A DNA stretch of 64,000 bases from Branchiostoma floridae. Taxonomy: Eukaryota; Chordata; Leptocardii; Amphioxiformes; Branchiostomatidae. The notes below the pieces were generated by a model that saw nothing but the letters and a program-made list of their open reading frames with translations, ran no database searches and had not been told where the DNA came from. Made by a program: the position numbers and the translations under genes. The DNA lies in the NCBI RefSeq assembly GCF_000003815.2, contig NC_049996.1, positions 458,942 through 522,941 of the forward strand, in the 5' to 3' direction. Positions 1 to 64,000 of this stretch are shown piece by piece (positions within the stretch are counted from its first letter, which is position 1; every line of letters starts with the position of its first letter).

Positions 1-2940
1 CTATGCTTATGTGACGTTGACAACTTGTCATATGCTTTGACTTCAGTGAAACGCATATTTTTCAAGCCCCAACATGCAGAGTTTCAGTTTTGTGATTCAA
101 ATAGGCTTTGGTCTCTTGACTCTTGTCTAAATTCTTTCTATTCTATAGAACAGAATACAATTTGTTATAAGTAAACATTCTACACAATGACAGATTTACA
201 TATGTGAAGGTAACAAACATGGTCTCTGAATGGGGTAATTGGGTATCAAAGGTACTGAGGGCAGCAATGCCACATACCTATACCCAACACCCCCATAAGA
301 GACATAATTTTACCCAGACCTGAAAACAGACTTCTAGATGATAATAATATGCCATCTTCAATGAATAGTTATCAACTAGGTTATGTTGGTGATATCTTAA
401 ACACCATACGAGCTAGCCTAGCCACAGTTTTTGCACACTACCATCAAACATTAACAAGGTATTTTCCACCTACCTGATTGACATGTTTTGGAAGCGTGGC
501 TTGGCTAGCTCGCATACATGTGTGATTTTCGACATTTTCACCTTCTTTCCTGCGATCTCTGTCCACCTAGGCAAATCTATCCCTTGTTTAGGATCTTACA
601 AGACAGGTGTACCTTTGTGTAACAGAGAGGTGTAGTATTTAGAATATAATACTCACCCTGTTGGACTTTCGGGGTTGTAGTAGTGATCACTCATGATTCC
701 AAATTTGCCTTTTCGCGGGGAAAGCTTTCTCGTGTACCACCCAGTTTTCTTGTCACCTGGCCGCTGTCTCTCCAGCCTACTCCAACAAAACACCACAGAT
801 CAAACGCCTAATTACTTCATAAGACACACATGCTCGAAAGATTGGAATACCTGTCTGTGTAAGTCACAAACGCCGCCGATTTCGGGGATTTTTAAACATT
901 TTCAATGGAAGCGACAGCCATCTTGGACCTCCCTCATTCCTGCTTCTACATCCGGGATATTGACTAGTCGACAACCTGATTTCCCAAAATCGTGTCGAAA
1001 TATGTTCGTTTGTAGATGTTGCACTACTCACATTGTTGTCTGTGTTCAGCTATAAAAAGAAATCCATATGGAAATAATGCGTCAAGATTGTATCACGATC
1101 ATCATATTCCAAATTTCAGTATTATAACGTTACTTATAAGGAATTAATCATCAGAAATGAGTTGACATTTTGATGTAACTTTTATAGTGCATTTCAATGG
1201 GAGGGTCAAATAGAGTTTTGGAGCATTATATAGGGCTACATTACACTGGTACATTCCGTACATTTGTTTACCGGGCTTTTCATTGTTGTCATATTTGTGA
1301 ATGTTGTTAAAATTTCTGCCTTGTTGATCCGGGGTTAGTGGAAGATACCGGGTCATCAGAGGACATATACCTTTACCTTATATATGGAGGACATATAGCC
1401 AGGTGTTTTGTATTGAAAATAGCACTAAAGTAGCAATGTAAATTTTATCTCATGTTCATATTATCGGCTGTACTGTTGAAGTATTTCACGATAAAAGACA
1501 AAACATCTAAAGATTTTTTAAAAATTATGAAAGTTGTGTAAATATAACTGTAGCCAGGTATTAAAGAATGGTTAAGTTATAATATTTATATACAAGTTAT
1601 GATAAACAAATGCACCAACTAGGTATGATAAACGAATGCGAATCATTTGCTAAAGAAAGGAATGTTAAGAATGCCACCCGAACGGTTGCATGAAGTCATT
1701 AGCCTAAACGCTAATCAACATCTTGATCATATCTCAATATCTCAGAGCACAATCTACTTTATAGGCAGGCTGAGGAATTGAAATCAGTCCTTACAAGCAG
1801 TACTGTGGCAATCCTACCGGAGTACAAAGGAAATGCAGCTCTATACTCGTTACAATGTTATTGTATGAAAAAAAAATAGACAGTGGACAGAACGTAGTTT
1901 ATAGTAACGTGACTAACGTTAGAGTCATGTTTTGAAATAAAGCAAAGAAAACGAAAAATATCAAATCATGAGCTTTGAATATATCTTGATTAGATGAACT
2001 GTAAATATTAAACTGCGATGAACTGTAAATAAAGAACTGTAAATAATGAACTGTAACTAGTAGTTGTATTGTTACATCGTATGTTCGTATCTTCACATGT
2101 CATTTGTCGAGGAAGATTAGCTGAGCACAATTTGTAAAGTTTGTAGTTTGTCAGCCAATGGACTAATAAAGTATCCAAGTGTCCAAAAATACAAAGGGTT
2201 GAGTCTTTATTGCAAATACGTGAATGGGAAAATTCCAGAAGGGATCCCGCCAGTTAAAACAATAGGACCCATGTGCCATCTGTCTACCGTTAACTACCCT
2301 ACTGATCATTATCAGTGGCATTGTTCTTGCCAACTGGACTTTTAAAATGCAGTATAAGTGTTCATACTATGTTTACTTATGATTAAAAAATGCACATCCC
2401 ATTTTCGATTGATGCAGTTTAGTTGTTTAGAAGATATTACATAAGTTATAATGATACTACCAACTGTAAATGACCATTAACTAACATTGAAAACTAACAA
2501 TCACTGTCAATCATGTAATAAAAATGTTAACTGGGGCTTTTATAAACACTTGATTTTTCAGGAAAATAAGGTAACGAATGAATAAATGTACGTGCTTGAA
2601 ACAAGACGATGTGTATGTTTTTAAAATCCAGAAATACCCTTAATTAAAACGCCGGCGTTTTTGTGGTGTGTATTCTGTCCATGTGGCCAGACAATGGCGA
2701 CGAAAATGCCCCAAAACAACAGGCCGTTTCGTCACTTTTGTTTCATTAAATGCGGAGAATTCTGCGCGATCGGGGCCAAGTGTTCTGAATAAACACCTCC
2801 ATATTCATACATGTCTACGTGAAACGTCGGACAGAATGCCCAGATGATACTAATCATGGAATGTTTTTATAACGATCAGGGGGAGTCGTAAGAAAAACAC
2901 GGATCAATTAGCACGAAAAACTCCAATGATAGCCTAATGC
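1..2940. other. Intergenic DNA upstream of the Frizzled gene
   Basis: No convincing gene is seen in this stretch. The open frames here (for example 693-1055) show no family resemblance, and the base composition is A/T-rich as in the introns. Around 1993-2060 a short degenerate tandem repeat built on GAACTGTAAATA occurs four times. I see nothing else that I can name. Confidence 0.6.
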
Positions 2941-3189
2941 CCACGTGATGGTAAAGCTACGCGGTGATTGGCTCGAGGTCCGCCATGTTCATGACGTCAC
3001 TGCTTGTCTGGCCGAGTGCTGGAGGCCTTTGTTGGAATGTGGCGGAGCTGAACATTGATTCTGACAAATTGCGTCCCTTTCCTGAGTCAATTTCGCCGAG
3101 AAATCCTCATATTTCCTGATCACTCGAGTTCTAGATTGGTCCAAGGATTCCCCGTGATGATCCTGAGGTGAGGAAGGCGCGTAGAAAGG
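2941..3189 (+). promoter_or_regulatory. Probable promoter and 5' UTR of the Frizzled gene
   Basis: The sequence turns GC-rich just before the Frizzled start codon and holds several classic promoter motifs within 60 bp: an E-box CACGTG at 2942-2947, an inverted CCAAT box (ATTGG) at 2967-2971 and a perfect palindromic CRE (TGACGTCA) at 2992-2999. A TCF/LEF-like CCTTTGTT lies at 3027-3034, which would fit Wnt feedback, but one such site is weak evidence. No TATA box is visible. The transcription start was not determined. Confidence 0.45.
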
Positions 3190-22272
<19,083 letters not shown>

Positions 22273-24751
22273 GCGGACATTTTGTCGTAGCGGCGTAGGA
22301 AGAAAGCTCCGTAGCTTTTTCACAACCCGAGGTGTCCCTTCTCTCTCCCCCCGACAATTTTTTAAAAGAAATTGTACAGTTTTGTGACTGACCAAAGAGA
22401 ATAGTTTTGTACATAAGTTTTAACGCTCGGTTGGTGGATTTGGTAGTGAGTGTGAAGTGTAGGTTAATTTAGTAAAATTGGACCATGGATAGACAATATA
22501 TTATGAATTGCTTCTTAAAAATGTTGAATTCTTCTAAAATGTGCTGGTGTATTTGTCGTCAAGTGTAAAAAAAGACAAGTAAAACCCAGTAAAAAAGATA
22601 ATTTGTTTTGACTGTATAGGAATAAGAGAGTGTGCAGAGACTATAGGAAGCCTCTGATTTTGTACATTTGCATTCATTGCAGTTGTTTCTTGGAAATGGT
22701 GTCTTCTTCAGGGAGCAAGGCCTGTTTAAATTGTGAAATGGCCGACTTGATGTCTTGGGAATACGTACATGTAAAGTGTCTGAATTTTAATAATTGAAGG
22801 TCATAAAGTATACGTCTTCGAGTTATTGTTATGGTCAACGAAGAAATTGTGATGTTGATCGGCCTATATAGTGTCTGCCTGTACTTAGCACACAGAAGCT
22901 CTGAAGTTGAAATTTAGAACAAACACGGTTGTTAGGGTAAAGTCAGTGCTGCTGTGTCGCGAAAACAAAGTGCCATTCTCGATTTCTACGTCCTAGTCCG
23001 TAGGGTACATAGCGTAACAGTCACAGTGCCTTACTTAAACAGTGGACCAGGTAAAAGCAAAACGCACACGCTGACAACTTACTGACACATCCACCCTACA
23101 GCCCTTTTCTGTACCAGCTCAAATTCAGGACTCCAAGACTTCAAAACCAGAGGAAAGACAGACACAAACAAACAGAGTTGTTAAGGTAGTCCATATGGCC
23201 AAGAAGTGGACTTAACGCAGAGCAGGGCTTGACAAGTAATGTCCGGAGCACTTAGAATAGGCTGAAGAATTACAGCCAAAAGCCGTGATGCCTTTAAACC
23301 TTTCCATCGGTGCGCTGTATGTCATGGTCACTGTCAGCACTTTTGTACAAACATCATTGTCAAGAAAGGAAAATGGCTTGTCACTTACATAGCTCACTGG
23401 CATCTTCACAGCGTATTGTCAAGTTTTTCATGAAAAAGATGGATTGTAAAGTCATTGTCTGCACTCAAGAGCTACAGCAAAACTGCAAAAAGCCTGCATT
23501 TGGTAACAACATTTGTAAGACTATTAAGAAGACTGGAGAATATTTTGTATTTGCTACGAAGATTGTATATCTTTTTGGCAACGTCGCCTTTTGGATGTTA
23601 ATCGTTAAAAGAAATTATGTGTTGATGAAGTATAGAAGAGCTCATGGGTTGACTTCAAAGGACTTTGTCAAATTGTTGCTCGTAATGTATGTAAAAATGT
23701 ACAAGTTGCATAATAAGCTATTTTCTATGTCAGTAACAACAGTATATTTTGTACATTTGAACAGATGCATTTTGCACACCGTAACAACCCATCCCTTCCC
23801 CATAATAGAATGGTCCAAAGTTCAGTCTTTCTGTACACGAAGTGGACTGTCTTATCATAGTTTTAGGGGAGGAAAAAAGGTTAATGTTTGTCTTCTCTGT
23901 GTTATTTCTGTGGTGGTGTAGTTTTGCTCCGAACTTCTCAGTTTTGTCAAGTTAGTAAAACTCAGTTCAGTACAAAATCCATGGCACATTACATGCATTC
24001 ATTTTATTGTTATTAAAAACCATGGGACATATTTGTACAGATTATATTCTGAGTGGATATAGAGCATCATTGACACAGTATGATATAAGTTTGCGATTTT
24101 TCACAAATGCGAACAGAACCTGTACCTGCTTCTACATGTAATGTGCCATTGGTAACAATTCCTTCCATAGTGTACGATCTTTCACCCCCACTGTCAAATG
24201 TTGTAGTCCTGAATTCTGTGCATTGTCGTCTTCCACAGACTATACCATTTCTGAGATAGGGGTGTATACTGTTTTTTTCTGCTTCCTCACACTTGGGTTG
24301 AAAAGCAATAAGGAATCATATTTGCTTCAAAGTGTACGATGTAGCTCGCTCCCAAATGCCCTATTTATAGTTGTATATTTTGTAAATGAAAATTTTGTAG
24401 TATTTTCGTAGTTCTAGTGGCTAATAAGAATAATAATGATGAAGTCTTCTCAGATAATACTGTTTGTAACACTTTGTGTATCGAAAANNNNNNNNNNNNN
24501 NNNNNNNNNNNNNNNNNNNNNNNNNNNNNNNNNNNNNNNNNNNNNNNNNNNNNNNNNNNNNNNNNNNNNNNNNNNNNNNNNNNNNNNAACTTAAAATCCC
24601 CCTGACCACCCCTGATATATTATGCCAGTAGAGCGGTCCATGATTTGGACTGTTAGATTTCGAGCGGGGGGTGGTCAGGCTGGTTTTATCAGTTGTGAGA
24701 AAACGTTACGACTAAAGCAGGAGAAACCACTAATAGATGTTGGACAATAAA
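22273..24751 (+). other. Probable Frizzled 3' UTR with poly(A) signal
   Basis: The sequence after the Frizzled stop codon is A/T-rich and carries a consensus Pumilio-type element TGTACATA at 22408-22415. An AATAAA at 24746-24751 could end the transcript, giving a 3' UTR of about 2.5 kb that includes a 100-base assembly gap. A 203-codon open frame lies inside (23310-23921) but has no recognisable domain. The transcript end is inference from the signal alone. Confidence 0.45.
24488..24587. other. Assembly gap (100 N)
   Basis: This is a run of exactly 100 undetermined bases, the usual size of a placeholder for a gap of unknown length. Open frames that cross it are not real. Confidence 0.99.
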
Positions 24752-25794
24752 AGTTATACAAGAAGAATGCAAGACGCTGTCTCTTTTACGTTTATTTCTT
24801 TGTATCATACATATAAACCTGTACCTTCTAGTATAGTATAGTGACAAACTCTACATGAGGACCAACATGCCATTGTGGCCATGTTTTTTGTTGTCCATAG
24901 ATGTCTGCCATTGACTAGTATATAGTAATACAGGCATATAAATTCAGAGTCTGGTAAGTCCAGATGTTTGTAACCTAACTGACGAAAGACACCGGAGGCT
25001 GTCTGAAATGACTGACCATTTCCAAATTTTGTAACTGTTACCTCGTAAATCCTGTGTATTTTGGCCACCTGTCTACAGTGGTCATTTTCTTCCAGTGCTA
25101 TGAGCAGTCATAGGTTTGACTGCACTGTGTCATGGTTTTAGATCAAACCCAATACATGGACATTTATTAGCTGTCAAAAACAAATTTTTACCCAATGGCT
25201 AAACCATTATGCCAAAAGGATCAGACCCGTGTCTTTTTGTCAGTTTGATGGCACTTGAACCCCACTGTTACACTGTTCCCCATTTCTTTTTGAGATTCGT
25301 CCTCGAATCTCCTGAGTTCAATTTCCTTGTGTGGCACATCTTTAGCCTGTTACTCACACCCCCTACGTATTACGCTAAATCAAGGAAGGCAATTACGCTA
25401 AATTTGGTCGCCTCGCTAGGATTTACGTAGATAAGATGGTTTTCCCTACGAATTACGGGAAATAAAATAGGCTTCCTACGCCTTACGTAAAAGAGCATGC
25501 AGACCCTCAGAGAAGGTGCATGCAGGCAGGCCCACAGAAGAACCCTCTCCATCATCCCAGGCTTGTTTTCCCAGCAAACATGACCTGGATGTGACTCAGG
25601 GGCAGGGACCTGTGGAATTCCTCAGTGGCAGGAGTGGCCAGCCAGGGCACTGGAGCAAGTCATCTTCATCAACGTTTAGTTTTCCTTTATCAGGCCACTC
25701 CAAGTTGGTTTCTTGTTTGGGGATTTTGTGCAGCAAATCTAATGGGCAAGGGGGACAATGCTAACCTTCATCAGGCCTTCCTATGGGGGTGCAG
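24752..25794. other. Intergenic DNA with dispersed repeat fragments
   Basis: No gene is seen. A fragment at about 25060-25125 (TTGGCCACCTGTCTACAGTGG and following) matches related text at 33665-33750 in LIPT2 intron 3, and a weaker version lies near 42200-42360, so it is a dispersed repeat. At 25358-25495 a degenerate tandem repeat built on CTACGxxTTACGxxAAAT occurs about four times. Confidence 0.55.
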
Positions 25795-26124
25795 CAGGGC
25801 TTTAGCCAGCTCGAATTTTTTTTCCGTCAGCCAATTACAATCATCGTGAAAACCGCGAAAATTAATTAGAAGGACTGTACTGAGACCTTGAAAAACGGGT
25901 TTTAATGAGATTATCGTATGCGAAAGGGCGCCAACACATATTGTCAACAATCATAACAATAGCAAAACAAACAGTGTGTGGCTTTTACGGCCGTGGACGG
26001 CGTCCCCAAGCCGCCTGTAGCTTCCAACAAGGATTTTTGTCCTTCAAGGTTGACGGATTGGTTTTAAAATTTTTCCGTCAGACGCAGCAAATCGACGGAA
26101 AAATGGACGCTGGCTAGAACCCTG
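25795..26124. mobile_element. hAT-type MITE with intact 8-bp target duplication
   Basis: The 330-bp element begins CAGGGCTTTAGCCAGC and ends GCTGGCTAGAACCCTG (imperfect inverted termini). It is flanked on both sides by the identical 8-bp sequence GGGTGCAG (25787-25794 and 26125-26132). CAGGG termini plus an 8-bp duplication are the signature of the hAT superfamily. It has no transposase, so it is non-autonomous. A second, partial copy in inverse orientation lies at 33282-33480 inside a LIPT2 intron. Confidence 0.85.
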
Positions 26125-26607
26125 GGGTGCAGGGATAATAGAATTCTAGAAAACAAGTTGGGAAATTGGTCAGGGGAGTCAGTCCACGTTAGGATCATGT
26201 TTCCTCTCTCGAGTTGCTGACCAAATCATCTGGTAGCAAAACTCCCCAGGTAAATTATTCTCTCTATAACAGCCAGTGTAGTCTGGTAGAGACTAAGAAA
26301 ATGTAAAGATGAACAAAAATAACACACACAGACAACATGTTAACCTTTTAAAGACTGAGTAATATGGAAGCTAAATGCATTCAATGTATAGTACATACAT
26401 GTAACAGAAGATAGAACAAGAATTTTTGTGGTGGTTTTGAGTTTGTGGTCAAGAGGTCCCTGAAAAAAGCACCACATGTAAAGTTTTATGTTCACTATAT
26501 AATAAAATACACCTGTATACAGATACATACAGTACGAGGGGCATTCAATAAGTAATGTCCCTGACCCATTTCCCATAGCAGGAGATTAATGAAACTTGGC
26601 ACAGTTA

Positions 26608-26718
26608 TTAGTCTTTCTCTTCATAGGAACCACCCAGAGTTTTGCATTTCTCCCATCATTTGATGTAGCTCTGGACACCGTTCTTGTAGGACATCCCAGG
26701 TTGGTCCTCCGACAGATG
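26608..26718 (-). pseudogene. Mariner transposase, C-terminal fragment
   Basis: Read on the minus strand, the frame ending in TAA at 26608-26610 carries the pattern typical of the mariner C-terminus: a DQP motif, then an aromatic residue before GVQSYI, then a WEKC motif and a final GGSYEE. One in-frame stop (complement of 26656-26658) falls where family members usually have arginine before WEKC, consistent with a CGA to TGA decay. It is the tail of the same gene whose beginning is at 32170-32404. The DDE/D catalytic region is missing. Confidence 0.75.
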
Positions 26719-26750
26719 CCTCAATACAGGTATATCCGAAGACCGTGGAT

Positions 26751-26938
26751 TGATGAATTCCACAGCTGTGATATTCATCACTTAGATGATGAATTCCACA
26801 GCTGTGAAAATGATGAATTCCACAGCTGTGATATTCATCACTTAGATGATGAATTCCACAGCTGTGAAAATGATGAATTCCACAGCTGTGATATTCATCA
26901 CTTAGATGATGAGTTCCACAGCTATGGAATTAATCAAT
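26751..26938 (+). repeat. 60-bp palindromic tandem repeat, left arm
   Basis: Three direct copies at a 60-bp period. Each holds two versions of a near-perfect palindrome GATGAATTCCACAGCTGTG-ATATTCATC centred on CACAGCTGTG, separated by ACTTAGAT. The inverted counterpart is 32045-32160 in the right arm. Confidence 0.9.
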
Positions 26939-26940
26939 AG

Positions 26941-28152
26941 TGCTGTGGGATTCATCGATCTACTGATGAATCCAACGCCACTTCCGTCCCTAATACTGAC
27001 GATCGGCCGTGGGATTCATCGATCTACTGATGAACCCAACGCCACTTCTGTCCCTAATACTGGCGATCGGCCGTGGGATTCATCGATCTACTGATGAATC
27101 CAACGCCACTTCCGTCCCTTATACTGGCGATCGGCCGTGAGATTCATCGATCTACTGATGAATCCAACGCCACTTCCGCCCCTTATACTGGCGATCGGCC
27201 GTGGGATTCATCGATCTACTGATGAACCCAACGCCACTTCCGTCCCTTATACTGGCGATCGGCCGTGGGATTCATCGATCTACTGATGAACCCAACGCCA
27301 CTTCCATCTGTAATACTGGCGATCGGCCGTGGGATTCATCGATCTACTGATGAAACCAACGCCACTTCTGTCCCTAATACTGGCGATCGGCCGTGGGATT
27401 CATCGATCTACTGATGAACCCAACGCCACTTCTGTCCCTAATACTGGCGATCGGCCGTGAGATTCATCGATCTACTGATGAATCCAACGCCACTTCCGCC
27501 CCTTATACTGGCGATCGGCCGTGGGATTCATCGATCTACTGATGAACCCAACGCCACTTCCGTCCCTTATACTGGCGATCGGCCGTGGGATTCATCGATC
27601 TACTGATGAACCCAACGCCACTTCCGTCCCTTATACTGGCGATCGGCCGTGAGATTCATCGATCTACTGATGAACCCAACGCCACTTCCGTCCCTAATAC
27701 TGGCGATCGGCCGTGGGATTCATCGATCTACTGATGAATCCAACGCCACTTCCGTCCCTTATACTGGCGATCGGCCGTGAGATTCATCGATCTACTGATG
27801 AATCCAACGCCACTTCCGTCCCTAATACTGGCGATCGGCCGTGGGATTCATCGATCTACTGATGAATCCAACGCCACTTCCGTCCCTTATACTGGCGATC
27901 GGCCGTGAGATTCATCGATCTACTGATGAATCCAACGCCACTTCCGTCCCTAATACTGGCGATCGGCCGTGAGATTCATCGATCTACTGATGAATCCAAC
28001 GCCACTTCCGTCCCTAATACCGGCGATCGGCCGTGGGATTCATCGATCTACTGATGAATCCAACGCCACTTCCGTCCCTTATACTGGCGATCGGCCGTGG
28101 GATTCATCGATCTACTGATGAATCCAACGTCCATTCTGTCACTAATACTATA
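26941..28152 (+). repeat. 64-bp tandem array, left arm (about 18 units)
   Basis: Eighteen successive units begin GATCGGCCGTG at exact 64-bp steps from 27001 to 28089, with a partial unit before and degenerate units after. Each unit holds a 9-bp stem GGATTCATC / GATGAATCC around an 8-base loop, then a less structured half containing CCACTTCC and ACTGGC. Variants (GTGAG or GTGGG, TTATAC or TAATAC, AATCC or AACCC) recur in blocks, giving local 128-bp and 320-bp higher-order periods. Open frames across it are artefacts of the repeat. Confidence 0.95.
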
Positions 28153-29039
28153 AAACCTTTGGTCGTCGGATTCATCTATGTAATGATAAAATCTACTGTC
28201 TATGGCAGTGCGGATGCTTCTACAGAGAGCTTTGTAATATTTCTTGTACTATTCTTTGTTGTGGGACTCACAAATTCTAGCACTTATCGACAGCTGAATG
28301 AGCAAGAAAAAAAGTGTACTGAGAACTTTGCATTTATTGGTCACATATTCATATTAGCACACATTTGAATAAAGTTACAATCAATCATCAAACCAATGAT
28401 CATCTGGAAATTCCTGCAAGGAAGATTTTTTTTGCTGATTTTGGAGTTTTGCGCTTCGAGGCATAAACATTTCAACTTGTAATTCAAATGAATTGCTAAC
28501 CATGTTGTGAGCTGTCCAGTACAGTATAATTGATATAAATCTTTATCTGCATGTTTTTTTTCTGTTTGATTACATGTATAACACACTATTTACATTGACT
28601 CCCGCAAAAAAGCCACTTGGCTGACACATGTAACAATGTCGCTGTTTCCTAGAATAATATTGATTGTTTATTTGCAAAATAATACTCCTGAGGGCCTGCA
28701 GGACCCACCTGTTACCAAGTAATTAATGGCTGGATAGCTTTTCCTAGGTAATAACATTCCAAACATTACCGTGGCGTGAACTAGCATTCCTGTGGACACA
28801 TTCCTGTACAAATGGAGCTGACAAATGCTAGAATTGCACACAATACTAATTAGTAATAGAGTTGCACTGCTCCTGTTGCGTGACCAATAACAAAAGTTGC
28901 ACAATATACACAAAACACCCTGCACTTACAGTCATCAATATGTAGTGATAATATCCACGGGCATTCCGTCGCTAATACTGACAATTGACTGTGGACTTTA
29001 TCAATATGTTGTGATGAAGTCGAACGCAGCGTAGAAAGA
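28153..29039. repeat. Degenerate edge of the left arm, with an arm-specific insertion
   Basis: About 28153-28215 is a decayed 64-bp unit (ACTAATACTAT, then GGATTCATCTATGTAATGAT). About 28935-29030 is another (GGGCATTCCGTCGCTAATACTGAC onwards). Between them lie about 700 bp with no counterpart in the right arm, so they were probably inserted later or lost from the other side. I recognise nothing inside those 700 bp. Confidence 0.6.
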
Positions 29040-29316
29040 AAAAAATCACTCAAATCTTTAATACCACCCGCTACCGCAATGACTGATGGGATAGCTTGTG
29101 TTCCATTTTGTTCCTTTGTTTTCAGTCACATGCTGAAGATTTTTGTTCAGCATGTGACATGGGGTGCACTGGAAGAGTAAATTCTTGCACTGGGAATTTT
29201 GGGCTAAAGTGTCATTAGTAGAAGTGACTTTTAAAGAAAAGTGTTCCATTTTTGCACATGGGTGATTTTGGAATAGTCTATTGTTGCATGGGGAGGGAGA
29301 TGGCTGAAATATGCTG

Positions 29317-29475
29317 TACTGTAAATGCAGAAACGTTCTCGGTGGATTAAATGAACTTCGCGGTTTTCACGGCGGCCACTTCACTGCGAACTTAAAACCG
29401 CCGCGAACATTTTTCCATAACAGTAAGAGACTATAGTGCATGTTGCTACAGTGAAATAAAAAACACCGCAAAAAG
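29317..29475. mobile_element. Hairpin MITE, TACTGTAAATGCA family (one end clear)
   Basis: It starts TACTGTAAATGCAGAAACG and continues with CTTCGCGGTTTTCACGGCGG and AACTTAAAACCGCCGCGAAC, in the family order. The far end decays around 29460-29480, shortly before the assembly gap. Confidence 0.65.
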
Positions 29476-29582
29476 TCCATGTTATCTGTTGATATGATAA
29501 ATTTTTCAGGCCATTCTTGAGCAGCATGTTGAGTAAAGTCTTTATTTGGCTCCCTATTATCAACAAAATTGTTTAAAGTTTT

Positions 29583-30009
29583 NNNNNNNNNNNNNNNNNN
29601 NNNNNNNNNNNNNNNNNNNNNNNNNNNNNNNNNNNNNNNNNNNNNNNNNNNNNNNNNNNNNNNNNNNNNNNNNNNNNNNNNNNNNNNNNNNNNNNNNNNN
29701 NNNNNNNNNNNNNNNNNNNNNNNNNNNNNNNNNNNNNNNNNNNNNNNNNNNNNNNNNNNNNNNNNNNNNNNNNNNNNNNNNNNNNNNNNNNNNNNNNNNN
29801 NNNNNNNNNNNNNNNNNNNNNNNNNNNNNNNNNNNNNNNNNNNNNNNNNNNNNNNNNNNNNNNNNNNNNNNNNNNNNNNNNNNNNNNNNNNNNNNNNNNN
29901 NNNNNNNNNNNNNNNNNNNNNNNNNNNNNNNNNNNNNNNNNNNNNNNNNNNNNNNNNNNNNNNNNNNNNNNNNNNNNNNNNNNNNNNNNNNNNNNNNNNN
30001 NNNNNNNNN
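29583..30009. other. Assembly gap (427 N)
   Basis: This is a run of 427 undetermined bases within the loop between the two inverted repeat arms, a place where a large palindrome would be hard to assemble. Open frames crossing it are meaningless. Confidence 0.99.
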
Positions 30010-31189
30010 CAGTAAACTTTTGTAAGATTTTTTTTATATCGGAGGATCCTGTAATGCCTCTGTAAATTTGAGTTTGGAGTTATCATCCCAAATGTACTTA
30101 GTTGGTAATGGGTTTGTTGGGGCTTTAGCTTGTTTTACATAAGGTGAATAGTTAGTTGAGATAGAGCATCAATTAAACAGTAGTCTGTTGGTTTAGTATT
30201 GTTTGTGATTGATTGAAAAACAAAGGAGCATTGGTCAAAACAAGTCATAATCCCTTACCACCCAAGCCACAAAGCACAACATTGGGAAGCAGTGAAATTT
30301 TCTTGCATACAGTCTGTTGGTTTAGTATTGTTTGTGAGTGATTGAAAAACAAGCTTGGCCTTTTCTGGCTGGGAAAGTTCGTCTTGTCATTGAAGGGAAA
30401 CTTGAGAATTCTCACCTACCTGTATAGGCCCAATTTCTGACAAGAAAGACTTCAGACAGTGTAACGATCTCAATCGTTGAATTATTGAGAGAGTTTATTT
30501 TAGCAATAGAAGGGAGAGTTGAATCCAATGAGCTTTTATAAAACTTTAAAAGCTTTTATAAAAGCTCCTTGCTAGAAAAACCTCACGGCCCACTGAATAA
30601 TATCAACATACGTGTGGCTTCTTTGCTGCGTGGGACACTTTAGTGATCATGGGACCCCGGGACTAAATGGGCAGCCATAAGCATATCGTTAGTTTATTTA
30701 CGCATTTTGATCGCAAGGTATACTAGTGCCCAAAATTTTAATAGCATATAACGACAAGAATGGTGTCGCTTATATCTTTTCGATGATAAAACTGTCCTAA
30801 TTAGTCTACCATCGATATTTCAAAACAGGGCTAATCTGCTACACATATTGAATTCCTAATTTACCATATTGTTCGCTACTTTTGAGTAACATATGTCTGC
30901 ATATTAAGAGGGAATTTCGTTTGTGAACAAAAATCTTCAGCATGTGACTGAAAACAAAGGAACAAAATGGCACCCAAGCTATCCCATCAGTCATTGCGGT
31001 AGTGGGTGGTATTAAAGATTTGAGTGATTTTTATGTATGTGTATGTAAGTTTTAAATTTTAGAAATGATTCCGGCCATGCAATTCATCAAGCCTCTGTTA
31101 AATCCATCCCTGTGGAGAGACTAAAAATTAAAAAAATTGATGACATAGAGATCATTAATTAACCTAAGTAGTAAAATCCAAGACTGTAT

Positions 31190-32044
31190 CGATGAATCCC
31201 ACGGCCGATCGCCAGTATTAGGGACAGAAGTGGCGTTGGATTCATCAGTAGATCGATGAATCCCACGGCCGATCGCGAGGATTAGGGACGGAAGTGGCGT
31301 TGGATTCATCAGTAGATCGATGAATCCCACGGCCGATCGCCAGTATTAGGGACGGAAGTGGCGTTGGATTCATCAGTAGATCGATGAATCCCACGGCCGA
31401 TCGCCAGTATTAGGGACGGAAGTGGCGTTGGATTCATCAGTAGATCGATGAATCCCACGGCCGATCGCCAGTATTAGGGACGGAAGTGGCGTTGGATTCA
31501 TCAGTAGATCGATGAATCTCACGGCCGATCGCCAGTATAAGGGACGGAATTGCGCGGAAGTGGCGTTGGATTCATCAGTAGATCGATGAATCCCACGGCC
31601 GATCGCCAGGATAAGGGGCGGAAGTGGCGTTGGATTCATCAGTAGATCGATGAATCCCACGGCCGATCGCCAGTATAAGGGGCGGAAGTGGCGTTGGATT
31701 CATCAGTAGATCGATGAATCCCACGGCCGATCGCCAGTATAAGGGGCGGAAGTGGCGTTGGATTCATCAGTAGATCGATGAATCCCACGGCCGATCGCCA
31801 GTATTAGGGACGGAAGTGGCGTTGGATTCATCAGTAGATCGATGAATCTCACGGCCGATCGCCAGTATAAGGGGCGGAAGTGGCGTTGGATTCATCAGTA
31901 GATCGATGAATCCCACGGCCGATCGCCAGTATAAGGGACGGAAGTGGCGTTGGATTCATCAGTAGATCGATGAATCCCACGGCCGATCGCCAGTATAAGG
32001 GACGGAAGTGGCGTTGGATTCATCAGTAGATCGATGAATCTCAC
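31190..32044 (-). repeat. 64-bp tandem array, right arm (13 units)
   Basis: The same 64-bp unit as in the left arm, in opposite orientation. GGCCGATCG recurs at 31203, 31267, 31331, 31395, 31459 and 31523, then, after an extra 10 bp (near 31550, GAATTGCGCG), at 31597 and every 64 bp to 31981. The copies are very similar to those of the left arm, so the arms are either young or kept alike by exchange. Confidence 0.95.
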
Positions 32045-32160
32045 AGCACTATTGATGATTCCACAGCTGTGGAATTCATCATCTGATGAATATCACAGCT
32101 GTGGAATTCATCATCTAAGTGATGAATATCACAGCTGTGGAATTCATCAATCCACGGTCT
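32045..32160 (-). repeat. Palindromic repeats, right arm
   Basis: The inverted counterpart of 26751-26938: three palindromes centred on CACAGCTGTG, each flanked by ATTCATC or GATGAAT. One spacing is shorter (ATCATCTGATGAAT near 32080), so the right arm has lost part of one 60-bp unit. Confidence 0.85.
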
Positions 32161-32169
32161 TCAGATATA

Positions 32170-32404
32170 GCTCCTCAATAATGGCAGAAGAGGGACGACC
32201 AGGTCTGGGAGCTGTTTCCACAGACTTCCGACCTTGTTTGAATTCAGGATGCCAGCGTTTTACAAGGTCATATGATGGGGCGTCATCACCATAAGTTTTT
32301 TTCATTTCATCAAAAGTCCCCTTTGGTGTGCGTCCTTTCAAATACAAAAACCGGATCACTGCGCGACACTCAACTTGCTCCATTTCACACCTGGTCCATT
32401 TCAC
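32170..32404 (-). pseudogene. Mariner transposase, N-terminal fragment
   Basis: Minus-strand open frame of about 78 meaningful residues starting at 32404. It carries the N-terminal DNA-binding domain of mariner transposases: a helix-turn-helix with a FLYLKGRTPKG stretch, GDDAPSY, KRW, FKQGRKSVE and PRPGRPSS. The match with the foldback boundary at 32172 ends the gene abruptly. Family members are about 340-350 aa, so only the first quarter is here; the tail is at 26608-26718. No catalytic residues are present. Confidence 0.88.
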
Positions 32405-32566
32405 ACCTGACTCAGTTCAAACACCAGTAAATCAGTAACCACAATTATTTCAGAGCTGTTTTTTGCAACATAACCCATAGAGATATGACTCATTACACAT
32501 GCAAAATTTCATCTAGATCAGACAACTGGAAGTGGGTCAGGGACATTACTTATTGAATGCCCCTCG

Positions 32567-32931
32567 TAGGTAGCTACATAGCATGTCTGTCTCCAGGATC
32601 TGTCCTTCTATCCTGAGACCGAAATTTGCTTGTTGGGATGGACAAAATTCCACCATATCTGTCCCAAAAATCTGAACTTCAGATAACATGTTACATGAAA
32701 TTGATCAAAATATGTTTTCATCAGCCTAAAATGGAAGATTTTACAAGGAAAATTAACAACATTGGCTCCCAAAAAATGGGAGGGGCGAAAAAAATTCAAG
32801 CTGGAAACAGCCCTGGTACATAAATAGGCAATCTTCTATCTCATTGACACCCTTCTTCATGTTTTTCTTCACTATTAGTGTTAGGAACTGCTGAGCACAG
32901 AAAGTATATGGATCAAAAGCGTCCTCTTTTA
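32567..32931. other. Spacer between the mariner element and the LIPT2 3' end
   Basis: This stretch would contain the LIPT2 3' UTR. I see no canonical AATAAA on the minus strand. No other feature is recognised. Confidence 0.5.
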
Positions 32932-35900
32932 TCAGACAGTACTGCAGCTTGCTTCATCCTCACTATTCCTTCCTGTTGGTACATTTTGGTCCAAGTGTAG
33001 AACTTCTGAGCAGTCAAACTGTGCAGCGAATGATGCAACCATTGTGGGGATGGCGTCTTGGATTTTGATGTTATATCCAAGCTCCATGCTCAGCGAGGTC
33101 ACGCCCTTTCCCACAATTCCACAGGGCACGATGTGGCGGAACCAGGTCATGTCAGGGTTACAGTTCAGGGCAAAGCCGTGTGTGGTGATGAACCTGCTAC
33201 CATGGACTCCTGGAATAAAGTGGAAAAAATGTCTGGCTTAGAGAAATGGTAGAAAGGTAAAGGTAAAGATAAAGGTCCCATCAGGACTCTAGCCAGCATT
33301 GGTTTTCCGTCAATTGACGGAAATTCGCTTCATGTGACGGAAAAAATATAAAACCAATCTGTCAACCTTGACGGACAAATATCCTTGGTGGAAGCTTAGT
33401 AGGCGGCTTGGGGACGCCGTCCATGGTCAGAAAACCACACTCTATTTGTTTTTGTTATGATTGTTGATGATTAAACATTAGAGCACAAGTCTTTGTCGGT
33501 GAATTTACCAACATTGCGCATGTCAGTATCAGTCATTTTTGGTAGACTTTGGCAGAGTCAGTTGAATTTTGAGACGATCGTAAACTATGTTACTTGGTGA
33601 GAAAGATCAGTGGGTACTGAAATCATGTATAACTTACTAGTATTGTTTATGGTCAATTGACCAGAATATAGTGGCCACCTGTCTATAGTGGACATATTTT
33701 TTCTATTCTCTTGAGTGGCTGCTATAGACAGGTTTGACTGTACTAGACTCAGTTGTTGTGGTGATTAGGCACGTCCTAACCCAAAAACTAACTCACCATT
33801 GAACTGAAACATATGGACAGTTCCTCTCACCTACAGCACAGATTTTCCTGTCCCCAACCCACACCCCCGTGTCTGGTGACGTCTGTGCCTGGATACCGAA
33901 TGATTGACAGGTGCGGATCACGCTCTTCTCCAGCTGACAGATGTACCACTTCATCGACTTCCTGGGAAGACAAGATTTACACTGTGAAAAATAGTGAAAA
34001 AGATCTTGTACCAGTTTAGCTCAAATGAAATCAATGAACATTTACTAATAGGCTATTCTTCCACTGGTTGTGACTGAGAAGACAGATGCTATGTCTGTAT
34101 TACATGTATATACAGGTTCATTGTACCAGGGAAATTCAAGGACTTCTAAACTGACGATGCCAAATGGCTTTAAGCCTTATGGCCAAACGGTTTAGCGTCT
34201 GGGTTTGTGAGCTGGCAGCCCAGAATCCGTGCAGGTTAGAATCCTGGGAGTCAAGATATTTGTATATATTGTTATCTCCATCTCCATGAAAAATGGAGAT
34301 ATAGTTTTGGGTGTATCTGTGTGTGTGTCTGTCTGTGTGTCTGTGTGTCCGGATCTTTGTAGTGAGCATAACTCAAGAACCCCTTTATGGATTACGATGA
34401 TATTTGGTTTGTGGGTAGGTGTTGGGAAGACAGGGGTCAAGGTCAATTTTGGGCCCCCTGGTATGTGACCTTGGTACTGCAGCAGTAATTCATTTTTTGG
34501 ATATTTTGAACTGAATGTGCTATGGTCTTGATTTTTGGATGGCAGATAGCTTGTAACATAAGAGATATGAGGTGTATATTTGGTCCCCCTAGCAGGTTGC
34601 TCTAGAACTGCAGGGGCATTTTAGTCAAAATCTTCTAAGGAGGATAACTGAAGAAGGGAACGACAAATTTATAAGATATTTGGTATGTAAGCAGATTAGA
34701 CAGAGATGCACATGATGAAGTGCAAATTATGCAAACTGACACTTAATTTGCATATTTAATGAGGAAAATCTGTATTTGCAGTGTTTCCTTTATAGAACTA
34801 AAATACACGTAATATGTGTAGTTTGTGGTAGGTGGAACATTATCAGATACCAATTATGCAAATAAGTCCTTAATTTGCATAATTAAAACGAAATTGCCAT
34901 AATTCATCGATGTGAATGAGAGGACAATCAACATAGTGACCTGCGTAGGTCATTTACAGGTGTACAAAACTAAGCACAGATTATGCAAATGTGGAAGACA
35001 TTTACATAATCAGATTATTTCATGGAGATATGAGGTCTCCGAACTCTTATTTCTGTCTGTTTATACTCCCTTCTTCTCATATTAAACCCCAAGACTTTTG
35101 AGGCGGGTCACTTAAAACCGCTGGACTACACACACTTAGTTGCCAGATAACCATTCTTTTTTTCTATATTTCATAAAACATAAATATTGACAAGCAGAGA
35201 CTTTCCCCACCTGAAATGTGCCAGGTTTATTACTGGATAAACCACCAGTTGCCCTGGGCCATGGTATGTTATCAGTCCCCCTCTGTTAGTTCTGCAACGC
35301 AAATATCATACAAATTTAGCTTAATTAACACACTATAACATTAACATCTATTATCATAATACCGGTACGTTTACGACGATTTCTCTAGCCATACTGATTT
35401 GACAAATTGTCAACGCATCATTTTCTCCAGTTACATGTTGCTGTTATAGGTTACCCTTGCCACTTCTTCTGTGTAACTTTTCTGCCACTCTTGTCCTGCT
35501 GAAAGCGTAATATTGTAATTGTAACACGCCGCGGAATTACACGGCGAACGGGCGCGTGGTTGGGAGGGGGTACAAAATACCGGTAGGAAGAAACACGGCA
35601 CAATTAACTGCCGCTATGTACATTTATACATCCTCTGATGTTCCTTCCTTTTCTGTCAATAAATGCATAAAACATAAACCTGCATGAGCATACAAAATGT
35701 CATGAGAAAACGGACGTATACAGTCAAGAATTTTCATTTAACTTCTGTCCGTCACAACCGCTATGACGTAACACTTCACTGCTAGCGTAGATATAAAAAT
35801 GGCGGGAAAATGGCTGCGTACGTTCAATTTTGCCCATTCAGTCGTAGATCCGGGCTATTATGCAACGGTTCTTCACACTTTTACATGAGTTGTAGGTCAC

Positions 35901-36753
35901 CAACAGAAATTCAAGATTGTTGTTGAATCATGTTCGTCTTGTGCCGTGAGCATGTGTAATTATGATCTATATAAATTTGGCAATGAATGTGACAGTGTGT
36001 TCGTCCCACGACGAGCTGCCTACCCCGAAATTAAAAAAAAAGTATACTGAAAACTTTTGGCCTTGTTGTCTTCGAATGCATTGTTATCGATGCTTTGTAA
36101 ATGGTGTATTGGACACCTAGATGTCTGAAGTGTGCACAGCTCAGAAATAACTATTGTTGCATGTGTAGATCTCTTTAAGTTCCAGTATTTTTAATCTACC
36201 GGTATAAGTCTTACTACCGGTATTATGCCAATGCATGTTACATTATTGAATGTGAGTGATCGAATGACCGATTGCTGACATCACATATAGCAAGGGTGTT
36301 ACACATCCTTGCATGTACTTAAACAATTTTCCTTTTACATGATAAAAGAAAAATGTACGGGAAAGAGTGATGAAAGTTTGGATGAGATTTAATAGGTTGA
36401 AACAAAGTTCACAAATGTTACACCACAACAAGAGTAGTGACAGCTCACGCGCGCCGCCTAGCGGTTTATCTGAGAACCTACCTACCTAACTATTACCTAA
36501 CATCCTAACCTTACCTATGAAACTCGGCGCCTAATTTCTTGAGTCTGTCCTCCTCAGAGTCCGAATACTGCCCTGTCCTGTGCCCTGTGGTATAAACCGG
36601 GTGATGTTCACACAGAAGTAACGTGTCTTTCGCTGGTTCCGATGTTTTGCCGGCCAGTCCGTCCAAATGTTGCCGCTGAAGTTGTTCCTGCGCCCGCAAA
36701 CCCTCAGAGTACGAAATTCTCCCCAAATTCCTCACGTAAAGAACCCGATTCAT
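32932..36753 (-). CDS. LIPT2: Octanoyl-[acyl-carrier-protein]:protein octanoyltransferase, LIPT2/LipB family
   Basis: Transfers octanoyl groups from mitochondrial acyl carrier protein to the lipoyl domain of GCSH, the first step of lipoate synthesis. Exons on the minus strand are 36753-36515, 35291-35211, 33961-33831 and 33209-32932 (239+81+131+278 nt). All phases join, giving 242 aa (human about 231). Exon 1 has [15 protein letters not shown]. Exon 2 has the fold-defining [13 protein letters not shown]. Exon 3 ends [14 protein letters not shown], which includes the lysine of the active site. Exon 4 has HGFALNC and [14 protein letters not shown] with the catalytic cysteine. The short exon 2 was found from the HGPGQ motif. 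The start is the only ATG before the conserved N-terminus; a mitochondrial targeting peptide is weak. The gene is divergent to the acetyltransferase gene at 38316. Confidence 0.93.
33282..33480. mobile_element. Partial hAT-type MITE in LIPT2 intron 3
   Basis: It begins CAGGACTCTAGCCAGC and continues with the inverse complement of the right half of the element at 25795-26124 (shared words CTTGACGGACAAA, GGCGGCTTGGGGACGCCGTCC, TTATGATTGTTGATGA). The second terminus is missing, so it is truncated, and no target duplication can be confirmed. Confidence 0.75.
33481..33830. other. Rest of LIPT2 intron 3
   Basis: Contains a dispersed-repeat fragment at 33665-33750 (GTGGCCACCTGTCTATAGTGG, GACAGGTTTGACTGTA) related to 25060-25125. 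Nothing else is recognised. Confidence 0.5.
34030..35060 (+). mobile_element. Dispersed repeat with decayed tRNA-like head, LIPT2 intron 2
   Basis: At 34165-34260 the text resembles a decayed tRNA-derived head: an A-box-like TAGCGTCTGGG and a B-box-like GGTTAGAATCC, each one mismatch off. It is followed by a body starting CTCCATGAAAAATGGAG, a (GT)n-rich stretch, GAGCATAACTCAAGAACC, ATTTTGGGCCCCCTGG and ending CATGGAGATATGAGGTCTCCGAACTC near 35045. Fragments of the same body occur at 44505-44560, 46335-46560, 48740-48811 with 49227-49400, and 62060-62112. It is non-coding here. Class (SINE or 3' part of a LINE) is not settled. Confidence 0.6.
35292..36514. other. LIPT2 intron 1, no gene seen
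   Basis: The intron is A/T-rich with no coding sense. At 35792-35823 is a compact promoter-like cluster: TATAAAAA (35792-35799), an E2F-consensus GGCGGGAAA (35801-35809) and two ATGGC words. At 36451-36464 is a CTCF-core-like motif, listed separately. No other feature is recognised. Confidence 0.5.
36451..36464 (-). promoter_or_regulatory. CTCF-core-like motif
   Basis: On the minus strand the sequence reads CCGCTAGGCGGCGC and fits the core CCNNNAGGNGGC exactly. It lies 51 bp from the LIPT2 exon 1 donor. A match of nine fixed bases is expected about once per 130 kb of double-stranded random sequence, so one site alone could be chance. Confidence 0.3.
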
Positions 36754-38315
36754 GACTCAAGATAAGTTTCTGATATTCTAAACCACAGCTTTCGCTCAAA
36801 AATATCTACAATGTTCATAAAATCGACTTTTTTGATGATCAAAACAGCAGACGACCTATTTTTCTACCGGGGGCAGCCATCTTGAATTACAAAGCGTAAA
36901 GGGAAGGAATGAGCTAAAGGGGTAGTTCAATAACAAACATAATGATGAATCATATTCAAAGAAATCTAAAGGTTCAAGGGAGCCTTCATTACATCAAAAT
37001 ATGTCAATAAAAGTATGTGTATGGAAAACATTAGTAATTATTTTGTCTATTTGTTCCATACTGTTGAAAATTTGGATCCAACAGTCTCTAATGGATTGTC
37101 CCTTTATTTGGGTTAAAGGTCATAATTTAGAAGTGGCGGGAACCATTTCTCACAGGGTTTTAGAGTAGGGTAGAGTTCATTCGCCCAGGTAGGAATTCTG
37201 GTTTCCATTTTGGGCCGCTTTTTAAGAAAAATTTCCTGTCATTTCTGGTCTGTGTGTGTTGTAGTTGTGTCTGTAGTTATGTATAACTCGGATGTCTTTC
37301 CTTGAATAATATTTACGGTTCTAAAATCTGGGCTTGTTTGCACAAAGGTATGTCATCTTCTGGCGTAACATTAACAGATCATGGGATAGTTTGGCCCATT
37401 TTTCTCGGGGCTAGACCCAGTGCTCAACCTATGAATGTACAATCATAGCAAAAGACATGACACCATAAAAGATGATAAATTATTAGATTTCAAATGATTA
37501 TGTTATGCAATGAAATTGATAAAGTGGCTAACGTTACGAAAAATGATGTACGAAAATCAAGCTTTTTGTGTAAGTTTAGAAAGGGGTGTATTGGGGCCTT
37601 GATAAACTTAACTATGGCATCCAAGTTGATATTTGATTGTTCGTCATATTCTATTTACCTCTATTAACTTGATTTTAATACATTGCAGACGTTAAGATCA
37701 TAATCAATTCTATTGCTTGTGGCAGTATTTTTTCAGTACAACTTTCATCGAATAATGTATTCATTCCTATGTCGACCTTAGGCCACAGCAAGTAAATTTT
37801 ATGGATGACATCCTATGCAGAGTGCAAAAATAATGAGATAGCGCGAAAAAAAACAAGATGGGTAAAAAAAAACAAGATGGCTAAATTTTCAAAATAGACA
37901 CCATAAACATTGTATAACAAGATTTGAAGTGACAAAATGTGGCATAATTATCACAACTAACTAGGCATTCATTCCTGTATCAAAGAAGTTGAAATAGTGT
38001 AGTAAAAGTGACACTAGTGTGGTACACTGGCATCACTTGCCATTAGCTGGCAACTACAGTGACTGTCATGGCTTCCATATTGGCGGTACTTTCACAACTG
38101 TCCAACAAGCACCTATAGTCATGGCTACCTCCCTAGTGTCACTTCTACAAGTATGATTATTAGGCTACAACACAACATGTTTGCCTATTTTGGTCTATCT
38201 GACCATCCCTGAAGAGGAAAAAAATTCTTGTTTTTTTTTCTGAAATCAGGCAAAAATTAATGCGCACGCTGATGTCATCCATAAAATTTACTTGCTGTGG
38301 CCTTACACAGTAAAC
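36754..38315. other. Divergent intergenic region, LIPT2 / acetyltransferase A
   Basis: This 1.56 kb between two divergent start codons should hold both promoters. On the LIPT2 side, a YY1-like GCAGCCATCTT lies at 36873-36883, about 120 bp upstream of the ATG, as is common for TATA-less housekeeping promoters. I see no obvious core elements next to the acetyltransferase start. No repeats are recognised. Confidence 0.5.
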
Positions 38316-41300
38316 ATGACATCAGAGAACGTTGTTATACGTGCGGCCCGTCCAGAGGACTGTGGAGAAATCCTCCGCATGATAAAGGTAGGGGAACATC
38401 GTTGAATCATGTCTTTGAAAATGAAACAGCTTCTTGTATTACAAAATGTTATCATTCCATTACTACACTCAGCACAAAAAGTTTGGAATATCAACTTCGG
38501 TTGATCATATTTCTGTTGTTTCTGCATCAATTTCAATATATTATATACCTATAGAAAGCTTGCATGATTTTCTTTCCAATGGTACCAAACTCATTATCAG
38601 TGTTAACTCATGGAACATACACTAGGCCTGCTAACGTGAGTGGGTCACGAAAAAAAAGTGCCCAAATTCCCCCGTTTTTGTTGAAAACTTTATCGTCCGG
38701 TTGTTATGGCCGCGGGTGACAATGATTCAATCAATCCGTTTTTCACCTAACGTTTGGTATACAGAACATCCAAGTGTCTTTTTAGCATATCTGAGTAGAG
38801 TATCTTAAGAGTGTAAATTCATGGAACGAGCACCAGGCCTGCTTACGTACAGGGGGTTCTAAAGATAAAGTGCCAAAATTACCCTACTAAAGTCAATCAC
38901 TCCATTCTGCTCATTTTCTTCTGTCGGTATTGACTTGTGAATGAAGGCAAGTTGAATAAACAGGACATGTCAATCAAAGCTACTGTTACTCTTTATTCAA
39001 GCAAAAAATCCGAACCATGGCAAGAGGTGGTCAATCGAGTGCTAGCCATAAGCCATAGGAAGGCTATTCCACCCTAAGACTGTACTCCAGCATTCAATGG
39101 TCCTTGCTCTGTGTGGACTGGTGTTGTAATCTTGCATTGACATTTAGTCCAATATTGAAAGGGTAGAATATTGCTACTGGATGGAGGATGGTGTCCCTAT
39201 ATCTCACCACATTGGAGTTGCCTGGAATGATGACGAGTCTTGTTTTTCCTATGGCGGTTATACCGCCCCACACCATGACGCTGCCTCCACCACCAAATGC
39301 CGAAAGTTACTCTTGACTTGTCAGCGTGCGGTTCTCCATGCCGCATCCGCGCTTTGATTCTGCCATCCAACTATCGAAAGGGCACATATACTCTACTCAA
39401 CCTTTATGTTCCGTATACCAAGTGTGAAGTGAAAAGAGGATTGATTGAAGCAGTGACACATGCGCCAATATCAACAGGACGATACAGTGTTGAACAGAAG
39501 TAGGGGAATTTGGGCACTTTTTTTCGTGACCCTGGTAAGCAGGCCTTGTGCTCGTTTTCTGTGTATAAAACCATGATAAGTTTGATACCATAGGAAAGAA
39601 AATCACACAAGCTTTCTATTGATATATAATATATTGAAATTGATCCATAGATAACGGAAATATGATATACCAAAGTTGATATTCCAAACTTTTTGTGCCG
39701 AGTGTAGTATACACCTTTCTCACGCGGCGGCCATGATAGATCTAAAACGAGTTCAATGAGGCAAACAAAAGACTATCCATCATAATTAGCAGTTCAACGA
39801 ATGATAGCCCATCAATTAGGAAAGCGACCAATAAGAGATTTGGCTGCATGTCCGTCAAATATTTGCATTACTAATGTTTTTATTTTGCATCTCTTAGGGG
39901 ACTATGGGGTCAGACTATGATACTCTAAATTGCTACATCTTTCGGTGCATAACACTAGTTATTATATTTATTATTTGATCTTATATTGTGAAAATTTGTG
40001 TGGTTTGTGGGAAATCTAAATGGCAGCTGATTTTAGAAATAAGTTTTGTCTGTTTGCCTCATTGACCTCGTCTTCGATCTATCATGGCCGCCGCGTGAGA
40101 AAGGTGTATATAATGCTGGTTCACCTTTATTCGCAGGGTAGCCCATATCCGTTGTATTTAAAAATAAATCATTTAGAGATTTCAAGTTGACTGACTGTGG
40201 TTCGAATTGCAATATTTCGAATACATCACAATTTGAAACCACTGCCCATCGACTTGATATCCCTAGATACTAAAATGTTGAATGCAACGGATATAGGTTA
40301 CCCCACAAATAAAGGTGAACCAGCGTTAGTTTTACTTAAACAGAAATCACTCAAGCAGAAAACAGTACGTCAATACAAAATGTAGTAGTCTTATCATTAG
40401 TGTCTCTTTAAACAATATCATATAGATAATTGTTATTCTAGTAAGTAAAATGACTGATAGTATTCTTTAACTGCAGGAGTTAGCAGTGTATGAACAGATG
40501 GCTGAAAAAGCTACCCTGACTGAAGAATGTAAGTACAGAATTTGTTAAAGCACATTTTGCAATCCCGTTGATTCTTTTCTTTCTTTCTGTGCACATGCCA
40601 ATATTACATTTGTATAAAAATCGATGTTTCTAGAGATTATCATCAATATGATTAAATCAACATGGTCAAAAGTAAAGTAGAAAGCATATCAAGACATGAT
40701 CAATTTACTGATAGTTTAAGAAGAAGACAATACAAGAAGATACTGTAAAGGCATTTAAGTTCACGGGGATTTAATTTCGCGGTAGCGGGAAATAGGACTT
40801 TTCGCGGTGGTTTTAATTTCGCGGTAGCACCATGCACTGTAGTATCTTAATGCCCTGGAAAAATGTTCGCGGTGGTTTTAAATTCGCGGTGAAATGGCCG
40901 CCGCGAAAACCGCGAATCTGAATCCAACGCGAACATTTATGCATTTACAGTAATACAAGAAGACAATCACTAGACATTGTTAACTTCATTTTTACATTGA
41001 GTTATCTATTGTTTCAGCATTGCGAGAAGATGCATTTGGAGACCATCCATACTACAGAGCGCTTGTAGCAGAGACGAGCTCAGGTTTAACAGAGGAGACC
41101 AGGCTGATTGGCTATGCCATGTACTACTTCTGCTACTGCCCATGGTTAGGGAGGGGCATTTATCTTGAGGACTTCTATGTGGAGCCTGCTTACAGAGGTA
41201 TTGTCTTAGACAATTCAGCATTGGACATACAGTCAAAGCTGGCCAAGGAGACTAATGGCTCGTTCTCATTTAAATGTCGAAATGCTGTCGCCTGACTTTA

Positions 41301-44300
41301 CGCCTTGATATGGAGCAAATTATAGACAACATCACTGGTTCCTTCATTTTTCCACAACCCCTGTAATGTTTTACAAAAGATGCACCACAACATTCGTAGA
41401 GGTTGATGAATTAGAAGATTATTATAGCCACGGGTGGGATTTCACACCCTAAAAAAATGGCTGTCGCCTGAGAAGAAACAAAGAATTCAAATAGTAGCCA
41501 AAAATGTAACAATTCAGTTCCCAGAATGATTGTTCGGCAGGTGAAACCAGCTACCCAGGCCCTCTGCCCGATCACGTCAGATCGCTCCTGTCACTGATCT
41601 TGGAAGCTGTGTGAGGTGGTTTATGCCTGTCGCCAGATTCTGTAACAAACGTTACCACCACTAGTACGATGGTTGCCACGGTTATATTATGCACGTATAA
41701 GACTAGAAATGGCCGTTTTTGTGACGCTGTACAGTTTTTCTGGCTTTCTAAAGAAACAAGAAAGGGTTGGTGACTGTCATTTGTATCTCACCATGCTTAA
41801 CAAAATGTTGTACAGAGATGACTGTAACAAACGTTACCATTGTTCGATGCTGTCTAAGCTTTCTATTTGACCTGGTGTAAAAAAGCTACCCACTTTTCAA
41901 ATGTCCCTAGGGACATCCACTTATACCTAAATGATGTAGTCAATAAGGTACGTCCTTTTGAAGAAAACAGGGTAAAGTCTACTGTTGTAACAAACGTTAC
42001 CGGTAACGTTTGTTACATGCCCTGTAATGTATTATCAATGGGACCGAAAATAATAAGTTGCCATTTTTTGGCTATGGTTAAAAGAGGAATTTTCCCAAAC
42101 AACCAAGTAGTTTTCAGTGAAAATAAAGCCGATCTATTTTCGACCAAAAAAATGCCATTTTCGACATTTCAATGAGAACGAGTGTAATAGGATATTTTCC
42201 AGGTGGTCAGGTGGTCATTATAGACAAGGTTCTTAATGATTGACAATGTGTCAATGGGAAAAATAATGTACAAGACCACCATATAGTTGTCACATTGGCC
42301 AGGTGGTCCTTAAGTAATGTATGTTAGAGGTCACAGGTCATCAATGTGCAGGTTTGATTGTACCAGTCTTGTAAGTTTATCAGTACAAATGTTATACAAT
42401 ACACTTTGTATATGACTATGTTAAGATCTAATATGTATGTATGTAAACTTTTATGTATCTTTAGTTGTACAAGACCTTCAGAAGTTCTTAATATATACAT
42501 TTGTTGTGTCAAGATTTGTATTTTTGAAACTTGAGTTTCTAAAGATAGTGCTAGGTTTTCTATGGCCTCTTTGATATTTCACAAGTGAAGACTGTGGCCA
42601 CATGTGACAGACCTCATAATACTAGTAACGGGAGGTGCCCCAACACGGTACGCTTTTTCTTGCGCTCAAAGTCATGGCGCTCCATCGCTAGTTGTCTGAG
42701 AGTGGTCAAATTTTGATGACTGAATTTTTTACACATAGATTTGAACAACATACTTGAATAAGAAATGCATTCATGTGGTTCATGAACCTTTCTCGCTGCA
42801 TGTTACAAGCGGCAAACACTGTGAGACAATTTCGTGTATGTAACCTTCCAATTTTGTGCTACGCTGGACAGTGTGCCTAACTCGGTACGCTTTTTTTTAC
42901 ATTTTGCTCTCTTCAGAAGTAAGTGGTAAATTTAAGTACACAGAAAAAAATTAATAATATGATATTTTAGCTTTCTTTTGACAGTAAAATCGTGACTGTA
43001 TGTACTTCTTGTCTCACATGACGAAGGCTGTACCTAGAACAATCCAGCTCATGTTTTTACGGGCAATGGGCTGAATGCACTGATTGTGAATGCCCGACTA
43101 AAAAAACCATTACGAAAAAAAGACACCGCTAACATCAACAAAACTCGGTCTGATCATATGAAAATATCATCTACATCTCTCTATCAAGTCTTATTTTCAT
43201 AGACAGCACGAATCATTTGTTACAGTCAAATAAATCTTGGAGCGTACTCTAGTCTGTCACCTTCACGGCCACACTCCCTCGGGAGTACAATGGTGGCAAT
43301 GTTTATGTCGCTTCCTTTTGGTTGCTTTTCTACTCAACAGAAATTTGAAGACCCATATTCATGGAGTTTTATGGAGCTTTTGTATTTATGTGTATCATGG
43401 CAGTTGTGTGACTGCTTGAAAGAGTTCGTATAGTTAGCGACACGAGCTGCCAATACGCAGAGGCCGGTGACCGCAGTGATTTAGCACTGTCAACATTACT
43501 GTTAGAATTCTGTTTTTTAAAAAACATGAAGTAAATATGTTAAAGTATACTTGGAATGCAAATTAAAGCTGTGTGCATGGACTTGGTTTATTTACCTTTG
43601 TAATCAGCATAGTCAGTGGCAACAAACACGGTGTACTTATGGATAATAAGATCAGCAAAAAATCCGTTCCGTTTTACGACGGGGACCGTCTTAGGGCGGC
43701 CCCCGTTAATACTGGTCAATCTGATTTTCATACTTGGCAGAGGTAAGGGGCACATGGTTGGAGCTTGAGGTTGCAGGGCCCCTCTTCCCGTCTTTAGGAA
43801 GAAAACTCTTATTGTCATCAATGTATTGTGCATGTATTTATTCAGGGGCTATGATCTTGTGTATTATTTTTACATTTCTCCACCACAGGTCGAGGCATTG
43901 GGACCTCCATTATGAGGGAAGTCGCAAAGGTCAGATGTCAACAAATAATTTTTTGGTGTACAAAAGTAAAAAAACACAATTTTGACAAATTTTGGTTGCT
44001 TTCAATGTCCTATATATCGATTTGTACATTAAGACAAGTGCTTTAATTTTGATTCGTATGAATTTTGATATGTGGAGAATTATTGAGGTCCCCAAGACAC
44101 ATTGGGCATAGCGCAGTGGCAGTGTGTTCGGCTCGGGACCGAGAGGTCTCGGGTTCAAATCCGGCTGTCTTGTTACCGGTCTTGTGCCCTTGGGAAAGGC
44201 ACTTTACACGCCTTTCCTCACTTTACTCAGGTGAAAATGAGTACCCGGTACTTAGCTTCGGCTAGGGCCGTCCCTCGGATAGGACGTAAAATAAATGGAG

Positions 44301-44850
44301 GTCCCGTGTCTGGGGAGAGCCATACCCCAGGCACGTTAAAGAACCCCCACATGTGCGATGGTGCGGTGTGTGATGGTGCAAAATCCTTCCGTCTAGAATT
44401 GGTGATTCTCTACAAATCACCCGGACTCCAGGAAGAATAGTGACATATCAGTCACTAATGGAGATCTGTATAACTAAACCAAACCAAAGCAAACCAAACA
44501 CATTGCAATTTTGGGCCCCCCTAGCAGTATTTTCAGGTACTGCAGCTCTTCAGATGGACACCCCCTTCCTGAAATTAGTTTAGTATAGTCTGTGGACAGC
44601 TTGTCAGCACATCTTTGACATCTAGAGCTCAGGACTAAAATGGCAATAAGAAATTCACAAAAACTTTATTACCTTGTTCTAGATCGGAGTGAAACACAGG
44701 TGTAACAAGATGCAGTGGGTTTGTCTCAACTGGAACGACGTCGCTATCGACTTTTACAAGAAACATGGCAGCAAGGACGTCACTGTGGACGAGAAATGGC
44801 ACCTCTTCAGGATGGACCGAGAGGAATTAGCAGCATTTGCTGGCAAATAG
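38316..44850 (+). CDS. Spermidine/spermine (or thialysine) N-acetyltransferase, copy A
   Basis: GNAT-fold cytosolic enzyme of the SAT1/SAT2 family, transferring acetyl from acetyl-CoA to polyamines or thialysine. Exons are 38316-38387, 40477-40528, 41018-41197, 43889-43929 and 44683-44850 (72, 52, 180, 41, 168 nt), GT-AG throughout, 170 aa (human SAT1 171). Visible are the N-terminal IRAARPEDC and ELAVYEQM, then LREDAFGDHPYYRALVAE, then GYAMYYF, then the substrate-side YLEDFYVEPAYRG, then the acetyl-CoA loop RGRGIG, and near the C-terminus FYKKHG with the conserved catalytic tyrosine. The start is the ATG directly before the conserved strand. Introns are heavily invaded by transposons. An AATAAA at 45194-45199 is the likely poly(A) signal. 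SAT1 versus SAT2 substrate cannot be told from sequence. Confidence 0.93.
38463..39707 (-). mobile_element. Tc1-like element with long inverted repeats and dead transposase
   Basis: The element is bounded by TA (38461-38462 and 39708-39709) and long inverted termini of about 200 bp that start CTACACTCAGCACAAAAAG / CTACACTCGGCACAAAAAG and share AGTTTGGAATATCAAC. In the interior, on the minus strand (39094-39276), is a piece of Tc1 transposase with MVWGGI, KTRLVIIPGN and VRYRD motifs, followed by frame breaks. It lies in intron 1 of acetyltransferase A. Confidence 0.85.
39710..40108. mobile_element. MITE with about 55-bp inverted termini
   Basis: The left end TACACCTTTCTCACGCGGCG and the right end CGCCGCGTGAGAAAGGTGTA are inverted copies, and the similarity extends through GGCCATGATAGATC and TCAATGAGGCAAACA. 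TA dinucleotides flank both ends. It directly abuts the Tc1-like element on the left and another MITE on the right. Non-coding. Confidence 0.8.
40113..40326. mobile_element. MITE with about 48-bp inverted termini
   Basis: The left end ATGCTGGTTCACCTTTATT and the right end AATAAAGGTGAACCAGCGT are inverted copies, extended by GGATATRGGYTACCC on the right and its complement on the left. TA flanks both ends. A related solo end lies at 48577-48617 in the other acetyltransferase gene. Confidence 0.8.
40741..40952. mobile_element. Hairpin MITE, TACTGTAAATGCA family (best-preserved copy)
   Basis: 212 bp from TACTGTAAAGGCATTTAAG to TGCATTTACAGTA. It retains most CpGs and the full order of blocks: GGGATTTAATTTCGCGG, TTTTCGCGGTGGTTTTAA, GCACCATGCACTGTAGT, AATGTTCGCGGTGG and CGCGAAAACCGCG. 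It lies in intron 2 of acetyltransferase A. Confidence 0.85.
41259..42182. mobile_element. Non-autonomous DNA element with CTCGTTCTCATT termini
   Basis: The ends CTCGTTCTCATTTAAATGTC and GACATTTCAATGAGAACGAG are inverted copies of about 25-28 bp. Inside is a palindrome-forming word, TGTAACAAACGTTACC, at 41641 and 41823, and as a perfect 32-bp palindrome at 41986-42017. No transposase is seen, and the target duplication is unclear. It occupies part of intron 3 of acetyltransferase A. Confidence 0.65.
42183..43888. other. Rest of intron 3 of acetyltransferase A
   Basis: At 42200-42360 is dispersed-repeat text with CCAGGTGGTC words. The word CGGTACGCTTTTT occurs at 42646 and 42884, suggesting a decayed repeat. 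No exon or gene is seen. Confidence 0.5.
44105..44497 (+). mobile_element. Full-length tRNA-derived SINE with Deu-like core
   Basis: Flanked by ACACATTG on both sides (44097-44104 and 44498-44505), a target-site duplication. The tRNA-like head has a perfect A box TAGCGCAGTGG (44109-44119) and a B box GGTTCAAATCC (44152-44162, one change). The body contains GTGCCCTTGGGAAAGGCACT and TTTCCTCACTTTACTCAG, resembling the conserved core of Deu-domain SINEs; an amphioxus member is known to me as BflSINE1, a name given from memory. The tail is (AACCAA)n-like. It lies in intron 4 of acetyltransferase A, sense orientation. Confidence 0.88.
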
Positions 44851-47109
44851 CTCAATCTCCAAGCAGATGTTGGGAGCAAAATTGTCACATTTTTAAGCTT
44901 CCCGTTTCTTTTACAAACTGCCTTCCGAACAGTTTAATTAGGTACTCACGGGCAGTTTTTTTTTACATATTTTAAACATTTGTATCAGGCTTCTAGTGTT
45001 AACCGAGTTGGCCGAGTAAACAGCCAAAGCCTAACCTCTGCTTAGAGAGATTAATTAACCATGCACTGTTTGTATCTGAAACAGGTAGCTAGCAAAATGT
45101 GACAATATCGCCTCCCAACATCTGCTTGGATATTAGTAATAGCTACCTTTTCTTTTTTGAATTCCATCGAGATAACACAAAACATGTTGTCCAAATAAAT
45201 TGAGTTAACGTACATATTAAGTTTTAAAAATGAAAAGTAATCTTGAACCAATTTAGCTCCCTGAAGAGCTAAACTTATATTAAATTTCCACTGGTTGTAA
45301 CAGAGAAGACAGATGCCATGTACAGTATTTACAGGTTCATTATGCCAAAGGAATTCCCTTAGCTCTTTTCATCAAGCACAATGAATTATGGACGACTGGA
45401 TGTCACTCAAATTAGTCTGTGTAACACAAACTCCGCTGTCCAGGGCTGTAACTGGCCAGCAATGTCGGGCGGGCTGTATAGAAGCTTGCTTAAATCAGGC
45501 TACACTCAAATGACCCACATAACAGTGCCTACATACCACACTCACACTGCCCTTTTCTACTTCTAGGGTCAAAAGTTCAAGTATGAGTTAGAATGTCAAA
45601 TAGTACATACGAATAAAAGCCAGATACACAGAAGTGCTCATTTCACCACATAATACTATTCCTCATGCTTTAATTTACTAGCCTGGGTACCATCCTATTT
45701 CTACCGGGGTTCCCTACACTCACTTCCCTAAAAAAATATTTTTTAGGGGTAGCGAGTGTAAGGAGCCCCGGTAGAATACGGATGATACTCAGGCTATTAA
45801 TTTACTCTTCTTCTTGACATTCTTAGCTTAAGATTCAAATCTCTTAATTGATAAATAGAGCTGTAACAGCATAATACTGTACTATAGTTCAAAGGGTGGA
45901 CAGGAATGTACCATATGCATGGCAGGGAACGTAGGGTGTAAGTTTGAAGAAAGTGCTAAACATTTTTATCATTGGCGTATAGAGAGATCAAATACAAAGA
46001 TATAATGCAAATAGATATATGCACGAATTCTTAGAATAAACATAACTTGTCAACATTTTTATCAACCTCCTTTGCTACATATATTTCCCTCCCTGGTACA
46101 CCCCCGTTTGTAAGTAAAACTGTCCAATTCAAGTTGCCAGAGTTGGTCTTCTAACGTCTAGGGGAGTGGAATTCCGGAAGTGGTTTTGGAACTTTATTTT
46201 CGGTATCATCAACTCTGACGGTAAGCCATATACAATGCACATCTCACGTAAACTGCCTATCGTGGTTTCATAGGCAAAAGTGTGAAAGTAATAGATGTCA
46301 TATCGGTATCGGTGGTGAATTTGGCCCCACAACTAAGTGTGTATTACTTTACCTTCGCCAAGAAAATTATGTCTTCGGCAGTGGATGTGTGTACGTGTGT
46401 GTTTCCGTATTTCAACACTGATCACTGGAGAATACCTGGATGGATTATCTCTTGATGTGAGGGTAGATCTCTATCAGCTTTCTATGGAACTGCAGGGGGC
46501 GTTTCTGTTGCAGTCTTTGAAACAGGGTAAGGCAAGAGCGGATGCATGAATTTTAATATGGTATTTGACCTGTAGGTAACTGCGATTAAGGCCAACTTAA
46601 TGTTAGATTCGTTATGGAAATCAGGACGTGATTTGCATAATTCATGAGGAGCTAGAGTTTGCTTATACCCTTGTTACACATTATCCACCATCTTCGGGCG
46701 TGTCGATGGAAGATCGGCCATATTTAAGATCGACAGAGGTTTGTGCGTATTTTTCACCTGAAAACCATCCCTGTCACATATAAGCCATACTTGTACCTTG
46801 TACAATTGTTGTGCAATAAAGTTAAGATTATAAGTGAGGCTCGGGCGATTGCCACAGAATCGTCGTCCGATCGATTTTCGCCAAATGTGACTGGTATAAA
46901 GAACTGTTGTGCAACTCACTATTTATGTAGGGTACTATTGCCCAATACCCCCTTGCATGCTATGCCTTATGCAGAATATCAGTATAATCATCGTCTGTTC
47001 ACTATTGTTTCTATCTATGTCATTAGTAGATTCACAGCAAGGCTTGCTTCATTTTAACTTTAGAGAGATCGATTTCATCCAACCCCAAATTCACTTCTTC
47101 TAGGCAAAT
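44851..47109. other. Intergenic DNA between the two acetyltransferase genes
   Basis: Holds the 3' UTR of copy A (AATAAA at 45194-45199), a fragment at about 45285-45345 related to 34060-34130 (TTCCACTGGTTGTAACAGAGAAGACAGATG), a perfect-looking hairpin MITE at 45680-45796, and a dispersed repeat fragment at 46335-46560 (CCTTCGCCAAGAAAATTATG type). No gene is recognised. Confidence 0.55.
45680..45796. mobile_element. Hairpin MITE (117 bp)
   Basis: The whole element folds on itself: AGCCTGGGTACCATCC pairs with GGATGATACTCAGGCT, CTACCGGGG with CCCCGGTAG, and ACACTC with GAGTGT, around a centre of AAAAAAATATTTTTT. It is non-coding. Confidence 0.75.
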
Positions 47110-49769
47110 ATGGCGTCCGAAGAGTTCACCATTCGCCCTGCCCGTCCTGACGACTGCAAAGACATGGCGCGTATAATAAAGGTAGTATACAGCACATACA
47201 CGTATCACTGATAGTCTGATGATCATTACAAATCGAAGTACCTTTGATAGACATGTATATGGGGTTTTGCTGACTCTTAAGCTGGTGTCCCTCCGTGCCA
47301 AATTGCGCCAGGCATTCGCAAAGAAGCGTGGGCACTAAAAAAACAACAACCTGCAATTCAAAAAATGTCACAAATGGGCGCAAAAGTTTACCTGTATGAC
47401 TAAACATACATTTGTACTTTTATTGCTACAAATCTCTTTTTGATTCTTTTTAAAAACAATTATGTATTGGTTTTTAATTCAGTGCTGTTTGCAGAAACCT
47501 ACTCATTTGAGCTTCAGACGCAAATGCTAGTGTTGTCGCAATGGGAGAATTTTGCGTGAATTTGCAAACTTGGTGGTGCACATTTCTGGCGGAATTTGGA
47601 GTGGTTCAGTGAGATACCATCTTTAATGTTGATGCTAGCATACTGCAGAATCAAAACTGACTTGATTGTAAAATTGATGAACGGTGTATCAATTCATTCA
47701 TAACGTTACATATAATAATATGTGTGATTTGTTTCAACGCAGGAGCTAGCAGCGCATCAGGGAAAGGGCGACAGAGAGACTGTGACAGAAGAAGGTACAT
47801 GTAGTAGGGAGCTGAAGTTTAAACAAGCTACTGTAATTCTTGAAAGTTTCGCGATGGTTCTAATCTATGTTCACCGCGAACTCAAAACTATTGGTGTTTC
47901 TCTCACTTTATAGTATGTGACTATAGTATGCAACTTTACAGTATTTACAATGTAACTTAAAACTACCGCAAACACTCTATTATCTCCCTACCTCAATATC
48001 AAATCGCAGGACCAGTAAAGTTCGCAACTTTGCAACCTCCATTGTGATTTCAATTTAAGGGTCCTTCAAATTGACCTCTGGGACTGATAGATGTAACATT
48101 TTTTTGTATTTTCAATCCTTCTGTGTTGGTAAATGTATGGAGCTTGTATACATTAATTCACCCCACATGTGTGCAAAGGGTTCAAATGGTTTTCACGGTT
48201 CTCTGTGGTTCTCAGCGTTGCGAGAAGACGCGTTCAGGGACGACCCTTACTTCATGGCGCTCGTAGCGGAAGTTCCGAGTACTGCAGGTGGTGAAGCCAG
48301 GCTGGTCGGCTATGCCATGTACTACTACTGCTACTCTCCATTCGTGCGCAGAGTCATGTATCTGGAAGATTTCTACGTAGAGCCGTCGTACAGAGGTGAA
48401 GTGTATTCTGCATCTACACAGAAACATTATTGATGTACTAACGCGCTAAACATCAATGGCAAATGGCAATCTACCGTCATATGTAAAACAAAACAGGTAT
48501 TTCGGGATATCAATTGACAGTGGTTTCAAATGACATTATTCCTATAACATTCCTAAGTATCCTGCTCTCAGAAATCACGGATATAGGTCACCCCGTGGAT
48601 AAAGGTGATGCAGCCGTACCCATTAATTTCTTGTTAGGCATTTCAGAATAAACTAGATTGTATCATTCTATTGCCCTCAGGTCGTGGTATCGGCACATCT
48701 CTCATGAAGGAAGTAGCAAAGGTTCGTCTATATACTCGTTACCTCCATGAAAAAAAGAAGGTATTGTTTTGGGCCTGCCTGTGTGCGTGTGTGTGTGTGT
48801 GCATGATACCTGTTGTCAGTAGCGGTGCGTACCTAAACTCAATTTCAGGTTCAGGTCCAGATTCAGGTCCAGCAGTTCAGGTTCAGGTCTGGACTTATAA
48901 GTCCGGACCTGAACCCATCACTGCATATTATCTGCATTTTTTTAGGGGGAGGGGGGATGGTGCATATAAAATTGCACGTTAGCATGAATTGAAATGCAAT
49001 GTGAAAAATGCATGAAAATAATATACAGCTAGTGTAAACACAGCAAATCACTGTCTGTGGAAGGTTTTAGATGGTTTAGAACAAAATAAGGGAATGCAAG
49101 TGACAGATTGCTTTTTGCAAGTCCGGACTTGGCTCCGGACATTTAGGTTTTTTTTTGGACTTGGACCTAAACATTTTTAGGTCCAATTCCAATTCCGGGC
49201 TTTAGGTACGCACCACTAGTTGTCAGCATAACTTTAGAACCTCTGGTTATGATATTATTTGGCAAGGGGATAGATCTTGAGAAGATGATTGCCAAGGTCA
49301 ATTATAAGCTTCCTAGCGACTAGCCTTGGTACTACAGCAGGCCTTCTGATTTTTGTATCTTTCGTACTGAGAGCGCTATGGTCTTGTTAATTTTTCGCGC
49401 TCGCACTAGACCATTCCCTGATAGACCGAAAAGTTAATTTTATTATGCACATGTGATTAGTACGTTGCTTGATATGTATTAGCAAACCAAAGATTGAGCT
49501 CAAAGTTGCACCACCTTGCAACTTCTATCAAAACTGCAGTTGCTTCCATTTTTTTGCACATTCAAACTGTGGTTTACAGAACTCTTTTCTCACATCAGAT
49601 CGGCGTGGAAAACCACTGTAACATGATGCAGTGGGCTTGCCTGAGTTGGAACGAGATAGCCGTCAGGTTTTACAAGAGACATGGCGCTAAGAACATCACT
49701 GAGGAAGGGGACTACCACCTTTTTAGGATGGACCGACAAGAGTTGGTGGCATTCACAAACTCAGTGTAA
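47110..49769 (+). CDS. Spermidine/spermine (or thialysine) N-acetyltransferase, copy B
   Basis: Tandem paralogue of copy A, same family and role. Exons are 47110-47181, 47743-47794, 48216-48395, 48681-48721 and 49599-49769 (72, 52, 180, 41, 171 nt), 171 aa. The first four exons have exactly the lengths and phases of copy A. Motifs: IRPARPDDC, LREDAFRDDPYFMALVAE, GYAMYYYCYSP, YLEDFYVEPSYRG, the acetyl-CoA loop RGRGIG, and FYKRHG. It differs from A mainly after ELAA (HQGKGDRETV in place of a YEQM-type helix), in the loop after AEVP, and at the C-terminus (FTNSV). Both look intact. An AATAAA at 50558-50563 is the probable poly(A) signal. Confidence 0.93.
47829..48000. mobile_element. Hairpin MITE, TACTGTAAATGCA family (decayed)
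   Basis: It starts TACTGTAATTCTTGAAAG and continues with TTCGCGATGGTTCTAA, TTCACCGCGAACTCAAAAC, ATGTGACTATAGTATGCA and AACTTAAAACTACCGC. This is the oldest-looking member in the window, and the right end is not clear. It lies in intron 2 of acetyltransferase B. Confidence 0.55.
48820..49218. mobile_element. hAT-type MITE with 8-bp target duplication, nested in an older repeat
   Basis: The termini are TAGCGGTGCGTACCTAAA and TTTAGGTACGCACCACTA, flanked by identical GTTGTCAG (48812-48819 and 49219-49226). The interior has mirrored TCAGGTTCAGGTCC / GGACCTGAACC text. TAGNG ends and an 8-bp duplication indicate hAT. The flanking text (CCATGAAAAAAAGAAGGTATTG, (GT)n, then CATAACTTTAGAACC) is one copy of the dispersed repeat at 34270-35060 that was split by this insertion. 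It lies in intron 4 of acetyltransferase B. Confidence 0.88.
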
Positions 49770-50189
49770 AGGAAAGGAGAGGTGCATCACAGCACGAAAC
49801 CGTATATTTAAGTAGACTTTCCGAACTACGGAAAGAAAGCTTAAAAGACGGGGAAGTATTTCAGCAGTGTTTACGATGTGTCGTAAAAGTCAATGAAACT
49901 ATGGTTTGACCATTCCGCAACCTTTCAGTAGTCGTTAAGTTGAATACATGTTATACATGTACTTTGCATAACCTTTAAGCATCGTTATATAAGTCGTATA
50001 GATGAAACCGGTATTACAGATGTAAACAAAACATGTACAGACTATACGTTCACTCACAGTCAATCAGAGTTGTCTTTATCATTTCTTAGCTGTAAGTAAA
50101 ACTTACATTTACGAGGAAATATTTTTAGAAGCTTTTACATTAAATGGGGAGACTTACCCTTTTTTTGTATATTTGCTACGGTAGAGAAT

Positions 50190-50206
50190 AGCGCCACCTT
50201 GTGGCC
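50190..50206 (-). promoter_or_regulatory. CTCF-like motif downstream of acetyltransferase B
   Basis: The minus strand reads GGCCACAAGGTGGCGCT, which matches the extended vertebrate-type CTCF motif at all but one core position. It lies 420 bp after the stop codon, probably within the 3' UTR. It is in the same orientation as the motif at 36451. Confidence 0.35.
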
Positions 50207-51726
50207 TAACACATAATAGCATATATGTAACATTGACCTTCGTAAGCAACTTCAACTTGCCGTGTCAAAACAGCTCCTGTCACCGTGAGTGTTCTTGTCG
50301 GAAATGAAGGATGTGTGAAGGAATCTCAACTATCTCAAGTGTCTCAAGTGTTTATTCGCTCCCCTTAAGTGTTGTTCAGTGTGAAACGCCTCAGTGGTCT
50401 TGGTTTCAGCGTGTTTGGTACAAAACAACTTGTGCTGATGACGCAATGATAATACTATGTTGCAATGTGTATCTGAATGCACTGTGTATCTGATGGAACT
50501 TTGTTTAACGTTACATAAGAATGACATCCACGAGGGCGTCCATTTTCGTTTTGTGAAAATAAAACGGGTCAATTCTATTAATCATGCAAAGAAATTGTGA
50601 AATGAGTAAATATATGGCGTGATTTTAACGGAAATATCGGAAATTAGATACTGATAAGTAAAGTTTTCCAAAGCAAAAGAAGAATATGTAAAATAGCAAA
50701 GAACAAAAGAATGTATTGCTTGGCAAACCATCTTCAGAAAGGTTACGCAAATGCAACCCTCCTGACCACTCAATTTACAATGACATGAATGAACATTTTT
50801 TTCGCACGCTCTTGTCAGTGTTTGGGTACCTAGAGGATGTCATCCATACAACCAAATCAGTATGAGCACAAAAATTATGACCATATGATTTGAAAATTAT
50901 AAGAATTATATGTGATATTTAATGTGTTTTTGGTTTGTGCCGCGCCCAGTTATATGACCACTTCCCATCAAGCATTGTTCTAAAGCCAGTGTCCAATAGT
51001 GTCCAATACTTGTGTCAAGGACGCATGACGTCATCTCTGAGTCACGTGATTGTTTTTTGTGATCTTCTATTTGTCAAGTGTTTTTAACGGGTCCTTCATT
51101 TTATCATATCCGGTGTCGCAGTAAGTTTGTGCCCACACACAAACAACAACACATCTGAGAAGTCACACACTGGTGGTGGAGGGAGTCTTTTGCGTGCTTC
51201 ATAATTTTCATATTCGTTTCGATATTATTTCATACAACCTGAACCTCGTACACATCGAAAGGTATTGTTTTTCTTTGTTATAAGTAACTTAGATTGTATT
51301 CCACACTAGTTCATATTAGAAGATTGTTTGATCCACTTATCAACATCGTTATTCTGTATTAATAGTAAAAGAATGTGAAAGACAGTGCCGTTCTGTATGC
51401 ATAGAATATACTTTTCTATATACTATTACATACTACTATTGGCCCTCGGAAAGGAACATGTACTTTGTAGATGTAGATTAAGCTATCCACTTATTATTAT
51501 ATCTGCGCTGAGAGATGCTACTTTTATACAACAGCGACAATGACTTACACAACAATTTCTATGACTTACGCAACCAAAAAGTTATAGGGATATAAAACTC
51601 TGCACTGTTGTCAGATATCTTACTTAGAACAATTAGTTTGAACTGGGCAATCATACAACGCTTCGCTGAAGCACGTTAACTTAGCCTTTTCAGGACAGAA
51701 TAGAGTATAGCGGACTTAAGTTACAG

Positions 51727-51759
51727 CAAGGAGGTTATATTCTGAATATAACCTCCTTG
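51727..51759. repeat. Perfect 33-bp hairpin
   Basis: CAAGGAGGTTATATTC, a single T, then its exact complement. Flanked on both sides by TTACAG. It could be a minimal foldback remnant or the residue of an inverted dispersed-repeat end. Confidence 0.8.
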
Positions 51760-52408
51760 GTTACAGCTTCCATTCTACGGTAAGGTACAATACAGGCGTT
51801 TGTCGTCCTTTTGTTTCATACTTGTGGTACATTTTTTTCGTTCACTTTATCATTTTAAAGGTGTATTAAACTGATATGAACCGTTTTTGTGCATTTTGAA
51901 CATTGTAGTAGCTATTCGGGACGTAAAACTGATTTATCAATCATATATTCAAAGCATTTGGACTTCTCTTGTAGTTAAGTGAAAAAGTATATAATCGTTC
52001 AATACCTTACATTTCCCCACACGGGAATCATAAAGTTTCTTTTTTGTAGCTGTGATTGTCACGTATGCGCGCAAATGAAATTTCTTTACACGGATGCATG
52101 GACGAAACCTAAAACCATGTTTGAATCTTACTTTAAAAGTTATTCTGATTCAGAAAACTTGCATGAAGAATCTAAACTGTTCGCCTACTCCAAAAATTGG
52201 ATTTTCGAATAAGTCTCATAGTTTCAGTCTTCAGTTATCTAACTCATGACTTCATACATGTGTGACGTCACGAATGAGTCAAAGGTTGTCGCAAGTCGAT
52301 ATCACCGCCCATCTTGACTGAGTGAAGGTCAGTTTAAATTTCCCATGACTTTACATGTCTTTTTAGCTTGAAACAAAGTTCTAACATTCATATCAAACCT
52401 TTCACAGA

Positions 52409-55400
52409 CCCTGAAAACATGCAGATAAGTCAGACGTTCAGCCTGGTTTCCATGGCAGCACTGCTGTCCGCGTCATTCTGCCTGATCGCCAGCGTGCACC
52501 ACGAGCCGTGGAGTCCCGGGAACGAGGCCTGGGGCCCTGGGGACGTGATGGACTGTTCCAACCACTTCGTGCTACAGAGGGTCACAGATACAACACATGG
52601 CAGGTGGGACATTCTCATCTTGTGGTTTATAGTGTTGTTGACTTCAAAGGTTCCGGGATGGCCCCAATGCTGTGCTTATGAGAGAGGGACGTTACAACTT
52701 TCCCTCAGTACGGAAGCCCATAGCGACACTTGTGTACTAAGTGTGCAGGCAGTGCACACGCTGAGTATGGTACCGGTCCATCCCGCGGTGTGAGTGTATC
52801 AAACCTTACACTACGCTGGGCCAGAAGTACAGGCGCTACAAGGCTTCACTGGGCCAGTTCCAACCCCACCACAACCATTTCTTACCGCACAAAACTGGTG
52901 TGTTGCGAAGAAACAAATAAACAGACAGAGACAATTATGACAAGGTTGGCATCTTTAGCTTCTGACAATATTCCCTTTACAGGTTCAACTGGCATCATGT
53001 TGACACTGAATTTCGTTGTACTAGCCGACCCTGATATGTTGAATAACACATTTGGAAAACATGGGAACTAGGAAATTTTAGGGAATGTCCCTCTCTGTCT
53101 AATCTCGTATTCATGTATGCTCGTGTACGTAAGTGTGTTTGTGTGTGTGCACTGTCGATGCATCGTTTTGCTTTTCTATATTCCGTAGTCAAACTTTTTA
53201 TCTTCATTTTCAGATATTACCAAGACACAGGCCTTGCCGTAAGTGACGTCACTTCCCAGCTGACCGTCCGGACCGTACCACTACCCAAGCCCGTGAGGGT
53301 GGATCCTGTGGGGCGGGGTCACGAGGCTGACGTCACAGGTTTCCAGTATACCTGGCAAGTGTCAATCATCTGTCTGCTTTGATGGAAAATGGTCTCGACA
53401 ATACAACAGTATTAAAGGCAACCTAATTAATATTAGCCAGAGTCTGTGTTGTATAAGTTAAATTATGAAAGTCAATTTTGGGGCCCTTTTCTACAAAAAA
53501 AAAGTCTAATTTCGATTTAGGTCATGGCGTGCCGGCTGTCTAAAAAAAGTATGATGAAGAAACTCTATTCCATTCGGTACCAACATTCAAGAAGCATAAA
53601 TTGAATGCCGCAACGGAGCTTACCGAACAGTGTTAACATATAACATTTAATTCCTGGATCAAGGCGTAATTTTTGTGGGTTAGAATGTTTAGGGAATCCG
53701 TGGCTTGTGTCTGCGTCGTTTTTAACAGCTCAAAGTATGACATAAGGATGTAAATGTGGGAATGTAGTGCAATATGTATCAATTTCATACAGATCATTTC
53801 CACTTCTAACTATAGCCTTCCTTTTACATAGATAAGCGTCAAAGGTCGTTTCTATCGTAGCTTTGATAGAAATTGTACGACAAAAGAAAAAGACGACGAT
53901 GTGTGCAACTACGTGTTACCCTAGGCGTTAGCCTCTCAGGTCAAGTGGGGTCAAACAACAATTGATGCTGAAACACTTGTTTCTGCATCACCCCTGCACA
54001 GTCCTCCCTCTCGATGGGTTCATACTCTTCACACACACAATGAAACACCAACACAAGTGTTAAAATGGGCGCGAGTGCGTGGACACCGCATCGCGTCGAA
54101 TAATGTACCGTAACAGTGTAAACAAGCGACGCGACCGCACCTCCTTGTAAAGAACAGTTTTCTGAACAACCCTTCACGGTACTTATGGTTTGTAGTGTTT
54201 AGAAGATTTTTGGTACAAAACAGGTACGAGAGTGGATACTGGGTGTGGTTGTTTGTCAAGGTCAAGGTGACAGGAGTCACAACTGCAGTTTGTGAACGAG
54301 ACGCCAGGTGGTGTGTCCTCTTCTTTTGCAGACCCGACGTCGTCCCGAGGAGACTGGTTAACAATCAGTTGCAATATATATCTCCAGCTAAGTTTAATCG
54401 TGTTTGAAAGTCGTATTCTCCGTAAAACAGAATTGAAAGTAAATCAAAACTCTTTTGCACTAGGTCTGATGACGTCAGAGCAGCCACACGATCACAACCG
54501 CAAAGGCTCTCGGGACAAACATGACGCATAAGGCAAGTTGTATGTATGTATTTGTGTTTGTATCAAATTGTAACGATTAAGTCATTTTTTTCTAAGAAAC
54601 AAATGAAATATATTTTACTAGATTTTCAAGAAAAATACAAATTTTGTATTTCTTTCTTGAAAGAACTTAATATGTACCACGAATAATTCAGTTATTTTTT
54701 GTTTTGTTTTTAGTGAATGGTTTATTTGATTTGAAATGTTTTCGTTCTTTCCAGACATCTTGCACGCCATGACTGTGACATTATGGACTCATGAACTTTT
54801 AGACACACACTCCACAGCATCGTTTCAAATTAGGGACTAAAATACTTGCGGCTTAGACGTTCGTATGTTGCTATTTTATTGTTGTTGTTGTTTTTTTATT
54901 TGTTTTGTTGTACATACCTCATCTAAGTAGGTTGCATTAATCTTCACTCAACACGAGTCAGTTAACTCCAGCCACCAAACCCATTTGAATTGATTTTGAA
55001 TAAAAGTTTTCTTTTGCTTTTGAGTTTAACAGGGTTCGCGGAAACGATTGGGCTGTCTGTCTAGTCTGTCTAGCCTGTCCTGACATGATAGCCAGGCCAG
55101 GCAGACAGCCCAGTCGTTTCCTCAAACCCAGTTTAAGACTACTACACTCTAAAACAATCCAACCATACAGAAACATGTATATACGGGAGTTTATATCAGG
55201 GTATCGGTGTTTGAAGGAAAAATTAGATTCGCATATGTTAAGATATTTTAAGATATGAAAGTACATTTAAGACGTGTGCAGAATAGTTCTATATGTCCCG
55301 AAAGTTTTCTATTCAGTTTATTTCATCGCTTGTACTTTATATTTTGCCTTATGCGATACTTTGAGTTGTGAGTGGTAATGGCGAATCCTGTGTAGTTTGC

Positions 55401-55557
55401 TGATTTTGTACTTTTGTTACGGTTCAATATTTTCTTTGACAACGGGGCAAAGAGCCCTTGAACACACTACATCGTATTACTTTAATTGTTATTATCATTA
55501 AAATCTCGTCGTTTGTTTACGTTTTAATATTTTGGTAATATATTGAAATGCAATAAA
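52409..55557 (+). CDS. Probable secreted protein, unrecognised family (exon model partial)
   Basis: Two GC-rich exons stand out from A/T-rich surroundings. Exon 52409-52603 begins after a TTTCACAG acceptor and has ATG at 52419. Its product opens with a clear signal peptide (MQISQ, then SLVSMAALLSASFCLIA), then PWSPGNEAWGPGDVMDCSNHF. It ends phase 2 and joins in frame to 53214-about 53357 (YYQDTGLAVSDV, VRTVPLPKPVRVDP, GFQYTW). Later exons are uncertain: acceptors at 54332 and 54464 both give short C-terminal ends (the first closes after TRRRPEETG, the second after DKHDA). An AATAAA at 55552-55557 may be the poly(A) signal. I do not recognise the family. There are two cysteines in exon 1, one of them within the predicted signal peptide, and no domain is visible. 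The start codon is the first ATG with a signal peptide. Confidence 0.5.
55025..55135. mobile_element. Small foldback repeat
   Basis: GGAAACGATTGGGCTGTCTG pairs with CAGACAGCCCAGTCGTTTCC, with AGCCTGTCCTGACATGATAGCCAGGC-like text in the middle. A half copy lies at about 55875-55935 (GGAAAAGGCTACGCTGTCTACC, GGCTGGCTATCTTGTCAGGA). It falls in the probable 3' UTR of the preceding gene. Confidence 0.65.
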
Positions 55558-55959
55558 CTAATAATTCTAGAAGGCTTCAAATGATATGATTGCGTGTCCT
55601 TCTTGTCAGGGGCCGTAACCTTTGACATATCAGCTATAGTACATTTCGCTGCACTGCGTACTTAGAATCGTGGACTTACTTAGACTCGAAATTGTCTTCC
55701 TTTCTCTTTGGTTGATTGTGTTATTCGTAACTGTAAGGCGATATGCACCCTTCTAAAGAAATCAAAGATGGTTGATGTAAATATGTAGCAGTTTTCACAT
55801 CTCGGTCTGTTGTATTTATGTTTTCCCGAAGGAGAAAACATATTGTTTTTGCTGGTGCGTTTTTTCTTTCTTCCTCCTAGCAGGATAGGTTTACGGAAAA
55901 GGCTACGCTGTCTACCTGGGCTGGCTATCTTGTCAGGATACTCGGATACCCCCATTCAA

Positions 55960-56045
55960 AACCCCAATTCATTTTTTCACTCGCATACACTAATTTTGGA
56001 GATAGCCCAAATTGGTATAGTAAATGTGTATGCGAGTAGAGGGAA
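55960..56045. repeat. Short inverted repeat
   Basis: ACTCGCATACA at about 55979 pairs with TGTATGCGAGT at about 56028, around AATTTTGGAGATAGCCCAAATT. Probably a short non-autonomous element; I cannot assign a family. Confidence 0.5.
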
Positions 56046-56077
56046 AACATTCTGCATTTTTGCAAAAAATGTTCCTT

Positions 56078-57245
56078 GTTTATTTGTTTATTTGTTTATT
56101 ACACTTCCCATAAATGGTGGGGAGACAAAACAGGTGATACCACCTCTGCAAGTTGTCTCCCCGAAACAAAATACACAACACAAGTAAATAATAAGAGTCA
56201 ACAATGGTATATACAGGAATAATCGGAAACAAACAATAACTTATATACAATACTCATTCAATTAAATAATAAGAATAATCAAAAATGGTATGCACAGTGA
56301 TAATCGGAAACAAAATATAACTTATATACAAAATGCACAATGTTTATATACAAAGTTGAACGGTTAACGTGCTCTTGTTGCGAAGCACGTCGAACAGGAG
56401 CAGAACGACTTCCAAGTACATGGGGTGTCTGTATTATAAAGCTGTGTGAATCGGTTGTGTAGGTATTTTAACAACTGACGTTTAAATGTAGTTGTGTGTG
56501 ATGACTGAGAGACATAGCGGCCCATGGCTCTAAGGTTCCCATCCAGCCCATTCCAAATACTAATGAGTCTTGGGATGTATGAGATGGCAAACTGTTGAGT
56601 TTTAGACCTAAAAGGTGTTGCCATGTTGGCCCTAAAGCTTCTAGTCCCTCTAGATGAGAAAGAAACATGTCTGAGTCATATATGTTCCCAATAGACTTTA
56701 CAAACAGTAGAACGTCGGCAGCTTCTCTCCTATATGAGAGTGGTAGCATACCCAGAGACGTCAACCTGGATTTGTAGTCAGGATGTTCATGACCAGCACC
56801 CAGTATATACTTAGATGCACGACGCTGTACACCCTCTATAAGACTGATCAGCTTGCGAGACCCGGGGCACCAAACTGGCGAGCTGTACTCTAGCATACTT
56901 CTCACCAGAGTTATGTAGAGGTATTTCCTACTGTCTACACTGGTCGTATAGCCAACTGTGCGTTTTACAAAACCTTGCATAGAGTTTGCTCGAGCTGTAG
57001 TGTTCACAACATGATCGTTCCATTTGAGGTCGAATTGTGCAGTGACACCAAGATCAGGCATGCGACTCACTAGCTCTAGACTTGTACCATTCATGTCATA
57101 ACTGTACATGACTGGTTTCCTAGACCGTGTAAGCCGCAGCACCTACACTTAGAAAGATTAAAGTATAATCTCCAAGTAGTACTCCAGTTATACATTGACG
57201 TAATGTCATACTGAAGTTTAACACAGTCGTCAGTATTATTGCCTT
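56078..57245 (-). mobile_element. 5'-truncated non-LTR retrotransposon, CR1/L2-like
   Basis: On the minus strand, 57245-56367 encodes the C-terminal third of a reverse transcriptase ORF2: FNLSKC, then DLGV, LKWNDHV, the LVRSMLEYSSPVW motif, EGVQRRASKYI, RLTSLGMLPLSYRR, and a cysteine-containing tail (CSCSTCF). At least two frameshifts (near 57140 and near 56640) and the lack of everything upstream mark it as dead. After the stop come about 260 bp of 3' UTR and a tail of (AATAAACA)n-type repeats at 56078-56101, as in CR1-like elements. The catalytic FADD part is not present. Confidence 0.85.
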
Positions 57246-58156
57246 AAATTTGTACCTTCACGTGCATGCTAGTGTAAGGGATCGCCACCCAGTTTGGATA
57301 ACAAAGTTCTTTATTCATAACCAATGTCTATGTACAATCAGTGCCCACGTTTCGAGATCGCATTGTTAGCAGCGACACCTAGCTGCAGTGTGGACCATAG
57401 CCAGTAAGCCCCGAAGAAGGTGACAGACGGTTATTCATGCATAACAGATGAGCTAATCTTCCACTGACCGTTACATAAAAGACATACGTTATGTACAGTA
57501 TTTACAATTTTTGGCATATCTACAGATTCAATTACATATACTCTATGCAAATCCCCAAATGATTAGATAGGTATTCAATGCAAATTTAAACTGAGTCTAC
57601 TTGTCTACTGTCAGTATGTATTCTGATATGCAAGCGATATATTGAACTACATACGGACATTAAGTTACGCTGTCCAGACGTTTTACTTCTTTGTCACAGG
57701 AATGCAAATATACATTCATTTGATATATATTAAACTTTTTAGCTGTTTTTCAACACAACAAACATACGTTATGTACAGTATTTACAAAATGTGGTATCTA
57801 CAGATTCTATAACATACAGTCTATGCAAATCCTCGAATAATGCGATTATAAGGCTTCAATGCAAATGTACGAGCGTAACTGTCGATATGTTTTCTGATAT
57901 ACAAGTGATATTGAACTATCTGCAGACATTAAGTTATGCCTTACTTCTTTGTCATAGGAATACAAATATACATGCATTTGATATATACTGACGTTTTTAG
58001 CTGTCTGTCAACACGGCAAATTGAATTGCTCACCTCGAATTTTGTTGTGTTTAAAGACAGCTAATAACTTCAATATGGACTATAGCAACATTGATTAGCT
58101 TTCATGCCATTTGATATATATTTTGTCGTTGATCGCGTCTTTCAAATCTATGGTGA
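57246..58156. other. Spacer with a diverged 290-bp tandem duplication
   Basis: 57361-57430 matches the tandem block in the polycystin intron at 63480-63700 (AGCGACACCTAGCTGCAGTG, GAAGGTGACAGA). From 57485 to about 58020 a 290-bp block starting TACGTTATGTACAGTATTTACAA is present twice. No gene is seen. The polycystin 3' UTR should lie here on the minus strand, but no clear AATAAA is visible. Confidence 0.6.
57485..58020. repeat. Two-copy tandem duplication, 290-bp period
   Basis: Copies start at 57485 and 57775. Shared blocks include TATCTACAGATTC, TCTATGCAAATCC, TTCTGATATRCAAG, GACATTAAGTTA and CATTTGATATATA. They diverge by many substitutions and small indels, so the duplication is old. Confidence 0.75.
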
Positions 58157-61100
58157 CTACTCTTCAATGAGTTGAACGCTTGTTGTTACTTTGATGACAG
58201 GACAGCGGACACTACGAGTGGCCCATGTTCGGTTGTGTGATACCTCCATCTTGAAACTGTCCCTCTGTCGACTTGAAGGGAGGATGGAGTCACAGATGTC
58301 GAGGCTTTCGTCCAGTTTCTCTCGGACAATGCGTAGGTTGGCATGAAGCTCTTCAATTTTCAACTCACCTGTACACAAAAATTGTACAATAATGTAGGTT
58401 TCGAATAGAACAAGAATCATTCGAGTCTACACTGCTAAGGCTTTACGACAGTTGTGTATAATCTCTAACAAAACTAAATACAGAGAGAGAAAGATAAATA
58501 AACATACACACTCAAGAACACACACAGAGAAAAAGAGAGAGAAATTGCACAATGTACAGAAACAACACTGTTACTGTAAATGCGTTCAAGTTTGCGGGGA
58601 TTTAATTTCGCGGTAACTGGAAAAATGACTTTTCGCGGTGGTTTTAGGTTCGCGGGAGCACCATGCACTGTAGTCTCTTACTGCCATGGAAAAATGTTCG
58701 CGGTGGTTTTGAGTTCGCGGTGAAGCAGCACCACGAAAACCACCGCGAAAGTTTGTTCATTTACAGTGCTTCGCTCCTTTGCGGATGAAGTAACAGAGAC
58801 AGACCTCTAACTTTCTTTCGGTTGTCTTACTTGGTTTGCTCTCTGTAGCCTCTGAGTTGTGTACCCCCAACATTGCTAAGAAGCGTCTCCACATGTGCTC
58901 GGCGAGGTCACGGTCATGGTCGACCTCTACGTCAGCGGAAATGGCGTCACAGATGATGGTCATGAGGAAGTTGACCAGGAGGATGAAGACGAATATCATG
59001 AAGGTGGAGAAGTAAATCGGCCCGAGGAGCGGATTGGTTTCCATCACGTGATCTGTGACGAACCTGTTCAAATGGAGAAATTCACTCAGTGACAATGTTG
59101 CAAATATTGGAGTTTTTGGTTTCAACTGCGCATCAAATGCATCATGGGTAATGTGTCAAAGTTGAAGGCCTCTTTGACATTAACAAAACGAGCTTGGACA
59201 TTAGAGTCAAGTTAGGTCTTTACCATTCATTGACTATTACCCACAATGCATTTCTCTGTGCATGCGCAGTTAGAACTATGAACATTTTCATTCTATGCTT
59301 GGTGTCCTTGATTTACATTTTAATTGCCCATAGCTTGATTATAAATTGCCATTGAAAAGATTTCTGCACTCATCTAGCACGCTTTTCGGTGAGCTATACA
59401 CACCACTGGAGATTATTTCAGTTTCACATTTGAGCCAAGATTCATTGTACTGCAAACAGTTGCGTTTGACATATGACGTCACGTGTAAGCTGCTCCATAC
59501 AATGGCGCAGTGATACTTAATGTATGATTCTGTGCCCTATCTTTCACTGACTTCTACTGATGTCGTTACAAGTTTACATATGAAACTTACGCCCCGAGCA
59601 TCATCTCGAAGAGAGCGAGCGTCGTGCGGTACAGGTCAGTGTAAGACTCCAGATGACACACAAAAATAAGGTGTCCTGACAAGAGAGATAACAACATCAG
59701 CCGTAAGTAACCACCATCTACAACCTGCATGCAATAATACACTATTTGGCTCGCTCCCTGAGAGCGTCGCCAAAAAGAGTGATTTTTCAGTGGCCCTTAA
59801 CTATAGAAATTACCATAGGTGAGGCTTTTTAACGTGCTCGAGCTCAATGTGTGGCTCTCCTAAAACACTGGACTTCCAGTTTTACGACCCATACGAAAAG
59901 ACGTCCCTAACCGAAGCTTGGTACTCACCTGAACTGATGAATGCCACAAAAGCGATACTAGCAACAACCAAGAACGACGTTAGTTCCTTCTTCATGATGC
60001 TTGGGAGAGCCAGAAGCTTGCTGATCGTCTGGCTGAAGCGGACGACGCGAATCAGTGCTATGGTGTTGAAGAAGACACCAGCGCCCAAGATGTGCTTGAA
60101 GACACTATCCCACCATGCAGCAGTTGACAGGTCCACAAAGTTGGCAAACCCAAGTTCACCTGTTAAGTGGAAGTGGCAAAATGTTTATTTTTCTCCTTCA
60201 AGTTATGGATAATGTATTGAGTATATAAGTATAAGAAAACTAAGTGTTAACTCAGGAGAAGAGAGACTGGAAGACCACCTCTTACATAGGCATCTTAAAG
60301 GTTGGATCTCACTGCACTTGGGATACCTGTGCGACACAGCGGGGTTCATTCACTGCGACACTGTTGTGCTATATTACGTAATACGTGAAAGTATAACTTA
60401 GAAGACAAAAAATATGCACAAAACGTAAGAAAATTCCTTCTTTATCTCTGAAAGTCGTTGAGTACTCTTTCTCCGCAGTGCCGCACCGGTGCCCCAGTGA
60501 GATGCCACCTGAAGAGACGCAGGAGGTTTTGGTTCAATTTTTCGGAAGAGAGCTTATTCCATGATGATGAAAGATGATGAAAGAAGCATGTAAGCAAGAT
60601 TTAAGCAACATTGCCATCTCGGTAAATACGTTGAGCCTATTGTGGAGCTTATGGAAAACCATAGTACTTCCATATGATGAAAGAAGCAAGATATAAGCAA
60701 GCTTTAAGCAACATTGCCATCTCGGTAAATACGGAGCCTACCATTGGTTTTAGACACCATGCCCAGTGTAGCCGATGCCACCGTGTATAGCTTGATGAAG
60801 ACAGAAATGATCATCACCGTTCCGATAAGGACGACACATTCGAGAATATTCCAGGGCGAGATGAAATATGTCCATCCCTGTTCTTTCCCCGACTTCATTG
60901 CCTTATAAAGCATAACGAAGAATAGAATAACGAAGACGATATGCAGAAGTAGATGTACATAGTCATTCCCACTTTCGTACTGAAACATTTTGAACGCTGT
61001 GATTGTTGATGTTGCCATGAGGTTCCCTATGTCGGGATGATCCACGGAAATCTTCACCACACTGAACTGCTTTAGGTTGGGGTTATAAAAGTTCATGTCA

Positions 61101-63949
61101 ATTTCCAAGGACTTTGTGTATTTGTCGACGTACTCAAAATCTTTCAGCGTACTGAAAACGGACGCAGACGTACTCGCATCTAAGGGGAAGTCAAGAGAGT
61201 GATGGTTTGTACAGGCTGAGTTGAAGTCTGGGTGGTTCCCAAGGTTTGGAACTGTAAATCGCCAGCAGTTGCTAGACACGTTCCCATGAAGAGAAGTCCA
61301 GCCGAGACCGTTGTGTTTGTCAGTCTTCTTGGTACCTACGTAGATGAAAATATACCATGTTTAAACTTCCCTGTAGATGTAGATATCACAATGTTTCAAC
61401 GTGCACCAACGTTGTGCCAATGTTGCACTGTAATATGATGCATTGTTTTGTTTGCCTCATACCTCTGGAAAAAAGCTTCCTGAAGTCAGGCTAACGTGTG
61501 AAAAAGCACAGACGTGTCGTAATTTGACCATGAAACTTACTCTAATATATAAGATTCCATGGATTTATTCTAAATTGTCTTTAACATGTGTACCTATCGT
61601 CACTCATTTGGATACTACGTAAACACAATTAGACAGACCAAAAGCAATACTTCCCCTTGAATTAAAAAGTAAGCCATTCCGTAGACAAGTCATGCCTGAT
61701 CAATGACTAGTTCTGTCAACTCTGAACTGTACTTCTTGCCATTCGACAGGCAGTGCATTCAGGTAACTACGGGAGAAAAACAACCCAGACACGACGAAAA
61801 CATAGACTTTTTAAAAGGAATGACCTGGAAGTTGTCTAACTTGTACCAAACGCGGAGGGCCGAGGCGGAAGGATTCGGTGTTATGTGCGAACTGTCGGTC
61901 CAAGAACTTCATTTTCCCGCCGTTGTACCAGGCAGCCGGGTAGAGGGTGGGCAAGAGGGCATCTTCAAGCCAGGAGTAAAAGTGGTCCGGCGTTCGGATC
62001 TGTAAACATTATGGGTCAGTCATACTGTCACAAGTCAAAATGTGTGTTTGTTTGTGTGTTTGTTAATATGGTAGGTATTTGCATGAAGATATGACGTCTC
62101 CGAACTCTTGTTTTCACTTGAATCTAGTTACTTACCGCATCATGGTCCTGTAGTATACTGTTAGAAAGTGACTGTGTTTCGTAAAACACCATCTCATCGT
62201 TGCTGGCCTGGGCGATGTAGAAGAGGACCCCCACGAACACAAACAGGAGGAATAAATCCATCAGCACCGAGGCAGACTTCTTACTCAGGTCCTTCTTCTT
62301 TTTAGCCCATTGGCGATTCGCGCTGACAGGAGGATAGACCTTCTTCGGTACTGATATAGAATGCATACCGTGAAGAAGAAAGCTTAATTAATGATAATTT
62401 GATTTTTAATCAAACTTTAAAACGTGCAGTCGTATTTCTAATTAGATGCATATAACTAGCTAAGTTGCACTGCTGACGCAATATATTACACTCAGACAAT
62501 AACAGGTAGACAATACTTTTACTTTATAGTCAACTGTACTTACAACTCATTAACATACACTTCTGAAATACAATTATGACTATGTGTTTCTTTCGTGAGT
62601 TGGAATAAAAAAATTTACGCTACATTGCTTTGTCCGCTTTACCATCTGGTATCAGTGCATTGTTGCACCCCAAAGAATTATATGTATTTCCGTTTCTAAG
62701 ATTCAGATTAAGGTGCATAACTTCCAACCTTTCGTATTCCACAGGTTCAGCTGCATGTCGTCCTTCCTAATGGCCGGTGGTTTGTTGAGGAAGGGTAGGC
62801 CACACACGGTGGCCAGAACCACAGCCATCGCAAAAATCTGTTATATGAGAGAAAGACAATATAAGTATAACTAATATTCTGCACGTTGCCTTTGAGTGAC
62901 TATGAGTTTCAGTTTTCCATAACTTTTTTTAGCACATTCAGTAATCCCCAAATCGTGTAGATCCCTACCGATGTAATCTGATAATTTTCTACTCGGTCCA
63001 GAATACGGTCCACTGATTTTTGTCAGGTCCGTTTTTTTTTTACCGGTCCAACAATTGAAAAACATCGTACCAATACCCACCCCTAATTATGATTATTATG
63101 ATTCTCATACATCCTACAATGGATATAGTTTTCCTTTACACAACCATTTACTCTTGCATCCTACATCACCTGAAGGGTCTCCATGACACAGCTGGACCCC
63201 ATGAAGGACATGATGAAAGCCTTCATCCAGGAGTCGCTCTTCTCCCTCCCCCAGTCCATACTGTACAGGATGACGAAGAACCCGGAGCTGGTGGACACCA
63301 GGAACACGGCTACCCAGGCCACGTACCTGGCCAGGCGAAACACGGATCTCCGGAGGTATCCTGTGGTACAACAGGCAGGTTCGCGGTTTACACTACGCAT
63401 GAGTAAGGTCACTGCAGCTAAGTGTCGCTGCTGCAATGTGAAGAACACGGTTTTAAAAGTGGCTGAGTTTCTATCCCCGTCACGTTTGGGACCGCATTCT
63501 TTACACCACAGCAACGACACCTAGCTGCAGTGCGAAGGAGTAGAGCCAGTGTGCAGCGTGAATAATGCGGTCTCGAATATGACTAAGTTTCTATCCCCGT
63601 CACGTTTGGGACAGCAGATTTCACACTGTAGCAGCGACACCTAGCTGCAGTGCGAAGGAGTAGAACCAGTCAGTATTGCCCTGGGGAAGGTGACAGAAGA
63701 CCGAAACACCAGCAAGTGATCATCTACAAGTGTAGTACAAAGAGCATCTAAGTAAATGTCAACCAGTGATTTAACAACCTCATGAAACTTACTATAGAGT
63801 ATAATACACGCATTTTGCTTACCCTGGGACGCACGGACTACCATCTCCGGTGTGTGGACAGACAGGGAAGCCTCCCAGCGGAACAGCTTCACAATCAGCA
63901 AGTTCACAGGTGCAACAGTCAGGGTAGACATGAGACTGATATACAATTC
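58157..63949 (-). CDS. Polycystin-1-like protein, C-terminal part (ten exons; 5' end beyond window)
   Basis: Large membrane protein of the polycystin/TRPP group. Exons on the minus strand, in reading order: 63949-63823, 63360-63170, 62837-62729, 62350-62136, 61999-61825, 61335-60742, 60159-59929, 59675-59591, 59063-58831 and 58368-58157. Every phase joins, giving 723 residues to the stop. In order: a membrane segment with VAPVNLLIVKLFRWEA (the position after PLAT in PKD1 proteins), two more helices around FFVILYSMDWG, then the TRP-like part: S1 (LFLLFVFVGVLFYIA), the extracellular polycystin domain (FYNPNLKQFSVV), S2-S5, a pore loop LALFEMMLGA, S6 (GPIYFSTFMIFVFILL), and a helical C-tail. The filter lacks the aspartate of PKD2-type channels, which fits a PKD1-type subunit. 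PKD1 versus PKD1L identity cannot be decided without the N-terminus. Confidence 0.92.
58572..58768. mobile_element. Hairpin MITE, TACTGTAAATGCA family
   Basis: It starts TACTGTAAATGCGTTCAAG and ends TTCATTTACAGTG. The interior follows the family order, with TTTTCGCGGTGGTTTTAG, GCACCATGCACTGTAGT and AATGTTCGCGGTGG. It lies in the last intron of the polycystin gene, about 60 bp from exon 58831. Confidence 0.85.
59064..59590. other. Polycystin intron, no feature seen
   Basis: The sequence has no coding sense beyond its splice ends and no recognised repeat. Confidence 0.5.
60160..60741. other. Polycystin intron with a short direct duplication
   Basis: The text AAGCAACATTGCCATCTCGGTAAATACG occurs near 60603 and again at 60706, about 103 bp later, the second copy reaching the donor site. 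It is a local duplication, and nothing else is recognised. The phase-1 donor at 60742 is preserved. Confidence 0.55.
62038..62112. mobile_element. 3' fragment of dispersed repeat
   Basis: GTGTGTTTGTTTGTGTGT, then TGCATGAAGATATGACGTCTCCGAACTCTTG, matching the end of the repeat at 34270-35060. It lies between polycystin exons. Confidence 0.6.
62351..62728. other. Polycystin intron, no feature seen
   Basis: A/T-rich, with no recognised repeat or coding sense. Confidence 0.5.
63410..63720. repeat. 120-bp tandem repeat in a polycystin intron
   Basis: The block AGTTTCTATCCCCGTCACGTTTGGGAC recurs 120 bp apart (63466 and 63586), each followed by AGCGACACCTAGCTGCAGTGCGAAGGAGTAG-type text. A third, related piece lies at 57361-57430. 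It ends with GGTGACAGAAGACCGAAACACC, a phrase often seen at the 3' ends of invertebrate retroelements, so it may be a retroelement tail. Confidence 0.7.
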
Positions 63950-64000
63950 CTAGGTGAGAAACGGAAATATGATAATTGTTAGGCAATTGAGTCTGGGTTG

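Follow-up and report, generated by a model that had tools for sequence, protein, structure and literature searches.

Anatomy of the locus

The window analysed here is a 64-kb stretch of amphioxus (Branchiostoma floridae) DNA. In it, a foldback element with tandem-repeat arms is enclosed by mariner ends (outermost bases 26535 and 32566) that are flanked in turn by TA. The features are as follows.

26533–26534, no strand: TA target-site duplication, left side of the MITE (sequence; TA likewise in 18 of 18 copies)
26535–26573, plus strand: left mariner terminal inverted repeat, 39 bp (alignment)
26535–26726, no strand: left portion of the 578-bp mariner MITE, with a weak C-terminal coding remnant on the minus strand that has one in-frame TGA
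26720–26726, no strand: CTCAATA, left 7-bp target-site duplication of the foldback (repeat and end comparison)
26727–32173, plus strand: foldback element of 5447 bp, gap included, from its A end (CAGGTATATCC) to its B end (GAGCTATATCT read inward)
26751–26923, plus strand: 60-bp array of the left arm, 2.9 copies (tandem-repeat analysis)
26945–28149, plus strand: 64-bp array of the left arm, 18.8 copies (tandem-repeat analysis)
28935–29030, plus strand: degenerate repeat unit, by eye resembling the 66-bp unit of a sister family (sequence)
29041–29149, plus strand: inner unique domain of the left arm, 109 bp (inverted-pair comparison)
29583–30009, no strand: assembly gap (N); the C2 copy has about 434 bp there
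30924–31032, minus strand: inner unique domain of the right arm, 97% to the left one (inverted-pair comparison)
31188–32044, minus strand: 64-bp array of the right arm, 13.2 copies (tandem-repeat analysis)
32062–32149, minus strand: 60-bp-type repeats of the right arm (tandem-repeat analysis)
32174–32180, no strand: CTCAATA, right 7-bp target-site duplication of the foldback (repeat and end comparison)
32174–32416, minus strand: N-terminal mariner transposase remnant, HTH_48 (Pfam, SETMAR)
32181–32566, no strand: right portion of the mariner MITE (alignment, copies)
32528–32566, minus strand: right mariner terminal inverted repeat, 39 bp (alignment)
32567–32568, no strand: TA target-site duplication, right side of the MITE (sequence; copies)

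The preliminary description of this DNA had reported outer 39-bp mariner ends with TA flanks and, between them, inverted arms built from 60- and 64-bp tandem arrays. Both are borne out: aligned within the window, the mariner ends including TA match over 41 letters with one mismatch, and the arrays recur in opposite orientation. Missing from that inventory was the inner 109-bp inverted pair. Long inverted tandem-repeat arms thus flank a middle domain, the structure that defines foldback elements. The 280 bp starting at 29041 are 99–100% alike in nine places, the window and a duplicate contig included. For a minus-strand frame of 149 aa in the gap region, a LINE origin was suspected by eye and rejected (BLASTP E 0.52 against part of a LINE-like frame from the C5 copy); its Pfam scan gave a sub-threshold ApoC-I match and nothing else.

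A mariner MITE that was already internally deleted

Both termini of one transposase gene had been described at this locus. The N-terminal one is clear, with matches on the minus strand of 32174–32416 to Pfam HTH_48 (E 8.8e-9) and to SETMAR 7s03 (E 6.7e-5). For the C-terminal one (26611–26724, minus strand) there is a weak, collinear match to the very end of SETMAR (E 0.91), which ranked third behind two unrelated chains (E 0.39 and 0.69), and Pfam returned nothing relevant. The far end of the N-terminal remnant falls within the right foldback duplication; a search of viral contigs for this remnant and its end confirmed nothing.

What had been called a gutted mariner is a mariner MITE of 578 bp, present in many copies. 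Eighteen foldback-free copies, chosen because their first 189 bases match perfectly, all carry the same internal deletion and TA flanks, and all align over the whole of positions 1–581 of the window's joined flanks at 96.7–99.1%. When a single copy served as query, the best 40 of 1073 first-look candidates were all full length at 98–100%; the query copy is among them, as are 11 of the 18 compared copies; the window's own is not, and interrupted copies rank lower. The N-terminal remnant found a match at all 150 places scored (the best 150 of 1189 candidates); 102 of these have the deleted form's 113-aa frame. Two places were picked out by their longer frames: the first holds the complete MITE, and in the second the MITE, with the same junction, runs to base 476 and is followed by N. 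No full-length mariner relative was seen among the copies examined. TA flanks, matching 39-bp inverted ends, an HTH_48 coding remnant, an internal deletion and high copy number are all shared with Mos1/SETMAR-like MITEs of the Tc1/mariner group, from which the window copy differs in being split by the foldback and otherwise in nothing notable.

The catalytic centre is indeed absent, as first described, yet its loss is older than the foldback: since foldback-free copies share the identical deletion, the centre was already gone when the foldback arrived. The insertion point happens to coincide with the junction left by the MITE's founding deletion, and for this reason the missing centre looked like a consequence of the insertion. 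The same coincidence would suit a full-length mariner that received the foldback and lost its catalytic centre afterwards. That order of events is refuted by the deletion common to the 18 foldback-free copies, and by the same junction in the two longer-frame copies, leaving it a probability of practically nil.

We therefore consider it highly probable (roughly 95%) that an older, internally deleted mariner MITE copy received the foldback later, in nested cut-and-paste insertions; this was the first of two alternatives offered in the preliminary description, and it is upheld by the deletion in 18 of 18 foldback-free copies. In a first step, the 578-bp MITE would have inserted at a TA, presumably driven by a mariner transposase acting in trans. 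In a second, a non-autonomous foldback of about 5.4 kb, from an independent family, would have entered this MITE copy and duplicated 7 bp (CTCAATA). At the insertion site the MITE consensus reads CTCATCA and none of the 18 copies has ATA, whereas the window has CTCAATA on both sides. This counts against the account, which requires that the target copy had two adjacent changes beforehand.

The other alternative made the satellite-bearing unit of 6 kb a composite that is moved as a whole by the mariner ends. Although intact mariner ends and TA flanks do surround such a unit in the window, we regard this as very improbable. The left-junction query crossed the junction only at the window's own place among the best 40 of 1101 candidates, so that the proposed check for composites at other loci brought up no second one. 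A true composite should rank first in this search; the next nearest candidate (C6:24718311) passes the junction by five bases through a chance CAATA. Furthermore, all 18 sampled mariner copies are without a foldback, and the mariner is absent from all 13 other foldback stretches (L027–L039). The best-40 MITE search is uninformative on this question because interrupted copies rank below those scored. Foldback and mariner MITE appear to move independently, and with the composite the proposed new route of satellite spreading, mariner ends carrying a satellite unit, drops out.

A young, dispersed foldback family

Dispersed copies with duplications of their own, named at the outset as the sign of independent mobility, are present in the genome. 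The foldback occupies 12 distinct loci plus one duplicate contig among those examined, with nine A-type and 12 B-type ends counted and both ends present at eight loci. Arms confined to a single locus had been named as the case that would speak for rearrangement, and this is not what we find. None of the 11 other loci lies inside the mariner MITE. A 1.2-kb stretch of the interior, whole or in part, is 97.0–99.7% alike in five of six other copies compared. The foldback forms a young family of its own.

The window has CCTCAATA at 26719–26726 and 32173–32180, and taken alone it permits the 8-bp bounding repeat first reported. Other copies end in CAGG.. and GAGCT.., from which it follows that the element runs from 26727 to 32173 and that the duplication is 7 bp long. 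Exact 7-bp duplications occur at five of the eight two-ended loci (CTCAATA, TGAAACT, ATCAAAC, GTCTCTG and GTAGAAT); CTCAATA and TGAAACT can also be read as 8 bp, while the three others permit 7 bp only. One of the three remaining loci has an exact 8-bp duplication (ACATGAAA), one agrees at six of seven bases and one has none; the last two count against the account of nested insertions. Chance produced an 8-bp match in 104 of 200,000 random site pairs with ±2 nt freedom, a question that the exact 7–8-bp duplications at six of the eight two-ended loci settle. They bear equally on whether a palindrome formed in place by local rearrangement, with CCTCAATA as microhomology. CCTCA is native to the site in the MITE consensus and the arms are full of short inverted repeats, both of which would suit such an origin; it is nonetheless refuted by the dispersed copies, with the same two ends at 12 loci, and has next to no probability left.

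The two repeat types, initially described as of unrelated length, are related through a module, TGATGAATTCCACAGC, that is common to the tips, the 60- and 64-bp units and the sister family's 66-bp unit (six comparisons, in each of which 0 of 400 shuffles scored as high). Each tandem unit would bear the module that is sited just inside the tips, and the arrays probably multiply the predicted sites at which a transposase acting in trans would bind, as shown for Galileo. Repeat-unit number differs between copies and may drift through unequal exchange. Homogenisation of arms within a copy was not seen in seven copies (355 of 5040 pairings did at least as well), and 196 repeat units were unsorted by copy or arm. 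The extra DNA in L028 and L033 (2.5 and 2.9 kb) was rejected as autonomous parts, the longest listed frame in the copies scanned being 163 aa, and probably represents nested insertions.

Affinities of the foldback and enclosed host DNA

No foldback transposase was found in the regions examined (frames of scanned copies, selected Pfam scans). Duplications are 8–11 bp, mostly 9 bp, in MULE/Phantom elements and 8 bp in hAT elements. Three of the eight foldback loci permit 7 bp only, which does not fit hAT; together with two more that allow 7 or 8 bp and one that allows 8 bp only, they fall outside the MULE/Phantom pattern. The "MULE-like" label given initially is unsupported by these lengths and by Pfam, which matched no MULE domain in the six frames of the one interior scanned. 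Asymmetric tips outside the inverted repeat do recur in Tm1, a Mutator/Foldback element of root-knot nematodes which, in the portions of PMC3169594 consulted, also has composite arms and a variable tandem motif; it differs in its MULE transposase and in its duplications of 8–10, mostly 9 bp (45 of 53). Membership of the MULE/Phantom superfamily is accordingly unlikely.

Our best guess for the enzyme is one of the P superfamily, Galileo-like; duplications of 7 bp at five and 8 bp at one of the eight loci may suit P/Galileo better than MULE. Excerpts of PMC4168063 and PMC3688188 describe Galileo of Drosophila with long inverted repeats, internal tandem repeats in some copies and duplications mostly of 7 bp, a few of 8 bp. 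They also describe transposase segments in some copies and the target consensus GTANTAC. Neither was seen in the foldback copies examined, the consensus being looked for by eye in five 7-bp duplications, a small number of sites.

The foldback is a fresh example of an already known type of element, in an ordinary nested insertion. TU elements of the sea urchin are deuterostome foldbacks with tandemly repeated arms. In the parts of PMC4079207 available to us, which also cite a sea-urchin foldback, Tetris of Drosophila virilis is likewise non-autonomous, with long inverted arms made of flanking, variable tandem-repeat and inner domains, a repeat that shares a stretch with its own flanking domain, as the amphioxus units do with their tips, and a transposase that was not found. 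Tetris differs in its duplications (8–10 bp, against 7 and once 8 bp) and its units (220 bp, against 60 and 64 bp). Its repeats also form long satellite-like arrays, whereas all amphioxus 64-bp arrays among the matches listed sit in foldback loci. The place of the proposed route is taken by a known one, in which the arms of foldbacks serve as nurseries for satellites, as they do in Tetris. A Merlin paper (PMC8101967, seen in part) was considered for its tandem repeats. Among the publications returned by our literature searches (four of the listings covering 20 of 212, 15 of 274, 15 of 71 and 12 of 566 entries, Repbase outside their scope) there was no amphioxus foldback of the same build. The copies of this young chordate foldback are so similar that one can measure directly how arm length drifts, how modules expand and how specific insertion is.

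It is conceivable, though quite doubtful, that a recently active foldback lineage, its arms serving as expandable arrays of modules to which the transposase binds, spreads the 60-, 64- and 66-bp satellites, and that its palindromic arms catch large host segments. One C5 copy is 42.5 kb long, with 31 kb of enclosed DNA in which Pfam recognises ADAMTS exons above cut-off; its flanks agree at six of seven duplication bases. The beginning of the 31-kb block recurs 3.4 Mb away, with homology from the join onward and TAT shared. A 13.6-kb C5 relative with 66-bp arms was rejected as autonomous, having no transposase-like frame of at least 90 aa; no duplication was seen, and the one frame scanned was without a match. 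The 42.5-kb copy was rejected likewise, its extra DNA containing the ADAMTS exons, a sub-threshold GIY-YIG frame and a second insert. This insert has a TTA duplication, and its frames are LINE-like by eye.

Nested insertion of a foldback into a mariner MITE

The structure examined here is a nested insertion, in which a foldback of a new-looking family has entered a common MITE, a 578-bp internally deleted mariner. The nest and its surroundings in the window comprise the following features:

26535 and 32566: mariner ends, TA outside; one mismatch in their 41-letter alignment, TA included
26727–32173: foldback
26720–26726 and 32174–32180: target-site duplication of the foldback, CTCAATA on both sides; the MITE consensus reads CTCATCA
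29317–29478: interspersed repeat in the foldback interior, with relatives in the window at 14328, 15418, 40795 and 58564
25944–26124 and 33282–33467: 78% inverted repeat, one copy on each side of the nest immediately beyond the MITE; it may be an interspersed repeat unrelated to the nest
32932–33237, minus strand: at 0.4 kb from the MITE, frame matching Pfam LplA-B_cat (lipoyl/octanoyl transferase domain) at E 3.3e-9

The mariner ends with TA flanks, recognized in the preliminary description, thus do enclose the foldback. That description also placed both termini of one transposase between them. The N-terminal part stands, since the right mariner part codes for a transposase start (Pfam HTH_48, E 8.8e-9; SETMAR, E 6.7e-5). 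The left part carries, on the minus strand, an apparent remnant of the C-terminus with one stop; it aligns collinearly with the end of SETMAR, but at E 0.91, ranked after two unrelated chains, this match is not significant by itself.

The genome searched comprises 513 Mb in 431 contigs, with the window on C18; the best candidates were scored, and all counts are lower bounds. Eighteen MITE copies were fetched, a biased sample chosen by perfect match across the first 189 bases. All 18 align over 1–581 of the window's joined flanks at 96.7–99.1% and have TA outside, none contains the foldback, and their divergence from their own consensus is 0.2–1.7%. When one of them served as query, the best 40 scored of 1073 first-look candidates were all full length at 98–100% identity. 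Among them are the query itself and 11 of the fetched 18, but not the window's copy. Interrupted copies rank lower in such a search, which therefore demonstrates the abundance of the MITE and has no bearing on composites. In a search with the N-terminal remnant, which gave 1189 candidates, all 150 places scored were matches, and 102 of these have the 113-aa frame of the deleted form. Two places chosen for longer frames proved to be a whole MITE and a MITE with the same deletion junction to base 476, followed by N. Because foldback-free copies share the deletion and no full-length mariner was seen among the fetched and scored copies, the loss of the catalytic centre is older than the foldback insertion.

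Alternatively, the mariner ends could have mobilized the whole satellite-bearing unit, as had been suggested. A query across the left mariner/foldback junction speaks against this: among the matches listed, it is crossed only at the window's own place, one other match extending 5 bases beyond it via a chance CAATA, and no second composite was found. Nested insertion, the other proposal, is borne out by the shared deletion in foldback-free copies and by the independent dispersal of the foldback. The insertion point falls on the MITE's own deletion junction; with some ten bases among 578, we estimate the chance of this at a few per cent. Two adjacent changes in CTCAATA make up two of the four differences between the window copy and the MITE consensus; since a staggered-cut duplication copies both sides from one original, the target MITE probably carried this variant before the foldback inserted.

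Dispersal of the foldback family

With the first 74 foldback bases as query, the fetched matches comprised 9 A-type ends (99–100%) and 12 B-type ends (96–99%), A and B being the two tips. They represent 12 distinct loci, so the arms are not limited to the window; a thirteenth place, contig C386, duplicates the B-end flank of the copy at C6:9.07 Mb. Both ends are present at eight loci. Within the fetched stretches, C10 has an A end alone and C16, C14:14.62 and C6:24.72 a B end alone, the last with an A arm without its tip. Six more ends matched at 89–98% identity and thirteen at 82–86%, one pair of the latter being fetched. A 1.2-kb interior stretch, whole or partial, is 97.0–99.7% identical to the window copy in five of six other copies compared and was not found in the sixth, which has a large gap. 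A 280-bp interior stretch recurs at 99–100% in nine places, counting the window and C386; 31 further listed places match part of it only and represent a different interspersed repeat. Mariner is absent from all 13 fetched foldback stretches, and the foldback is a family independent of it. Among the matches listed, 64-bp arrays occur in foldback loci without exception, and no free 64-bp satellite was seen there.

Exact 7-bp duplications flank five of the eight two-ended loci (CTCAATA in the window, TGAAACT, ATCAAAC, GTCTCTG and GTAGAAT); one has an exact 8-bp duplication, ACATGAAA, one an imperfect duplication (TCAGATC/TCAGATG, 6 of 7 bases) and one lacks a duplication. CTCAATA and TGAAACT can be read as 8 bp by counting the last B-end base, and the other three 7-bp duplications cannot. 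By chance, an 8-bp match with some freedom arose in 104 of 200,000 random site pairs. Solo copies with duplications of their own therefore exist; the size is mostly 7 bp and once 8, not the 8–9 bp named in the preliminary description.

Arm repeats and likeness to known elements

The 60-bp and 64-bp arrays of the window's two arms are nearly mirror images of each other, and the inner 109-bp pair is 97% alike. The inverted arms were thus described correctly; their two units, taken to be of unrelated length, share the module TGATGAATTCCACAGC or close variants, which is also common to the tip and to the 66-bp unit of a sister family. In each of six comparisons, none of 400 shuffles reached the shared-module score. 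By unit anchors in eight copies, A arms hold 6–23 units and B arms 9–21, apart from one A arm with 2 that runs into a gap. Full 64-bp units (196) differ by 2.6–2.7 of 64 bases, no matter whether the units compared share an arm, sit in the two arms of one copy or belong to different copies. The arrays therefore lengthen or shorten without copy-by-copy homogenization, which fits the expectation for a young burst.

Foldbacks are a known kind of element, and this amphioxus family seems undescribed as far as literature listings go. In Tetris, flanking domain and tandem repeat are related likewise (PMC4079207), which parallels the module shared by tip and unit here. Galileo has tandem repeats that contain extra binding sites for its own transposase, and its 7- and 8-bp duplications are as in the amphioxus foldback (PMC4168063, PMC3688188). 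Tm1 has mostly 9-bp duplications in contrast to the 7–8 bp here, and the asymmetric tips of our element recall it (PMC3169594). By analogy with Tetris and Galileo, the arms probably represent multiplied transposase binding sites. A foldback transposase was not found in the sequences examined, one interior being scanned in six frames; from the duplication length we would guess, at roughly even odds, an enzyme of the P superfamily.

Sister foldback and a divided copy on C5

C5:6022224–6035820 (L048–L049): 13.6-kb sister foldback, 66-bp repeat arms, tip CAGGTATATCCAAGGACCG
C5:22433426–22475948 (L030 to L031): foldback copy split by 31 kb with ADAMTS exons

In the sister foldback neither target duplication nor transposase was seen. 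A MITE copy lies 1.0 kb ahead of it (C5:6020624–6021205). At L038 2529–2863, a fetched foldback stretch, a B end adjoins an array of 66-bp repeats resembling those of the sister family, and foldbacks may thus be nested inside foldbacks.

The halves of the divided copy are collinear and join the interior of other copies at one exact base, with the 31 kb in between. This block, whose ADAMTS exons encode TSP1 and spacer domains, could be a host segment inserted into the foldback or a chimeric assembly join. There is no N at its joins. Its first kb has one further copy, at C5:25884430 (91%), in which homology starts at the join, with TAT shared.
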